Part shown: piece after piece, positions 1 to 64,000 of the stretch
Layout: each line of letters begins with the position of its first letter
Position numbering within the stretch: position 1 is the stretch's first letter
Notes under the pieces: generated by a model
Database searches by the model: none
What the model was told of the DNA's origin: nothing
The model's input: only the letters and a program-made list of their open reading frames with translations
Program-made: the position numbers and the translations under genes
Source of the DNA: Allobosea sp. 117
Lineage (GTDB): Bacteria > Pseudomonadota > Alphaproteobacteria > Rhizobiales > Xanthobacteraceae
Direction of reading: 5' to 3'
NCBI RefSeq assembly: GCF_000702305.1
Contig: NZ_JNLC01000015.1
Location: 110,001 to 174,000, forward strand
DNA length: 64,000 bases

Positions 1-1076
1 TTGCGGTGATCGAGCGCGATGCCAGCTTCGCCCGCTCCTCGACGACCCTCTCGGCCGCCTCGGTGCGCCAGCAGTTCTCCATCCCCGAGAACATCCGCAT
101 GTCGCTGTTCGGGCTGGAGTTCCTACGCTCCATCAAGGAGCGATTCGACGCCGACACCGAGATCGGCCTGCACGAGGGTGGCTATCTCCTGCTCGCCAGC
201 GAGGCCGGCATGCCGGTGCTGCGAGCCAACCATGCCGTGCAGATGGCCGAGGGCGCCGACATCGCCCTGCTCGATCCCGCCGCGCTGGCGGAAACCTTCC
301 CCTGGCTGAACCTCGACGGCATCGCGCTTGGCGCCTATGGCCTCTCCGGTGAGGGCTGGTTCGACGCCCACGCCTTCCTCGCCGGCGCCCGCCGCGCAGC
401 CCGAAGACAAGGCGCGATGCTGATAGACGGAGAAGTTGTACGCATGGAGCGCGCGAGCGCGCGCGTGAGCGCGGTGACGCTGGCCGACGGACGGCGGCTC
501 GGTTGCGACGCCCTTGTGAACGCCGCCGGCCCGAGCGCGGGAAGGCTCGCCGGCCTCGCCGGCATCCCCCTGCCCGTCGAAGGACGCAAGCGCTGCATCT
601 TCGTCGTGCATTGCCGCACGCCGCTACCGCGCCTGCCGCTGCTGGTCGATCCCTCGGGCTTCTATATCCGACCGGAAGGCGCCTACCAGATCTGCGGCGC
701 GCCGCCGCCGGAGGACCGGGACCCCGACGCCGACGGCGACTTCGAGGTCGACTGGAGCGTGTTCGAGGAGATCATCTGGCCCGCCCTCGCCCACCGCATC
801 CCCGCCATGGAGGAGCTCAAGCCGCTGCGCGCCTGGGCCGGGCACTACGAGATGAACCTGCTCGACCACAATGCCGTGCTCGGCCCGCATCCCGAGATCG
901 GCAATTTCTACTTCATGAACGGCTTCTCGGGTCACGGCCTGCAGCAGGCCCCCGCCGCCGGCCGCGCCATCGCCGAATGGATCGCGCATGGCCGCTCTAT
1001 TTCCCTCGATCTCGATGTGTTTTCCTATGAGCGAATCCTCGCCGGCCGGCCGCACGCCGAATTGAACATCATCTGA
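1..1076 (+). CDS. FAD-dependent oxidoreductase (DAO family), 5'-truncated by window edge
   Basis: Only the C-terminal ~357 residues are in the window; the frame is open to base 3 and the first visible residues (AVIERD) look like the end of the second strand of a Rossmann FAD fold, where the Glu binds the FAD ribose, so roughly the first 30 residues are missing. The remainder fits the D-amino-acid-oxidase/FOXRED1-like family: a mid-protein substrate region, 'NAAGPSAG' (the second FAD contact) near residue 170 of the visible part, and a C-terminal 'FMNGFSGHGLQQAPAAG' motif that closes the FAD site. Such enzymes oxidise amines, sarcosine-like compounds or amino acids. The substrate cannot be told from sequence. 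It ends 264 bp before the cys operon and is probably a separate transcription unit. Confidence 0.8.
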   Translation, partial: AVIERDASFARSSTTLSAASVRQQFSIPENIRMSLFGLEFLRSIKERFDADTEIGLHEGGYLLLASEAGMPVLRANHAVQMAEGADIALLDPAALAETFPWLNLDGIALGAYGLSGEGWFDAHAFLAGARRAARRQGAMLIDGEVVRMERASARVSAVTLADGRRLGCDALVNAAGPSAGRLAGLAGIPLPVEGRKRCIFVVHCRTPLPRLPLLVDPSGFYIRPEGAYQICGAPPPEDRDPDADGDFEVDWSVFEEIIWPALAHRIPAMEELKPLRAWAGHYEMNLLDHNAVLGPHPEIGNFYFMNGFSGHGLQQAPAAGRAIAEWIAHGRSISLDLDVFSYERILAGRPHAELNII

Positions 1077-1340
1077 TCGTATAATAGACGCGCCGGTTCC
1101 GGGCGCGAGCGGATCGCGATCCTACGCGGCGCGATGGCAATCAAGCCATTGCTCGTGCTGTGGGATCATCCTTCGAGCGGCATTCATCTGCTCATCACCG
1201 GAAGCGATTTCCCATCAAAATTGTACAGTACTCCAGTGCGTTCGCGATAAATACACATAATATTTGTGCAATTATCTCTTTTGCACATTCGAATTCGTGT
1301 TATATAGTTAGAACCACTAAAATACATGGGATTATCGGAA
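1077..1340. other. Intergenic region upstream of the cys operon
   Basis: This 264-bp gap starts GC-rich and becomes strongly AT-rich from about 1215 to 1325. I see no coding frame with a credible ribosome site. The AT-rich half holds the promoter and dyad described separately at 1265-1308, plus a CGAATTCG palindrome at 1290-1297 between the -35 and -10 elements. Confidence 0.6.
1281..1308 (+). promoter_or_regulatory. Candidate sigma70-type promoter of the cys operon
   Basis: TTGCAC (1281-1286) and TATAGT (1303-1308) are separated by 16 bp, and transcription would begin near 1315, about 25 nt before the DUF2849 start. A perfect 7-bp inverted repeat (TGTGCAA 1265-1271, TTGCACA 1281-1287) overlaps the -35 box. 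The hexamers are read directly; promoter function is inferred. Confidence 0.5.
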
Positions 1341-1649
1341 ATGGCCGCGCCGCAGCAGCAGAAATTGAAGGTCAACGGCCCCGTCACCGTCACCGCCAAC
1401 CGGCTCACCGACGGCGTCGTGGTGTGGCGCACGGCTGAGGGCGGCTGGTCGACCGAGCTCAACGACGCGATCGTGGTGACCACCGCCCCCGAAGCCATCG
1501 CCCTGCTGGAAGCCGCCGGCAAGCGCGACACCGACGCGGTCGGGCCCTATGTGGCGCCGGTCATTCTCGGCGAGGGCAGCGCCATCCTGCCGGGAAATCT
1601 GCGCGAGCGCATCCGCGTCGCCGGTCCGACCTTCGAATTGCCCGCCTGA
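1341..1649 (+). CDS. DUF2849 domain protein of the sulfite reductase operon
   Basis: A 102-residue protein with the 'VTVTANRLTDGVVVW' opening typical of DUF2849, a small family found in alphaproteobacteria directly before nitrite/sulfite reductase genes. Its biochemical role is not established; an accessory role in sulfite reduction is only inferred from conserved position. I chose the ATG at 1341 because GGGA (1328-1331) sits 9 nt upstream; another in-frame ATG at 1326 would add five residues but has no Shine-Dalgarno sequence. There is no signal peptide or membrane segment, so it should be cytoplasmic. It is first in the apparent operon DUF2849-cysI-DUF934-cysH. Confidence 0.8.
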   Translation: MAAPQQQKLKVNGPVTVTANRLTDGVVVWRTAEGGWSTELNDAIVVTTAPEAIALLEAAGKRDTDAVGPYVAPVILGEGSAILPGNLRERIRVAGPTFELPA

Positions 1650-1683
1650 CGCGCCCTCAAAAAATATCCTCGGAAAATCAGTT

Positions 1684-3339
1684 ATGTACGCCTATGACGA
1701 ATTCGATCGCACCCTGCTCGCCGAGCGCGTCACGGAGTTCCGTGGCCAGGTCGGCCGCCGCCTGTCGGGTGCGCTCACCGAGGATGAGTTCAAGCCGCTC
1801 CGGCTGATGAACGGCGTCTATCTGCAACTCCACGCCTATATGCTGCGCGTCGCCATCCCCTATGGCACGCTCTCCGCCGACCAGCTCCGCCGCATGGCCT
1901 ATGTGGCCCGCACCTATGATCGCGGCTACGGCCATTTCACCACCCGGCAGAACATCCAGTTCAACTGGATCAAGCTGGAGGAGCTGCCCGAGGCCATGGC
2001 GGCGCTTGCCGAGGTGGGCGTCCACGGCATCCAGACCTCCGGCAACTGCATCCGCAACGTGACCACCGACCAGTGGTCCGCCGCCACCCCGGAAGAGGTC
2101 GACGATCCGCGCATCTGGGCCGAGATCCTGCGCCAGTACTCGACCATGCACCCGGAGTTCTCGTATCTCCCGCGCAAGTTCAAGATCGCCATCACCGCGG
2201 CCGACCACGACCGCGCGGCCATCAAGGTGCACGATGTCGGCCTGCGGCTGCATCGCAACGCCGCCGGCGAGCTCGGCTTCGAGGTTCTGGTCGGCGGTGG
2301 CCTCGGGCGCACGCCCTTTATCGGCAAGAAGATCAAGGACTTCCTGCCGGTGCGCCACCTGCTGAGCTACATCGAGGCGGTGATGCGCGTCTACAACCAG
2401 TTCGGCCGGCGCGACAACATCTACAAGGCGCGCATCAAGATCCTGGTCCACGAGATCGGCGCCGAGGCCTTCAGCGCCGAGGTGGAGAAGGAGTGGGAAT
2501 CGATCCGCGACGGCGCCCTGCAGCTCGACGACGCGGTGATCGCCGACATCCGCAGCCGCTTCATCTATCCGAAGTTCGAGAAGCTCGCCGACAACCCGCC
2601 CGAGCTCGTCGAGGCACTGCAGGACGAGCGTTTCGCGACCTGGTACCGGAGCTCCATCGCGCGCCACAAGGTGCCGGGCTACGCCATCCTCACCGTCTCG
2701 CTGAAGCCGGTGGGACTGCCTCCGGGCGACGCCACCGCCGACCAGATGGACGTGATTGCCGACCTCGCCGAACGCTACGCCTTCCGCGAGATCCGCGTCG
2801 GCCACGAGCAGAATCTCTGCCTGCCGCATGTCGCCCAGCGCGACCTGCCGGCGCTGTGGCGCGCGCTCGACGCCGCCGGCCTCGCGACGCCGAACGTCAA
2901 CCTGGTCAGCGACATCATCGCCTGCCCGGGCCTTGACTACTGCGCCCTCGCCAATGCCCGCGCCATTCCGGTGGCGCAGGACATCGCCCGGCGCTTCGCC
3001 GATCTCGACCGCGCCCGCGGTATCGGCCGGCTGCACGTCAACATCTCCGGCTGCATCAATGCCTGCGGCCACCACCATGTCGGCCATATCGGCATTCTGG
3101 GCGTCGAGAAGAACGGCCAGGAATTCTACCAGATCACCATCGGCGGGCGTGCCGACGAGCAGGCGCAGCTCGGCACGCTGCTCGGCCCGGCGGTTTCCTA
3201 CGAGGAAGTGCCGGACCTCATCGAGCGCATCGTCGACGCCTATCTCGAGCTGCGCACCAATCCCCGTGAGCTGTTCGTCGACACCGTCGCGCGGCTCGGC
3301 ACCGAACCCTTCAAGGAGCGGGTCTATGAAGCTCATTGA
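1684..3339 (+). CDS. cysI: Assimilatory sulfite reductase, siroheme/[4Fe-4S] subunit (nitrite/sulfite reductase family)
   Basis: 551 residues, the normal size for a CysI hemoprotein. It carries two ferredoxin-like half domains and two siroheme/4Fe-4S domains; the cluster ligands are C-x5-C at about residues 414/420 (CPGLDYC) and C-x3-C at about 457/461 (GCINACGHHH). The N-terminal 'TTRQNIQFNW' and 'GNCIRN' motifs are siroheme-site signatures. It reduces sulfite to sulfide with six electrons, probably from ferredoxin or a separate flavoprotein, because no cysJ lies nearby. The frame is open further upstream (to 1549), but that part overlaps the DUF2849 gene and looks non-coding. The 3' end overlaps the DUF934 start by 14 bp, indicating translational coupling. 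Confidence 0.93.
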   Translation: MYAYDEFDRTLLAERVTEFRGQVGRRLSGALTEDEFKPLRLMNGVYLQLHAYMLRVAIPYGTLSADQLRRMAYVARTYDRGYGHFTTRQNIQFNWIKLEELPEAMAALAEVGVHGIQTSGNCIRNVTTDQWSAATPEEVDDPRIWAEILRQYSTMHPEFSYLPRKFKIAITAADHDRAAIKVHDVGLRLHRNAAGELGFEVLVGGGLGRTPFIGKKIKDFLPVRHLLSYIEAVMRVYNQFGRRDNIYKARIKILVHEIGAEAFSAEVEKEWESIRDGALQLDDAVIADIRSRFIYPKFEKLADNPPELVEALQDERFATWYRSSIARHKVPGYAILTVSLKPVGLPPGDATADQMDVIADLAERYAFREIRVGHEQNLCLPHVAQRDLPALWRALDAAGLATPNVNLVSDIIACPGLDYCALANARAIPVAQDIARRFADLDRARGIGRLHVNISGCINACGHHHVGHIGILGVEKNGQEFYQITIGGRADEQAQLGTLLGPAVSYEEVPDLIERIVDAYLELRTNPRELFVDTVARLGTEPFKERVYEAH

Positions 3340-3853
3340 GAACGGCCATGTGATCGCGGACCGCTATGTCCGCGTCGCCGACGACGAAGCGCTGCCGGAA
3401 GGCGCGCCGGTCCTGGTGAGCGCCGACCGCCTGCTGCGCGAGGGCGCCGAACTCGCCCGCCGCGGCGCGCCGGTCGGCGTCGTCTGGCCGAACAACAGGC
3501 GCATCGAGGCGATCGAGCCCTATCTCGACCAGCTCGCACTGATCGCGCTGGTCTTCCCGACCTTCCGCGACGGCCGCGCCTACAGTCAGGCCCGCCTGCT
3601 GCGCGAGCGCTTCGACTGGCAGGGCCCGCTGCGCGCCACCGGCAACGTGCTGCGCGACCAGTTCCTCTACATGTCGCGCGCCGGCTTCGACCAGCTCGAG
3701 GCGACCAAGGACGCCGACGCCGACGCCTATGTCGACGAGTTGAAGTCCTACACCGCCTTCTACCAGCCGACCGGCGACGGCCGGCCGACGATCCTGCGCG
3801 CCCGGCTCGGCCGCGTCGCCGAAGCTCCCGCTCAGGCCGAGGCCGCCGAATGA
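3326..3853 (+). CDS. DUF934 family protein (CysX/oxidoreductase-like partner of CysI)
   Basis: 175 residues, member of DUF934, a family that almost always sits between or beside cysI and cysH in proteobacteria. The central stretch 'LVFPTFRDGRAYSQARLLRERF' is the family signature. The biochemical role is not established; a role in electron delivery to or maturation of sulfite reductase is a guess from context. AAGGAGCG at 3313-3320 lies inside the end of cysI and precedes the ATG by 5 nt, so start choice is well supported. The stop overlaps the cysH start as ATGA. The C-terminus is Ala/Glu rich and probably disordered. Confidence 0.85.
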   Translation: MKLIENGHVIADRYVRVADDEALPEGAPVLVSADRLLREGAELARRGAPVGVVWPNNRRIEAIEPYLDQLALIALVFPTFRDGRAYSQARLLRERFDWQGPLRATGNVLRDQFLYMSRAGFDQLEATKDADADAYVDELKSYTAFYQPTGDGRPTILRARLGRVAEAPAQAEAAE

Positions 3854-4554
3854 ACATCTCCGCCATCGGCCTGGATTTCGACGAGCTGCGCCGCGATCTC
3901 GAAGGCGCATCCCCCCGCGAGATCGTCGAGGCCGCGACCAACATCATCTGCCCCGGCCGGCTGGGCGTGGTGTCGTCCTTCGGCACCGAGTCCGCCGCCC
4001 TGCTCGCCTATGTCGCCGAGGTCGACCCCTCCATACCGGTGGTGTTCCTCGATACCGGCTGGCTGTTCGAGGAGACGCTCGCCTATCGCGACGACCTCGT
4101 CGCGCGCCTCGGCCTCACCGACGTGCGCTCGATCCGCCCCGATCCCGACGCGCTCGCCGAACGCGACCCGAATGGCGACCTGTGGTTCTCCAACCCCGAT
4201 GCCTGCTGCTTCCTGCGCAAGGTCGAGCCGCTGGCGCGCGCGCTGAAGGGCTTCGACGGCTGGTTCAACGGGCGCAAGCGCTACCATGGCGGCCAGCGCT
4301 CGGCGATCCCGGTCATCGAGCAGGAAGGCAACCGCCTGAAGTTCAACCCGCTGGCCAATGCCACGCGCGACGAGGTCGAGGGCGTCTATGACCGCCTCGG
4401 CCTGCCTCGCCACCCGCTCGCGGCGCAGGGTTTCACCTCGGTGGGCTGCATGCCCTGCACCAGCCGCACCAAGCCGGGCGACGACCTGCGCTCCGGCCGC
4501 TGGGCGGGCCGCTCGAAGTCCGAGTGCGGCATCCACACCGTCCCGACCCTCTGA
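3850..4554 (+). CDS. cysH: Adenylylsulfate / phosphoadenylylsulfate reductase
   Basis: 234 residues of the PP-loop ATP-pyrophosphatase fold, with 'VVSSFGTESAALL' as the modified PP motif near residue 40. The four cysteines C119-C120 (DACCFLRKVEPL) and C200/C203 (GCMPC) are the [4Fe-4S] ligands that mark the APS-type reductases of plants and many bacteria, and C226 in 'ECGIH' is the catalytic cysteine. It should reduce APS (possibly also PAPS) to sulfite with thioredoxin. The enterobacterial PAPS-only enzymes lack the cluster, so an APS substrate is more likely. ATGA overlap with the DUF934 gene shows it is in the same operon. No sulfurylase genes (cysDN) are in the window. Confidence 0.92.
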   Translation: MNISAIGLDFDELRRDLEGASPREIVEAATNIICPGRLGVVSSFGTESAALLAYVAEVDPSIPVVFLDTGWLFEETLAYRDDLVARLGLTDVRSIRPDPDALAERDPNGDLWFSNPDACCFLRKVEPLARALKGFDGWFNGRKRYHGGQRSAIPVIEQEGNRLKFNPLANATRDEVEGVYDRLGLPRHPLAAQGFTSVGCMPCTSRTKPGDDLRSGRWAGRSKSECGIHTVPTL

Positions 4555-4584
4555 AATCCCCGGAACATCGACCTTTGCGGCCTG

Positions 4585-4614
4585 CGTGAAATGCTCGCGC
4601 GGGCCGATTTCACG
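4585..4614. repeat. Inverted repeat CGTGAAAT ... ATTTCACG between cysH and the sulfate-binding protein gene
   Basis: Perfect 8-bp arms (4585-4592 and 4607-4614) are separated by 14 GC-rich bases. There is no T-run after it, so it is a weak terminator at best. It could instead be an operator or an RNA hairpin at the junction of the two sulfur transcription units. An AT-rich stretch (4631-4670) with TTGACT at 4663-4668 follows and may hold a promoter for the transporter genes. Confidence 0.4.
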
Positions 4615-4739
4615 TCGATGCTCCGGCTTTGCGAGAAATATCTATAGAAAATATGTTTTTTATTGACTCACTGGAATGCTTGGACAAGATGGCCGTCATG
4701 GCGCCGCGAATGCGGCCATCGAAAAAGGGAGAACCCTCC

Positions 4740-5750
4740 ATGTCACGGATTTCGCGGCGACTGGCCCTCGCGGCTGCCCTCGCCAGCCTCGCCATCCCGA
4801 CGCTCGCCAGCGCGGCCGACGTCAACCTCCTGAACGTCTCCTACGACCCGACGCGCGAGCTCTACGTGCAGGTCAACAAGGCGTTCGGCGAGAAGTTCAA
4901 GGCCGAGGCCGGCAAAACCATCGAGATCAAGCAGTCGCACGGCGGCTCGGGCAAGCAGGCCCGCTCGGTGATCGACGGCCTCGAGGCCGACGTCGTCACA
5001 CTGGCGCTCGCCTATGACATCGACGCCATCGCTGACAAGGGGCTGATCGACGCCGCCTGGCAGAAGCGCCTGCCCGACAATTCCTCGCCCTACACCTCGA
5101 CCATCGTGTTCCTCGTGCGCAAGGGGAACCCGAAGGGCATCAAGGACTGGAACGACCTGGTGAAGCCGGGCGTCAAGGTCATCACGCCAAACCCCAAGAC
5201 CTCCGGCGGCGCCCGCTGGAACTACCTCGCGGCCTGGGCCTATGCGCTGAAGCAGAATGGCGGCTCGGCCGAGAAGGCGCAGGCCTTCGTCGCCGACCTG
5301 TTCAAGAACGTGCCCGTGCTCGACACCGGCGCCCGCGGCTCGACCGTGACATTCACCGAGCGCGGCGTCGGCGACGTCCTGCTCGCCTGGGAAAACGAGG
5401 CCTTCCTCTCCAAGAAGGAATTCGGCGACGACAAGTTCGACATCGTCGTGCCCTCGCTCTCCATCCTCGCCGAGCCGCCGGTCACCGTGGTCGACAAGGT
5501 CATCGACCGCAAGGGCACCCGCGCCGTCGCCGAGCAGTACCTGAAGTTCCTCTACACCAAGGAAGGCCAGGAGATCGCGGCGCAGAACTTCTATCGCCCG
5601 CGCGACCCCGAGGTGGCGAAGAAGTACGAGAAGGTCTTCCCCAAGGTCGAGCTCATCACCATCGACGACCCGGCCTTCGGCGGCTGGCGCAAGGCACAGA
5701 AGGAGCACTTCGCCGACGGCGGGATCTTCGACAAGATCTACTCCAACTGA
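4740..5750 (+). CDS. Periplasmic sulfate (thiosulfate)-binding protein
   Basis: 336 residues. The ATG at 4740 is preceded by AAGGGAGAA with about 8 nt spacing and opens a textbook signal peptide ending 'LASA', with cleavage before '[16 protein letters not shown]'. The frame extends upstream to 4629, but those residues carry no signal sequence and no ribosome site. 'VSYDPTRE', '[13 protein letters not shown]' and '[14 protein letters not shown]' are hallmark segments of the Sbp/CysP family that bind sulfate through main-chain NH groups and a conserved Ser. It delivers sulfate to the CysT-CysW permease encoded next. Sbp and CysP are hard to separate by eye, so I give no symbol. Confidence 0.9.
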
Positions 5751-5797
5751 GGCCCCCGCGCCTTCCGAGACGCGGCGGCAAAGGCGGCGGACCCGCG

Positions 5798-5830
5798 AGG
5801 CGCCGAATCCGTGCGACGGGTTCGGCGCCT
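5798..5830 (+). other. Long intercistronic hairpin between the binding-protein gene and cysT
   Basis: AGGCGCCGAA (5798-5807) pairs perfectly with TTCGGCGCCT (5821-5830), and five further pairs (one G-T) continue inward to a GCG loop, giving a 15-bp stem. No T-tract follows. Such structures after solute-binding-protein genes commonly limit read-through or protect the upstream message from 3' decay, which would raise binding protein over permease. That role is inferred. Confidence 0.6.
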
Positions 5831-5892
5831 TGTCGCGCGGCACGCCCGGGCTTATTCTCCGCATTCTCTGTAGATTTTAGAGGACGGCACGT

Positions 5893-6756
5893 TTGAGCGC
5901 ACTGGCAGCACCCCGGGTGGGCGACCGCCTCTGGCAGAGAAGCGCGATTCCGGGCTTCGGCCTCACCATGGGCGTCACCATATTGTGGCTCTCGCTCATC
6001 GTGCTGATCCCGCTCGCCGGCCTGTTCATCAAGACCGCCGAGCTGTCGCCGGACCGCATCTTCGCGATCCTGACCGCGCCCCGCACCTTCAACGCGCTGA
6101 AACTGTCCTTCGGGCTCTCGCTGGTCGCCGCCGCCGTCAATCTCGTCTTCGGCGCGGTGATCGTCTGGGCGCTGGTGCGCTACGAGTTCCCCGGCAAGCG
6201 CCTGCTCGACGCCCTCGTCGACATCCCCTTCGCGCTGCCGACGGCGGTCGCCGGCATCGCGCTCACCAATCTCTATGCCGACAATGGCTGGATCGGCGCG
6301 CTGCTGGCCCCGCTCGGCATACAGGTGGCATTCACCCCGCTCGGCATCCTGATCGCGCTGATCTTCATCGGCCTGCCCTTCGTGGTGCGCACCGTGCAGC
6401 CGGTGCTCGAGGACCTCGACAAGGACCTCGAGGAAGCCGCGGCCACCCTCGGCGCCGGGCGCTGGACCACCGTGCGCCGCGTGATCCTGCCCGCCGTGGT
6501 TCCGGCCTTCCTCACCGGCTTCGCCCTCGCCTTCGCCCGCGCCGTCGGCGAGTACGGCTCGGTCATCTTCATCGCCGGCAATTTGCCGAACGTGTCGGAG
6601 ATCGCCCCGCTGCTGATCGTCATCCGGCTCGAGGAGTTCCGCTACGCCGACGCCACCACCATCGCCTGCGCGATGCTGGTCGCCTCCTTCGTGCTGCTCT
6701 TCGTCATCAACGTGCTGCAGCGCTGGTCGCAGCACCGCACCGGGAGGACAGGATGA
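5893..6756 (+). CDS. cysT: Sulfate/thiosulfate ABC transporter permease CysT
   Basis: 287 residues with about six transmembrane segments and the ABC-permease EAA loop 'EEAAATLGAGRWTTVRRVILP' near residues 175-195, which docks on the ATPase. The closest family is CysT (CysU). The start is TTG at 5893, supported by AGAGGAC ending 9 nt upstream; no ATG or GTG fits. The stop overlaps the cysW start (ATGA), so the two permease subunits are translationally coupled and form the heterodimeric channel. The ATPase gene cysA is not found downstream. Confidence 0.9.
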   Translation: MSALAAPRVGDRLWQRSAIPGFGLTMGVTILWLSLIVLIPLAGLFIKTAELSPDRIFAILTAPRTFNALKLSFGLSLVAAAVNLVFGAVIVWALVRYEFPGKRLLDALVDIPFALPTAVAGIALTNLYADNGWIGALLAPLGIQVAFTPLGILIALIFIGLPFVVRTVQPVLEDLDKDLEEAAATLGAGRWTTVRRVILPAVVPAFLTGFALAFARAVGEYGSVIFIAGNLPNVSEIAPLLIVIRLEEFRYADATTIACAMLVASFVLLFVINVLQRWSQHRTGRTG

Positions 6757-7664
6757 GCGCGGTCACCGACACCATGCCCTTCCCCCGCGAGCAGGGGCGC
6801 TCCGCGCGCCCGACCGTGCATACGCCGCCGCGTCACGAGGACATCCGTACCGAGCCGGCCATCGTGAAGTGGACGGTCATCGCGCTGGCGGCCCTGTTCA
6901 TGGGCCTGTTCATCGTGCTGCCGCTCGCCAACGTGTTCGCGCAGGCCTTCTCCAAGGGCTGGGACGCCTATGTCGCCGCGCTGGTCGATCCGGACGCGCT
7001 GGCGGCCATCCGTCTCACCCTGTTCGTCGCCGCCGTCTCGGTCGCCACCAACACGGTCATGGGGCTGGTGATGGCCTGGGCGATCACCAAGTTCAACTTC
7101 GCCGGCAAGAGCCTGCTGATCACGCTGGTCGACCTGCCCTTCTCGGTCTCGCCGGTGATCTCCGGCCTCGTCTTCGTGCTGATGTTCGGCGCGCAGGGCT
7201 ATTTCGGGCCGTGGCTGATCGACAATGGCTGGAAGATCATCTTCGCCTGGCCGGGCATCGTGCTCGCCACCGTCTTCGTCACCTTCCCCTTCGTGGCGCG
7301 CGAGCTCATCCCGCTGATGCAGGAGCAGGGCTCCTCCGAGGAGGAAGCCGCCGTCACGCTGGGTGCCTCCGGCTGGCGGGCTTTCCTGAAGGTTACGCTG
7401 CCCAATGTGAAATGGGCGCTGCTTTACGGCGTACTCTTGTGCAACGCCCGCGCCATGGGCGAGTTCGGCGCGGTGTCGGTGGTCTCCGGCCATGTGCGCG
7501 GCGAGACCAACACCATGCCGCTGCACATCGAGATTCTCTACAACGAGTATCAGTTCCAGGCGTCCTTCGCGGTCGCCTCGCTGCTCGCCTTCCTCGCGGT
7601 GGTGACGCTGTTCGCCAAGACCGTGCTGGAAGCCCGCCTCGGCAGCCGCTCCGGCCGCCATTGA
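6753..7664 (+). CDS. cysW: Sulfate/thiosulfate ABC transporter permease CysW
   Basis: 303 residues, six predicted membrane helices, with a ~35-residue hydrophilic N-terminal tail and the EAA loop 'EEEAAVTLGASGWRAFLKVTLP' around residues 200-220. 'ARAMGEFGAVSVVSG' is typical of CysW. It pairs with CysT. The start ATG lies 5 nt after GGGAGGAC. The gene is followed after 16 bp by the convergent YqaA-like gene, so the operon ends here without cysA; the ATPase must be encoded elsewhere or shared. Confidence 0.9.
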   Translation: MSAVTDTMPFPREQGRSARPTVHTPPRHEDIRTEPAIVKWTVIALAALFMGLFIVLPLANVFAQAFSKGWDAYVAALVDPDALAAIRLTLFVAAVSVATNTVMGLVMAWAITKFNFAGKSLLITLVDLPFSVSPVISGLVFVLMFGAQGYFGPWLIDNGWKIIFAWPGIVLATVFVTFPFVARELIPLMQEQGSSEEEAAVTLGASGWRAFLKVTLPNVKWALLYGVLLCNARAMGEFGAVSVVSGHVRGETNTMPLHIEILYNEYQFQASFAVASLLAFLAVVTLFAKTVLEARLGSRSGRH

Positions 7665-7680
7665 GCAGCCGGACAGCCCC

Positions 7681-8262
7681 TCAGAACAGATAGACCGCCG
7701 CGACGAAGCCGCCCACCACCAGCACGGCGAACAGCGCGGTGACGAGGCCGAGCCGCTTCTCGATGAATTCGCGCGCCGCCGGCCCGATCCAGTAGAGCAG
7801 CCCGGCGACCAGGAAGAACCGCAAGCCGCGCGTGATCACCGACAGCACGACGAACCAGAACAGGTTGTAGTGCGCGAAGCCGGAGGTGATGGTCACCACC
7901 TTGTAGGGGATCGGCGTCAGGCCCTTGATCAGGATGATCCAGTGCCCGTACTGCGCATAGGCCTGCGCGAAGGCGTCGACCTTGTCGCCATAGCCGTAGA
8001 GCTGGATCAGGAACAGCCCGACCGTCTCGTAGAGCAGCGCGCCGATCGCGTAGCCGAACAGCCCGCCCACCACCGAGGCGATCGTGCAGACCCCCGCGTA
8101 GTACCAGGCGCGCGCCGGCCGCGCGACGCACATCGGCACCAGCATCACGTCCGGGGGCACCGGGAAGAACGAGCTCTCGGCGAAGGAGACGCCGGCAAGC
8201 GCCCAGGTGGCGGAGGGGCGCTCGGCAAGGTCGATCACCCACTGATAGAGACGGCGCAGCAT
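7681..8262 (-). CDS. YqaA-type DedA/VTT-domain membrane protein
   Basis: 193 residues with four to five hydrophobic segments and no signal peptide. 'FAESSFFPVPPDVML' and 'IKGLTPIPYKVVTITSGFAHYN' are the re-entrant-loop motifs of the DedA/VTT superfamily, and the short length matches the YqaA subfamily rather than the ~220-residue DedA proper. DedA proteins are linked to membrane-potential homeostasis and lipid-carrier recycling; the substrate of this one is unknown. It is transcribed towards cysW and lies 51 bp downstream of the HisE-like gene on the same strand, so the two may be co-transcribed. Confidence 0.8.
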   Translation of the reverse strand: MLRRLYQWVIDLAERPSATWALAGVSFAESSFFPVPPDVMLVPMCVARPARAWYYAGVCTIASVVGGLFGYAIGALLYETVGLFLIQLYGYGDKVDAFAQAYAQYGHWIILIKGLTPIPYKVVTITSGFAHYNLFWFVVLSVITRGLRFFLVAGLLYWIGPAAREFIEKRLGLVTALFAVLVVGGFVAAVYLF

Positions 8263-8313
8263 CGGAACTCCGGGAAGGCAGCAAGGGCGTGGGCGGATCA
8301 GCCGCGTGGCGGG

Positions 8314-8784
8314 TCAGCCGCGCCGGCGGCGGGGCGGGGTGATGACCGGAGGCGCGTCGCGGCTCTCGCCGATCGTCTCCGAACCGGCAGCCAGCATTAG
8401 ATCCATGGCGAACTGACGGCCGTCCTTGCCGCGTTCATCTTTGCCGCCCTTCGACCCGTGCTTGAGATCGCCGTTCTTCGGCAGCTTTTCGGCCATGCCC
8501 ATTAGCTGCTCGCGCCGCTGCATCTCGGCCCAGACGTCCTCGGGACGGATGCCGGCCTCCACCCACAGCACGACGAGGTTGTAGACGAGGTCGGCGCTCT
8601 CGCGCACCACCGCCGCCTTGTCACCCGCCACCGCGTCGAGCGCGACCTCGACGCCCTCCTCGGCGAGCTTCTTGGCGATGAAGGGCCGGCCGCGCGCGAA
8701 CAGCTTCTCCGTGCGCGGCGAGGGATTGCGTCCCGCCCGCGTCGCCACAACCGCCTCGTAGAGCCGCGCGACCGAATCAGCCAT
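8314..8784 (-). CDS. HisE-like phosphoribosyl-ATP pyrophosphatase (MazG-type fold)
   Basis: 156 residues. Residues 22-98 follow the PRA-PH/MazG all-alpha fold, with 'KKLAEEGVEVALDAVAG', 'ESADLVYNLVVLWVEAG' and 'DVWAEMQRRE' supplying the acidic metal and pyrophosphate site. This matches HisE, which hydrolyses phosphoribosyl-ATP to phosphoribosyl-AMP, step two of histidine synthesis. It lies outside any his operon and carries an unusual ~55-residue C-terminal tail rich in Lys, Gly, Asp and Arg that HisE normally lacks. It may therefore be the sole HisE or a paralogous nucleotide pyrophosphatase. A dyad TTCACTCGTGAA (8801-8812) lies just upstream. Confidence 0.7.
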   Translation of the reverse strand: MADSVARLYEAVVATRAGRNPSPRTEKLFARGRPFIAKKLAEEGVEVALDAVAGDKAAVVRESADLVYNLVVLWVEAGIRPEDVWAEMQRREQLMGMAEKLPKNGDLKHGSKGGKDERGKDGRQFAMDLMLAAGSETIGESRDAPPVITPPRRRRG

Positions 8785-8941
8785 GGCACAACTTTATGTG
8801 TTCACTCGTGAAGCTTCCATGGCGCTGCAAAACGCGGACGAAGCAGGGGCCTTCGGGAAAGCAAGATGCAGGCCGAAAGCAGCGCTTTGCCGGTAGCCGA
8901 TCCTGTGATGGAGTGAAGCTCCGCAGCCACGCGACTCGCCG

Positions 8942-10729
8942 ATGGACTTTCTCCGCCTCTATGCCCGCGTCCTCGCCGCCCTCGGCCCGGAACGGCGCCT
9001 CGCGACGCTGCTGGCGCTGGCCAATGTGGGCCTCGCCATCGCATTGTTCGCCGAGCCGGTGCTGTTCGGCCGGGTGGTCGACGCGCTGGTGCGGGCGCAG
9101 TCCGAGAACCGCATCCCGACCTTTACGGAACTCCTGCCGCTGCTCGGCACCTGGGCGGCCTTCGGCATCTTCACCATCGTCGCCGGGGTGACGATCGCGC
9201 TGCACGCCGACCGGCTGGCGCATCGCCGCCGGCTCGGCATCATCTGCGATTATTTCGAGCACGTGCTGCAACTGCCGCTCGGCTTCCACGGCGAGGTGCA
9301 TTCCGGCCGCCTGATGAAGGTGATGCTGCAGGGCGCCGACGGGCTGTGGGGCCTGTGGCTCGCCTTCTTCCGCGAGCACTGCGCCGGCATGGTGGCGCTC
9401 GTCGTGCTGCTGCCGATCGCCGTCTATGTGAACTGGCGGCTCGGCATCCTGCTGGTCGGGCTGCTCGGCATCTTTATGGCGCTCACCTATTTCGTGCTGA
9501 ACCGCACCCAGGGCATGCAGCGCCAGGTGGAGCGGCTGCAGTCCGACCTCGCCGAGCGCAGCGCCGACGCGCTCGGCAATGTCGCGGTGATCCAGAGTTT
9601 CACCCGCATCGAGGCCGAGGTGCGGGGGCTGCGGCAGACCATGGAGAACGTGCTCGCCGCGCAGATTCCGGTGCTCTCCTGGTGGGCGATCGTGTCGGTC
9701 GGCACCAAGGCGGCGACGACGCTCACCATCCTCGCCATCTTCCTCGTCGGCATCTGGCTGCACATCAACGGCCTCGCCACCATCGGCGAGATCGTCACCT
9801 TCGTCGGCTTCGCCACCATGCTGGTCGGGCGGCTCGACCAAGTGGTCGGCTTCGTCAACCGCATGGTGCTCGACGCGCCGCGGCTGTCCGAATTCTTCGA
9901 GGTGGTGGACACCATCGGCAATGTCCGCGACCGGCCGGGCGCCCGCGCGCTGGAGAACGTCAGGGGCGCCGTCGCCTTCGAGGACGTCTCCTTCTCCTAC
10001 GACGGCAAGCGCCCGGCGCTGATCGACGTCAGCTTCGCCGTCCCGCCCGGCGAGACCATCGCCCTCGTCGGCTCGACCGGCGCCGGCAAGTCGACTGCGC
10101 TGGCGCTGCTGCATCGCGCCTTCGATCCGCAGTCGGGCCGCATCACCATCGACGGCAACGACATACGCGATGTCACGCTCGCCTCGCTGCGGCGGAACAT
10201 CGGCGTGGTGTTCCAGGAAGCGATGCTGTTCAACCGCACCATCGAGGAGAACCTGCGCGTCGGGCGCCCGAACGCCACGGCCGCGGAGATCGACGCCGCG
10301 CTCGAGCGGGCGCAGGCGCGCGAGCTGGTCGAGCGCCAGAGCAACGGCCTCTCCACCATCGTCGGCGAGCGCGGCCGCTCGCTTTCCGGCGGCGAGCGCC
10401 AGCGCCTCTCCATCGCCCGCGCGCTCTTGAAGGACCCGCCGATCCTCATCCTCGACGAGGCGACCAGCGCGCTCGACGCCTCCACTGAAGCCAAGGTGCA
10501 GGCGGCGCTCGACGAGGTGATGAAGGGTCGCACCACCTTCGTCATCGCCCACCGCCTCGCCACCATCCGCAACGCCGACCGCATCATGGTGTTCGAGGAC
10601 GGCCGGGTGGTGGAGGCCGGCACCTTCGACGAGCTGGTGCGGCTCGGCGGCCGGTTCGCCGCGCTGGCGCGCGCCCAGTTCATGGTGAGCGCGTCGGCTT
10701 CCGGCGAGACGCCGCCTGTGGAAACCTGA
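8942..10729 (+). CDS. ndvA: Cyclic beta-1,2-glucan ABC exporter, fused permease-ATPase
   Basis: 595 residues: an ABC type-1 exporter membrane domain of six helices (about 15-310) followed by an ATPase domain with Walker A 'GSTGAGKST' near 377-385, signature 'LSGGERQR' near 480 and Walker B '[12 protein letters not shown]' near 503. The N-terminal '[10 protein letters not shown]'-like segment and '[11 protein letters not shown]' match the NdvA/ChvA group of rhizobia, agrobacteria and brucellae, which exports cyclic beta-1,2-glucan to the periplasm for osmoadaptation and host interaction. The glucan synthase gene (ndvB/chvB) is not in the window. It stands divergent from the HisE-like gene with a 157-bp shared upstream region. 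Confidence 0.85.
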
Positions 10730-10861
10730 GGAGAACGCGGGGCGTGACGCTGCGCCACGCCGACATTCGGTTTTGCTCCGGCAGCGCGATCGGAGTATGC
10801 AATACCCCAAGTGAACGCTTCGCCGCTCGCCTTCCCTTCGCATCAGGACGGATATCGCCGC

Positions 10862-12199
10862 GTGCCAAGCCTGCGTCTGCCTTTCTCCCTCAATCTCGGC
10901 GCCCTTCTGCTGGCCGCGCTCCTGGGGCTTTCCCCGCTCGCCGCGCGCGCCACCCCGTCGCTGCTGATCGACGTCGACACCGGCAAGGTTCTGATGGCCG
11001 AGGACGCCACCAAGCCGTGGTACCCCGCTTCCGTCACCAAGCTGATGACCGCCTATGTGGTGTTCAGCGCCATCCGCGACGGCCGCGTGACGGCGGATAC
11101 GCTGATCACCGTATCGGATGTCGCCGCCGCGCAGGCGCCGTCCAAGATGGGCTTCAAGCCCGGCACCCAGATCACCATCGACAACGCCTTGAAGATGATG
11201 CTGATCAAGTCGGCGAACGACATCGCCGTGGTGCTGGCGGAAGGCGTCGGCGGCAGCCTGCCGAACTTCGTCAACGAGATGAACGTGAAGGCGTCGCAGC
11301 TCGGCATGACCGGCTCGCATTTCGCCAATCCGAACGGCCTGCCCGATCCCGACAACTACACGACGGCCCGCGACCTCGCGGTTCTGGCGCGGGCGATCAT
11401 CCTTGAGTTCCCGGAGCACGAGGAGATCTTCCGCACCCCGGCGCTCAGGCTCGGCAACCGCGTCATCCGCACCTACAACAAGCTTATCGACCGCTATCCC
11501 GGCGCCGACGGCATGAAGACCGGCTTCATCTGCGCCTCCGGCTTCAACCTCGTCGCCAGCGCCCATCGCGGCAATCGCCGTGTGCTCGCCGTGGTGCTCG
11601 GCACCTCGTCGGGCAAGGAGCGCACCGAGCAGGCCGCGCTGCTCATGGAGAAGGGCTTCCAGCAATCCTGGTCGATCTTCGGCAAGATGTCGCCCACCGT
11701 CGATTCGCTGCGCAACGAGGCGGGCACGCCGCCCGACATGCGCGCCGAGATCTGCGGCGCCAAGCGCAAGCGTGTCGCCTCCGAGGCCGATGACGACAGC
11801 GAGCCCTCGGCGACCAGCTTCGCCGCCGCCGGCATGAATGGCGGCGCGAAGATCACCGGCGCCAGCCTGCTGGTCAATCTGCCGCCTTCCATGCCGCCGG
11901 TCCCGGTATGGGTCGGCCCGGTCAACGACCAGGCCGCGATCGATGCCGCCTATCCGGCGCCGCAGCAGAAGAAGGCAAGGACCGCCAAGGACAAGTCGAA
12001 GAGCGCGCCGGCCGCCGCGGCCGCCGATCCGAAGGCCAAGCCGGGCGCGAAGCCCGCCGCCAAGCCCGCGGCGAGCAAGCCGGCCGCGAAGCCGACGACC
12101 TCAGCCGACGCCTCCGGCACCGCGCCGGCGGCCAAGCCGAAACCCAAGCCCGCCGCGGCCGCTCCCGCTCCGGCCCCCGCGCCCCGCCCGGTCAACTGA
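10862..12199 (+). CDS. D-alanyl-D-alanine carboxypeptidase (PBP5-like) with long Ala/Lys/Pro tail
   Basis: About 445 residues. The class-A PBP motifs are clear: SxxK 'SVTK' with catalytic S57, SxN 'KSANDIA', and 'MKTG'. It trims the terminal D-Ala from peptidoglycan stem peptides in the periplasm. I prefer the GTG at 10862, which has AGGACGGA 9 nt upstream and opens a clean signal peptide ending 'LAARA'; an in-frame GTG at 10811 would add 17 residues. After the transpeptidase domain (~residue 270) there is a family-variable region and then ~75 residues almost purely Ala, Lys and Pro, likely disordered and wall-interacting. It lacks an obvious C-terminal amphipathic anchor. Confidence 0.88.
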   Translation: MPSLRLPFSLNLGALLLAALLGLSPLAARATPSLLIDVDTGKVLMAEDATKPWYPASVTKLMTAYVVFSAIRDGRVTADTLITVSDVAAAQAPSKMGFKPGTQITIDNALKMMLIKSANDIAVVLAEGVGGSLPNFVNEMNVKASQLGMTGSHFANPNGLPDPDNYTTARDLAVLARAIILEFPEHEEIFRTPALRLGNRVIRTYNKLIDRYPGADGMKTGFICASGFNLVASAHRGNRRVLAVVLGTSSGKERTEQAALLMEKGFQQSWSIFGKMSPTVDSLRNEAGTPPDMRAEICGAKRKRVASEADDDSEPSATSFAAAGMNGGAKITGASLLVNLPPSMPPVPVWVGPVNDQAAIDAAYPAPQQKKARTAKDKSKSAPAAAAADPKAKPGAKPAAKPAASKPAAKPTTSADASGTAPAAKPKPKPAAAAPAPAPAPRPVN

Positions 12200-12252
12200 G
12201 CGCTTCACCTCCTTCAGGAGGCGGCGCTCTCCGGGGCACCGTCGCAGATTCC

Positions 12253-13176
12253 ATGAGTGCCGACATTCATTCCGCTCACGCCGCCCGGCCGGAAGCCTCC
12301 GCCGGGCTTCTTGCTGCTGCCGTCAGCGCCAGCCTCTACGGCATCAGTGCGCCCTTCGCCCGCATGGCCGCCGAGGCGAACCTGATCGGCGCCGACCTGA
12401 TCCTGTGGCGGGTCGGCGTCATGGTCTGCGTCCTCGGCCTCGCGACATGGGTGCTCGGGCGCCGGCCGCTCGCCCCGCGCGCCGCCTGGCCGGGCGTCCT
12501 GCTCTTCGCGGCGACCGTGCTCATGGTCGGCACATGCTATCTGTCGGCAGTCGCCTTCATCCCGGTCGGCATCGCCGTCGTCATCTTCTACACCTTCCCC
12601 CTCATCATCCTGCTGGTCAGCCCGTTCATCGACCGACGGCGGCCGACGCCCGCGCAATTCGTTGCCTTCGCCCTCGCCTTCGCCGGCCTCGTGCTGGCCA
12701 TCGGCCCGCAATGGACGACGCTCGACCCGCGCGGCCTTGCCCTTGCGGCCATGGCGAGCGTCGCCTGCGCGGTGCAGGTTTTCACCGGATCGCGCGTCGG
12801 CCGGCGGCTCGACCCGCTCACCTTCGCCTTCTCCGCCCAGCTCGTCGTGGTTCCCGGCGTCTTCCTGGTGGCGCTGGCCTTTGGCGGCCCAGCCGGGCCG
12901 GAGGCGCTCGGCGCCGCGCTGAAGCCGCTGTCGGTGATCGTGCTCACCTATATCGCCGCCTTCGTGCTGCAGCTTCGGGCCATGCGCCTCGCCGCGCCGA
13001 GCGCGGTCGGGCTCGTCTTCACGCTGGAGCCGGTCATCGCCATCGCCACCGCGGCCGCCCTTCTGGGCGAAAAGCTGGTGACATCCCAATATATGGGCGT
13101 GGCGCTGGTGCTGGCCGGCCTCGTCGTTGCGGTCGCACCGGGCGCCTCGAAAGGCCGCAAGGACTCCGCCGCATGA
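12253..13176 (+). CDS. EamA/DMT-family transporter
   Basis: 307 residues with ten predicted membrane helices as two EamA repeats ('RMAAEANLIGADLILWRVGV' in the first, 'LEPVIAIATAAALLGEKL' in the second). DMT permeases export or import small metabolites; the substrate is not visible. The ATG at 12253 has no good Shine-Dalgarno; an AGGAGG about 30 nt upstream is buried in a CCTCC/GGAGG hairpin. The stop overlaps the CobW gene start as ATGA, so the two are co-translated, which suggests a shared job. Confidence 0.8.
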   Translation: MSADIHSAHAARPEASAGLLAAAVSASLYGISAPFARMAAEANLIGADLILWRVGVMVCVLGLATWVLGRRPLAPRAAWPGVLLFAATVLMVGTCYLSAVAFIPVGIAVVIFYTFPLIILLVSPFIDRRRPTPAQFVAFALAFAGLVLAIGPQWTTLDPRGLALAAMASVACAVQVFTGSRVGRRLDPLTFAFSAQLVVVPGVFLVALAFGGPAGPEALGAALKPLSVIVLTYIAAFVLQLRAMRLAAPSAVGLVFTLEPVIAIATAAALLGEKLVTSQYMGVALVLAGLVVAVAPGASKGRKDSAA

Positions 13177-14297
13177 ACGAAAAGACACAGGCTCCGCCCG
13201 CTCCGATCCCGGTGACGCTGCTCACCGGCTTCCTTGGGGCCGGCAAGACCACCCTGCTCAACCGGCTGCTGCAGCAACCGGGCCTCGCCGACACCGCGGT
13301 GCTGATCAACGAGTTCGGCGAGATCGGCCTCGACCATCTGCTGGTCCAGCATTTCGACGATTCCACCGTGCTGCTGGCGAGCGGCTGCCTGTGCTGCACC
13401 GTGCGCGGCGACCTCGTCGACGGGCTGGAGCAGTTGCTGCGCCGCATGGACAACGGCGCCATCCCGCCCTTCCGCCGCGTCGTCATCGAGACCACCGGCC
13501 TCGCCGACCCGGCGCCGATCCTGCACGTCCTGATGATGCACCCCTATCTGGTGCTGCGCTTCCGCCTCGACGGCGTGGTGACGCTGATCGACGCCGTGAA
13601 CGGCATGGAGACGCTCGACGCGCATCCCGAGGCGGTGCGGCAGGCAGCCATTGCCGACCGCATCGTGCTGACCAAGACCGACCTCGTCGACACGCCCGAG
13701 CGCGCTGCGAGCCTCGCCGCGCTGCGCCGCCGCCTCGCCGTGCTCGCCCCCGCCGCCCCGGTGCTCGACGCGGCGCGCGGCGAGGCGACGCCGGAGGCCC
13801 TGCTCGATGCCGGCCTCTACGATCCCTCGACCAAGATTCCGGACGTCGCCCGCTGGCTCGCCGACGAGCGCGTCGCCGCGGCGGAAGAAGATTTCGGCGC
13901 GGGCCATGACCCGAACCGGCACGACGACCGCATCCGCGCCTTCACGCTGGCCACCGATGCGCCGATCGGCGCCGTCGCGCTCGACATGTTCCTCGAGCTG
14001 GTGCGCGGCACGCACGGCTCCAAGCTGCTGCGCCTCAAGGGCATCGTGAAGCTTGCCGAGGACCCGGAGCGCCCGCTCGTGCTCCATGGCGTGCAGCACG
14101 TGCTGCACCCGCCGAGCCAGTTGCCCGGCTGGCCGGACGAGGACCGGCGCACCCGCATGGTGATGATCGTGCGCGACGTCGAGCCGGCGGTGATCCGCCG
14201 GCTGTTCGACGCCTTCATGGGCCTGCCGCGCCCCGACGAGCCGCATCCGGCGGTGGTGCTCGACAACCCGCTCGCCCCGGCGACCATGAGGCGATGA
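13173..14297 (+). CDS. CobW/COG0523-family GTP-binding metallochaperone
   Basis: 374 residues. Walker A 'TGFLGAGKTT' at 18-27, the metal motif 'GCLCC' with C72, C74 and C75, the switch 'ETTGLADPAP' near 109, base-recognition motif 'TKTD' near 169, and a C-terminal CobW_C domain from about 250 with an internal His/Asp-rich stretch 'GHDPNRHDDR'. COG0523 GTPases load or move metals such as Zn, Co or Fe. No cobalamin or nitrile hydratase genes are nearby, so a general zinc role is the safest reading. It is coupled to the EamA transporter by an ATGA overlap. Confidence 0.85.
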   Translation: MNEKTQAPPAPIPVTLLTGFLGAGKTTLLNRLLQQPGLADTAVLINEFGEIGLDHLLVQHFDDSTVLLASGCLCCTVRGDLVDGLEQLLRRMDNGAIPPFRRVVIETTGLADPAPILHVLMMHPYLVLRFRLDGVVTLIDAVNGMETLDAHPEAVRQAAIADRIVLTKTDLVDTPERAASLAALRRRLAVLAPAAPVLDAARGEATPEALLDAGLYDPSTKIPDVARWLADERVAAAEEDFGAGHDPNRHDDRIRAFTLATDAPIGAVALDMFLELVRGTHGSKLLRLKGIVKLAEDPERPLVLHGVQHVLHPPSQLPGWPDEDRRTRMVMIVRDVEPAVIRRLFDAFMGLPRPDEPHPAVVLDNPLAPATMRR

Positions 14298-14349
14298 GCA
14301 CGTCTCAAGGGAGAATTAAAGCGAGCTGTGCTAACGCGGCAATGGCGCT

Positions 14350-15789
14350 TTGAACCAAGCGGCGGCCGCGGAGCATTCCTTGCCGGAAGAACCAGAAGGG
14401 CAACAAGGCGGACCGAGGAGGCAGGCCGGGACCGGCGGCCTCGCGCGCCTGCGCGACCGGCTGGCCGGCCTGTGGCGCGGCGAGCGCTCCGCCCTCACCC
14501 GCCTCGCCGGCACCGCCTTCCTGATCCGCGCCACCAGCGCCGCCATCGCGTTCTTCTCGCAGATCCTGCTGGCGCGCTGGATGGGCGCCTTCGAGTTCGG
14601 CGTCTATGTCTATGTCTGGGCCTGGACCAGCGTGCTCGGCATGCTGGCGCCGCTTGGCCTCGGCTCGGCGGCGCAGCGCTTCCTGCCCGAATATGCTCAG
14701 CGCGGGACGCACGGGCTGCTGCGCGGCTTCCTGGCCGGCAGCCGGTGGATGACCTTTCTCATCGGCACGCTCTGCGCCCTCCTCGGCGTGCTTGCCGTGG
14801 CGCTGCTGGGCGAGCGCATTCCCGCCTATTACCTGCTGCCCTTCGCCATCGCCTTCGCCTGCGTGCCGCTCTATGCGGTCGCCGAGGTGCAGGACGGCAT
14901 CGCCCGCTCCTATGACTGGGTCGGGCTGGCGCTGGCGCCGGACTACATCGCCCGCCCCCTCATCATCCTCGCCGTGATGGGCGGGCTGATCCTCGCCGGC
15001 ATCCCGGCGGGGGCGACGGGCGCGGTGGCGGCAGCGGCCGGCGCCACCTGGTTGACCACGCTGGTCCAGATGCTCGTGCTCGACCGGCGGCTCACCACGC
15101 GGCTCGCGCATCTCTCCGGCGAGGCGCGCCTTTACGCGACCAGCGGCTGGCTGCGGGTCGCGCTGCCGATCTTCGTGGTCGACGGCTTCTATCTGTTGCT
15201 CACCTATGCCGACCTGCTCATCCTTGAGCTCTTCGTGACGCCCGAAGACGTCGCGGTCTATTTCGCGGCCACCAAGACGCTGGCGCCGGTCGCCTTCATC
15301 TCGTTCTCGGTCGCCGCCGCATCCGCGCATCGCTTCACCGGCCTGCACGTCTCCGGCGCACGGGACGAGCTGGCGCACTACCTCGCCGACACGGTGCGCT
15401 GGACCTTCTGGCCCTCGCTCGCCGCCGCCGTGGTGATGCTCGCACTGGGGCGCCTCGTGCTGTCGCTGTTCGGCGAGGGCTTCGAGGCCGGTTATCCACT
15501 GCTCTTCGTGCTCGCGGTCGGCCTGCTGGCGCGCGCCGCCGTCGGCCCTGCCGAGCGCCTGCTCGTCATGCTCGGGGAGCAGAACGCCTGCGCGGTGATC
15601 TACGCCGCCGCTTTCGCGGTGAATGTCCTGCTCTGCTTCCTGCTGATCCCGCGCCTGGGGCTGATGGGCGCTGCCCTGGCGCCGACCCTCGCCTATGTCG
15701 TCGAATCGGTGCTGCTTTTCCTCGTCGCCCGGCGGCGGCTTGGCCTCAGCGCCTCGCTGCTCGGCCCACGCGGAACCGTCGGCCCGTGA
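14350..15789 (+). CDS. Polysaccharide flippase (MOP superfamily, Wzx-like)
   Basis: About 479 residues with a ~45-residue polar N-terminus followed by about 12-14 membrane helices, the layout of oligosaccharide flippases ('FLIRATSAAIAFFSQILLARWMG' at the first helix). Such proteins move lipid-linked saccharides across the inner membrane. The start is uncertain: TTG at 14350 lacks a ribosome site, while TTG at 14380 has GGAG with 6 nt spacing. The stop overlaps the next gene's GTG as GTGA. No glycosyltransferases or polymerase lie beside it, which is unusual for a Wzx. Confidence 0.8.
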   Translation: MNQAAAAEHSLPEEPEGQQGGPRRQAGTGGLARLRDRLAGLWRGERSALTRLAGTAFLIRATSAAIAFFSQILLARWMGAFEFGVYVYVWAWTSVLGMLAPLGLGSAAQRFLPEYAQRGTHGLLRGFLAGSRWMTFLIGTLCALLGVLAVALLGERIPAYYLLPFAIAFACVPLYAVAEVQDGIARSYDWVGLALAPDYIARPLIILAVMGGLILAGIPAGATGAVAAAAGATWLTTLVQMLVLDRRLTTRLAHLSGEARLYATSGWLRVALPIFVVDGFYLLLTYADLLILELFVTPEDVAVYFAATKTLAPVAFISFSVAAASAHRFTGLHVSGARDELAHYLADTVRWTFWPSLAAAVVMLALGRLVLSLFGEGFEAGYPLLFVLAVGLLARAAVGPAERLLVMLGEQNACAVIYAAAFAVNVLLCFLLIPRLGLMGAALAPTLAYVVESVLLFLVARRRLGLSASLLGPRGTVGP

Positions 15790-16949
15790 GCGCGAGCGCC
15801 CCGATCACCACCCGCTGGGCGACGCCGGCCGAGATGCAGGCACGGGCCGAGGACTGGCGCGCGCTGGCGGCCGAAGCGATCGAGCCGAACGTCTTCGCCG
15901 AGCCTGACTATGTGCTGCCGGCGCTCCGGCATCTCGGTGCGAACGGCCTGCGTTTTCTCCTCGCTGAACGCGACGGCGTCCTCGCCGGCCTGTTGCCGCT
16001 CCATTTCAGCCGCGCGCGCTGGGGTGTGCCGCTCGCCTGCGCCATCCACCATCTGCCCTATGCGCCGCACGGCACGCCGCTGATCGCCGACGACGACGCG
16101 CCCGCCATATGCGGTGCCCTGCTCGACGCCCTGGCCCTCGCGCGGCCGCGCCCGGTGGCGCTGCTCATGCCCTTCGTGCCGACCGAGGGCCGCTTCACCG
16201 AGGCCTGGCAGGCCGCCCTCGCCGCACGGCGTCGGCCTGCCGTCATCTTCGATCCGGTCGACCGTCCGGCGCTGCACCTGCCGGAAGGCGCCGCGCGCCT
16301 CGAGGCGTTCGAGCACTCACTTTCCCGCAACCGTCGCAAGCGGCTCGCCCAGCAGCGGCGGCGACTGGAGCAGCATGGCGGCGCGCTGCAGGCATGCGTC
16401 GCTACCGGGCCGGAGGATATTTCCGCCGCCCTGCAGGGCTTCCTCGATATCGAGGCCACCGGCTGGAAGGGACGCCGCGGCACCGCCGTTGAACAGGACA
16501 GCCGCATCGCCGCCTTCTTCCGCGAGAGCGTGGCGGCGCTTGCCATCAGCGGGCAGGCGCGGATCGTCCGTCTCGAACAATCCGCCGGCCCGGTCGCCGC
16601 CGCCATCCTGCTCGCCTCGGGCAGCCGCGTCTGGTTCTACAAGACCGCCTTCGACGGACGCCTCGCGGCCTTCTCGCCGGGGGCCCTGCTCGACATGGAG
16701 GTGACGCGGGTGATCCTCGACGATCCCTCGATCACGCTCGCCGACAGCCTGACGACGGTGCCCGATTCCGATTTCGGCAATGTCTGGCGCGACCGGCTGC
16801 CGATGGCGGACCTGCTCGTCGGCCTTGCCCCCGCCTCTTCCACCGGCTTCACGCTCGCGACCGGCATGGAGCACGCGGGCCGGCATGGCCGCGCCCTCGC
16901 CAAGGCCGGCGTGCAGTGGCTGCGCGAACGGCGCGGCCTCAGGAATTGA
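15786..16949 (+). CDS. BioF2-like GNAT acetyltransferase (CelD family)
   Basis: 387 residues. The C-terminal half (about 160-330) matches the BioF2-like GNAT domain found in CelD-type proteins: 'LSRNRRKRLAQQRRRLE', 'FLDIEATGWKGRRGTA', then 'RVWFYKTAFDGRLAAFSPGALLDMEV'. Members occur in extracellular polysaccharide loci and probably acylate sugars or lipid-linked intermediates. GTG start at 15786, overlapping the flippase stop by 4 bp (GTGA); this tight coupling supports a joint role in modifying and exporting a surface glycan. No membrane segment is seen. Confidence 0.75.
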   Translation: MSASAPITTRWATPAEMQARAEDWRALAAEAIEPNVFAEPDYVLPALRHLGANGLRFLLAERDGVLAGLLPLHFSRARWGVPLACAIHHLPYAPHGTPLIADDDAPAICGALLDALALARPRPVALLMPFVPTEGRFTEAWQAALAARRRPAVIFDPVDRPALHLPEGAARLEAFEHSLSRNRRKRLAQQRRRLEQHGGALQACVATGPEDISAALQGFLDIEATGWKGRRGTAVEQDSRIAAFFRESVAALAISGQARIVRLEQSAGPVAAAILLASGSRVWFYKTAFDGRLAAFSPGALLDMEVTRVILDDPSITLADSLTTVPDSDFGNVWRDRLPMADLLVGLAPASSTGFTLATGMEHAGRHGRALAKAGVQWLRERRGLRN

Positions 16950-16952
16950 GCG

Positions 16953-17591
16953 TCAGCGTGCCGGCGGCGGGGAAGGCGGCAGCGGCGCGCCGTTGATCGT
17001 CATCGTGGTATCGCCCGGCGCGGCGGCGGGAGCCGCTGCGGGACCGGCCGCATCGGCTGCGGGTGCGGTCGTCTTCGGGTCCGGCACGGCCAGCACCAGC
17101 GCCCAGTAGACCTTGTACTTGCTGTTCGGCGCCAGCGCCGTCGCGATGCCCATGCGGGTCGCGCCGGAGACCAGCATGTTCCTGTTGTGCGAGGGCGAGT
17201 CCCGCCAGCCAGAGAACGCCTCGGCGAGCGTATGATAGCCGGCGCCGACATTCTCGACCGCCTTCAGCCCGTCGAAGCCCGCCGCCTTGAGCCGCTGGGT
17301 GAGCGTGCGCCCGCCGACGCTGTGGGAGAGCTGGTCGGCCGCCGCCATCGCCTTCGCCTGGCGCTGGGCCACCGTGGTCAGCACCGGGTCGACCGTCACC
17401 GCCGGCAACCCGCGCCCCTGGCGGTAGTCCGAGAGCAGCTTGGCCGCCGCTTCCGAGTCGACCTGCCCGCCGCGCGAGAGGTTGTCGTAAAAGGAGGGGT
17501 CAGAGGGCAGCTTGTCGGTGGTGCCGCATCCGGCGAGCAGCGCCGTCGCGAGCAAGGAGGAGGCGACGATCATCAGACGTGTCGGGCGCAT
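16953..17591 (-). CDS. CAP/SCP-domain lipoprotein
   Basis: 212 residues. I use the ATG at 17591, which opens a lipoprotein signal with lipobox 'LLAGC' (lipidated C22); an ATG at 17615 would add eight residues before it. The CAP domain follows: 'VDPVLTTVAQRQAKAMAAADQLSHS', 'ENVGAGYHTLAEAFSGWRDS', 'SHNRNML' hold the conserved His and Glu residues of the cavity. Bacterial CAP proteins are outer-surface or periplasmic and of unclear activity. The last ~45 residues are Pro/Ala-rich. It lies downstream of the MscS gene on the same strand. Confidence 0.83.
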   Translation of the reverse strand: MRPTRLMIVASSLLATALLAGCGTTDKLPSDPSFYDNLSRGGQVDSEAAAKLLSDYRQGRGLPAVTVDPVLTTVAQRQAKAMAAADQLSHSVGGRTLTQRLKAAGFDGLKAVENVGAGYHTLAEAFSGWRDSPSHNRNMLVSGATRMGIATALAPNSKYKVYWALVLAVPDPKTTAPAADAAGPAAAPAAAPGDTTMTINGAPLPPSPPPAR

Positions 17592-17649
17592 GGCTGTCTC
17601 GCGATCGAGGGACATTGCGAAGCTTTAGGCGCGGCTGGTTAGCAAAGCG

Positions 17650-20190
17650 TCACGTCGACACGTCCCCGGCCTCGTCGCCGAGGTCGGGTATGCCGCGAAT
17701 GGGCTGGCCGCGATAAATGCTCCAGGGCGTGTAGGGCATGCCGATCTTCGCGGCCTTCAGCCGGTCGAACACGGCGAAATGCAGGTCGCTCTTCACGGTG
17801 AGCGCATAGTCGACATTTGCGACGACGCAGCGCAGCTCGAACTGCAGCGAGGCATCGCCGAACTTCATCAGGAAGACGCGCGGCGGCGGCGAGCGCAGCA
17901 CCTGCGGATGGTCGCACGCGCAGCCGATCAGGATATCGCGCACCTCTTCCGGATCGGAATCATAGGTCACGTTCACCGGCACGATGACCCGGCCGGTGGT
18001 GTTGGCATGGGTGAAGTTCTTCACCATGCCGGTGATGAGGTCCGAGTTCGGGATCAGCACCATGGCGCGATCGAAGGTCTCGATCTCGGTCGCGCGCACG
18101 CTGATGCGGCGCACATAGCCCTCCTCGCCCTTGACCAGGATCATGTCGCCGACCCGGATCGGCCGTTCGGCGAGCAGGATCAGCCCCGAGACGAAGTTCG
18201 ACACGATCGACTGCAGGCCGAAGCCGATACCGACCGACAGCGCACCGGCGACCAGGGCGATGTTCTCGAGGTTCAGCCCGAGCTGCCCCATCGCGATCGC
18301 CACCACGGCGATCGAGCCGACATAGCCGATGATGGTCGATATCGAGTTCTGCAGCCCCGGATCGAGCGCCGTGCGCGGCAGCAGCGCCGCACCGACCCAG
18401 CGCTGGATGCCGCGCGCCACCGCGATGCCGATGATCAGGAACACCAGTGCGCCGAAGACGTCGCCGAGCGTGATGGTCGAACTGCCGATGGTGAAGCCAA
18501 AGGTGATCCGGCTCACGAAGTCGCGCAGGTCGGCGGTCGAGGTGCCCCAGGTGCCCACCACCATGATGCAGGCGATGATGATGGCCACCGCCTTGAGGAA
18601 GCCGGCCACCAGCACGCCGATCAGCTCGACGCTGCCATGGCGCACGCCGAGCGTCTTCGCCGCCCATTTGGCGCGCGGGCCCTGGGACAGGCTATCGATG
18701 AACACAGCATTGATGAGGGCGATGACGAGATAGAGCGTCGCCGCCATCACCACCGCGACCAGCGTGCGCGAGGCGAGGAAGGACGCCAGATTGACGTAGC
18801 CCGCGACCAGCGCGCCGAGCACGCCCGCGTTCAGGATCCACATCGGCAGCCGGATCCAGCGCAGCGCCGACGAGACCACGGCCTCCTCGCCATTGCCCTC
18901 CGCCGTGGTGGCGTTCGCGGCGGCGGGAGCCTCCTCGTCGTCCTCGGCCCTGCCCAGCGCCCGCAGCACCCGGGCGGCGATCGCCACCAGGAGCAGCGCC
19001 AGCAGCGCATTGGTCGCGACCGTGAGCTGCAGCGGCGCGACGAGCGTGCGGTGGAGAGTCGAGACGAAGGCGACGGCCGCCAGGATCCACACCGCCGCCG
19101 CCGTGTGGCGATAGAGCAGCCGGGCGATGTCGTCGTTCATGCCGGCCAGCAGCAGCACCCGGCGGCGCGGCCTGTCCGGCGCCAGCACCGCATAGGCGAG
19201 CGCGACGCCGACGGCGGCTATGGTGACCGCCAGCAGCAGGCCTTGGGAGATTTCCCGAATGCGCGGCGGCAGCACGTCGAAAGCGTTCAGCAGCGCGATC
19301 GAAGCGGCAGTGGCGAGCGGCGCCGCGCCGGCGCCGACCACGGCTTCGAGAGCCGCCAGCGACACCACGCGCAGCCGCGAGGCCGGCGCATCCGCCGGTT
19401 CGCGGTCGAAATGGCGCAGCGGCCGGCGCAACGCCCGCCGCAGCAGCACCACCGCGATGATGATGGCGATGACGCCGAATGTCAGCGCGATCTGCCCGCT
19501 CACTCTCATGCGGATGTTCGCATAGGCGGACCAGTCGCCCAGCAGATAGCCGATGCCGCGCAGCTCCACGGGTATCGACCGGGCCGCCGTGATCCAGAGG
19601 TCCGGATCGAGGACGCTGTTGGTGCTCGCCAGCAGGGTATCGGTGAAGATCGCCCGCCGCCGGCTGGTGATGCGGTCGGCGAGCTGATCGGCACGCACCT
19701 TCAACAGGCGCCCTTGCTTCAAGGTGGCGTCGAGCTCGGTGATCCGAGCGGCGAGCTGGTCACGCTCCTGCGTGATCGACGGGTCTTCGGGAGGAGCGTC
19801 GGGGCCCGGCTTGTCGCCGATCTCCTGCATGCGCTTCTGCAGGTCCGACAAGCGCGGATCGAAGAGGCCAATAGCGGCTTCAAGTTCGCCGCGCACCGGA
19901 TCGACCCGCGCACGCAGCTCGTCGAGATTTATGGGGCTGAGATCGTCGCGGCCGAGGCCGGCCTCGACGCTGTCGACGATGGCCCGCCAGCCCTCGAGGC
20001 GCGACTTGAAGACGCTCTGGTCGATCTCCTGCGCCCCGGCCGCGCCGAACGACGCCGCCAGGAGAAACGCCATCAGAAGCGATGCGAAAAAAGCCAGGGC
20101 GGAGCCGGCCGACACCGTCCGTGACGGTCGCCGCCATGTCGTCCGCCGCGCCGACATCACGCCGAGCGCCCGATCAAATGCGAAGCTCAT
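17650..20190 (-). CDS. Large mechanosensitive channel, MscS family with DUF3772 N-terminal domain
   Basis: 846 residues. After a signal sequence ending 'GAAGAQE' comes a ~200-residue periplasmic DUF3772 region with coiled-coil-like stretches ('LQKRMQEIGDK', 'ERDQLAARITELDATLKQGR'), then about eleven membrane helices, and finally an MscS pore/beta domain near 610-770 ('GFGLQSIVSNFVSGLILLAERPIRVGD', 'VRRISVRATEIETFDRA'). Large MscS/MscK-type channels release solutes on hypo-osmotic shock. Its presence with ndvA suggests attention to osmotic balance, but the genes are not linked. Start ATG 20190 has only a weak TGGAA site. Confidence 0.87.
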   Translation of the reverse strand: MSFAFDRALGVMSARRTTWRRPSRTVSAGSALAFFASLLMAFLLAASFGAAGAQEIDQSVFKSRLEGWRAIVDSVEAGLGRDDLSPINLDELRARVDPVRGELEAAIGLFDPRLSDLQKRMQEIGDKPGPDAPPEDPSITQERDQLAARITELDATLKQGRLLKVRADQLADRITSRRRAIFTDTLLASTNSVLDPDLWITAARSIPVELRGIGYLLGDWSAYANIRMRVSGQIALTFGVIAIIIAVVLLRRALRRPLRHFDREPADAPASRLRVVSLAALEAVVGAGAAPLATAASIALLNAFDVLPPRIREISQGLLLAVTIAAVGVALAYAVLAPDRPRRRVLLLAGMNDDIARLLYRHTAAAVWILAAVAFVSTLHRTLVAPLQLTVATNALLALLLVAIAARVLRALGRAEDDEEAPAAANATTAEGNGEEAVVSSALRWIRLPMWILNAGVLGALVAGYVNLASFLASRTLVAVVMAATLYLVIALINAVFIDSLSQGPRAKWAAKTLGVRHGSVELIGVLVAGFLKAVAIIIACIMVVGTWGTSTADLRDFVSRITFGFTIGSSTITLGDVFGALVFLIIGIAVARGIQRWVGAALLPRTALDPGLQNSISTIIGYVGSIAVVAIAMGQLGLNLENIALVAGALSVGIGFGLQSIVSNFVSGLILLAERPIRVGDMILVKGEEGYVRRISVRATEIETFDRAMVLIPNSDLITGMVKNFTHANTTGRVIVPVNVTYDSDPEEVRDILIGCACDHPQVLRSPPPRVFLMKFGDASLQFELRCVVANVDYALTVKSDLHFAVFDRLKAAKIGMPYTPWSIYRGQPIRGIPDLGDEAGDVST

Positions 20191-20315
20191 GCACGGATTC
20201 CAGGGAACAGGCGCCCTGTCTCCGTTCCGAACGCGGCAGTGTCAAGGCAAAGGCCGAACGAGGATACGACGCGGCATACCACCGCGCCGGATGCTCGACA
20301 CATCTCGGCGTGGGA

Positions 20316-20753
20316 TTACTTGCCCTTGCCCGCCTTCTTCGGGGGCTTCGCCGCGCTCTTGGCCGGAGCGGGAGCGGCAGCCTTGGCCGCTGCCTTTGGC
20401 GCCGCGGACTTCGCGGCGGCCTTGACCGGAGCCTTGGCGGGCGCGGCCTTTGCGGGCGCTTTCGCTTCGGCTTTCGGCGCCTTTGCCGGAGCCGCGGCTT
20501 TCGCGGAGGCCTTGGTCGCAGGCTTCGCGGCCGGCTTGGCGGCAGGGGCCTTGGCTGCGGGAGCTTTGGCCGCAGCAGCTTTCGCGGCGGGTTTCACCTC
20601 CGTCTTGGCCGGCGCCTTCGGCTTGTCGGCCGCCTGCGTCAGCGCGGAGGCCGCGAGTTTCTTGATCTCGTCGGGCGTTACGCTGGACGGGTCCTTCAAT
20701 GCCTTCGCGGCGATCTTCGCCACCGCAGCGCTCGTGCTTTCGCTCTTTGCCAT
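20316..20753 (-). CDS. Ala/Lys/Pro-rich histone-H1-like protein
   Basis: 145 residues. The ATG at 20753 is chosen because CGGAGG lies 6 nt upstream; a longer frame to 20786 lacks this. Residues 1-45 are ordinary sequence (MAKSESTSAAVAKIAAKALK, then 'VTPDEIKKLAASALTQ', a possible short helical domain), followed by ~95 residues built almost only from Ala, Lys and Pro in AAKAP-like repeats, ending in 'KKAGKGK'. This resembles H1-like nucleoid proteins and the AlgP/HctB type of tails. DNA binding and compaction are inferred from composition only. A candidate promoter TTGTCA-N17-TGTTAA lies at 20787-20815. Confidence 0.65.
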   Translation of the reverse strand: MAKSESTSAAVAKIAAKALKDPSSVTPDEIKKLAASALTQAADKPKAPAKTEVKPAAKAAAAKAPAAKAPAAKPAAKPATKASAKAAAPAKAPKAEAKAPAKAAPAKAPVKAAAKSAAPKAAAKAAAPAPAKSAAKPPKKAGKGK

Positions 20754-20786
20754 CACAGCCTCCGAATCAAGCAACCGGCGAGGCAT

Positions 20787-20815
20787 TTAACATCGAATTC
20801 AGTACGGCTTGACAA
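20787..20815 (-). promoter_or_regulatory. Candidate promoter of the H1-like gene
   Basis: On the minus strand TTGTCA (plus 20810-20815) and TGTTAA (plus 20787-20792) are spaced by 17 bp, about 34 bp from the start codon. The -10 box is a poor match, so this is tentative. Confidence 0.35.
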
Positions 20816-20949
20816 GAAAAAATGCGATTGGCGCCAGGATCATCTTGACGTTTCTAGTCATGCCGAGCGCGTGCATCGCGAAATATTGCTGAAAGTTGCT
20901 CATGGACAGAGCCCGCAACATCGGTCCAAATCATTGATTTTCAACAGCA

Positions 20950-20989
20950 ATATAAAACAAAGGCCGTCACCGCAATGCGGCAACGGCCT
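20950..20989 (-). terminator. Intrinsic terminator of the GNAT gene
   Basis: Read on the minus strand, AGGCCGT and ACGGCCT (plus 20961-20967 and 20983-20989) form a 7-bp stem with a second short CCGC/GCGG stem above it, followed by TTTGTTTTATATT. It lies about 48 bp past the stop of the leftward GNAT gene. Confidence 0.75.
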
Positions 20990-21036
20990 GCAACAACAGC
21001 CATTTTGCGACAGAGGCGGGCGCGCCGGCCCGCAGC

Positions 21037-21657
21037 TCACTGACCGCGCAGCGGCGGCGGCAGAAGCCGTGCGCGCAGGTCGACGAAGGTGTGAATCACC
21101 GAGAAAGCGCCATCCATCACCTCGCGCAGCCAGGAGAACGGCGTCGCGCGCGGCGGGCGCACGCAGCTAATGACCTCATTCTCGGCAACGTCGAGATCGT
21201 CCGTGTGATGCACCACGATGCGCTTCATGCGCCCGTTGCTGGCGAGGAACATGATCTGCAGATGCTCGATCCCGCGATTCTGCGCATAGCGCACGAGATG
21301 GCGCATCAGCGCCGAACCAACGCCCTTGCCCTGCCACTCGCGCTCCACGCTGAAAGCCGCCTCGGCGACGCGCGGCTTTCCGGGCAGCGTCACCACCGGG
21401 TGCAGTTCGGCGACGCCGCGCAGGATCGTCTTCTCGAAATAGCCGATCAGCGTCGCGCCTGCGGCCGCCGCACGCGCGGCATGCCGGCGAAGCGCATTGT
21501 CGGAAGTCGGGCCGCCGAACCGGCTGAACCGGCTCAGCGGATCGAGCCGCAGCAGGTGATCGAGATAGATCGCGTTCTCGGTCGGCATGAGCGGCCGGAT
21601 AACGCCTTCCGGGGGGTCCACTTCGCGGACATCGGCAGCAATTGTCTCGGACATCAT
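21037..21657 (-). CDS. GNAT-family N-acetyltransferase
   Basis: 206 residues from the ATG at 21657 (the second ATG at 21654 is equally possible; GGAG abuts them). The longer frame to 21756 runs through the promoter/operator and is not used. The acetyl-CoA loop 'REWQGKGVGSALMRHL' near residue 110 and 'RGIEHLQIMFLASNGRM' mark the GNAT fold. The N-terminal 'IRPLMPTENAIYLDHLLRLDPLSRFSRF' resembles the acetyltransferases found as partners or regulators of acyl-CoA synthetases, but the substrate is unknown. It is divergent from the glutathione transferase gene and shares a striking palindromic control region with it. Confidence 0.78.
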   Translation of the reverse strand: MMSETIAADVREVDPPEGVIRPLMPTENAIYLDHLLRLDPLSRFSRFGGPTSDNALRRHAARAAAAGATLIGYFEKTILRGVAELHPVVTLPGKPRVAEAAFSVEREWQGKGVGSALMRHLVRYAQNRGIEHLQIMFLASNGRMKRIVVHHTDDLDVAENEVISCVRPPRATPFSWLREVMDGAFSVIHTFVDLRARLLPPPLRGQ

Positions 21658-21683
21658 CTCATCTCCGTGCCGGTATCGGCACA

Positions 21684-21728
21684 ATATTGCGTTGCAACAA
21701 ATATATGGCGCAACGCAATATAGCGCAA
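21684..21728 (-). promoter_or_regulatory. Promoter with 12-bp dyad operator between GNAT and GST genes
   Basis: ATATTGCGTTGC (21684-21695) and GCAACGCAATAT (21710-21721) are perfect 12-bp inverted repeats with a 14-bp spacer. On the minus strand TTGCGC (plus 21723-21728) and TATATT (plus 21700-21705) are spaced by 17 bp, so the -10 box lies in the dyad spacer and one arm fills the promoter spacer. This is the geometry of a repressor site controlling the GNAT gene, possibly also the GST gene. Confidence 0.6.
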
Positions 21729-21809
21729 TCCATGCTGCCGCATGCCTCGCATGCATATGGCGCGCTGCCGCGCCAAACTGCTAGAAACGCTCCGGAAACG
21801 GAGAAACTC

Positions 21810-22460
21810 ATGGCTGAATTTCGTCTGCACTGCTTTGCCCAGTCCGGCAATGCGTACAAGGCCGCACTAATGTTAGAACTAAGCGGCCTCGATTGGGAGC
21901 CGGTATTCGTCGATTACTTCCACGGCGAGACCCGCACCGAGCAATGGCGCAGCGACATCAACGACATGGGTGAGGTTCCCGTGCTCGAGCACGGCGCCGA
22001 GCGGATCAGCCAGTCGGGCGTCATCCTCGACTATCTCGCCGGTCTCACCGGCCGCTTCGCGCCTGCCGATGAGGCCGAGCGGCGCGACGTCTGGCGCTGG
22101 ATCCTGTTCGACAATCACAAATTCACGAGCTACTTCGCGACCTTGCGCTTCCTCATCGGGCTCAGCGGCTCGCCCGAGACGCCGGTGACGGAGTTCCTGC
22201 GCACCCGCGCGCTCGGCGCCTATGGCGTGGTCGAGAAGCGGCTCGCCGTGCATCCCTATCTCGCCGCCGACCGGCCGACCATCGCCGACCTGTCGCTGGC
22301 GGGCTACGTCTTCATGCCCGAGCCGACGGGGATCGACCCGGCGCAGTTTCCCGCGATCGAGGCGTGGAAGGCGCGCATCTCCACTCTGCCGGGCTGGCGG
22401 CATCCCTACGACCTGCTTCCCGGCGCACCCGCGGACTGGCGCGTCAAAGCGGCGGACTGA
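21810..22460 (+). CDS. Glutathione S-transferase family protein
   Basis: 216 residues. The thioredoxin-like N-domain spans about 1-80 ('LHCFAQSGNAYKAALMLELSGLDWEPVFVD', 'INDMGEVPVLEHG', 'ISQSGVILDYLA'; the cis-Pro and Ser of the glutathione site are present), followed by the all-helical C-domain. The catalytic residue is probably S12 in 'FAQSGNAYK', as in the nu/beta-like bacterial GSTs. It would conjugate glutathione to electrophiles or isomerise substrates. ATG 21810 follows CGGAGAA with ~6 nt spacing. The gene is divergent from the GNAT gene across the dyad at 21684-21721. Confidence 0.85.
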   Translation: MAEFRLHCFAQSGNAYKAALMLELSGLDWEPVFVDYFHGETRTEQWRSDINDMGEVPVLEHGAERISQSGVILDYLAGLTGRFAPADEAERRDVWRWILFDNHKFTSYFATLRFLIGLSGSPETPVTEFLRTRALGAYGVVEKRLAVHPYLAADRPTIADLSLAGYVFMPEPTGIDPAQFPAIEAWKARISTLPGWRHPYDLLPGAPADWRVKAAD

Positions 22461-22496
22461 TACCGGCCAACCTCAGGCCCCCGGAGCCGGTCGTCG

Positions 22497-23402
22497 TCAC
22501 TGGAGCGCGCTGACCGGCTGCTCGGCATTGGCCGAGGCGCCGCTCGCGACGTCGGCGATCGCCTTCCGCAAGGCGCCGTCGGCGGTGACGCCGAAATTGT
22601 AGTGGCTCATCGAGAACGGCCCGGCGATTCCGGGGTGGGCGGAGCGGAATCCCACATAGACGCCGGCAAAGGCACCGTGCGGTGTCAGGAAAGCCGCGCC
22701 GGAGGTGCCCCCCTCGGCGTCGCAGTCCATCGCCACCTCGCGCACGCCGGAGGGGCTGCTCGCGGTCACCGTGCGGGCCTTGCACAGTTCGAGGGAGTGG
22801 TTCTCCACACCGCCGGTGCGGGCTGCCGCCGCGAGCACGATCTGCGAGGGTACGCTGATCCCGCTCGCCAGCGGATAGGGCCGGACGTCGTCGACCGCAT
22901 GGGCCAGGGGCGCCACCGCCCAGTCGCGTATGGCGGGATTGACGTAGGGCTCCGTCGCGCCGCAGATCACCTTGCGGGTGAGGATCGGCACCACCTGCCG
23001 CTGGCCACCGACCACGATCTCGAAGGTGCAGGAGGCCCCCTCGCCGCGCGCACGCCCGCCCGGTTCGAAGAGCACATGCGAGGCGGTGACCAGCACGCCG
23101 GCGCTGCTCACCAGCGCGCCGCTTCCGACGGCGCCGCCGCAGCGGACGAGGCCGGTCGCGCCGAACCGCGCGACCACCGCTTCCGGCGTCATGCCGGTCA
23201 TGCGCCCATATTCGGCGATCGACAGCCGGTCGTCCTGGTCGATGATGATCGAGGAGGGCGCGAGTTTGTCCGGCCCGGTCGCCGCCGGCGAATAAGGCCG
23301 GGCCACCTCGCCGGCCGCGGCGCCGTGGACGCAGAAGGTCACGAGAGCAACAGACGCAACCACCCGGCCGAGGCCGACGCGCCCAGCAAAGCGCCGCTTC
23401 AT
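22497..23402 (-). CDS. Exported trypsin-like serine protease
   Basis: 301 residues with a signal peptide ending 'VHGAAA'. The chymotrypsin-fold triad is visible: H109 in 'VTASHV', D160 in 'IRDWAVAPL' and S234 in 'EGGTSGAAF', where the usual GDSGG is GTSGA. Cysteine pairs are present, in line with a periplasmic or secreted enzyme. ATG 23402 has GATAGAGAG just upstream; an in-frame GTG at 23423 would add seven residues. The 45-residue stretch after the signal is low in structure and may be a propeptide. Substrate unknown. No clear operon partner; the small exported protein gene upstream is on the same strand. Confidence 0.8.
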   Translation of the reverse strand: MKRRFAGRVGLGRVVASVALVTFCVHGAAAGEVARPYSPAATGPDKLAPSSIIIDQDDRLSIAEYGRMTGMTPEAVVARFGATGLVRCGGAVGSGALVSSAGVLVTASHVLFEPGGRARGEGASCTFEIVVGGQRQVVPILTRKVICGATEPYVNPAIRDWAVAPLAHAVDDVRPYPLASGISVPSQIVLAAAARTGGVENHSLELCKARTVTASSPSGVREVAMDCDAEGGTSGAAFLTPHGAFAGVYVGFRSAHPGIAGPFSMSHYNFGVTADGALRKAIADVASGASANAEQPVSALQ

Positions 23403-23528
23403 CTCTCTATCCAAGCCCCCCACCGCCTGACCACCGGGCGAGACCGGTCGACGATGCGGTGCCGGTAAGGCGGCGTCAAGACGAGAAGGCGGCGGACCGA
23501 TGACCCGCCGCCCGCGCGCGTGACGGCG

Positions 23529-23831
23529 TCAGCGATATTGCTGTTCCGCCTGCAGGATCGCGCGGTCGCCGTTGACCGCCGCCTGATTGTCGATCATCGC
23601 GGCGTTGCGGCCTTCCTGCATGCCGGGAACCCACCATGCCGGACCAGGGCCGTAGGCCGGCGCGGCAGCGCCCTGCATCTGGCCGCTGGTGGAACGGGCC
23701 GGATGGTCGTGACCGCCGGTCCGCGCCTGCGCGGCGGAGGCGGCCGCCGTTGAGATGAGGCCGACGGCCAGGGTCGTGGTGAGAAGCCGGCGCGTGGAAA
23801 GCAACGGCCCGGAGTTCGATGATGTCATCAT
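23529..23831 (-). CDS. Small exported protein of unknown function
   Basis: 100 residues. AGGAG lies 9 nt before the ATG at 23831 (a second ATG follows immediately). Residues 1-35 form a signal peptide ending 'AAQA', and the mature ~65 residues contain 'GHDHPARSTSGQMQG', Trp-Trp 'PAWWVPGMQEGRNAA' and end in 'AILQAEQQYR'. No family is recognised. The His/Asp cluster could bind metal, but that is speculation. It is transcribed divergently from zapE across an AT-rich region full of palindromes and lies upstream of the serine protease on the same strand. Confidence 0.6.
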   Translation of the reverse strand: MMTSSNSGPLLSTRRLLTTTLAVGLISTAAASAAQARTGGHDHPARSTSGQMQGAAAPAYGPGPAWWVPGMQEGRNAAMIDNQAAVNGDRAILQAEQQYR

Positions 23832-23958
23832 GGCACGTCTCTCCTGATAAGCGCCCGTTTGGGCGAGCGGCGTCCCCAGAGGACGTCTGCGCGAAACATG
23901 CGACCTCGGACTCACGGAGCACCAATCACAAGAAAGTGCATCAATGCAATGTTACAAG

Positions 23959-23997
23959 ATTACCAATGGTAATTACCTTGCGTAAACGCATTATAAT
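23959..23997 (+). promoter_or_regulatory. AT-rich control region with stacked palindromes before zapE
   Basis: ATTACC-AAT-GGTAAT (23959-23973) overlaps GGTAATTACC (23968-23977), making three alternating TTACC half-sites. TGCGT-AA-ACGCA (23979-23990) follows directly, then TATAAT (23992-23997), a consensus -10 with no good -35. This is the intergenic region shared by zapE and the divergent small exported protein gene. Confidence 0.5.
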
Positions 23998-24109
23998 TGC
24001 CCCTGTCGTGGACCGCCGCGGAAAAACGGGATCGTCACTTAGGCGTATCCGCCTTGCTGCACCTGCGTCCTGCCGCTAAGCGTTCGCAGCAAATCGAGGA
24101 GGCGGCTCA

Positions 24110-25324
24110 ATGGAGCTTGCGGCGGAAGCCGGCGGCTCGGTGCTGGCAGCGCGTTACGTCGCCCGCATGGCGGCTGGCGACATCATGCCCGATCCGGGAC
24201 AGGCCAAGGTCGTCTCAGCCCTGGCGCGGCTGGAGCAGCGCATCGCGACGCGTCGGCTCGCCCGCAAGACCTCCGCGCTCGGCTGGCTGTTCGCCAAGCG
24301 CGAGGTCGAGGCGCCGAAGCTGCGCGGCCTCTACATCCACGGCGCGGTCGGCCGCGGCAAGACCATGCTGGTCGACCTCTTCTACGAGTCCGTCGCGGTG
24401 CGCAAGCGCAAGCGGCGCGCCCATTTCCACGAGTTCATGGCCGATGTGCACGCCCGCATCCACCGCGTGCGCAACGAGATGAAGCAGGGCCGGCACAAGG
24501 ACGGCGATCCCATCGCCATCGTCGCCGCGGCGCTGGGGCAGGAGGCCTGGCTGCTCTGCTTCGACGAGTTCCACGTCACCGACATCGCCGATGCGATGAT
24601 CCTCGGTCGGCTGTTCGAGAAGCTGTTCGCCGCCGGCGTGGTGGTGGTGGCGACGTCGAACGTCGCGCCGGAGGACCTCTACAAGGGCGGCCTCAACCGC
24701 GCGCTGTTCCTGCCCTTCATCGCCATGATCCAGCAGCACATGGACGTGGTGCGGATCGAGTCGCCGACCGACTACCGGATGGAGAAGCTCGACGGCGCCC
24801 GCACCTGGTATGTCGAGGACGAGGACCACGGCCGCGCCGAGGTCGACCGCGAGATCGACAAGATCTGGCGGCGCATCGCCGGCCGCGACGGCGGCGCGGC
24901 GCAGACGATCGAGCTGCAAGGCCGGACCATCCGCGTCCCGCTCGCCGGCGGCGGCGCGGCGCGCTTCCCCTTCGTCGATCTGTGCGAGGCGCCGCTCGGC
25001 GCCTCCGACTATCTGCGTCTCGCCCGCGCCTACCATACGCTGGTCATCGAGCACATCCCGGTGATGGAACAGGACCGGCGCAACGAGGCCAAACGCTTCA
25101 TCACGCTGATCGACGAGCTCTACGACAAGGGCGTCAAGCTGGTCGCCTCGGCTGCCGACGAGCCGGAAACGCTCTATCGTGGCACCGACGGCGCCGAGGC
25201 ATTCGAATGGGCCCGCACCGTCTCGCGCCTGCGCGAAATGCGTTCGAGCGACTATCTTACCCGTCCTCACGGACGCGGGGATTCCGATGCCTCCGGCAAC
25301 ACCACGGGCCTGGTCGAGACCTGA
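24110..25324 (+). CDS. zapE: Cell-division ATPase ZapE (AFG1-like)
   Basis: 404 residues, normal for the family. Walker A 'GAVGRGKT' at 78-85, Walker B 'LLCFDEFHVTD' near 150, sensor 'VVVVATSNVAPEDLY' and 'GLNRALFLPFI'. ZapE/AFG1 AAA-type ATPases associate with FtsZ in bacteria; mitochondrial AFG1/LACE1 handles inner-membrane protein turnover. ATG 24110 follows GAGGAGG by 7 nt, an excellent site. In many Hyphomicrobiales this gene sits just before mdh; here a DUF1003 gene is between them. The gene order supports co-expression with TCA genes, though a 170-bp gap precedes mdh. Confidence 0.88.
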   Translation: MELAAEAGGSVLAARYVARMAAGDIMPDPGQAKVVSALARLEQRIATRRLARKTSALGWLFAKREVEAPKLRGLYIHGAVGRGKTMLVDLFYESVAVRKRKRRAHFHEFMADVHARIHRVRNEMKQGRHKDGDPIAIVAAALGQEAWLLCFDEFHVTDIADAMILGRLFEKLFAAGVVVVATSNVAPEDLYKGGLNRALFLPFIAMIQQHMDVVRIESPTDYRMEKLDGARTWYVEDEDHGRAEVDREIDKIWRRIAGRDGGAAQTIELQGRTIRVPLAGGGAARFPFVDLCEAPLGASDYLRLARAYHTLVIEHIPVMEQDRRNEAKRFITLIDELYDKGVKLVASAADEPETLYRGTDGAEAFEWARTVSRLREMRSSDYLTRPHGRGDSDASGNTTGLVET

Positions 25325-25375
25325 TGATCTGAGGGACGTGAGCGGCGCCCTCCCGGCGTCGATGGAAGCCGCCGG

Positions 25376-27225
<1,850 letters not shown>

Positions 27226-27592
27226 GCGGCCCTGCGGATCGCGCGTGTTAGCGTATCGGAAACCGTGCCGGCAATCTTTTGCCGGCCGCGCTTCCGCAAG
27301 GCGGATACCCGCCGGCATTATCCGGGATCGGACGTCGCCGAAGCGACCGATCCCGACACCATGCAGAGGACGGCGGCCCTGTCCGTCGTCGTTGCGCCAT
27401 GCATTTCGGCAATGGTGCCGTTTCAAGCCGCAACACCGCGGCTTTCAAGAAGTGAACACGAGACCTAGATAGACGAGGTCGATGCTTTCGCCTGGAATGG
27501 TCCGGGCATTCGCGGAAGCCGCCGCATTGTCGCCGGCTCCCTCGGCAAGAAGCGTCGCCGCCGGACCGAATGCCGGTCTTCGGGAGCCGAAC
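27226..27592 (+). other. mdh-sucA intergenic region with two hairpins
   Basis: GCCGGCAA-TCTT-TTGCCGGC (27267-27286) forms an 8-bp stem, and AAGCCGC-AACACC-GCGGCTT (27425-27444) a 7-bp stem; neither is followed by a T-tract. A GACCT...AGGTC dyad lies at 27462-27480. The frame used by sucA is open to 27482, but those residues have no family match. The region probably separates mdh from a sucA promoter. No gene is seen where sucC and sucD would be expected. Confidence 0.5.
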
Positions 27593-30568
27593 ATGTCGCG
27601 CGCTGATCAAAACGAAGCCTTCCTCAACACCTCCTTCCTCTACGGTGCCAACGCCGCCTGGATCGAGGACCTCTATGCCCGCTACGAAGTGGACCCGAGC
27701 TCGGTCGACGCCGAGTGGCAGGTGTTCTTCGCCGGGCTGAAGGACAACGCCGCCGACGTCGAGAAGAGCGCCCGCGGCGCTTCCTGGAAGAAGGAGGGCT
27801 GGCCGATCCACGCCAATGGCGAGCTGGTCTCGGCCATGGACGGCCACTGGATCGAGGTCGAGAAGGCGGTCGGCGACAAGCTCAAGGCCAAGATCGCCGA
27901 GAAGGCGCAGAAGACCGGCGTCGAGCTCTCCGCCGCCGACGTGCAGCAGGCCACCCGCGATTCCGTCAAGGCGCTGATGATGATCCGCGCCTACCGCATG
28001 CGCGGCCATTTCCACGCCAAGCTCGACCCGCTCGGCCTCGAGCCGGTGCGCTCGGCTCCCGAGCTCGACCCAGCCTCCTACGGCTTCCGCGAGGCCGATC
28101 TCGACCGGCCGATCTTCATCGACCACGTGCTCGGCATGGAGTTCGCCACCGTCCGCCAGATGACGGCGATCCTGCAGCGTACCTACTGCCAGACGCTCGG
28201 CGTCGAGTTCATGCACATCTCCTCGCCCGAGGAGAAGGCCTGGATCCAGGAGCGCATCGAGGGTCCGGACAAGGAGATCAGCTTCACCCGCGAGGGCAAG
28301 CGCGCCATCCTCAACAAGCTGATCGAGGCCGAGGGCTTCGAGAAGTTCCTCGACGTGCGCTACACCGGCACCAAGCGCTTCGGCCTCGATGGCGGCGAGA
28401 GCCTGATCCCGGCGCTCGAGCAGATCATCAAGCGCGGCGGCAATCTCGGCGTGAAGGAGATCGTGCTGGGCATGGCCCATCGCGGCCGTCTCAACGTGCT
28501 GACGCAAGTGATGGGCAAGCCGCACCGCGCGCTGTTCCACGAGTTCAAGGGCGGCTCCTGGGCGCCCGACGAGGTGGAAGGCTCCGGCGACGTGAAGTAC
28601 CACCTCGGCGCCTCCTCGGACCGCGAGTTCGACGGCAACCAGGTGCACCTCTCGCTCACCGCCAACCCCTCGCATCTTGAGATCGTCGACCCGGTCGTGC
28701 TCGGCAAGGCGCGCGCCAAGCAGGACCTGCTCGGCGACACCGAGCGCACCCAGGTCATGCCGCTGCTGCTGCATGGTGACGCCGCCTTCGCCGGCCAGGG
28801 CGTGGTGGCGGAGTGTTTCGGCCTCTCCGGCCTGAAGGGCCACCGCACCGGCGGCTCGGTGCACTTCATCATCAACAACCAGATCGGCTTCACCACCTAT
28901 CCGCGCTTCTCACGCTCCTCGCCCTATCCGTCGGACGTCGCCAAGACCATCGAGGCGCCGATCTTCCACGTGAACGGCGACGACCCCGAGGCCGTGACCT
29001 TCGCCGCCAAGATCGCCACCGAGTTCCGCCAGCGCTTCCGCAAGCCGGTGGTGGTCGACATGTTCTGCTACCGTCGCTTCGGCCACAATGAAGGCGACGA
29101 GCCTGCCTTCACCCAGCCGCTGATGTACAAGGCGATCAAGCAGCACCCGAGCACGCTGGAGATCTATTTCTCCAAGCTGGAGAAGGAAGGCGTCGTCGAC
29201 GCCGCCGAGTTCGACCGCATGAAGGCCGACTGGCGCGCCCGCCTCGACAACGAGTACGACGCCGGCCAGGCCTACAAGCCGAACAAGGCCGACTGGCTGG
29301 ACGGCCGCTGGGCGGGGCTTAAGAGCGCCGAGGACGAGGACGATTCACGCCGCGGCGTCACCGGCGTCGACCTCGACGAGCTGCGCGACATCGGCCGCAA
29401 GATCACCACCGTGCCGGAGGGCTTCCACGTCCACCGCACCATCCAGCGCTTCCTCGACGCCCGCGCCAGGTCGATCTCGGAAGGCACCGGCATCGACTGG
29501 TCGACCGGCGAGGCGCTCGCCTATACGACCCTGCTGCTCGAAGGCCATCCGGTGCGCTTGTCCGGCCAGGACAGCGAGCGCGGCACCTTCTCGCAGCGCC
29601 ATTCGGTGCTTACCGACCAGGAGAACGAGGACCGCTACACGCCCTTCAACCATCTGCGCGAGGGGCAGGCCCGCTACGAGGTCATCAACTCGATGCTCTC
29701 GGAAGAGGCGGTGCTCGGTTTCGAATACGGGTATTCGCTCTCCGAGCCGAATGCCCTGACCCTGTGGGAAGCGCAGTTCGGCGACTTCGCCAACGGCGCG
29801 CAGGTGATCTTCGACCAGTTCCTGTCGTCCGGCGAGCGCAAGTGGCTGCGCATGTCCGGCCTCGTCTGCCTGCTGCCGCACGGCTATGAGGGCCAGGGTC
29901 CCGAGCATTCCTCGGCCCGCCTCGAGCGCTTCCTGCAGATGTGCGCCGAGGACAACATGCAGGTCGCCAATGTCACCACGCCGGCGAACCTGTTCCACAT
30001 CCTGCGCCGGCAATTGAAGCGCGACTTCCGCAAGCCGCTGATCCTGATGACGCCGAAGAGCCTGCTGCGCCACAAGCGCGCCGTCTCGACGCTCGCGGAG
30101 TTCGGCACCGGCACCAGCTTCCACCGCGTGCTGTGGGACGATGCGGAGAAGATGACCGGCGAGAAGCCCGCCGAGGCGATCACGCTGAAGCCCGACGCCG
30201 AGATCCGCCGCGTCGTGCTGTGCTCGGGCAAGGTCTATTACGACCTGTTCGAGGAGCGCGAGCGCCGCGGCATCAATGACATCTACCTGCTGCGCGTCGA
30301 GCAGCTCTTTCCGTTCCCGCTCAAGTCGCTGGTGAACGAGCTCTCCCGCTTCCGGCAGGCGGAGATCGTGTGGTGCCAGGAAGAGCCGAAGAACCAGGGC
30401 GCCTGGGCCTTCGTCCAGCCCTATCTCGAATGGGTGCTGGAGCAGATCGGAGCGGCCTCGTCGCGCCCGCGCTATGCGGGCCGGCCGGCCTCCGCCGCGA
30501 CGGCGACCGGGCTGATGTCGAAGCATCTCGCTCAGCTCAAGGCCTTCCTGCAGGACGCGCTGGGCTGA
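27593..30568 (+). CDS. sucA: 2-oxoglutarate dehydrogenase E1 component
   Basis: 991 residues, full length. The N-terminal 'LNTSFLYGANAAWIEDLYARY' is the E2-interacting extension specific to OGDH E1. The thiamine diphosphate site includes 'GMAHRGRLN', 'HGDAAFAGQGVVAE' and 'GSVHFIINNQIGFTT'; the transketolase-like Pyr domain and the 'EEPKNQGAW' C-terminal domain follow. It decarboxylates 2-oxoglutarate and succinylates the lipoyl arm of SucB. GGGAG ends 6 nt before the ATG at 27593, fixing the start. It is followed 52 bp later by sucB, with a CCGGG/CCCGG hairpin in the gap. Confidence 0.96.
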   Translation: MSRADQNEAFLNTSFLYGANAAWIEDLYARYEVDPSSVDAEWQVFFAGLKDNAADVEKSARGASWKKEGWPIHANGELVSAMDGHWIEVEKAVGDKLKAKIAEKAQKTGVELSAADVQQATRDSVKALMMIRAYRMRGHFHAKLDPLGLEPVRSAPELDPASYGFREADLDRPIFIDHVLGMEFATVRQMTAILQRTYCQTLGVEFMHISSPEEKAWIQERIEGPDKEISFTREGKRAILNKLIEAEGFEKFLDVRYTGTKRFGLDGGESLIPALEQIIKRGGNLGVKEIVLGMAHRGRLNVLTQVMGKPHRALFHEFKGGSWAPDEVEGSGDVKYHLGASSDREFDGNQVHLSLTANPSHLEIVDPVVLGKARAKQDLLGDTERTQVMPLLLHGDAAFAGQGVVAECFGLSGLKGHRTGGSVHFIINNQIGFTTYPRFSRSSPYPSDVAKTIEAPIFHVNGDDPEAVTFAAKIATEFRQRFRKPVVVDMFCYRRFGHNEGDEPAFTQPLMYKAIKQHPSTLEIYFSKLEKEGVVDAAEFDRMKADWRARLDNEYDAGQAYKPNKADWLDGRWAGLKSAEDEDDSRRGVTGVDLDELRDIGRKITTVPEGFHVHRTIQRFLDARARSISEGTGIDWSTGEALAYTTLLLEGHPVRLSGQDSERGTFSQRHSVLTDQENEDRYTPFNHLREGQARYEVINSMLSEEAVLGFEYGYSLSEPNALTLWEAQFGDFANGAQVIFDQFLSSGERKWLRMSGLVCLLPHGYEGQGPEHSSARLERFLQMCAEDNMQVANVTTPANLFHILRRQLKRDFRKPLILMTPKSLLRHKRAVSTLAEFGTGTSFHRVLWDDAEKMTGEKPAEAITLKPDAEIRRVVLCSGKVYYDLFEERERRGINDIYLLRVEQLFPFPLKSLVNELSRFRQAEIVWCQEEPKNQGAWAFVQPYLEWVLEQIGAASSRPRYAGRPASAATATGLMSKHLAQLKAFLQDALG

Positions 30569-30620
30569 TATTCAACCGGGGCGCGCGAGGCGCCCGGCTA
30601 CTAGGTGAGGACGAACGAGC

Positions 30621-31865
30621 ATGGCTACCGAGATCCGCGTTCCGACGCTGGGCGAATCGGTCACCGAGGCGACCATCGGCAAGTGGTTCAAGAAGGCCGG
30701 CGACGCCGTCGCCGCCGATGAGCCGATCGTGGAGCTCGAAACCGACAAGGTAACGATCGAGGTGCCGGCGCCCGCCGCCGGCGTGCTGTCCGAGATCATC
30801 GCCAAGGACGGCGAGACAGTCGGCGTCGGCGCCCTGCTCGGCCAGATCGGCGAAGGCGGAGGCGCCGCCAAGGCCGCCGCTCCCGCACCTGCCCCGGCCA
30901 AGGCCGAAGCCCCGAAGGCCGAGGCTCCCAAGCCCGCCCCGGCACCCGCGGCCCCGGCCGCCGCTACTGCCGGCTCGAACGGCCCGGCCGTGGCCAAGCT
31001 CGCCGTCGAGAGCGGCATCAACCCCGCCATGCTGGCCGGCTCCGGCAAGGACGGCCGGGTGACCAAGGGCGACATGCTGGCCGCCATCGCCACCGGCGTC
31101 TCGGCTCCCGCTCCGGCGCCGGCCGCCCCGGTCGTGGCGCGCGCGCCCTCCAGCGCAGACGACGCCGCCCGCGAAGAGCGGGTGAAGATGACCAAGCTGC
31201 GCCAGACCATCGCCCGGCGGTTGAAGGACGCGCAGAACACCGCCGCCATGCTCACCACCTTCAACGACGTCGACATGTCGGCGGTGATGAGCCTGCGCGC
31301 GCAGTACAAGGACGTGTTCGAGAAGAAGCATGGCGTGAAGCTCGGCTTCATGGGCTTCTTCACCAAGGCGGTGATCCAGGCGCTGAAGGACGTGCCGGAA
31401 GTCAACGCCGAGATCGACGGCCAGGACCTCATCTACAAGAACTACTACAACATCGGCATCGCGGTCGGCACCGATAAGGGCCTGGTCGTGCCGGTGGTGC
31501 GCGACGCCGACCAGCTCTCCATCGCCGGCATCGAGAAGGCGATCGCCGGCTATGGCCGCAAGGCGCGCGACGGCAAGCTCGGCATCGAGGACATGCAGGG
31601 CGGCACCTTCACCATCACCAATGGCGGCATCTACGGCTCGCTGATGTCGACGCCGATCCTCAACGCGCCGCAGTCCGGCATTCTCGGCATGCACCGCATC
31701 GAGGAGCGCCCGGTCGTGGTGAAGGGTCAGATCGTCGCCCGCCCGATGATGTATCTGGCGCTGAGCTACGACCACCGCATCGTCGACGGCAAGGGCGCGG
31801 TCACCTTCCTGGTGCGCGTCAAGGAAGCGCTGGAAGACCCGACCCGCCTCGTGCTGGACCTGTGA
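30621..31865 (+). CDS. sucB: 2-oxoglutarate dehydrogenase E2, dihydrolipoamide succinyltransferase
   Basis: 414 residues. Lipoyl domain 1-77 with the lipoylated K43 in 'ETDKVTIEV'; a flexible Ala/Pro/Lys linker; a peripheral-subunit-binding domain near 132-168 ('[29 protein letters not shown]'-like, split here); and the CAT-like catalytic domain from ~185 with 'SYDHRIVDG' supplying the active-site His and Asp. It transfers succinyl to CoA and forms the complex core. AGGTGAGGA precedes the ATG by 9 nt. Only one lipoyl domain, as usual for SucB. Its E3 partner lpd lies 2 kb further on, beyond an opposite-strand permease gene. Confidence 0.95.
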
Positions 31866-31927
31866 TCCACTCTGCCGTCGTCCCGGACGCCGGAAGGCCG
31901 CTCCGGGACCACGAATATCGGAAAGCC

Positions 31928-31958
31928 ACGGCCGCGATCCCCGGATCGCGGCCGTTTT
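31928..31958 (+). terminator. Strong intrinsic terminator after sucB
   Basis: ACGGCCGCGATCC (31928-31940) and GGATCGCGGCCGT (31943-31955) form a perfect 13-bp stem followed by TTTTCCTT. A smaller hairpin, GTCCCGGA/TCCGGGAC (31880-31909), lies between it and the sucB stop. The convergent permease gene ends at 31969, so this marks the operon boundary. Confidence 0.85.
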
Positions 31959-31968
31959 CCTTACCGCC

Positions 31969-33636
31969 TCACGGATGGATGACCATCAGCGTGAAGGGGT
32001 AGACATAGGCCTGCAGCATCACCAGCACGCCGACGAGGCAGGCCAGCACGATCGAGTGCCAGAACACGAAGCGCAGGATCGAGCCTTCATGGCCGAACCA
32101 GTTGGTGGCGGTCGAGGCGACGACGATCGACTGCGCGTCGATCATCTTGCCCATCACGCCGCCCGAGGAGTTGGCCGCGCCCATCAGGATCGGCGAGAGG
32201 CCCAGCTGCTGGGCGGTGATCTTCTGCAGCCCGCCGAACAGCACGTTCGAGGCGGTGTCCGATCCCGTCAGCGCCACGCCGAGCCAGCCCAGCAGCGTGC
32301 CGAAGAAGGGATAGAGCACGCCGGCGCTGGCGAAGGCGAGGCCGAGCGTGGCGTCGAGCCCGGAGAAGCGTGTCAGCGTGCCGATGGCCAGCATCGCTGC
32401 GATGGTCAGCAGCGAGGCCCGCAGGATCCAGATGGTCTTGCCGTATTCCTTGATCATGCGCAGCGGCGAGAAGCCCATCAGCGTGCCGAAGATAAGCGCT
32501 GCCAGCAGCATGCCGGTGCCGGTGTAGGACACGTAGGTGAAGGCGAAGACCGCCGCCTCCTTCGCCGGCGCCGCCACGACGGGCGGCACCTTCTCGACCA
32601 TCTGATGCAGGCCGGGCACCGGGTAGTTCCAGGTGAAGATCGGATTCACCAGCTTCTTGAACCAGTCGGTGCCCCAGACCAGCAGGATCACGCAGACGAT
32701 GATCCAGGGTAGCAGCGCGCCCCACACCTCGCTGCTGGTCGGCTTCACCACGGGAGCCTCAACCCGCGGGGGCATGGTGGAGGCTGAATCGTCATGCGTG
32801 CGCAGCGCCGGCGAGAGCCACAGCTTGGCCGGCTGCCAGATTTTCAGGAAGCCGATCAGCGCCGCCATCGAGATCAGCGAGGCGCCGATGTCGACGATCC
32901 ACGGATTGATGAAATTCGAGATGAGAAACTGCGGTACCGCGAAGCTGACGCCGCAGACCAGGATAGCGGGCCAGATCTGCATCATGCCGCGCCAGCCGGC
33001 AAACGCGCAGACCACCCAGAACGGCACGATCAGCGAGAAGATCGGCAATTGCCGTCCCACCATCGCGCCGAGCAGATAGGGATCGAGCCCGGTGACGCTG
33101 GCGAGGCCGGCGATCGGCGTGCCGAGCGCGCCATAGGCGACCGGCGCGGTGTTGGCGATCAGCGAGAGCCCGGAGGCGGCAAGCGGCGAGAAGCCGAGCC
33201 CCATCAGGATCGCTCCGGTCACCGCCACCGGCGTTCCGAAGCCGGAGGCGCCCTCGAAGAAGGCGCCGAAGGAAAAGGCGATGAGCAGCAATTGCAGCCG
33301 CCGATCCTCGGTGACGCCGCCGATCGTCTGTTCCAGCACCTTGAACCGGCCGGTCGCGACCGTCAGCCGGTACATGAAGATGACGTTGAGGACGATCCAG
33401 CCGATCGGGAACAGCCCGGTGACGACGCCGAATAGGGCGGCGCGGATCGCGATTCCGGCCGGCATGGTGAAGACGACCACCGAGACCAGGATAGCAACGA
33501 TCAGCGCGATGATCGCCGCTATGTGCGCCTGTACTTTTCCCGAGGCAATCATGACGAGCAGCGCAACCACTGGAATGGCTGCCGCGAGCGTCGAAAGAAC
33601 CATGCTATTTAATGGATTATATACTTGACTCCACAT
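31969..33636 (-). CDS. lctP: L-lactate permease (LctP family)
   Basis: 555 residues with about 13 membrane helices. 'EGASGFGTPVAVTGAILMGLGF' and 'TGSDTASNVLFGGLQKITAQQLG' are signatures of the LctP/LldP family, which takes up lactate (and glycolate) with protons. ATG 33636 follows GGGGAAG by about 8 nt. No lactate dehydrogenase or LldR-type regulator is next to it. It is inserted, in opposite orientation, between sucB and lpd. A GTAAATTTAC palindrome (33668-33677) lies about 35 bp upstream of its start and may be an operator. Confidence 0.92.
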   Translation of the reverse strand: MWSQVYNPLNSMVLSTLAAAIPVVALLVMIASGKVQAHIAAIIALIVAILVSVVVFTMPAGIAIRAALFGVVTGLFPIGWIVLNVIFMYRLTVATGRFKVLEQTIGGVTEDRRLQLLLIAFSFGAFFEGASGFGTPVAVTGAILMGLGFSPLAASGLSLIANTAPVAYGALGTPIAGLASVTGLDPYLLGAMVGRQLPIFSLIVPFWVVCAFAGWRGMMQIWPAILVCGVSFAVPQFLISNFINPWIVDIGASLISMAALIGFLKIWQPAKLWLSPALRTHDDSASTMPPRVEAPVVKPTSSEVWGALLPWIIVCVILLVWGTDWFKKLVNPIFTWNYPVPGLHQMVEKVPPVVAAPAKEAAVFAFTYVSYTGTGMLLAALIFGTLMGFSPLRMIKEYGKTIWILRASLLTIAAMLAIGTLTRFSGLDATLGLAFASAGVLYPFFGTLLGWLGVALTGSDTASNVLFGGLQKITAQQLGLSPILMGAANSSGGVMGKMIDAQSIVVASTATNWFGHEGSILRFVFWHSIVLACLVGVLVMLQAYVYPFTLMVIHP

Positions 33637-33954
33637 CGCGTTTCTTCCCCTACGTAAAGTAATTTTGGTAAATTTACTTAGGGTGACGCGATGAACTTAA
33701 GTTGCAATGCAGACTAAAGTCGCATCAATACATTACCTATGGGAAGATTTAACTTCCGCACGGGAAGGTCGCGTCGATTTCGCGCCTCTGCCCTGCGCCC
33801 GACGCGCCGCTTGAGAGCGTGACACCTGACGGCGGGGCATGTAATTTCGCGCTCCGCGCGACACCGCGCATCCCCGCCCGGCGCCGGCACGACTGACAAG
33901 CAGAACAACCTCGACGCCATCCCCCCGAAAGAACGAATGCCCGAGAAGGTGAGC
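33637..33954. other. Divergent lctP-lpd intergenic region
   Basis: 318 bp, AT-rich from 33637 to about 33760 and GC-rich after. It holds GTAAATTTAC (33668-33677) and an AAGTAA-N11-TTACTT dyad (33657-33679), both well placed to act on lctP transcription. A TTGCAA at 33702-33707 could be a -35 for lpd, but no good -10 follows. No convincing gene is seen; an Arg-rich leftward frame here is rejected. Confidence 0.5.
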
Positions 33955-35355
<1,401 letters not shown>

Positions 35356-35397
35356 TCGGCGCGCGGCCCGTCATTCACGCCGACGTAAAATGAAACA

Positions 35398-35419
35398 GCC
35401 CGGAGAGCGCTCTCCGGGC
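35398..35419. terminator. 22-bp perfect palindrome, bidirectional terminator between lpd and a small peptide gene
   Basis: GCCCGGAGAGC/GCTCTCCGGGC is a perfect palindrome between two converging genes. On the minus strand it is followed by TGTTTCATTTTA, so it serves best as terminator for the leftward peptide gene; on the plus strand only CGTTCGCATTTC follows. Confidence 0.65.
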
Positions 35420-35451
35420 CGTTCGCATTTCGAAGACGGTCAGGGCGTTGG

Positions 35452-35586
35452 TCAGGTGCCCTTGGTGTCGGTCTGCGTCGTGGTCGGCTGGGAAGATGAG
35501 GCATGCGCCGGGCAGTCGGCGAGCGCGACGCCGGAGGCAGCGGCCGTAAGAGACAGCGCGAGGAGCGCAGTCGCGAAACGCTTCAT
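35452..35586 (-). CDS. 44-residue secreted peptide, unknown function
   Basis: Translating the minus strand from ATG 35586 gives a 44-residue product: a signal peptide MKRFATALLALSLTAAASG followed by 'VALA', with cleavage before 'DCPAHASSSQ', and a mature tail of about 20 residues rich in Thr, Ser and Gln ending 'TDTKGT'. GGAG lies 8 nt before the ATG, a very good ribosome site, and a perfect palindromic terminator follows the stop at 35398-35419. This combination argues for a real gene. The mature peptide has one Cys. No family is recognised. Confidence 0.65.
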   Translation of the reverse strand: MKRFATALLALSLTAAASGVALADCPAHASSSQPTTTQTDTKGT

Positions 35587-35699
35587 GTCACGAACTCCTT
35601 GGATAGGGCCCCGGTAGGCTCATGCTGACGCGGACGGCTCCCGGAGAAAAGCCCCCGGCTGCCTGAAATTGACGCAAGGTCACTCCCGGAGCACCGATC

Positions 35700-36134
35700 T
35701 CACGCATCCGTGTAGGTGACGGCCTCGATCCGCCAGCCATCCGGGTCGATCAGGAATGCCGCGTAATAGCCCTGCCCGTAATGCGGCCTATAGCCGGGCG
35801 CCCCGTTGTCGGTGGCGCCGCTGGCGAGCCCGGCGGCATGGAAGGCGTCCACCGCCGCGGCATCCGGCGCCAGGAAGCAGAGGTGGAAGCCGGGCGGACA
35901 CTGGATCTCGCCCGCGCGCTGTTCCACCCAGAACGGCGCCGCACCGGGCATGCCTTCCGGCGCCGGCAATTCGCCCGCCGGGCCCCAGCAGGCCGAGGGA
36001 CCGCCGACCTCCATGTAATGGGCGAGGCGGACGAGCTGCAGCGGCGCCAGCACCGCGTCGTAGAAGGCGATCGCGCGCATGATGTCGGTGACGCCGATCG
36101 ACATGTGCTCGATGACCGGGCGGACGGGGATCAT
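35700..36134 (-). CDS. VOC-superfamily (glyoxalase/bleomycin-resistance-like) protein
   Basis: 144 residues with the paired beta-alpha-beta-beta-beta modules of the VOC fold: 'IEHMSIGVTDIMRAIAFYDAVL' at the N-terminus and 'YYAAFLIDPDGWRIEAVTY' at the end. The metal ligands appear to be H9 and the late Glu (IEAV), as in lactoylglutathione-lyase-like proteins, but the reaction is unknown. The ATG overlaps the xerC stop as ATGA, so it is translated from the xerC message; the frame extends upstream within xerC but has no independent start signal. Confidence 0.8.
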   Translation of the reverse strand: MIPVRPVIEHMSIGVTDIMRAIAFYDAVLAPLQLVRLAHYMEVGGPSACWGPAGELPAPEGMPGAAPFWVEQRAGEIQCPPGFHLCFLAPDAAAVDAFHAAGLASGATDNGAPGYRPHYGQGYYAAFLIDPDGWRIEAVTYTDA

Positions 36135-37132
36135 GATCCTGCTTTCACTTGCGCGCGCGGATGGGCGGAACGCCAGGCCGACATCAGCGCGGCGGCGTCG
36201 ACCGCGGCATAGATCTGGGTGGTGGAGAGCGAGGCGTGGCCGAGCAGCTCCTGTATGGAGCGCAGGTCGCCGCCGCGTGCGAGAAGATGCGTCGCGAAGG
36301 AATGGCGCAGCGCATGCGGCGTCGCGCTGTCCGGCAGGCCGAGGCTGCCGCGCATGCGCTCCACCGCAAGCTGCACGATGCGCGGCGAGAGTGGGCCGCC
36401 CTTGGCGCCGCGGAACAGCGGCCCGTCCGGCGGAAGGCTCCACGGGCAGAGCCGTACATAATCGGCGACGAGTTCGAGCACCGGCTGCAGCACCGGCACC
36501 ATGCGCGTCTTGCCGCCCTTGCCGGTGACGGTGACATGGTCGCCCGCGCCCGGCGCCGGCACCTCGCCGGCCGTCAGCGCCAGCGCCTCGGAGATGCGCA
36601 GCCCCGAGCCGTAGAGCAGCGCGATCACCGCCGCGTCGCGCGCCAGCACCCAGGGCTCGCGATCCTCGCCGGCCCGCGTGGCCGGATTCGCGAGCGCGCG
36701 CGCATCAGCGATCGACACCGGGCGCGGCAGGCTCCGGGCAAGCTTCGGCGCCCGCACGGCGGCGAGCGCGCCGACCTTGCCGAGCCCCTCGCGCTCCAGA
36801 TGCCGACCGAAGGAGCGCGCGGCGGCGAGAAAACGCATCAGCGTGCGCGCCTCGATTCCCTCCGCCCGCCGCGCCGCGATCACCGCCCGCACGTCGCGCG
36901 GGTGGAGCGCGCCGAGCGCGGCAAGGTCCGGCCGCTGCCCGAGATGCTGCGTCATCAGGGTGAGGAAGGTCGAAAGGTCGCGCGCATAGGCCTCGCGCGT
37001 CTTGGCCGAGAGCCGCCGCTCATGCGCCAGCCGGTCGAGCCAGGAACGCAGCGCGGCGGCCACTTCCGGCGGCTGCGCGGCGATCAGCCCCCGCTCCGCC
37101 CGCTCGGCCTTCTCGACGTCGCTGCTCGCCAT
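36131..37132 (-). CDS. xerC: Tyrosine recombinase XerC
   Basis: 333 residues. An N-terminal SAM-like core-binding domain (about 25-115, 'LRSWLDRLAHERRLSAKTREAYARDL') and a C-terminal catalytic domain with the Arg in 'GSGLRISEAL', 'GKGGKTRMVP', 'HALRHSFATHLL' (H-x-x-R), 'LLGHASLSTTQIYAAV' with His and the nucleophilic Tyr. It resolves chromosome dimers at dif with XerD. ATG 37132 is preferred (AAGGGAA upstream); the alternative ATG 37162 lies in the loop of the dyad at 37151-37173. A role as an integrase is unlikely: no mobile-element genes are nearby, and the xerC-priA pairing is common in alphaproteobacteria. Confidence 0.9.
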   Translation of the reverse strand: MASSDVEKAERAERGLIAAQPPEVAAALRSWLDRLAHERRLSAKTREAYARDLSTFLTLMTQHLGQRPDLAALGALHPRDVRAVIAARRAEGIEARTLMRFLAAARSFGRHLEREGLGKVGALAAVRAPKLARSLPRPVSIADARALANPATRAGEDREPWVLARDAAVIALLYGSGLRISEALALTAGEVPAPGAGDHVTVTGKGGKTRMVPVLQPVLELVADYVRLCPWSLPPDGPLFRGAKGGPLSPRIVQLAVERMRGSLGLPDSATPHALRHSFATHLLARGGDLRSIQELLGHASLSTTQIYAAVDAAALMSAWRSAHPRAQVKAGS

Positions 37133-37150
37133 CCTGGCCCGTTCCCTTGA

Positions 37151-37173
37151 CAGTCTCGTCATTGTGGAGACTG
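37151..37173. repeat. CAGTCTC-N9-GAGACTG dyad between xerC and priA
   Basis: Perfect 7-bp inverted repeats separated by GTCATTGTG, in the divergent xerC/priA region. TTGACA (37147-37152) overlaps the left arm. It could be an operator or a leader hairpin of the xerC message. Confidence 0.45.
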
Positions 37174-37344
37174 AAGCTTAAATTTCACCGATCAGCCCCG
37201 GCGAAGTGGCCGGTTCGCGCCGCAGCCATTTGACTGCCGCTACGCCTGCGTCCGCGATGACGCTATGAAGGGCGCCTCGCATCAGGAGCCTAACCGATTC
37301 CCGCCCTGGAATTATTTCCACCCGCGCCGGAGCGCATCGTCGAC

Positions 37345-39507
37345 GTGCTGCTGCCCGTCGCGATCGGCTCGGCCTATTCCTACCGGGTGCCGGAAGGGAT
37401 GGAGGTCGCACCGGGCGACATCGTCGTGGTGCCGCTCGGCACCCGGAACATCCTCGGCTGCGTGTGGCCGGGCGAAGCCTCGCCCGCGACCGGCCGAACG
37501 GTCGATCCGAAGAAGCTCAAGAGCATCGTGCGCCGCTATGAGGTGGCGCCGCTCAACGCCGATCTGATCGAGCTGATCCGATGGATCGCGGACTACACCG
37601 TCACCCCGCCCGGCATGGTGCTGCGCCTCGCACTGCGGCACGACGAGAGCCCCGGCGTCGCGCGCGAGCGCACCGGCGTGCGCCTCGCCGGTGGCGAGCC
37701 GCAGCGCATGACCTCGGCGCGCGCCCGGCTCATCGCCGCGCTCGCCGACGGCTTCACCCGCGCCAAGACGGAAGCTGCCCGCGAGGCCGGCGTCTCCGTT
37801 TCGGTGGTCGACGGACTCATAGATGACGGCGTGCTGGAGACCGTGGTGCTGCCGCCCGAGCCGGCGGCGGAGACGCCCGATCCCGACCATGCCCGGCCCG
37901 ACCTCGCCCCGGCGCAGGCCGAGGCCGCCGCAGCGCTCTGCGCCACGGTGGAAGCGCGCGCCTTCAAGGTGCATCTGCTCGACGGCGTCACCGGCTCCGG
38001 CAAGACCGAGACCTATTTCGAGGCGGTGGCGAGTGCGATGCGCGCCGGCCGCCAGACGCTGATCCTGATGCCCGAGATCGCGTTGACCAAGGGCTTCCTC
38101 GATCGCTTCGCCCGCCGCTTCGGGGTGGTGCCGGCGGAATGGCATTCGGCGGTCTCGACCAAGAAGCGGGGGCGCATCTTCCGCGGCGTGGCGGCGGGCG
38201 AGGTCAGCGTCGTCGCCGGCGCCCGCTCGGCGCTGTTCCTGCCCTTCTCCGATCTCGGCCTGATCATCGTCGATGAGGAGCACGACCCCGCCTACAAGCA
38301 GGAGGAAGGCGTGCGCTACCACGCCCGCGACATGGCGGTGGTGCGTGCGCACATCGCCGGCATCCCGGTCGTGCTCGCCTCCGCCACGCCCTCGATCGAG
38401 ACCGAGGTGAATGCGCGGCGGGGGCGCTACCAGCGCCTGAATCTGCCGGAGCGCTTCAGCGGCACCCGTGTGCCGAGGCTGGAGCCGATCGACCTGCGCC
38501 GCGAAGGGCCGCCGCGCGGGCGCTGGATCGCCCCGCGCCTCGCCGAGGAGATGGCGCGGACGGTGGAGGCCGGCGGCCAGGCATTGCTGTTCCTCAACCG
38601 GCGCGGCTATGCCCCGCTCACCCTCTGCCGCGCCTGTGGCCACCGCATCCGCTGCCCCTCCTGTTCGAGCTGGCTGGTCGAGCACCGCTTCCGCCGCCGG
38701 CTCGAATGCCACCAATGCGGCTATGCCATGCCGGTGCCGTCCGAATGCCCGAACTGCCACGAGCCGAACAGCCTCATCCCCTGCGGACCGGGCGTCGAGC
38801 GCCTGCAGGAGGAGGTCGCGAGCCTGATGCCGAACGCTCGCGCGCAGGTGCTCTCCAGCGACCTCGCCGGCGGCGTGGAGCGGCTGCGGCTGGAACTCGA
38901 TGCCATCACCAAGGGCGAGGTTGACGTCGTCATCGGCACCCAACTCGTCGCCAAGGGACATAATTTCCCCGGCCTCGCGCTGGTCGGCGTGGTCGATGCC
39001 GATGTCGGCCTCGGCTATGGCGACCCGCGCGCGGCGGAGCGCACCTTCCAGCTCTTGCACCAGGTGGCGGGCCGCGCCGGTCGCGCCAATGTCGAGGGCC
39101 GCGCTTTCCTGCAGACCTACATGCCCGAGCATCCGGTGATGCAGGCGCTTGTCGCCGGCGACCGCGACGCCTTCTACGACCGCGAGATCGCCGCCCGCGA
39201 GGAGGCCGGCCTGCCGCCCTTCGCCCGCTTCTGCGCCCTCGTCGTCTCCGGCACCGACGCCCATGCCGCGCAGGCCCATGCCCGCGCCCTCGCCGCCTCG
39301 TCGCCTCGCTCGGAGGATGTCCGCGTGCTCGGCCCGGCCGAGGCGCCGCTCGCCCTGGTGCGCGGACGCCACCGCTTCCGCCTGCTCGCCCGCGCCCCGC
39401 GCAATTTCGACCTCTCGGCCTACATCCGCGACTGGATGGGCAAAGCCCCCCGCGCCACAGGCAGCCTGCGGGTCGAGATCGACATCGACCCGCAGAGCTT
39501 TTTGTGA
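37345..39507 (+). CDS. priA: Primosomal replication protein N' (PriA helicase)
   Basis: 720 residues from GTG 37345. 3'-DNA-binding domain at the N-terminus ('GSAYSYRVPEGMEVAPGD'), helicase domain with Walker A 'VTGSGKTE' near 217 and DEEH box 'IIVDEEHD', zinc-binding cysteines in 'CRACGHRIRCPSC', 'CHQCGY', 'ECPNCHE' near 430-475, and motif 'QVAGRAGR'. It restarts collapsed forks. The start is doubtful: GTG 37345 removes the first strand (a natural frame, '...PPAPERIVD', continues upstream to 37294), and AGGAG at 37284-37288 points to an ATT codon at 37297, not to any ATG, GTG or TTG. An ATT initiator or a CTG at 37306 is possible. Confidence 0.9.
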   Translation: MLLPVAIGSAYSYRVPEGMEVAPGDIVVVPLGTRNILGCVWPGEASPATGRTVDPKKLKSIVRRYEVAPLNADLIELIRWIADYTVTPPGMVLRLALRHDESPGVARERTGVRLAGGEPQRMTSARARLIAALADGFTRAKTEAAREAGVSVSVVDGLIDDGVLETVVLPPEPAAETPDPDHARPDLAPAQAEAAAALCATVEARAFKVHLLDGVTGSGKTETYFEAVASAMRAGRQTLILMPEIALTKGFLDRFARRFGVVPAEWHSAVSTKKRGRIFRGVAAGEVSVVAGARSALFLPFSDLGLIIVDEEHDPAYKQEEGVRYHARDMAVVRAHIAGIPVVLASATPSIETEVNARRGRYQRLNLPERFSGTRVPRLEPIDLRREGPPRGRWIAPRLAEEMARTVEAGGQALLFLNRRGYAPLTLCRACGHRIRCPSCSSWLVEHRFRRRLECHQCGYAMPVPSECPNCHEPNSLIPCGPGVERLQEEVASLMPNARAQVLSSDLAGGVERLRLELDAITKGEVDVVIGTQLVAKGHNFPGLALVGVVDADVGLGYGDPRAAERTFQLLHQVAGRAGRANVEGRAFLQTYMPEHPVMQALVAGDRDAFYDREIAAREEAGLPPFARFCALVVSGTDAHAAQAHARALAASSPRSEDVRVLGPAEAPLALVRGRHRFRLLARAPRNFDLSAYIRDWMGKAPRATGSLRVEIDIDPQSFL

Positions 39508-39517
39508 GCTTTCCGGG

Positions 39518-40801
39518 CTAGCCCGCCGACGCCTCGATCACGTCCTCGAAGGTCCGCAGGCCGGTGCGCGGCGAATTCACCAGCACCGCCATGTTGCCGG
39601 GAGCGTGCTGGTTCTTCCACATCTTGGTGTGCGCCGCCGGGATGCGCTCCCAGGAGAACACCTCGGACATGCAGGGGTCGACGCGCCGGTCGATGATGAA
39701 CTGGTTGGCCGCGCTCGCCTGCTTGAGATGCGCGAAATGCGAGCCCTGGATGCGCTTCTGCCGCATCCACACATAGCGTGCGTCGAAGGTGATGTTGAAG
39801 CCGGTGGTGCCGGCGCAGAACACCACCATGCCGCCGCGCTTGGCGACCAGGCACGAGACCGGGAAGGTCTGCTCGCCCGGATGCTCGAACACGATGTCGA
39901 CGTCGCGCTTGCCGGTGATGTCCCAGATCGCCTTGCCGAACTTGCGCGCCTCCTTGGTCCAGGCGGTGTATTCCGGCGAGTTCACCGTGGGCATCTGCCC
40001 CCAGCAGTTGAAATCCTTGCGGTTGATCACGCCCTTGGCGCCGAGGCCGAGGACGTAATCCCGCTTGGTCTCGTCCGAGATGACGCCGATGGCGTTGGCG
40101 CCGGAGGCGGCGGCGAGCTGCACGCCGAACACGCCGAGGCCACCCGAGGCACCCCACACCAGCACATGGTCTCCCGGCTTCACGGCGTGCGGGGCGTGGC
40201 CGAACAGCATGCGGTAGGCGGTGGCGAGAGTAAGCGTGTAGCAGGCGCTCTCCTCCCAGGTCAGGTGCTGCGGGCGCGGCATGAGCTGGCGCGCCTGCAC
40301 CCGGCAGAACTGGGCGAAGGAGCCGTCCGGCGTCTCGTATCCCCAGATGCGCTGGGACGGCGAGAACATCGGATCGCCGCCATTGCACTCCTCGTCGTCG
40401 CCGTCGTCCTGGTTGCAGTGGACGACCACCTCGTCGCCGACCTTCCAGCGCTTCACCTTGGGGCCGACCGCCCAGACGATCCCGGACGCGTCGGAGCCGG
40501 CGATGTGATAGGGCTCGCTGTGCACGTCGAACACGGAGATCGGCTGGCCGAGGCCGGCCCAGATGCCGTTGTAGTTGACGCCCGCCGCCATCACGAGGAC
40601 CAGCACGTCGGTCTCGCCGAGCGGCCAGGTCGGCACCACCTCCAGCTTGAACGAATCCTCCGGCGGCCCGTGCCGCTCGCGGCGGATGGTCCAGGCATGC
40701 ATCTTCGCCGGCACATGGCCGAGCGGCGGTATCTCGCCAACGTCGTAAAGATCTTTCAGTGCCGGCCGCGGCGCGGCGACGGTCTCTGCGGCTTGCGGCA
40801 T
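39518..40801 (-). CDS. ccr: Crotonyl-CoA carboxylase/reductase
   Basis: 427 residues of the medium-chain dehydrogenase/reductase superfamily with the Ccr-specific features 'NYNGIWAGLGQPI', 'CNQDDGDDEECNGGDPMFSPSQRIWGYE'-like loop (split here), cofactor motif 'VWGASGGLGVFGVQLA' and 'FEHPGEQTFPVS' (Glu and His of the CO2-binding site). It reductively carboxylates crotonyl-CoA to (2S)-ethylmalonyl-CoA with NADPH, the defining step of the ethylmalonyl-CoA pathway. ATG 40801 has GGGAG 6 nt upstream. It is divergent from ecm, the mutase of the same pathway, across 244 bp. Confidence 0.95.
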   Translation of the reverse strand: MPQAAETVAAPRPALKDLYDVGEIPPLGHVPAKMHAWTIRRERHGPPEDSFKLEVVPTWPLGETDVLVLVMAAGVNYNGIWAGLGQPISVFDVHSEPYHIAGSDASGIVWAVGPKVKRWKVGDEVVVHCNQDDGDDEECNGGDPMFSPSQRIWGYETPDGSFAQFCRVQARQLMPRPQHLTWEESACYTLTLATAYRMLFGHAPHAVKPGDHVLVWGASGGLGVFGVQLAAASGANAIGVISDETKRDYVLGLGAKGVINRKDFNCWGQMPTVNSPEYTAWTKEARKFGKAIWDITGKRDVDIVFEHPGEQTFPVSCLVAKRGGMVVFCAGTTGFNITFDARYVWMRQKRIQGSHFAHLKQASAANQFIIDRRVDPCMSEVFSWERIPAAHTKMWKNQHAPGNMAVLVNSPRTGLRTFEDVIEASAG

Positions 40802-40969
40802 GGTACGCTCCCTTGAATATCCGGACCCCGGTCGGCCATTGAGCATGGCTTCTGGCACCGCAGCATAGCAAAGACGGCGCAGGAGCCGAGGGGGGTCGGC
40901 TCGTTATTTCGTCGGGAGGTCACAATCGTGCCAGGAAACTGAGACGGAGGTCGCACGGCGAACGGCTTA

Positions 40970-40998
40970 TTGCGCTGCGGCACGCGCTGGCGAACAAT
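40970..40998 (+). promoter_or_regulatory. Candidate ecm promoter in the ccr-ecm divergent region
   Basis: TTGCGC (40970-40975) and AACAAT (40993-40998) are spaced by 17 bp. Upstream lie two direct repeats GGAGGTC(A/G)CA at 40915-40924 and 40946-40955, 31 bp apart (about three helical turns), and a hairpin GAGCCGA/TCGGCTC (40883-40902) with a six-G loop. Functional roles are inferred. Confidence 0.35.
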
Positions 40999-41045
40999 CG
41001 GGGCAAGAGAGGCACCCTCATCAGAATGCCCCGGCGGAGGAAAGT

Positions 41046-43067
41046 ATGAACGACGAGCCCAAGAAGACGCGCCCGGACAAACCCTGGCTGTTCCGCACCT
41101 ATGCCGGCCATTCGACTGCCGAGAAGTCGAACGAGCTCTACCGCTCCAACCTCGCCAAGGGGCAGACCGGCCTCTCGGTCGCCTTCGACCTGCCGACCCA
41201 GACCGGCTATGACAGCGACCACATTCTCGCCCGCGGCGAGGTCGGCAAGGTCGGCGTGCCGATCTGCCATCTCGGCGACATGCGGGCGCTGTTCACCGCG
41301 ATCCCGCTCGCGCAGATGAACACCTCCATGACCATAAACGCGACGGCGGCATGGCTGCTGGCGCTCTATGTGGCGGTAGCGGAGGAGCAGGGCGCCGACC
41401 GCACGGCGCTCCAGGGCACCACGCAGAACGACATCATCAAGGAATATCTCTCGCGCGGCACCTACATCTTCCCGCCGGCCGCCTCGCTGCGGCTGACCAA
41501 GGACGTGATCCTGTTCACGACCCGGGAAATGCCGAAGTGGAACCCCACCAATGTCTGCTCCTACCATCTGCAGGAGGCGGGGGCGACGCCGGTGCAGGAG
41601 CTGGCCTTCGCGCTGGTCAACGCCATCGCCATCCTCGACCTCGTGAAAGCCAGCGGGCAGACCGACGAGGCCGGCTTCGGCGAGGTGGTCGGGCGCATCT
41701 CCTTCTTCGTGAATGCCGGCCTGCGCTTCGTCACCGAGATGTGCAAGATGCGCGCCTTCGTCGATCTCTGGGACGAGATCTGCACGACCCGCTACGGCAT
41801 CACCGACAAGAAGCAGAAGCTGTTCCGCTACGGCGTGCAGGTGAACTCGCTCGGCCTCACCGAGCAGCAGCCGGAGAACAACGTCTACCGCATCCTCATC
41901 GAGATGCTGGCGGTGACGCTGTCGAAGAAGGCGCGCGCCCGCGCCGTGCAGCTCCCCGCCTGGAACGAGGCGCTCGGCCTGCCGCGCTCCTTCGACCAGC
42001 AATGGTCGCTGCGCATGCAGCAGGTGCTCGCCTACGAGACCGACCTGCTCGACTATGACGACCTGTTCGACGGCTCGCCGGTGGTCGAGGCCAAGGTCGA
42101 GGAACTGAAGACCGCCGCCCGCGCCGAGGTCGCCCGCATCCTGGAGATGGGCGGCGCGGTCAGCGCGGTCGAGGCCGCCTACATGAAGGAGCAGCTCGTG
42201 CGCTCCAACACGCGGCGGCTGGAGGCGATCGAGCGTGGCGACCAGGTGGTGGTCGGCGTCAACCGCTGGACCGACACCGAGCCCTCCCCGCTCACCACCG
42301 GCGAAGGCGCCATCCTCACCGTCGACCCGGCGGTCGAGCAGGAGCAGATCGCGCGGCTGAACGCCTGGCGGGAGGCGCGCGACAATAAGGCGGTGGCAGC
42401 GGCGCTCGCCGAGCTCGGCGCGGCGGCGGCGAGCGGAGCGAACATCATGCCGGCCTCCATTGCCTGCGCCAAGGCGGGCGTCACCACGGGCGAATGGGGC
42501 GCGTGCCTGCGCGCGCGCTTCGGCGAGTACCGCGCCCCGACCGGCGTGAGCAAGACCGCGCGGCAGGAGCCCGGCGATCTCGACGAGGTGCGCGCCGGCG
42601 TCGAGGCGCTCTCCGGCAGGCTCGGCCGCCGCCTCACCTTTCTGGTCGGCAAGCCCGGCCTCGACGGCCATTCGAACGGCGCCGAGCAGATCGCCGTGCG
42701 CGCCCGCGATGCCGGCATGGATGTCGTCTATGAGGGCATCCGCCTCACTCCGGCCGAGATCGTCGAGGCGGCGCGCCGGCAGGGCGTCCATGTGGTCGGC
42801 CTCTCGGTGCTCTCCGGTTCGCATGTGCCCCTCGTGCGCGAGGTGCTGGAAGGCATGCGCGCGGGCGGGCTCGGCGACGTGCCGGTGGTGGTCGGCGGCA
42901 TCATCCCGCCGGAGGACGAGACGCTGCTGATCGAGGAGGGCGTCGCCGCCGTCTACACGCCGAAGAACTTCGAAATGAATCGTATACTGCAAGACGTGGT
43001 CGGCATCGTCGACGCGCGCCTGCCCGTTGACGAGGCCCCCGCCCCGGCAGTACCAATCAAGTCATGA
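41046..43067 (+). CDS. ecm: Ethylmalonyl-CoA mutase (MeaA-type, B12-dependent)
   Basis: 673 residues. Acyl-CoA mutase TIM-barrel domain about 1-480 ('FDLPTQTGYDSDHILARGEVGKVG', 'NTSMTINATAAWLLALY', 'TTQNDIIKEYLSRGTYIFPP' in separate segments) and a C-terminal cobalamin-binding domain with 'DGHSNG' (base-off His ligand, near residue 540), 'SVLSGSH' and 'GGIIP'. The length and lack of a small subunit fit ethylmalonyl-CoA mutase rather than methylmalonyl-CoA mutase. It converts (2R)-ethylmalonyl-CoA to (2S)-methylsuccinyl-CoA. ATG 41046 has GGAGG 5 nt upstream. Next to ccr, its function is well supported. Confidence 0.93.
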   Translation: MNDEPKKTRPDKPWLFRTYAGHSTAEKSNELYRSNLAKGQTGLSVAFDLPTQTGYDSDHILARGEVGKVGVPICHLGDMRALFTAIPLAQMNTSMTINATAAWLLALYVAVAEEQGADRTALQGTTQNDIIKEYLSRGTYIFPPAASLRLTKDVILFTTREMPKWNPTNVCSYHLQEAGATPVQELAFALVNAIAILDLVKASGQTDEAGFGEVVGRISFFVNAGLRFVTEMCKMRAFVDLWDEICTTRYGITDKKQKLFRYGVQVNSLGLTEQQPENNVYRILIEMLAVTLSKKARARAVQLPAWNEALGLPRSFDQQWSLRMQQVLAYETDLLDYDDLFDGSPVVEAKVEELKTAARAEVARILEMGGAVSAVEAAYMKEQLVRSNTRRLEAIERGDQVVVGVNRWTDTEPSPLTTGEGAILTVDPAVEQEQIARLNAWREARDNKAVAAALAELGAAAASGANIMPASIACAKAGVTTGEWGACLRARFGEYRAPTGVSKTARQEPGDLDEVRAGVEALSGRLGRRLTFLVGKPGLDGHSNGAEQIAVRARDAGMDVVYEGIRLTPAEIVEAARRQGVHVVGLSVLSGSHVPLVREVLEGMRAGGLGDVPVVVGGIIPPEDETLLIEEGVAAVYTPKNFEMNRILQDVVGIVDARLPVDEAPAPAVPIKS

Positions 43068-43182
43068 GTTGGGCTCACCGAGAGACGCTCCGCGCGCAGC
43101 GGCGAATTCGCCGCCCGGCCGACATGTTCGGCCGGGACTGATCGAGCGCGCCTTTTCCAGAAGTCTTTCGGATTTTCGTGTC

Positions 43183-43482
43183 ATGACCGACGCCTGCCGT
43201 CATCGCCTCGTGGTCGAGGCGGATGCTCATCCCAACGTCCTGCTCCGCCTGATGGAGCCCTTCGCCATCCATGATGTGCTGCCGACCCATATGCGGGTCG
43301 ACGGCCCCGCCGACGGGCGCGTCGACATCGTCGCGCCCGGCACCCTCGTCGCCGAGATCGCCTTCGCGGCGCCGCAGGCGGTCGCCGAGCGGCTCTGTGC
43401 GCGGATCGGCGCGATGCCCGCGGTGCATGGCGCCCGGCTGTTCTCCGCCCTCGACGAAAGCGAACTCGGCGTCGCAGCCTGA
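43183..43482 (+). CDS. Small ACT-like domain protein, unknown function
   Basis: 99 residues. The pattern 'HRLVVEADAHPNVLLRLMEPFAIHDVLPTHMRVDGP' then a second strand-helix unit 'LVAEIAFAAPQAVAERLCARIGAMPAVHGARL' looks like one beta-alpha-beta-beta-alpha-beta ACT fold, as in small regulatory subunits (IlvM-like). This is a fold guess from pattern; no close family is recognised. The start ATG 43183 lacks a strong ribosome site. It lies 115 bp after ecm in the same direction and could be co-transcribed with it. Confidence 0.6.
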   Translation: MTDACRHRLVVEADAHPNVLLRLMEPFAIHDVLPTHMRVDGPADGRVDIVAPGTLVAEIAFAAPQAVAERLCARIGAMPAVHGARLFSALDESELGVAA

Positions 43483-43637
43483 CGCGACGCTCCCGCGGCG
43501 GCTCCGATGACAGCTCGCGCCGCCGAGGGGGCATCCCCTGCCCGTTGTCTCGACCGCGCCTGTTTTGCTAGAGAACGCGCCGGCCGGCGGCCGCGCGGCG
43601 CGCGGACGGGTCGGTACGCCCTCTGGAAGGACCCCGC

Positions 43638-44582
43638 ATGCTCGCGCAGCTCGGCGCCATCGCCTTCATCGTGGCGCCGGTCTTCGGGCTGATCGCCGTC
43701 GGCTATGTCGCGAGCCTGTCCGGGCATCTCACCGAGCGGGCGGCCGACGGCCTGTCGGACTTCGTCTTCGGCGTCGCCGTGCCGGTGCTCATTTTCAAGA
43801 CACTGGCCGAGGCGGCGCTGCCGCAGGATGGCCAGCCCTGGGGCTACTGGATCGCCTATTTCACCGGCGCCTTCGCCGCCTTCGGCACCGGCATGTTCAC
43901 CGCCCGCCGGGTGTTCGGCCGCGACCGCACCGAGGCGGTGGTGCACGGCTTCGCCTCGGGCCAGGCCAACACCATCTTCGTCGGCGTCCCGCTCATCCTG
44001 CAGGCGTTCGGGCCCGAGGGCGCCGTGCCGCTGTTCCTGCTGCTCGCCATCCACCTGCCGGTGATGATGGTGGTGGCTACCGTGCTCACCGAGGGCGCGG
44101 CGACTGGGCTTTCCGGGCCGGGGCTGCGCAAGCTCGGCCGCTCGCTCGCCTTCAACCCGATCCTCATCGGCATCTATGCCGGCGGCATCGCCAAGATCGT
44201 CGGCTTCACGCCGACCGGCGTGCTGAAGCAGACGACGGACCTGCTGGCGGCCGCCGCCTCGCCCTGCGCGCTGGTCTCGCTCGGCCTCGCGCTGCACCGC
44301 TACCCGATCCGCGGCGACATTGGCCCCGCCTGCGTGATCAGCGCGCTCAAGCTCGGGCTGCACCCGCTGATCGTGATCCTGCTGACGATGATCCTGCCCA
44401 TGCCGCCGGTCTGGGCCTCGGTGGCGGTCGCCTTCGCCGCCATGCCGAGCGGCATCAACGCCTATCTGCTCGCCCAGCGCTACCGCACTGGCGTCGCCGC
44501 GGCGGCGAGCGCGGTCTCGCTCTCGACCGTGCTCAGCCTGTTCACCGTGACGGTTTGGTTCGTCATCCTCGGCGTGCACTGA
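43638..44582 (+). CDS. AEC-family transporter (auxin efflux carrier-like)
   Basis: 314 residues with ten predicted membrane helices. 'ALVSLGLALHRY', 'HPLIVILLTMILPMPPVWASVAVAFAAMPSGINAYLLAQRY' (here in separate pieces) and the early 'FVFGVAVPVLIFKTLAEAALP' are AEC signatures. Bacterial AEC carriers move dicarboxylates or other organic anions; the substrate here is unknown. Location among central carbon genes suggests an organic acid. It converges with the GDPD gene 16 bp downstream. Confidence 0.85.
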   Translation: MLAQLGAIAFIVAPVFGLIAVGYVASLSGHLTERAADGLSDFVFGVAVPVLIFKTLAEAALPQDGQPWGYWIAYFTGAFAAFGTGMFTARRVFGRDRTEAVVHGFASGQANTIFVGVPLILQAFGPEGAVPLFLLLAIHLPVMMVVATVLTEGAATGLSGPGLRKLGRSLAFNPILIGIYAGGIAKIVGFTPTGVLKQTTDLLAAAASPCALVSLGLALHRYPIRGDIGPACVISALKLGLHPLIVILLTMILPMPPVWASVAVAFAAMPSGINAYLLAQRYRTGVAAAASAVSLSTVLSLFTVTVWFVILGVH

Positions 44583-44598
44583 TCACGCCGATCCTGCC

Positions 44599-45834
44599 TC
44601 ACTTCAGATTCATGCAGTTGGCGTAGAAGGTGGTGGTCGCCGGCCAGTCGGAGAACACCCCGATGACGCCGATCTGCCGGGCGAGCACATCGAGCAGCGC
44701 CAGCGTGTCGCCGTCGCGGTCGATGAGCGGCTTGACCGACTGATAGTAATAGCCGCCGCCGTCCTTCAGCGGGCCGGAGCGCTCCAGCGACCACGTGATC
44801 AGCCCGAGCCCCGCCTTCTTCGCCTCCTCGGCATAGACGGACGGCACGATGGCGCCGTCCTTCGCGGTGACCAGCATCCACAGCGGCGGGGCGAGGATCT
44901 TCACGCCCTGCGCCGTGAGTTCCGCCATCGACGGCTTCCACGTCTCCGGCTTCATGTTGTCGAAGCCCGCATCGGTCTCGTCGCGATCGTCGAGGAACAC
45001 CGCCTGCGCGCCGAAGGCCGGCTCCGCCTTGAGCCAGTACAGCACGTCTTCGAGCTCGAAGGACTGGGCGTAGACATCCTTCGGGTCGACGCCGGCCGCC
45101 TTGTATTCGTCGACGAGCTGCTGGGCGTAGCGCTCCTGCGTGTAGTCGCCGTCGAACGGCATGGCGACTTCCGGCTTCTTCAGCTCCGGCGTGAATTTGA
45201 GGCCCAGTGACTTCACCAGCGCGATGTAGTCCTTGTGCGACATGATAGTCGCCCGGTCGACATAGAGGTCGGTGCGCCAGCGCGGCGTCGAATCCATGTA
45301 CTCCTTGACCGACGTCGCATTCGGATTGCCGGCGTCCATCTTCGGCTTGAGCGACCTGAACTCGGCGAGCGTCAGATCACTGGTGCAGCACTTCGCGCTC
45401 GCCTTGCGGCCGGTCGCCGGATCGGCCGGCTCGAAGCTTTTCGTGCACTTCGCCGCGAGCTCGGGCCGGGCGAGGATGTCGGTGGTGGTGTGCAGGTCGC
45501 ATTGCGCGTGGCGGCAGACCAGCTCGCGGTCTTTGGTGAAGGCGACGTCGCACTCGATCACCCCGGCGCCCATACGCGCGGCGGCGAGATAGCCCTCGCG
45601 GGTGTGCTCGGGGAATTGCAGCGGCGCGCCGCGATGCGAGATCGAGAACTGCCTGGTGGTGAAGGGCTTGCCCTGGCACTGGGCGAGCGCCTCCTTCAGC
45701 GGGCCGTCCTTCATCGAATCGACGAGATAGAAGGGACGCGGACCGATCTCGGCCAGCCGGCCGGTCTCCTGCGCCGCAAGCGGCGCGATCAGGCAGGGCA
45801 ACGAGAAGGCGACGAGCAGCGAAAGGCGGAGCAT
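44599..45834 (-). CDS. Periplasmic glycerophosphodiester phosphodiesterase
   Basis: 411 residues with a signal peptide ending 'LAAQE'. The GDPD catalytic set is visible: H67 in '[13 protein letters not shown]', E94 and D96 in '[10 protein letters not shown]', H109 in 'CRHAQCDL'. An insert with several cysteines ('[23 protein letters not shown]' region) is typical of the large GlpQ-like periplasmic enzymes. It would hydrolyse glycerophosphodiesters to glycerol-3-phosphate and alcohols. ATG 45834 follows GGGGAGG by 6 nt. It is last in the apparent leftward unit sdhCDAB-gluQ-GDPD, 73 bp after gluQ. Confidence 0.88.
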
Positions 45835-45907
45835 GGCGGGCCTCCCCAGGGGCTGATGCGGGCGCCGCATCGCTAGCGCGCCGGGGTGACATCGGTTTGA
45901 CGCGCCG

Positions 45908-46765
45908 TCATCCGAAGCCGAGCCGGCGCCGCACCTCCTCCGCCGTGACGGCATCGGCACGCTGCTCCTTCAGGCTGGCCGAGCCGATTGATTTCGAGAG
46001 CTTGCGCCCCTGCGCGTCGCGGATCAGGTCGTGGTGGCGATAGACGGGCGCCGGCAGGTCGAGCAGATGCTGCAGCAGCCGGTGCACCGACGTCGCCGCC
46101 TTCAGGTCCTCGCCGCGCACCACATGAGTGACGCCCTGCAGAGCGTCGTCGACCACCACGGCGAGGTGATAGCTGGTCGGCGCTTCCTTGCGGGCGATCA
46201 CCACGTCGCCCCATGCCGCCGGATCGGCCCGCACCAAGCCATCGCCCTCCTCCGCCCAGTCGAGCGGCGCCCCGGCGGCGGCGATCGCCTGCGCCATGTC
46301 GAGCCGCAGCGCATAGGGCTCGCCGGCGGCGTGGCGACGCGCGCGCTCCTGCGCGCCCATGGAATCGCGTCCGAACGGGAACAGCGGCGCACCGTCGGGA
46401 TCGCGCGGCCAGGCCGCCCGCGCCTCCACCGCCCGGCGGATGTCGGCGCGGCTCTCGAAGCTCTCATAGACGAGGCCCATCGCGTCGAGCCGGGCGAGCG
46501 CGGCGGCGTAGTCCGCCATGTGTTCGGATTGCCGGCGCACCGGCATCTCCCAGCCGATGCCGAGCCAGGCGAGCTCCTCATAGATTCCGGCCTCAAACTC
46601 CGGCCGGCAGCGGGCGGGATCGATGTCCTCGATGCGCAGCAGGAATCGCCCGCCGCCCGCCTTCGCCGCCTCGAAGTTCAGAAGCGCCGAATAGGCATGG
46701 CCGAGATGCAGCAGCCCGTTCGGGCTCGGGGCGAAGCGGAAGGTCGGACGGGCGGCGGCGCTCAT
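45908..46765 (-). CDS. gluQ: Glutamyl-queuosine tRNA(Asp) synthetase, zinc site absent
   Basis: 285 residues, a truncated class I GluRS catalytic core without the anticodon domain. HIGH-like '[18 protein letters not shown]' near 18-35 and KMSKS-like 'RKLSKS' near 255-260. GluQRS attaches glutamate to queuosine at position 34 of tRNA(Asp). The usual zinc motif Y-x-C-x-C ... Y-x3-C is replaced: the ligand positions read S102, E104, F129 and R133, so the zinc finger is lost altogether while the surrounding sequence ('SRADIRRA', '[11 protein letters not shown]') aligns well. It starts 19 bp after sdhB. Confidence 0.88.
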
Positions 46766-46784
46766 CGCCCGCTGGTGTAGCGCG

Positions 46785-47567
46785 TCAGAACTGGCGCGCC
46801 ACCATCATCTTCTTGATCTCGGCGATCGCCTTGGCCGGGTTGAGACCCTTCGGGCACGCCTTGGCGCAGTTCATGATGGTGTGGCAGCGATAGAGGCGGA
46901 ACGGATCCTCGAGGTCGTCGAGCCGGTCGCCGGTCGCCTCGTCGCGGGAATCGATCAGCCAGCGATAGGCGCCGAGCAGCGCCGCCGGGCCGAGATAGCG
47001 GTCGCCGTTCCACCAATAGCTCGGGCAGGAGGTGGAGCAGCAGGCGCACAGGATGCACTCGTACAGACCGTCGAGCTTCTCGCGGTCGGAGCGCGACTGC
47101 GGCCATTCCTTCTCCGGCGCCGGCGTCTGGGTGTGCAGCCACGGCTCGATCGAGGCGTGCTGGGCGTAGAACTGGGTGAGGTCCGGCACCAGGTCCTTCA
47201 CCACCGGCATGTGCGGCAGCGGGTAGATGTTGACGCTCTTGGCCGTCACGTCGTCCATGCTCTTGAGGCAGGCGAGCGTGTTGGTGCCGTCGATGTTCAT
47301 CGCGCAGGAGCCGCAGATGCCCTCGCGGCAGGAGCGGCGGAAGGTCAGCGTCGGGTCAATCTTGTTCTTGATGTAGATGAGCCCGTCGAGCACCATCGGC
47401 CCGCAATCGTCGCGGTCGACATAATAGGTGTCGACCTGCGGGTTCTTCCCGTCGTCCGGGTTCCAGCGGTAGATCCGGTACTCGGTCAGGTGGTTGGCGC
47501 CGGCCGGCTTCGGCCAGACCTTGCCGTCCTGCATCTGCGAGTTCTTGGGAAGCGTGAGCTGAACCAT
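46785..47567 (-). CDS. sdhB: Succinate dehydrogenase iron-sulfur subunit
   Basis: 260 residues. Ferredoxin-like N-domain with the [2Fe-2S] ligands in '[16 protein letters not shown]' plus 'LAC', and the C-domain with '[16 protein letters not shown]' and '[17 protein letters not shown]' binding [4Fe-4S] and [3Fe-4S]. It passes electrons from SdhA flavin to the quinone site. It starts 27 bp after sdhA and ends 19 bp before gluQ. Confidence 0.97.
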
Positions 47568-47594
47568 GACGGACCGTCGTTTCCTTCGCCGCGC

Positions 47595-49430
47595 TCAGTA
47601 CACCCGCTTGCGCGGCTCGATGTACTGGATGTCGTTGGTCATCGTGTAGGTGTGCACCGGCCGGTCGTCGAGGCGGACCTTGCCGTTCTCGACGTCGAGG
47701 AAGGCCAGCGTGTGCTTCATCCAGTTGGCGTCGTCGCGCTCGGGGAAGTCCTCGCGTGCATGGGCGCCGCGGCTCTCGGTGCGATTGGCGGCGCCTTCCA
47801 TGGTCACCGTCGCGAGGCCGATCAGGTTGTCGTATTCAAGCGTCTCGATGAGGTCCGAGTTCCAGATCAGCGAGCGGTCGGAGACGCGGATGTCGCTGGT
47901 GCCGGCGAACACCTCGGCGATCAGCTTGCGGCCCTCCTCCAGCACCTCGCCGGTGCGGTAGACCGCGCAGTTGTTCTGCATCACCTTCTGCATGGAAAGC
48001 CGCAGCTCCGCGGTCGGCGTCGTGCCGGCGGCGTTGCGGAAACGGTCGAGCCGGGCGAGCGCCTTGTCGGCCGAGCCGGCCGGCAGCTCGCGCTGCTTGT
48101 CGCCGGGGGTGAGGATCTCGGCGCAGCGCAGCGCCGCCGCGCGGCCGAACACCACGAGGTCAGTGAGCGAGTTGGAGCCGAGCCGGTTGGCGCCGTGCAC
48201 GGAAACGCAGGCGCATTCGCCCACCGCCATCAGGCCGGGCACCACATGGTCCGGGTTGCCGTCCTTCTTGGTGACCACCTCGCCGTGGAAGTTGGTCGGG
48301 ATGCCGCCCATGTTGTAGTGCACGGTCGGCAGCACCGGGATCGGCTCCTTGGTCACGTCGACGCCGGCAAAGATCTTCGCGCTCTCGGAGATGCCCGGCA
48401 GGCGCTCATGCAGGATCGCCGGGTCGAGATGGTCGAGGTGCAGGTAGATGTGGTCCTTGTTCTTGCCGACGCCGCGGCCCTCGCGGATCTCCATGGTCAT
48501 GGAGCGCGAGACGACGTCGCGGGAGGCGAGGTCCTTGGCGGAGGGCGCGTAGCGCTCCATGAAGCGCTCGCCCTCGGAATTGGTGAGGTAGCCGCCCTCG
48601 CCGCGCGCGCCCTCGGTGATCAGGCAGCCCGAGCCGTAGATGCCGGTCGGGTGGAACTGCACGAACTCCATGTCCTGCAGCGGCAGGCCGGCGCGCAGCA
48701 CCATGGCGTTGCCGTCGCCGGTGCAGGTATGGGCGCTTGTCGCCGAGAAATAGGCGCGGCCATAGCCGCCGGTGGCGAGGATCACGGTCTGCGAGCGGAA
48801 GCGGTGGATGGTGCCGTCATCCATCTTCAGCGCGATGATGCCGACGCAGCGCCCCTCATCGTCCATGATCAGGTCGAGCGCGAAATACTCGATGTAGAAC
48901 TCGGCATTGTGCTTCAGCGCCGCGCCGTAGAGCGTGTGCAGCATGGCGTGGCCGGTGCGGTCGGCGGCCGCGCAGGTGCGCTGCGCCGGGCTCTTGCCGA
49001 AGTCGATGGTCATGCCGCCGAAGGGCCGCTGGTAGATCTTGCCGGCCTCGGTACGCGAGAACGGCACGCCCCAGTGTTCGAGCTCGTAAACCGCGGCGGG
49101 CGCCTGGCGCACCAGATATTCGATGGCGTCCTGGTCGCCGAGCCAGTCCGACCCCTTCACGGTGTCGTACATGTGGAAGCGCCAGTCGTCGACGCTCATA
49201 TTGCCGAGCGAGGCGGCGATGCCGCCCTGCGCCGCCACCGTGTGCGAGCGGGTCGGGAACACCTTGGTCACGCAGGCGGTACGCAGCCCCGCCTCAGAGC
49301 AGCCGACGACGGCGCGCAGGCCGGCGCCGCCGGCGCCCACCACCACGACGTCATAGGTGTGGTCGGTGATCGGATAGCTCGCCGCCGCGCCATTGGCGTG
49401 CGCACCGTTGCCCGTGTTGGTCTCGGCCAT
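47595..49430 (-). CDS. sdhA: Succinate dehydrogenase flavoprotein subunit
   Basis: 611 residues. FAD motif '[15 protein letters not shown]', the covalent-FAD His in '[17 protein letters not shown]', '[21 protein letters not shown]' and catalytic '[19 protein letters not shown]'. It oxidises succinate to fumarate. It starts 4 bp after the sdhD stop, so all four subunits are one operon. Length and motifs are normal. Confidence 0.97.
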
Positions 49431-49434
49431 CGGC

Positions 49435-49833
49435 TCAGCCTCCGAAACTGATCTTGAGAATAGCGAAGGCGCCGGCGAGGCCGACCACGACGCAGAAGAA
49501 GGTGTTGCCGATCAGCGCCAGCACCTTCGCTCCCTCGCCATGGACATAGTCCTCGATGATGACCTGCATGCCGAGGCGCATATGGATGACGATCGAGAGG
49601 ATTCCCAGCAGCAGGATGATCGCCACGAAGGGGTGGCCGATGATCGCCAGCACCTCGGCGTGGCTGCGGCCGGCGGCGCAGATCAGCACGCCAAGGAACA
49701 GCAGCACGAGCGGCACATTGGCGAGCGCGGTGAGGCGCTGCAGCCAGAAATGCCCGGTGCCGGAGCGCGCCGAGCCGAGCCCGGAGACGCGGCGGCGGGT
49801 GGTGCGCATGGAGGAACTGTCGGATCCGATCAT
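49435..49833 (-). CDS. sdhD: Succinate dehydrogenase membrane anchor subunit
   Basis: 132 residues, three membrane helices, with '[20 protein letters not shown]' and '[21 protein letters not shown]' holding the heme-ligand His and the quinone-site residues. It starts 4 bp after the sdhC stop. Identity is firm because of position and the '[13 protein letters not shown]' signature of alphaproteobacterial SdhD. Confidence 0.93.
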
Positions 49834-49837
49834 CGCC

Positions 49838-50239
49838 TCAGCCCTTCACCACATAGATGACGATCCACAGCAGCACGGTCAGCGCGATGGAGCCGCCGAT
49901 CGTCGCCCGGGCGAGCCACTCGCGCGCCTCCGGCCCGAAGCCGTGGCCGGTGTCCCAGATGAAATGGCGGATGCCGCCGAGCATGTGGTGGATCAGCGCC
50001 CAGCTAAAGCCGAACAGGATCAGCTTGCCGATGATGCTGCCGAACAAGCCGTTCACCAGATCGAAATAGGACGGCGAGGTCGCCGCCGCCACCAGCCACC
50101 ACACCAGCAGCAGCGTGCCGAAGAAAAGCGCCGATCCGGTGATGCGGTGCACGATGGACATCATCATCGTGAGCATCGGCCGATAAATCTGCAGATGCGG
50201 CGAAAGAGGCCTTTGGGTGGCGCCGGGCGTGTCGGACAT
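49838..50239 (-). CDS. sdhC: Succinate dehydrogenase cytochrome b556 subunit
   Basis: 133 residues, three membrane helices. '[30 protein letters not shown]' (in parts) carries the Ser/Arg of the quinone site, and '[19 protein letters not shown]' the heme b His. ATG 50239 follows AAGGA by about 7 nt; five extra residues are possible upstream. First gene of the leftward sdhCDAB-gluQ-GDPD unit. Confidence 0.94.
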
Positions 50240-50454
50240 CTGGCGGTCCTTCAATGATTTGAGAGTGCCTAACCGATACGATCGCGAATCGCAATCATTC
50301 CAAAGGCGACGCCTATCGTTCTTTGCGATGCAGCACGCTACCCGGAACTTTTCGCATTTGCAGCCCTCACGACCGCAACCCTGCCACGATAGGGTGGCAA
50401 GGCTGCGCCTCCGCAGTAGGCGATTCGAACGCTAAAGAGTCAACTGTCGACACT
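50240..50454. other. Divergent sdhC / esterase intergenic region
   Basis: Contains the sdh promoter region, with TTGCGA-N17-TAGGCA on the minus strand near 50268-50297 as a weak candidate. Near the esterase it holds two consecutive hairpins: TGCCAC-N6-GTGGCA (50382-50399) and CTGCG-CCTC-CGCAG (50403-50416). No gene is seen. Confidence 0.4.
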
Positions 50455-51690
50455 ATGCCCGGAAGCATCCGCCCAGGCCCGATGGCTGCGTTCGACCGCT
50501 CTGCGCGACTGGCGCTGCAGGCCATGCTCGCCGGCATTTTCGGAGTGGCGCTCGCCTCGTCGGCGATGGCGCAGGTGCCGGGCTGGCCGTCCGGATCGGC
50601 AGCGCCCCAGGCCGACGCTTCTTCCGCCGGTGACATCTACGGCGCGCCACCGGCCGCGGCTGCGGTGGAAGCGCCGCGCAACGCCAGCGAGGAGCGGGTG
50701 ATTTCCGTCGGCGGGCTGAAGCGGGAATTCATCCTCCACCTCCCGAAGAACGCGGCGCCCGGCCCCTGGCCGCTGGTCATCGCCCTGCACGGTGCCTGGC
50801 AGCCGGCCAGCGTGTTCCGCTCCTATCTCGACCTCGACGAGATCGCCGACCGGGAGGGCTTCGCGGTCGCCTATCCGCGCGGGCTGAACCTGCTGTGGAA
50901 CGACGGGCGCGGCTCGGTGGCCGGCATCATGCCGATCATCCAGAAGCGCGACGACGCCGCCTTCATCCTCGCCGTGCTCGATGCGCTCGCCGCCGAAGCC
51001 ATCGCCGACCCTAACCGCTCCTATCTGATGGGCTTCTCCAACGGCGCCTTCCTCACCGCCTTCATCGCCTGCCGCCACGCGGAGCGCTTCGCGGCCTACG
51101 CCACCATGATGATGACGGCGCCGGTCTCCTATGCCGAGACCTGCCGCCCCGCGCGGCCGATCCCGATCCTGATGATGAACGGCTCCTACGATCCCATCGT
51201 GCCGACCTTCGGTCGGCCGACGCCGGGCGCCAAGCTGATGTCGGCGACCGAAAGCGCCGAGTTGTTCGCCCGCATCGACGGCTGCGGAACGCCGCAGGCC
51301 GCGGCCGGCCCGAGCGCGCGCATCCTGCGCTGGGACGATTGCGCGCAAGGCTCCGCCGTCCATTTCTACGAGATCGAGGGCGGCCACCAGCCGCCCGCCC
51401 GAACGGTCGGCCCCATGGACGCGCTCGCCGGGCTAGTGCTCGGCCCGCGCCGCAAGGGGCTCGACGCGCCGGAGGAGATCTGGGCTTTCTTCCGGCGTTA
51501 CGGCACCGTGCCATCCGCTATTGCCGGACCGGTCGAGCCGGCGGCGACGGCCATTCACGGCGGTCTGCCGGCGGTCGCCACGCTGCCGGGCGGACCGACC
51601 GCCGCGCCTTCGGCCCAGCATTTGCCGGTCGCCAACGTGCCGCGGCCGATCCCCTCGCCAGTTCGTCAGCGCACGATCAGCACCCAGTAG
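50455..51690 (+). CDS. Secreted PHB-depolymerase/feruloyl-type esterase (LpqC family)
   Basis: 411 residues. Signal peptide to about residue 39 (ending 'AMAQ'), a ~40-residue linker, then an alpha/beta-hydrolase domain with 'LVIALHGAWQ', nucleophile S195 in 'MGFSNGAF', D246 in 'NGSYDPIVP' and H311 in 'EGGHQPP'. The family contains PHB depolymerases, acetylxylan and feruloyl esterases; the substrate cannot be decided. The last ~60 residues are Pro/Ala-rich. ATG 50455 has only a weak AAAGAG site; the frame extends upstream but without a signal-like sequence. Confidence 0.82.
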   Translation: MPGSIRPGPMAAFDRSARLALQAMLAGIFGVALASSAMAQVPGWPSGSAAPQADASSAGDIYGAPPAAAAVEAPRNASEERVISVGGLKREFILHLPKNAAPGPWPLVIALHGAWQPASVFRSYLDLDEIADREGFAVAYPRGLNLLWNDGRGSVAGIMPIIQKRDDAAFILAVLDALAAEAIADPNRSYLMGFSNGAFLTAFIACRHAERFAAYATMMMTAPVSYAETCRPARPIPILMMNGSYDPIVPTFGRPTPGAKLMSATESAELFARIDGCGTPQAAAGPSARILRWDDCAQGSAVHFYEIEGGHQPPARTVGPMDALAGLVLGPRRKGLDAPEEIWAFFRRYGTVPSAIAGPVEPAATAIHGGLPAVATLPGGPTAAPSAQHLPVANVPRPIPSPVRQRTISTQ

Positions 51691-52715
51691 TCGAGATCGA
51701 GCACGACGGCGGGGTCGTAGTCCTCGCCGGTCTTATAGGGAAAATCCCCGCACGGCTTGTCCTTGGTGGCGACCGTGCGTACGCGCAGCGCCCCGACATC
51801 CTCGCGGCCCGGCAGCATCTGCTTGTCCAGGATCTCGCTCCACGCGAACACGGTGCCGCCGGCGAACAGCGGCGCGACATGCCGGCCGCCATTGATGCCG
51901 GCGACGTGGAAGGCATTGGCGAGGCCGTTGAAGGAGAGCGAGCGGGCCAGCGAGATGACGTGCCCGCCATAGATCAGGCGCCGGCCGAAGCGGCCCTGCC
52001 CCTCGCTCCACTGGTTGAAATGCACCTTCGCCGTGTTCTGGTAGAGACGTGTCGCCAGCATGTGCTCGGCCTCTTCCACCGTCATGCCGTCGACATGGTC
52101 GATCTTCTCGCCGATCTGATAGTCGTCGAAGCGGAAGCGGCTGCCGGAGAGCCCGTCATCCCACTGCGCGACGACGAGGTCGGGCACCGCTTCGCCGAGA
52201 TCCGCCGGGTCGAGCGCGGCCGGCAGCTCCGGCACCACGGGCGGGCCGACCTCGACCTCGGCGGCGCGCTTGCGCACCATTACCCAGCGCACGTACTCCA
52301 GCACCTGCGTGCCTTCCTGGTTGAAGCCGGCGGTGCGCACATAGACGACGCCCGACTGCCGGTTGGAGGTCTCGCGCAGGCCGATCACCTCGGAGGTGGC
52401 GCTCAGCGTGTCGCCGGGGAACACCGGGACCAGGAAGCGGCAGCCGGCATAGCCGAGATTGGCGATCGCGTTCAGCGAGATGTCCGGCACCGACTTGCCG
52501 AACACCACATGGAAGACCAGCAGGTCGTCGATCGGCGCGCAGGGATAGCCGATGTCCATGGCGAAAGCGTCCGAGGACTGCACCGCGAAGCGCCCGCCAT
52601 AGAGCGCCGCATAGAGCGAGACATCGCCCTCGGTCAGCGTGCGCGGCGTGGCGTGGCGGATCTTCTGCCCGACCACGAAATCCTCGAAGAAATTGCCGGT
52701 CTGCGTCTTGTTCAT
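51666..52715 (-). CDS. mch: Mesaconyl-CoA (2-methylfumaryl-CoA) hydratase, MaoC-like
   Basis: 349 residues: two hot-dog (MaoC-type) domains. 'GNFFEDFVVGQKIRHATPRTLTEGDVSLYAALYG' (in pieces), 'APIDDLLVFHVVFGKSVPDISLNAIANLGYAG' and 'LEYVRWVMVRKR' are characteristic of the ethylmalonyl-CoA pathway enzyme that hydrates mesaconyl-CoA to beta-methylmalyl-CoA. ATG 52715 follows GGAGGAG by 6 nt. Its 3' end overlaps the convergent esterase gene by 25 bp. It lies about 11 kb from ccr and ecm, so three pathway genes share this window but not one operon. Confidence 0.9.
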   Translation of the reverse strand: MNKTQTGNFFEDFVVGQKIRHATPRTLTEGDVSLYAALYGGRFAVQSSDAFAMDIGYPCAPIDDLLVFHVVFGKSVPDISLNAIANLGYAGCRFLVPVFPGDTLSATSEVIGLRETSNRQSGVVYVRTAGFNQEGTQVLEYVRWVMVRKRAAEVEVGPPVVPELPAALDPADLGEAVPDLVVAQWDDGLSGSRFRFDDYQIGEKIDHVDGMTVEEAEHMLATRLYQNTAKVHFNQWSEGQGRFGRRLIYGGHVISLARSLSFNGLANAFHVAGINGGRHVAPLFAGGTVFAWSEILDKQMLPGREDVGALRVRTVATKDKPCGDFPYKTGEDYDPAVVLDLDYWVLIVR

Positions 52716-53086
52716 GGCGCGCTCCTCCCCCGACCGCTGATCCCTTGTCCCATCCGGGGGCACCTTCGCGCAACGCCGCTTTGGTCTGAGGCCCCGCGCG
52801 AGGGCGGTGGAAAAGTCGCATCGCCTTGGTCCGCCATCCTTTTGCCGTCTCAGGCGGCTTTACATCTGCACCCGCTCGTCGGCGGGCCTGCCGGTACGAT
52901 TCGGCGCGCGCCGCCGGTGCGGGTTGACGTCGGCGGCAGAGGCCGGCATCGTCCGCGCGCCGGCGCGCCAGTGGTATCCGGCAGTGCATCGTCGTCCGCC
53001 GCCCGGCGGGCAGTGGGGTTGAGGTCGGCGCCGGCCCGCAGAAGCGGCCAGGCTTGATAAGGCGCCGGAAAGGTGGGGATCGCTCT
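52716..53086. other. mch / M23 peptidase divergent intergenic region
   Basis: 371 bp of GC-rich sequence. I see no gene I would defend. It contains a short GCCG/CGGC hairpin (about 52843-52857) and a TTGACG at 52924-52929 without a matching -10. A 41-codon leftward frame ends on the mch start but is rejected. Confidence 0.4.
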
Positions 53087-55072
53087 TTGGAGAACCGGCG
53101 CGGACCGATCGGCATGCGACGCTCCGGCTTCGCAGTCCCCGATCTTGGCGACGAGCCCCCGCTGGGCGTCGATGGCGACGCCGAGGAGCCGATCAATCGC
53201 CGCCGCGTCTCCATCCGCTGGCTGATGGCCACCCTGCTCACCGGCATCTGCGGTGCGGGCCTGATGGGCGGCGCCGTCTATGCCGCGCTCGACGGCGAAT
53301 ACCGCTTCGCGCAGGTGCCGGAGACCGTGCGCTCGACCCTGCGCGGCGCGCTCGCCGCCGGCGAGCGGCCGACCAACGCCGCCCGCAAGGGCGACCGCAT
53401 GTCGATCCTGACCGAGAGCTTCAGCGCCAAGCAGACGCTGCGGCTGTCGACCAACGTGAAATCCGGCAATCAGGAGATCATCAAGGTCCGCGCGGTGACC
53501 AAGGTCGCCTCCAACCTCGCCATGTCGGTCACCGCCGCTTCGGTCGACGTGCCGCGCTTCAACCCCGCCAAGCTGATCGCCGAGACTGCCGACCAGAAGG
53601 ACGACGACGCCCCGCAGGCCGAGCCGACCGGCGAGGTCACCATCGTCATGCGCGACCTCGGCCAATTGCCGCCGAGCACGAAATTCGCGGCCGAGCTGCC
53701 GATGGAGGACGTGCTGATGAAGGTGCGCGAGACGGCGGAGTTCGGCACCCCGACCGTCGACACCCGCGCGCCGGCGGCGCTCGCCGCCTTCGGCACGCCG
53801 GCGCTGGGCTACGCGCCGGCCGGGCCGAACGACCCGGTCAACGCGCTCGCCATGCAGCCCGACAATGTGAGCTCGATCCGCAAGACCGACGACGAGACCA
53901 CCGGCGGCAACGACTGGACCGAGCGCGCCGTCGTCGCCAAGAAGGGCGACAGCGTGACCTCGCTGCTGAGCGGCCTCGGCGTTCCCGCCGTCTCCGCCCG
54001 CGCGGCCGCCACCGCCTTCGGACGTGGCACCGACGGTCCCCTCACCGAGGGGCTGCGGCTGAAGGTGCTGCTCGATTCCAGCGGCAACGCGCCGATCCCG
54101 CTGCGCGTCAGCATCTTCAGCGACAACGGCCACGAGGGCACGGTCGCTCTGTCGGACACTGGCAAGTTCCTGGCGGTGCAGGAGCCCTCCGACATGCAGA
54201 TCGCCGATGTCGGGCCGGACGAGGGCGACGACGACGCCGGCGGGCGCGGCGGCGTCACGCTCTATGAGAGCCTCTACGAGACCGCGCTGCGCCACGAGAT
54301 TCCGCGCGTCGTCATCGAGAACCTGGTGCGCGTCTATTCCTTCGACATCGATTTCCAGCGCCGTGTGCGGCCGGGCGATTCCTTCGAGGTGCTGTACGAG
54401 CCCGACGATGCCGGCGCCGCCGGCGGCGTGCTCTATGCCGGCCTCACCGTCGGCGGCGAGGAGCGGCGCTACTACCGCTACCAGACCCCGGATGATGGGC
54501 TGGTCGACTTCTATGACGAGAGCGGCAAGAGCGCGAAGAAGTTCCTCGTCCGCAAGCCGGTCTCCGGCGGCATGCTGCGCTCGGGCTTCGGCATGCGCCG
54601 CCATCCGATCCTCGGCTATACCCGCATGCATTCCGGCGTCGACTGGGCCGACCGCGTCGGCACGCCGATCTACGCGGCCGGCAACGGCGTGATCAAGAAA
54701 GCGGCCTGGACCTCCGGCTATGGCCGGCGCACCGAGATCCAGCACCTGAACGGCTATGTGACGACCTATTCGCACCAGTCCGGCTTCGCCAGGGGCATCC
54801 GCGAGGGCGTGCGCGTGCGGCAGGGCCAGCTCATCGGCTATATCGGCTCGAGCGGCCTCTCCACCGGCCCGCACCTGCACTACGAGGTGCTGGTGAACAA
54901 CCGCTTCGTCGATCCGCTGCGCATCCGCCTGCCGCGCGGGCGGGCGCTGGACGGCAAGATCCTCAACGACTTCGCGCAGGAGCGCGACCGCGTCGACACG
55001 CTGCTGAACCACAGCGCGGCGCCGAAGGTCGCCGCCGGCAACACCGTCCGCCTCGACGACGATGCCAATTGA
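53087..55072 (+). CDS. M23 family metallopeptidase (LytM-type peptidoglycan hydrolase), membrane-anchored
   Basis: About 661 residues. One N-terminal membrane helix ('WLMATLLTGICGAGLMGGAVYAAL'-like, near 45-68), a long variable region, an OapA/LysM-like segment ('VVAKKGDSVTSLLSGLG'), and a C-terminal M23 domain with zinc ligands in 'RMHSGVDWA' and 'GPHLHYEV', plus 'YVTTYSHQSG'. It cleaves peptidoglycan peptide cross-bridges or acts as an amidase regulator. The start is uncertain: TTG 53087 has AAGGTGGGGA with 7 nt spacing, TTG 53054 and ATG 53114 are alternatives. It overlaps the next gene by 11 bp. Confidence 0.87.
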   Translation: MENRRGPIGMRRSGFAVPDLGDEPPLGVDGDAEEPINRRRVSIRWLMATLLTGICGAGLMGGAVYAALDGEYRFAQVPETVRSTLRGALAAGERPTNAARKGDRMSILTESFSAKQTLRLSTNVKSGNQEIIKVRAVTKVASNLAMSVTAASVDVPRFNPAKLIAETADQKDDDAPQAEPTGEVTIVMRDLGQLPPSTKFAAELPMEDVLMKVRETAEFGTPTVDTRAPAALAAFGTPALGYAPAGPNDPVNALAMQPDNVSSIRKTDDETTGGNDWTERAVVAKKGDSVTSLLSGLGVPAVSARAAATAFGRGTDGPLTEGLRLKVLLDSSGNAPIPLRVSIFSDNGHEGTVALSDTGKFLAVQEPSDMQIADVGPDEGDDDAGGRGGVTLYESLYETALRHEIPRVVIENLVRVYSFDIDFQRRVRPGDSFEVLYEPDDAGAAGGVLYAGLTVGGEERRYYRYQTPDDGLVDFYDESGKSAKKFLVRKPVSGGMLRSGFGMRRHPILGYTRMHSGVDWADRVGTPIYAAGNGVIKKAAWTSGYGRRTEIQHLNGYVTTYSHQSGFARGIREGVRVRQGQLIGYIGSSGLSTGPHLHYEVLVNNRFVDPLRIRLPRGRALDGKILNDFAQERDRVDTLLNHSAAPKVAAGNTVRLDDDAN

Positions 55073-55790
55073 GGCGGGCGCGGCCATCGCGCAGACGGCC
55101 GAGGAGACGCTCATCGATCAGGCCGCCTTCGACCGCGCGAGCGACCGGCTGATCGCCGTCGATCCCCGCCTCGCTTTGCTCGTCGAGGTCGCCGGGCGCC
55201 CGGTGCTGCGCCGACGCGCCGCCGGCTTTTCCGGCCTCGCCGCCATGATCGTCGCACAGCAGGTCTCCGCCGCCTCGGCCCGCGCCATCTTCGCGCGGCT
55301 GGAGACGGCGCTCGAAGGCACCATCACGCCGCATGCCGTATTGGCCGCCGGGCCGGAGGGGCTGCGCGCCGCCGGTCTCTCGACGCCGAAGATCCGCTAT
55401 CTCCTCGACATCGCCGGACGTATCGAGGCCGGGATCATCGATCTCGACGCGATCGCCGCCCTGCCGTCCGACACCGCTCGCGAGCACCTCGTGGCGCTGC
55501 CCGGCATCGGCGCCTGGACCGCCGACGTCTATCTCCTCTTCGCGCTGGGGCGCGCCGACGCCTTCCCGGAAGGCGACCTCGCCTTGCAGGTGGCGGCGTC
55601 CGAGGCGCTGGGTCTGGAGCGGCGCTGCCACGCGCTCGGCCTCAAGGCGATCGCCGAGGACTGGCGGCCGTGGCGCGGCGTCGCCGCGCAGTTGCTCTGG
55701 GCCTTCTACAGCGCCCGCCGCGCCAACATGCCGGCCGAGATGATGCCTGGCACGCCGATCGCCCCCGATGCCCCGATGGTGACGCCATGA
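55062..55790 (+). CDS. DNA-3-methyladenine glycosylase II (AlkA-type HhH-GPD)
   Basis: 242 residues. Helix-hairpin-helix 'LPGIGAWTADVYL' at 146-158 and the catalytic Asp D172 in 'DAFPEGDLAL' define the HhH-GPD superfamily; 'AAMIVAQQVSAASARAIFARL' is typical of AlkA-like enzymes. It removes alkylated purines to start base excision repair. No Ada domain is fused. The ATG lies inside the end of the M23 gene and the stop overlaps the next gene (ATGA), so three genes are translationally linked. Confidence 0.87.
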   Translation: MPIEAGAAIAQTAEETLIDQAAFDRASDRLIAVDPRLALLVEVAGRPVLRRRAAGFSGLAAMIVAQQVSAASARAIFARLETALEGTITPHAVLAAGPEGLRAAGLSTPKIRYLLDIAGRIEAGIIDLDAIAALPSDTAREHLVALPGIGAWTADVYLLFALGRADAFPEGDLALQVAASEALGLERRCHALGLKAIAEDWRPWRGVAAQLLWAFYSARRANMPAEMMPGTPIAPDAPMVTP

Positions 55791-56458
55791 CGACGATCGA
55801 CGGCCCCCGCCTGCCGCCCGCCTCCGGCCGCCCGGCTACCTCGCTGGTGGTGCTGCTGCACGGCTATGGAGCGGACGGACGCGACCTGATCGATCTCGGC
55901 GCCTATTGGGCGCCGCTGCTGCCGGACGCCGCCTTCGTTGCGCCCCACGCGCCCGAGCCCTGCGCCATCGCACCGGTGGGGCGGCAATGGTTCGCCTATG
56001 TCGAGCGCAACGACCGCGAGCGCTGGACCGGCGTGGAGGCGGCGCATGCCGCGCTCGACGCCTTCCTCGATGCCGAACTCGCCCGGCATGGCCTCGCCGA
56101 CGATCGCCTCGCTTTGGTCGGCTTCAGCCAGGGCACCATGATGGCGCTCCACACAGGCCTGCGCCGCAGGGCCGCGCCGGCCGGCATCCTCGGCTATTCG
56201 GGCATCCATGTGCTGCCTGCCGAGCGGGCGCTCGAGGCGGCGGATGCGCGAATCACCTCGCGCCCGCCGGTGCTGCTGATCCATGGCGACCGCGACGAGG
56301 TGATCCCGCCGGTCGCGCTCAATCGGGCGCTGATCACGCTCCGCCAGCGCGGCATCGCCGTCGAGGGTCATATGTGCCACGGCCTCGGACACGGCATAGA
56401 CGAAGACGGGCTGAACCTTGGCGGGCAATTCCTGGCACATGTCCTCGCCGCCCGGTGA
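55787..56458 (+). CDS. Carboxylesterase/phospholipase-type alpha/beta hydrolase
   Basis: 223 residues of the YpfH/carboxylesterase-2 family. 'VVLLHGYGADGRDLIDL', nucleophile S114 in 'GFSQGTMM', Asp in 'IHGDRDEVIP' near 168-170 and H202 in 'GLGHGID'. It hydrolyses short acyl esters or lysophospholipids; the natural substrate is unknown. No signal peptide, so cytoplasmic. Coupled to the glycosylase by ATGA overlap. Confidence 0.87.
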   Translation: MTTIDGPRLPPASGRPATSLVVLLHGYGADGRDLIDLGAYWAPLLPDAAFVAPHAPEPCAIAPVGRQWFAYVERNDRERWTGVEAAHAALDAFLDAELARHGLADDRLALVGFSQGTMMALHTGLRRRAAPAGILGYSGIHVLPAERALEAADARITSRPPVLLIHGDRDEVIPPVALNRALITLRQRGIAVEGHMCHGLGHGIDEDGLNLGGQFLAHVLAAR

Positions 56459-56588
56459 CCCGGCGCCCTCGGGCGGAGCACCATAGGGGTAAGACGCTTC
56501 ACAAGATTGACACGCTACATGTAGAGTATCGCGGTGCGTCGTTCGGCGCCGGTCGCCGCGCTGACGCCCTGTAGCAGGGAGCGAGTGC

Positions 56589-57146
56589 TTGTCGGCGACT
56601 TTGTCTCCAGGTTCGTGGCCAGCCCTGGTGCTCAACGCGGATTACCGCCCGCTGAGCTACTATCCCCTCTCGGTCTGGTCCTGGCAGGACACCATCAAGG
56701 CCGTCTTCCTCGACCGCGTGAACATCGTCGAATATTACGAGCGGCAGGTCTCCAGCGCGCATTTCCAGATGCGGCTGCCGAGCGTCGTCTCGCTCAAGAC
56801 CTTCATCCGCCCGGCCCGCCAGCCGGCCTTCACCCGCTTCAACGTGTTCCTGCGCGACCGCTTCACCTGCCAGTATTGTGAGACGCGCGAGGAACTCACC
56901 TTCGACCATGTGATCCCGCGCTCGCAGGGCGGCCAGACCACCTGGGAGAACGTCGTCGCGGCGTGCTCGCCCTGCAATCTGCGCAAGGGCGGCCTGATGC
57001 CGGACCAGGCGCATATGTGGCCGCGGCAGAAGCCGTTCCAGCCGAGCGTGCACGACCTGCACCAGAACGGCCGGCACTTCCCGCCGAACTACCTGCACGA
57101 TAGCTGGATGGACTATCTCTACTGGGACACCGAGCTCGATCCGTGA
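56589..57146 (+). CDS. HNH endonuclease family protein
   Basis: 185 residues. The HNH/zinc motif is C94-x2-C97, 'FDHVIPRSQGG' with H107, 'WENVVAACSPCNLRKGG' with N121, C126 and C129. Upstream 'ALVLNADYRPLSYYPLSVWSWQDTIKAVF' is conserved in this short, housekeeping-like group of HNH proteins widespread in alphaproteobacteria and cyanobacteria. The target is not known; there is no intron, restriction or phage context. The start is TTG 56589 with GGGAG 7 nt upstream. Confidence 0.85.
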   Translation: MSATLSPGSWPALVLNADYRPLSYYPLSVWSWQDTIKAVFLDRVNIVEYYERQVSSAHFQMRLPSVVSLKTFIRPARQPAFTRFNVFLRDRFTCQYCETREELTFDHVIPRSQGGQTTWENVVAACSPCNLRKGGLMPDQAHMWPRQKPFQPSVHDLHQNGRHFPPNYLHDSWMDYLYWDTELDP

Positions 57147-57157
57147 GGCCAGCCCGG

Positions 57158-57703
57158 TTACTGGACCCCGCCGCGCCGAGCGCCGCGCCCCGCCACGCCC
57201 GCGAAGGCGACCACCGCCAGCGTCGCCGCAATCAGCGCGTTCCAGCCGGCCAGCGAGATGCCGAACAGCCGCCACGGCGCCTCGTCGCAGCGCACCACGC
57301 GCGCCGCGTTGAGATCGGTGAGCAGGTTGCCGCCCTGCACCGGGCCGGCGCCGGAGCACGCCGTCGGCCCCTGCCACCAGTGCCATTCGACGCCGGCGTG
57401 GTAGATCGCGAGCCCGGCGGCCGCCAGCATCAGCACCCCCGCCGCGCCGAGCAGCAGGCGGGCGAGCGTCGGCCGGCGCTGGTCGGCGGCGACCGCCGCC
57501 ATGAGCGCGACGGGAATGGCGACGTAATAGGGGATGCGCTGCTCGAGGCAGAGCGGGCACGGTGCAAGCCCGATCACCAACTGGAAGAACCACGCGCCGG
57601 CGAGCGTCGCCGCCGAGGCGAGCGCCACGATCAGCGCGGCGAGGGCGGTGCCGGACGGGCGGAAGGCGGAAGCGGGCGTGGCGGCGGGGTTGGCGTGGGG
57701 CAT
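57158..57703 (-). CDS. dsbB: Disulfide bond formation protein DsbB
   Basis: 181 residues with four membrane helices. Redox pairs C49/C52 in 'APCPLCLEQR' and C116/C139 ('TACSGAG' ... 'VRCDEAPW'). It reoxidises DsbA and passes electrons to quinone. The second periplasmic loop is of normal length. It converges with the HNH gene 12 bp away. Confidence 0.9.
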   Translation of the reverse strand: MPHANPAATPASAFRPSGTALAALIVALASAATLAGAWFFQLVIGLAPCPLCLEQRIPYYVAIPVALMAAVAADQRRPTLARLLLGAAGVLMLAAAGLAIYHAGVEWHWWQGPTACSGAGPVQGGNLLTDLNAARVVRCDEAPWRLFGISLAGWNALIAATLAVVAFAGVAGRGARRGGVQ

Positions 57704-57840
57704 GGCGGATACGGTCCCGTGGGGGTGACGAGGCTGCTATCGCCTCGCTCGCCCGATGTCCATGTCCGGTCCTTCACGAATAATTTCCCGTGTCCGCCTC
57801 AAAATGTCCGGCACGTCGCGAATCCGCGGGAGACGCAGCG

Positions 57841-58920
57841 ATGACCAGACGTGCCGGACGTGCCCTGCTCCCCCTCCTCGGCATCCTCGCCTTCGCAGGG
57901 CTTGCCGGCGCGGACATGGCCGCCGCCGCCGATGCCCGCGCGCCGGTGCCGGTGAGCGTCACCGCCCGGCCGATCGCGCGTTTCGCGCCCGGCACCGCCA
58001 CCCGCTATGGCAATCTCGATTTTCGCGGCGGCCTCGTCCTCACCTCCTCCTTCCGCGCCTTCGGCGGCCTGTCGGGCCTCGCGCTCGACGCCAAGGGCGA
58101 ACGGTTCCTCGCGGTCAGCGACAAGGGCTGGTGGTTCAGCGGGCGCATCGAAGCCGAGGACGACCGGCCGCTCGCGCTCGACAAGGTCGTTGCCGCGCCG
58201 ATGCGCGACAGGGACGGCCGCACCCTCGCCACGCAGGGCCGGGGCGACGTGGAAGCGCTGACCCGCACGGCGGACGGCTATGCGGTCGGTATCGAGCGGG
58301 CGCAGGAGATCTGGAGCTTCGCCGGACCGGACCCGCTGACCGCGCGCGGCCGCCGCCTGCCGGGAAGCGAGGCGCTGCAGGCGCTTGCCTCGAACCAGGG
58401 GCCGGAGGCGCTGCTCGCGATTCCGCTCGGCACGCCGGCGCGCCCGAGCCTCGTCGTCATCGGCGAGCGCAGCCCGGCCAGCGACGACGTGCTGCCCGGC
58501 TACATCTTCGCGCCGGAACCGGCCGGCACCTTCACGCTGACGCGCAGCAGCGAGTTCAACGCCACCGACATGGCGCTGGCGCCGGACGGCTATGTCTATC
58601 TGCTGGAGCGCCGCTTCGTCTGGTACAGCGGCGTCGCGCTGCGCATCCGCCGCTTCCCGCTCGCCGAGATCCGGCCGGGCGCGACCATTGCGGGCGAGGT
58701 GATGATCGAGATCGGCAACAACGCCGAGATCGACAATATGGAGGCGCTGGCGATCCACCGGAACGCCGCCGGCGAGACCATCCTCACGCTGATGTCGGAC
58801 GACAATTTCTCGACGCTGCAGCGCACGCTGCTGCTACGCTTCGCGGTGATCGAGGATCAGCGGGCGGCGGCCGTCGCGGCGCCGGACCAGGGCTTCAGCC
58901 AGCCCATGAAGGCGCCGTAG
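57841..58920 (+). CDS. Exported esterase-like (phytase-like beta-propeller) protein
   Basis: 359 residues from ATG 57841 (GGGAG 8 nt upstream), with a signal peptide to about residue 31. The rest matches the 'esterase-like activity of phytase' family (PF13449 type): 'FGGLSGLALDAKGERFLAVSDKGWW', 'DVEALTRTADGYAVGIERAQEIWSF' and 'NMEALAIHRNAAGETILTLMSDDNFS' (in separate segments), repeats that suggest a propeller. The enzymatic role is not proven for most members. Its last 64 bp overlap the 3' end of the convergent queuosine-precursor transporter gene. Confidence 0.8.
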   Translation: MTRRAGRALLPLLGILAFAGLAGADMAAAADARAPVPVSVTARPIARFAPGTATRYGNLDFRGGLVLTSSFRAFGGLSGLALDAKGERFLAVSDKGWWFSGRIEAEDDRPLALDKVVAAPMRDRDGRTLATQGRGDVEALTRTADGYAVGIERAQEIWSFAGPDPLTARGRRLPGSEALQALASNQGPEALLAIPLGTPARPSLVVIGERSPASDDVLPGYIFAPEPAGTFTLTRSSEFNATDMALAPDGYVYLLERRFVWYSGVALRIRRFPLAEIRPGATIAGEVMIEIGNNAEIDNMEALAIHRNAAGETILTLMSDDNFSTLQRTLLLRFAVIEDQRAAAVAAPDQGFSQPMKAP

Positions 58921-59486
58921 GGCACCAGCGCCAGCAGCGCGCAGCCGACCTTCACCAGGAAGTCGAAGAAGGCGAGGCCGACCCACAGCGGCACCGTGAC
59001 CGAGGCGCCGACGAGGCCGTAGGTCACCGGCCCGGACATAGCCTCGTCGCCGGCGAAGGCCAGCGAGAAGAAGATCGCGGTGTCGACCGCCGAGCCGATG
59101 AGGCTGCCGGCGAGCGGGGCGCGCCACCACGCCATGCGGCGCAGCCGGTTGAACACGCCGATGTCGAGCAACTGGCCGACCAGGAAGGCCGTGCCGGAGG
59201 CGAGCGCGATGCGCGAGGTGGCGAGCCAGATCGACAGCAGCACCGCCAGCGCGAAGCCGACATAGACCACGCGCCGGGTGACGACCGGGCCGAAGCGCCG
59301 GTTGGTCAGGTCGTTGACGAGGAAGGCGACCGGATAGGAGAAGGCGCCCCAGGTCAGCACCTCGTTCAGCCCGAACAGCTCGACCGGATACTGGACGAGC
59401 ACGTTCGACGCCGCCACCACCGCCATCATGGCGGCGATAGGAGCGGCGAGCGCTAGGGGCGATATCTCGGTGCCGGCAATGCGCAT
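58857..59486 (-). CDS. Queuosine precursor transporter (QPTR/YhhQ family)
   Basis: 209 residues with six predicted membrane helices. 'LTWGAFSYPVAFLVNDLTNRRFGP' and 'LASGTAFLVGQLLDIGVFNRLRR' are the family signatures (formerly VUT/DUF165). It imports 7-cyano-7-deazaguanine, preQ1 or queuine for tRNA modification. GluQRS, which acts on queuosine-containing tRNA, is also in the window, 12 kb away. The gene ends inside the convergent phytase-like gene, a 64-bp coding overlap. Confidence 0.85.
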   Translation of the reverse strand: MRIAGTEISPLALAAPIAAMMAVVAASNVLVQYPVELFGLNEVLTWGAFSYPVAFLVNDLTNRRFGPVVTRRVVYVGFALAVLLSIWLATSRIALASGTAFLVGQLLDIGVFNRLRRMAWWRAPLAGSLIGSAVDTAIFFSLAFAGDEAMSGPVTYGLVGASVTVPLWVGLAFFDFLVKVGCALLALVPYGAFMGWLKPWSGAATAAAR

Positions 59487-59514
59487 GGCGCGTGGAGGCT
59501 GACGGGCGCGGCGA

Positions 59515-59817
59515 TCAGGCCGCGACCGGAGCCTTCTCGACAGACGCCTTCTCGACCGCGCGCTTCAGCTCGGCGGCCTTCGGCGACAGCTCGTCGATGC
59601 TCGCCTTGCGCAGGAAAGCGTCGAGGCCGCCGCGATGATCGACGGTCTTGAGGGCATTGGCGCTGACCCGGAGCTTCACCGAACGCTGCAGGACCTCGCT
59701 GGCGAGCGTCACGTTCACCAGGTTCGGCAGGAACCGGCGACGGGTCTTGCGGTTGGAGTGGCTCACGAGGTTGCCGGTCAGAACCGCCTTCCCGGTAAGT
59801 TCGCACCGACGGGACAT
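59515..59817 (-). CDS. rpmB: 50S ribosomal protein L28
   Basis: 100 residues starting '[16 protein letters not shown]', with '[15 protein letters not shown]' and '[24 protein letters not shown]', the alphaproteobacterial L28 pattern. AAGGAAG lies 6 nt before ATG 59817; a longer frame to 59838 has no site. The Lys/Ala/Glu tail is typical of this group. A strong promoter lies upstream at 59910-59938, leaving a leader of about 85 nt. Transcribed alone; the precursor transporter gene follows 28 bp later on the same strand. Confidence 0.96.
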
Positions 59818-59909
59818 CGTGGACTTCCTTATATTCAAGTGCCGCCGCGCCGGAAGCCACCCATATGGCCCCCACGATCACGCCGCAGCATGGATCCGAA
59901 GAGTGCGCT

Positions 59910-59938
59910 CCTATAAGGAACACCCCCACGCGCGTCAA
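59910..59938 (-). promoter_or_regulatory. rpmB promoter
   Basis: On the minus strand TTGACG (plus 59933-59938) and TATAGG (plus 59910-59915) are spaced by exactly 17 bp, a near-consensus housekeeping promoter about 93 bp before the L28 start codon. Confidence 0.7.
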
Positions 59939-60060
59939 GACCGGACGGGCGCGGCCCGTGTAGGAGCCACAGTTCCGCCGCCTTCTGACCTCACCGATTC
60001 ATGATCCGGCGAAGCAGCGTTCTGGGGCAGGATGCGCCCCGCCGCCGGATGATCATCGGT

Positions 60061-60918
60061 ATGGACTTGGGTCAGTTGAAGCAAGCGCGTTCCTTAACCG
60101 CGATCCTCGCGGGCGTCGCGACCGTCGCATCCGGCGCGCTGGCCCATGCCGACGGCCGGCTCGAGGCGCGCTACCGCATGTCGCTCGGTGGCCTGGAACT
60201 CGGCCGGGCGTCGTTTCTCCTTGAAGTGAACGACAGTTCCTACACCGCCTCCGGCAGCGCGCGCGTTACCGGCATGCTGCAGGCCGTCTCCTCCGGCAAG
60301 GGCTCGGCCGGCGCGCGCGGCCTGGTGGCGCGCGGGGCGCTCTCGCCGCAGTCCTTCGCGATGGACGCGGAGAGCGACAAGAAGGCCGAGGCGATCCGCC
60401 TCGTCATCGCCGCTAATGCGGTGAAGGACCTCTCCGTCGAGCCGCCGGTGCGCGCCTCGCCGGACCGCATCCCGATATCCGACGCCGACAAGAAGGGCGT
60501 GCTCGACCCGATGACGGCGGCGCTGGTGCTGGTCGAGGGCAAGGACGATCCGGTCTCGGCCACCGCCTGCGACCGCACCTTGTCGATCTTCGACGGACGC
60601 CAGCGCTACGATCTCACGCTTTCCTATGTGCGCACCGATCTGGTGCGCGCCGATCGCGGCTATCAGGGGCCGGCCGTGGTCTGCCGCGTCGGCTACAAGC
60701 CGATTTCCGGCCACAAGCCGAACCGCTCCGGCGTGAAGTACATGATGCAGAACAGGGACGTCTATGTGTGGCTGGCGCCCGTCGCCGGCACCCGCGTACT
60801 CGTCCCCTTCAAGGTCTCGGTCGCCACCACGCTGGGCGCCGCCGAGATGGAGGCGATCAGCTTCCAGTCCGAGGCCGTCGGCCCGCAGCCGGCCTCCGCC
60901 ACCCGCAAACAGCCCTAG
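60061..60918 (+). CDS. DUF3108 family exported protein
   Basis: 285 residues from ATG 60061. A signal peptide spans residues 1-30 (ending 'GALAHA'); the frame is open to an ATG at 60001 (20 more residues) and one at 60049, neither with a clear ribosome site. The body follows DUF3108: 'YRMSLGGLELGRASFLLEVNDSSY', 'DPMTAALVLVEG', and 'RYDLTLSYVRTD', probably a beta-rich periplasmic or outer-membrane-associated protein. Function unknown. Two Cys (in 'TACDRTL' and 'VVCRVGY') may form a disulfide. Confidence 0.78.
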   Translation: MDLGQLKQARSLTAILAGVATVASGALAHADGRLEARYRMSLGGLELGRASFLLEVNDSSYTASGSARVTGMLQAVSSGKGSAGARGLVARGALSPQSFAMDAESDKKAEAIRLVIAANAVKDLSVEPPVRASPDRIPISDADKKGVLDPMTAALVLVEGKDDPVSATACDRTLSIFDGRQRYDLTLSYVRTDLVRADRGYQGPAVVCRVGYKPISGHKPNRSGVKYMMQNRDVYVWLAPVAGTRVLVPFKVSVATTLGAAEMEAISFQSEAVGPQPASATRKQP

Positions 60919-61296
60919 CATCGCCAGCCGTTTGTCCCGGAGGGGACGAAACCTCTCCCCCAAGATCGCCGTAATCCCGAGGTGGGTCGGGAACACGTAC
61001 CGAGCCCGAAGCGGCGCTTCTGTCCCACATCGAGACAGATTGATTAAAATTTTCGTCAATTGCCGTCATTTGCGATTTGCCGGCGGAGCGCCATATTGAG
61101 GCATGGGCGTTCCCGGCCACCCATATCTTGGCGTGCACGAAACCCGAACATGCGGTTCCCATCGATTCGGGCACGGTACGTTCCCGCTTCGATCCGAATG
61201 TAAACGCGCGGCGGACTCCCGCGCTGTTCGGCGCGACGCCGTGCTATGCCTTGTGCTAGAAGGGCCTCCCGCCCGGCCCGACGGACTGATCGGCGC
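60919..61296. other. Intergenic region before the SUV3-like helicase gene
   Basis: 378 bp. A GTCCC/GGGAC mini-hairpin (60934-60947) follows the DUF3108 gene without a T-run. An AT-rich patch at about 61038-61078 is the likely promoter area. CCCGAA...TTCGGG (61143-61171) is a weak dyad. A 65-codon frame (61103-61300) overlaps the helicase start as ATGA but has no recognisable product. Confidence 0.4.
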
Positions 61297-64000
61297 ATGA
61301 ACATCTTCAATCCGCCGCCGGGCACCGGGGCTCCCGACGCCTTCTCGGGCAAGCCGCTGCCGCCCTCGATCCGGGCCCGCGGCGTCACCGCCGTGCTCGG
61401 CCCCACCAACACCGGCAAGACGCATCTCGCCATCGAGCGCATGCTCGGCCATTCGAGCGGGCTGATCGGCCTGCCGCTGCGCCTGCTCGCCCGCGAGGTC
61501 TATCAGCGCCTCGTCGAGCGCGCCGGCATCGACCAGGTGGCGTTGATCACCGGCGAGGAGCGCATCCGCCCGCCGAAGGCGCGCTACTGGGTGTCGACGG
61601 TGGAGGCGATGCCGCGCGACCTCGACGTCGCCTTCGTGGCGCTGGACGAGATCCAGCTCTGCGCCGATCTCGACCGCGGCCACGTCTTCACCGACCGCCT
61701 GCTCAACCGGCGCGGCCGCGAGGAGACGCTACTGCTCGGCGCCGCCACCATGCGCCCGCTGGTGGAGCGGCTGCTGCCCGGCGTGAGCGTGCTGGTGCGC
61801 CCGCGCCTGTCGAACCTCACCTTCACCGGCGAGCGGAAGATCACCCGCCTGCCGCGCCGCTCGGCCATCGTCGCCTTCTCGACCGACGAGGTCTACGCCA
61901 TCGCCGAGCTGATCCGCCGCCAGCGCGGCGGCGCGGCGGTGGTGCTCGGCGCCCTCTCGCCGCGCACCCGCAACTCGCAGGTGGCGATGTATCAGAACGG
62001 CGACGTCGACTATCTGGTCGCCACCGACGCCATCGGCATGGGGCTGAACCTCGACGTCGACCACGTCGCCTTCGCCGGCGACGTGAAGTTCGACGGCTGG
62101 CAGTTCCGCCGGCTCAACCCCGGCGAGCTGGCGCAGATCGCCGGCCGGGCCGGCCGCGCCCAGCGCGACGGCACTTTCGGCACCACCGGCCGCTGCCCGC
62201 CCTTCGACGAGGAGATCGTCGAGCGGCTGGAGAGCCACAGCTTCGAGCCCCACCGCGTCCTGCAATGGCGCAACACCGATCTCGACTTCCATTCGATCGA
62301 GGCGCTCGGCCGCTCGCTCGGCATCGTGCCGCGCGAGGACGGGCTCACCCGCGCCCCCACCGCCGACGATGTGCTGGTGCTGGAGGCGGCGGCCCGCGAC
62401 CCCGAGGTGCGCGGTCTCGCCCATGGTCGCGAAGCTGTCGAAAGACTGTGGGAAGCTTGCCAGCTTCCGGACTACCGGAAGGTCTCGCCCGCCTCCCACA
62501 GCGACCTCGTCATCACCGTTTACGGGTACCTGATGCGGGAAGGACGGATCGCCACGGACTGGTTCGCCAAACAAGTGGCCTTGGCGGACCGAGCGGAAGG
62601 TGACATAGACACGCTGTCGGGGCGTATTGCGCAGGTCCGTACCTGGACCTTCGCGGCGAACCGGCCGGACTGGCTCCAGGACCCGGAGCACTGGCGAGAG
62701 GTTACGCGGCGTGTGGAGGACCGGCTCTCCGACGCGCTGCACGAGCGGCTGGCACACCGCTTCGTCGACCGTCGGACCAGCGTCCTGATGCGGCGCCTGC
62801 GAGAGAACACGATGCTCGAAACGGAAATTACCAAGACCGGCGACGTGGTGGTGGAAGGCCATGTCATCGGCCATCTGCTCGGTTTCCAGTTCGCCGCGGA
62901 CCCCTCCGCCGGCGGCCCCGAGGCCAAGGCGCTGAGGGCGACCGCCCAGAAGGCGCTGGCCGGCGAGATCGAGAGCCGCGCCGCCAAGCTCGGCGAGGCG
63001 CCGGACGATGCCTTCGTGCTCAGCATGGACGGCACGCTGCGCTGGATCGGCGAGCCGGTCGCCAAGCTGATCCCCGGCGACGAGGTGCTGGCCCCGAAGC
63101 TCAAGATCATCGCCGACGAGCACCTCACCGGCCCGGCGCGCGATGGCGTTCAGGCCCGCCTCGACCTCTGGCTCAAGGCGCATATCGAGAAGCTGCTCGG
63201 TCCGCTGCTGGCACTCGGCCGCGCCGAGGACATCACCGGCATCGCCCGCGGCATCGCCTTCCAGATCGTCGAGTCGCTCGGCGTGCTGGAGCGCCACCGT
63301 GTCGCCGAGGAGATGAAGTCGCTGGCACAGGACGCCCGCGCTTTGCTGCGCAGCCACGGCGTGCGCTTCGGCGCCCACCACATCTATCTGCCGGCGCTGC
63401 TGAAGCCGGCGCCGCGCACGCTCGCCGCCCAGCTCTGGGGGCTGAAGCATGGCGGCCTGCAGCAGAAGGGCCTCGACGAGCTGCCGCATCTCGCCTCGTC
63501 CGGGCGCACCTCGATCCCGGTTGACCCGGAGATCCAGAAGGGCCTCTACCGCGCCGTCGGGTTCCGCGTCGCCGGCGAGCGGGCGGTGCGCGTCGATATT
63601 CTCGAGCGCCTCGCCGACCTCATCCGCCCGGCGCTCGCCTGGCGTCCCGGCATGAGCGGCGAGAAGCCGGCCGGGGCGTTCGACGGCAACGGCTTCGTCG
63701 CCACCGTCGCCATGACCTCGCTGGCCGGCTGCGCGGGCGAGGACTTCGCCTCCATCCTGCGCTCACTCGGCTACCGTATGGAGCGCCGCCCGGCCCCGCC
63801 GGTCGAGGCCGCTGCTGAGCCCGCTGCCGAGGCCGCGCCCTCCCCTGAGGTGACGGCGGATGCGCCGGCCGCCGAGGCGGCTCCGGCCGAGACCTCCGAG
63901 GCCGAGGCGTCCGACGTCGCCTTCGACCAGACGGTCGAGCCAGCGCTGGAGGAGGTCTCCCCGCCGTCCGCGGCAGAAGAGAGCTCCGCCGAGGCCGTCG
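61297..64000 (+). CDS. SUV3-like DEAD/DExH RNA helicase, 3'-truncated by window edge
   Basis: The first ~901 residues are visible and the frame is open at the window end. Motif I 'GPTNTGKT' at 35-42, motif II 'DEIQ' at 116-119, 'ATDAIGMGLNLDVDHVAF' (motif V) and 'QIAGRAGRAQRDG' (motif VI) place it with the SUV3/MgpS-like helicases of alphaproteobacteria, relatives of the mitochondrial RNA-degradosome helicase. Residues ~350-800 form the helical C-terminal domains seen in this family; from ~830 the sequence turns into an Ala/Glu/Pro-rich acidic tail. Expected role: RNA unwinding in degradation or processing. Confidence 0.88.
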   Translation, partial: MNIFNPPPGTGAPDAFSGKPLPPSIRARGVTAVLGPTNTGKTHLAIERMLGHSSGLIGLPLRLLAREVYQRLVERAGIDQVALITGEERIRPPKARYWVSTVEAMPRDLDVAFVALDEIQLCADLDRGHVFTDRLLNRRGREETLLLGAATMRPLVERLLPGVSVLVRPRLSNLTFTGERKITRLPRRSAIVAFSTDEVYAIAELIRRQRGGAAVVLGALSPRTRNSQVAMYQNGDVDYLVATDAIGMGLNLDVDHVAFAGDVKFDGWQFRRLNPGELAQIAGRAGRAQRDGTFGTTGRCPPFDEEIVERLESHSFEPHRVLQWRNTDLDFHSIEALGRSLGIVPREDGLTRAPTADDVLVLEAAARDPEVRGLAHGREAVERLWEACQLPDYRKVSPASHSDLVITVYGYLMREGRIATDWFAKQVALADRAEGDIDTLSGRIAQVRTWTFAANRPDWLQDPEHWREVTRRVEDRLSDALHERLAHRFVDRRTSVLMRRLRENTMLETEITKTGDVVVEGHVIGHLLGFQFAADPSAGGPEAKALRATAQKALAGEIESRAAKLGEAPDDAFVLSMDGTLRWIGEPVAKLIPGDEVLAPKLKIIADEHLTGPARDGVQARLDLWLKAHIEKLLGPLLALGRAEDITGIARGIAFQIVESLGVLERHRVAEEMKSLAQDARALLRSHGVRFGAHHIYLPALLKPAPRTLAAQLWGLKHGGLQQKGLDELPHLASSGRTSIPVDPEIQKGLYRAVGFRVAGERAVRVDILERLADLIRPALAWRPGMSGEKPAGAFDGNGFVATVAMTSLAGCAGEDFASILRSLGYRMERRPAPPVEAAAEPAAEAAPSPEVTADAPAAEAAPAETSEAEASDVAFDQTVEPALEEVSPPSAAEESSAEAV

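Follow-up and report, generated by a model that had tools for sequence, protein, structure and literature searches.

Zinc in GluQRS and related synthetases

The glutamyl-queuosine synthetase GluQRS of Escherichia coli carries the motif CXCX11YX3C together with a bound zinc (PMC4381286, Table 1). The fourth ligand is a point of difference between sources, as PMC12736043 names Cys101, Cys103, Cys119 and His118. According to Table 2 of PMC4381286 (groups summed), the motif is missing from 15 of 61 Glu-Q-RS and from 119 of 212 bacterial GluRS, and GluQRS without a zinc motif is thus already known as a kind. The same article reports that E. coli GluRS is as functional as the wild type when it carries the zinc-free domain of Burkholderia thailandensis. 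E. coli GluQRS with mutated ligands undergoes slow aggregation that is reversed by glutamate or ATP (Ray 2014, as related in PMC12736043), which suggests that zinc can matter to this enzyme type. The tyrosine that binds zinc is further described as stacking on an arginine in the second beta strand, numbered 116 in Thermus GluRS; it does so in structures with and without the metal, that of E. coli Glu-Q-RS among them (PMC4381286, section 25). A literature search, with subscription journals largely outside its scope, found no report of a purified and tested zinc-free GluQRS and no paper mapping zinc loss across Hyphomicrobiales; the supplements of PMC4381286 might contain such a map.

A gluQRS gene without zinc ligands

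The window analysed here is a stretch of 64,000 nucleotides from Allobosea sp. 117 (Xanthobacteraceae). On its minus strand, an open reading frame that starts with ATG runs from 46,765 to 45,908 and encodes a GluQRS (tRNA glutamyl-Q(34) synthetase) of 285 amino acids with none of the four zinc ligands; frame 1 of the plus strand is interrupted by a stop over the same interval. The protein belongs to the NCBIfam equivalog NF004315 (384.8 bits, cut-off 250), and it scores under the respective cut-offs of the remaining GluQRS models, such as TIGR03838 (209.9 against 276.7). The only Pfam match, PF00749 (GluRS/GlnRS catalytic domain), spans residues 10-267, and the protein combines a class I catalytic domain bearing HIGH and KMSKS motifs with the absence of an anticodon-binding domain. 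These two motifs, already noted in the first-pass annotation, read HLGH (residues 20-23; 46,697-46,708, minus strand) and KLSKS (residues 255-259; 45,989-46,003, minus strand). An AlphaFold2 model reaches a mean pLDDT of 94.6, with block means of 93-98 for residues 91-160, and since it contains no metal, its confident fold says little about zinc. The PDB matches listed by Foldseek are GluRS, GluQRS and GlnRS, and they comprise both zinc-bound and zinc-free structures, the zinc-free GluRS entries 4g6z, 1j09 and 2ja2 among them.

Among named records, three Ancylobacter sequences (L033-L035) come closest, with 68-75% identity. Upstream of gluQRS, across a gap of 19 nucleotides, lies sdhB (46,785-47,567, minus strand; NF004616, 382.6 bits, cut-off 228). 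With flanks of mostly 1.5 kb, sdhB was seen next to gluQRS at all seven other genus loci and in only 2 of 120 loci outside the genus (L122 and L128, both of family f16 and differently arranged). Elsewhere in the genome, the search returned two GluRS-like genes in addition to gluQRS (L002 and L003, on contigs C2 and C16). Both were scanned over their matched parts only: L003 exceeds the GluRS cut-off with 347.5 bits against the 289.95 required, and for L002 the GluRS model is the best-scoring one, at 256.3 bits, which is under that cut-off. Their ligand positions read A-E-Y-A (L002) and C-A-Y-W (L003), that is, the full motif is absent and the tyrosine kept in both.

The zinc-ligand positions

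We compared the protein with an alignment of 303 distinct GluQRS sequences, in which 116 rows have the full motif (zinc-type), 186 lack it (zinc-free) and one, L043, is unreadable at residue 104 and excluded from both classes; as rows were classed by the motif itself, ligand conservation among zinc-type rows is no evidence in its own right. The 45 family rows derive from 41 of 116 matched genomes (119 searched) and from four more genomes met in the order search. A further 149 order rows and 87 class rows are the subsets read from genomes with a gluQRS match, which numbered 225 of 249 in the order and 144 of 241 in the class. The best 30 matches per search were read first and others were picked by hand for family spread, weak matches included, and many families are represented by only one or two sequences. 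Identical rows were removed (L190, L301, L303, L307 and L310), and in the rows taken from G278 and G458 an internal stop was written as X and the translation continued past it.

C101, C103, Y115 and C119 of E. coli K-12 GluQ (b0144, L300) align to S102, E104, F129 and R133 of the window protein, exactly as the first-pass annotation had read them and in agreement with the CXCX11YX3C given in Table 1 of PMC4381286. The alignment is anchored here, because flanking residues are kept in both row types (R106, P130 and R154; Y100 in 97% and 90%). Together with R154, the four positions fall in a putative zinc-binding domain of residues 100-156 (46,298-46,468, minus strand), delimited by the E. coli alignment, conservation and pLDDT. 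The protein thus lacks the CxCx11-28Yx3C of zinc-binding GluQRS and belongs with the Glu-Q-RS without zinc motif, group II in Table 2 of PMC4381286. The residue aligned to the disputed His118 is G132 and is not a ligand either. S-E-F-R is common to the window protein, four genomes of the same genus and the three Ancylobacter records. Arg occupies position 133 in all eight genus members read, and K or R occupies the adjoining position 134 in 115 of 116 zinc-type rows; R133 may therefore be the flanking arginine moved by one residue instead of a replacement of cysteine by arginine. Under either alignment of R133, cysteine is missing at the last ligand position.

Zinc or another metal might still be bound through other residues, and the domain or its surroundings offer E101, E104, D108, D122, D124, D134 and H145. 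Furthermore, 39 of 143 order rows keep C102 along with Y, H or W at position 133, which leaves room for partial sites in other members. Against such a site speaks the composition of the domain itself, which has no cysteine and a single histidine (H145), C53 being the only cysteine of the whole protein. A structural zinc site built from acidic residues and one histidine would be unusual, and we give metal binding of this sort a slim chance.

Functional constraint

Decay of gluQRS under relaxed selection is another reading of the missing ligands, and part of the record fits it. Over the 28 pairs of genus members, omega of gluQRS (Nei-Gojobori) lies between 0.15 and 0.41 with a median of about 0.30. 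This is about twice the omega of the sdhB control in the genus (median 0.137, range 0.075-0.209) and also above that of zinc-type pairs (0.19 in three pairs; the fourth pair is saturated); four close zinc-free pairs of the family gave 0.13-0.24. The putative zinc domain has a higher dN than the rest of the protein in 17 of the 28 genus pairs, which are not independent of each other. Some relaxation in the gluQRS of this genus is accordingly possible.

Yet omega stays below 1 in all 28 pairs and the reading frame is intact, and the comparison of omegas indicates a gene that is constrained, less so than sdhB, and in this genus somewhat less so than in other pairs. At the active site, zinc-type and zinc-free rows keep H20 and G22 at 99% and 100%, respectively, and K258 at 97% and 100%. 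There are 53 positions conserved in at least 95% of zinc-type rows; in the zinc-free rows, conservation is less than 90% at G131 and the four ligands and nowhere else among these. Of the 53, the window protein shares 46; the exceptions are the four ligands, G131, which is F in all eight genus members, and D64 and G272. The latter two, otherwise conserved at 97-99% in both row types, have become E and A in the window protein and in none of the seven other genus members, a point that does lean towards decay. The match to gluQRS in 225 of 249 order genomes points the other way.

The genome also appears to encode what a queuosine-modified tRNA-Asp substrate calls for: Tgt, TIGR00276 and QueA score over their cut-offs, and a tRNA-Asp with the anticodon GUC is present (L298:1473-1549). 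TIGR00276 we take to be QueG. With an omega of 0.15-0.41, intact active-site motifs and this set of genes, decay is unlikely, and its chance is about as slim as that of metal binding through other residues. The preference of the first-pass annotation for a stable zinc-free form over decay is thus favoured by the omega values, the catalytic motifs, the queuosine genes with tRNA-Asp and the predicted fold. Its further suggestion that the zinc finger positions the tRNA acceptor region is not supported: GluQRS acts on the anticodon, so that this argument is borrowed from GluRS.

Also improbable is a move of the protein to another substrate or function. GluQRS is a GluRS paralogue and this genome holds two further GluRS-like genes, but we found no support for such a move, and the near-invariant catalytic positions, an NF004315 score well above its cut-off and the presence of the queuosine genes and tRNA-Asp(GUC) all oppose it.

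Distribution of the zinc motif

Counted by kinship to the window genome, the full motif occurs in 0 of 5 rows of the genus, 0 of 40 in the rest of the family (0 of 45 for the whole family) and 24 of 149 in the rest of the order; farther out it occurs in 80 of 87 rows from the rest of the class, 8 of 8 phylum rows and the one E. coli row, and among the named records in 3 of 13, one of which is unreadable. For the whole order this amounts to 170 of 194 rows without the full motif and 24 with it, as compared to 7 of 87 without it elsewhere in the class. By families, 42 of the 47 sampled in the order contain only rows without the motif, three, namely f6, f21 and f39, only rows with it, and two, f13 and f29, are mixed, and the motif is present in 64 of 70 class families outside the order. 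Ancylobacter, Rhizobium, Aureimonas and Methylopila are among the named rows that lack the motif.

Read from these sequences, a zinc-free GluQRS is the norm for the order as sampled, and the missing ligands are an old, stepwise loss common to most of its sampled members and not a local oddity. The loss is therefore far from singular; besides the 42 motif-less families, Table 2 of PMC4381286 had already counted such enzymes.

Three irregularities were met among the sampled genomes. Genome G152 (family f35) has two GluQRS copies, L148 and L181, which are 57% identical and both motif-less (C-A-Y-S and C-A-Y-H); its assembly may be mixed. L036/L037 concern a contig filed under an Acidobacteriaceae metagenome-assembled genome (MAG); its GluQRS shares 99% identity with the one in a Xanthobacteraceae MAG that belongs to the same isolate series, probably by binning error, or else by very recent transfer. 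In the same-family genome G007, gluQRS (C34:35496-36274) appears as two overlapping match pieces, which reflects a frameshift or a sequencing error.

Order and number of losses

Rows of the same family outside the genus have Tyr at position 129 in 40 of 40 cases; 39 keep the tyrosine alone, and one (A-E-Y-C) also the last cysteine. In this lineage the loss of the cysteines would therefore have preceded that of the tyrosine, which contradicts the earlier statement that all four ligands were lost together. Elsewhere in the order, the first cysteine and the tyrosine persist as C-A-Y-Y (15), C-A-Y-H (14) and C-A-Y-W (10) among 143 rows. Among the 186 zinc-free rows, residue 129 is tyrosine in 152, phenylalanine in 19, histidine in 2 and non-aromatic in 13, and eight of the 19 Phe rows are members of this genus. 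By these counts, Phe129 is a later, genus-level change common to the eight members read. That the genus lost the four ligands jointly and recently would match the differences at all four positions in the window protein and in the seven other members, but it is the least probable of the readings considered: the motif is absent from every one of the 40 same-family rows beyond this genus, all of which have Tyr129, and 28 of 303 rows, several other families included, keep none of the four.

In the tree the genus is a supported group (five rows, SH-aLRT 96). The zinc state needs 14 changes on each of two trees, one of them a quick tree on 114 rows and both with weak branches, and 10 on a reduced set, which omits long or divergent rows and every zinc-free row from outside the order. 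On this reduced set (50 against 33 rows) the topology test does not reject one clade for all zinc-free rows (p-AU 0.443), and therefore both a single loss and several losses are compatible with the tree. Parsimony on the FastTree tree counts five losses, one large and four of single rows, along with nine apparent regains. Because a regain of three cysteines is implausible, these apparent regains are more likely due to weak branches, gene transfer or several losses. A single deep loss of the zinc motif is one of the histories that these trees allow.

Possible substitutes for zinc

Thermus Arg116 aligns to the segment before the tyrosine and not after it, and for this reason the identity of the stacking arginine is not certain. 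Our candidate, on conservation, is R154, which is an arginine in every readable row (all 116 zinc-type and all 186 zinc-free, 302 of 302) and lies in a predicted strand of residues 152-155. Taking the published structures and conservation together, the tyrosine was probably retained for the stacking of its ring on an arginine, with R154 as the candidate. An aromatic residue at 129 is found in 173 of 186 zinc-free rows; the other 13 keep R154 nonetheless, from which it follows that the ring-arginine stack is not indispensable. Phe129 would keep the ring and drop the zinc-binding hydroxyl, and we infer that this is tolerated. As for a salt bridge between E104 and R133, a basic residue (K or R) is present at 133 or 134 in 43 of 51 rows with E104, 58 of 77 with A104, 34 of 51 with L or M at 104 and 115 of 116 zinc-type rows, which gives no clear pairing signal, and this pair figures only in the more far-reaching version given below.

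Altogether, we hold it likely that this is a working GluQRS of alphaproteobacterial type, which places glutamate onto queuosine-34 of tRNA-Asp without zinc and whose metal site decayed in steps; its activity we infer, and its zinc-free folding is predicted. The three cysteines would have been lost early, around the base of the order. The tyrosine would then have stayed as a structural residue, its ring on a conserved arginine, probably R154, until the genus lineage exchanged it for phenylalanine, with the ring kept and the zinc-binding hydroxyl gone. Ordinary packing instead of metal is predicted to hold the small domain together, and the zinc-free enzyme would glutamylate queuosine-34 of tRNA-Asp.

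A more far-reaching version is that the order has a zinc-independent GluQRS whose end state in this genus replaces the metal by an F129-R154 stack and perhaps an E104-R133 bridge, with the GluQRS and GluRS-like enzymes of the lineage zinc-free altogether; we regard this as doubtful, although not far-fetched. If such zinc-independence of the order or genus were true, the lineage would have freed both GluQRS and its GluRS-like enzymes from zinc. What is new here is small: a map of the motif over the order, a stepwise series with Phe as its last state, and two GluRS-like genes of the genome that lack the full motif. It nevertheless illustrates that a metal site which looks lost in a single gene can be a long-standing character of an entire order. 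The natural gradation from the full site through first Cys plus Tyr and Tyr alone to Phe also lends itself to testing the need for zinc in GluQRS and GluRS.

Comparison with known systems

The closest described enzyme, E. coli GluQRS/YadB (PDB 4a91 and 1nzj), belongs to the same family and likewise consists of the catalytic domain only; its ligand positions and R154 can be aligned to the window protein, with a Foldseek E-value of 4.0e-20 to 4a91. It differs in having CxCx11Yx3C and a bound zinc (PMC4381286, Table 1), in a counted span of 26 residues where the window protein has 47 (105-151), and in a gene that follows dksA, whereas the window gluQRS follows sdhB. The group II Glu-Q-RS of Chongdar et al. 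2015 (15 of 61, as tabulated in PMC4381286) resemble the window protein in lacking CxC..Yx3C. In the zinc-free GluRS of B. thailandensis (4g6z), Thermus thermophilus (1j09) and Mycobacterium tuberculosis (2ja2), the same domain is folded without zinc and the tyrosine lies on an arginine, as PMC4381286 describes; these enzymes, however, are full-length, use tRNA-Glu as their substrate and keep the tyrosine, whereas the window GluQRS has phenylalanine in its place.
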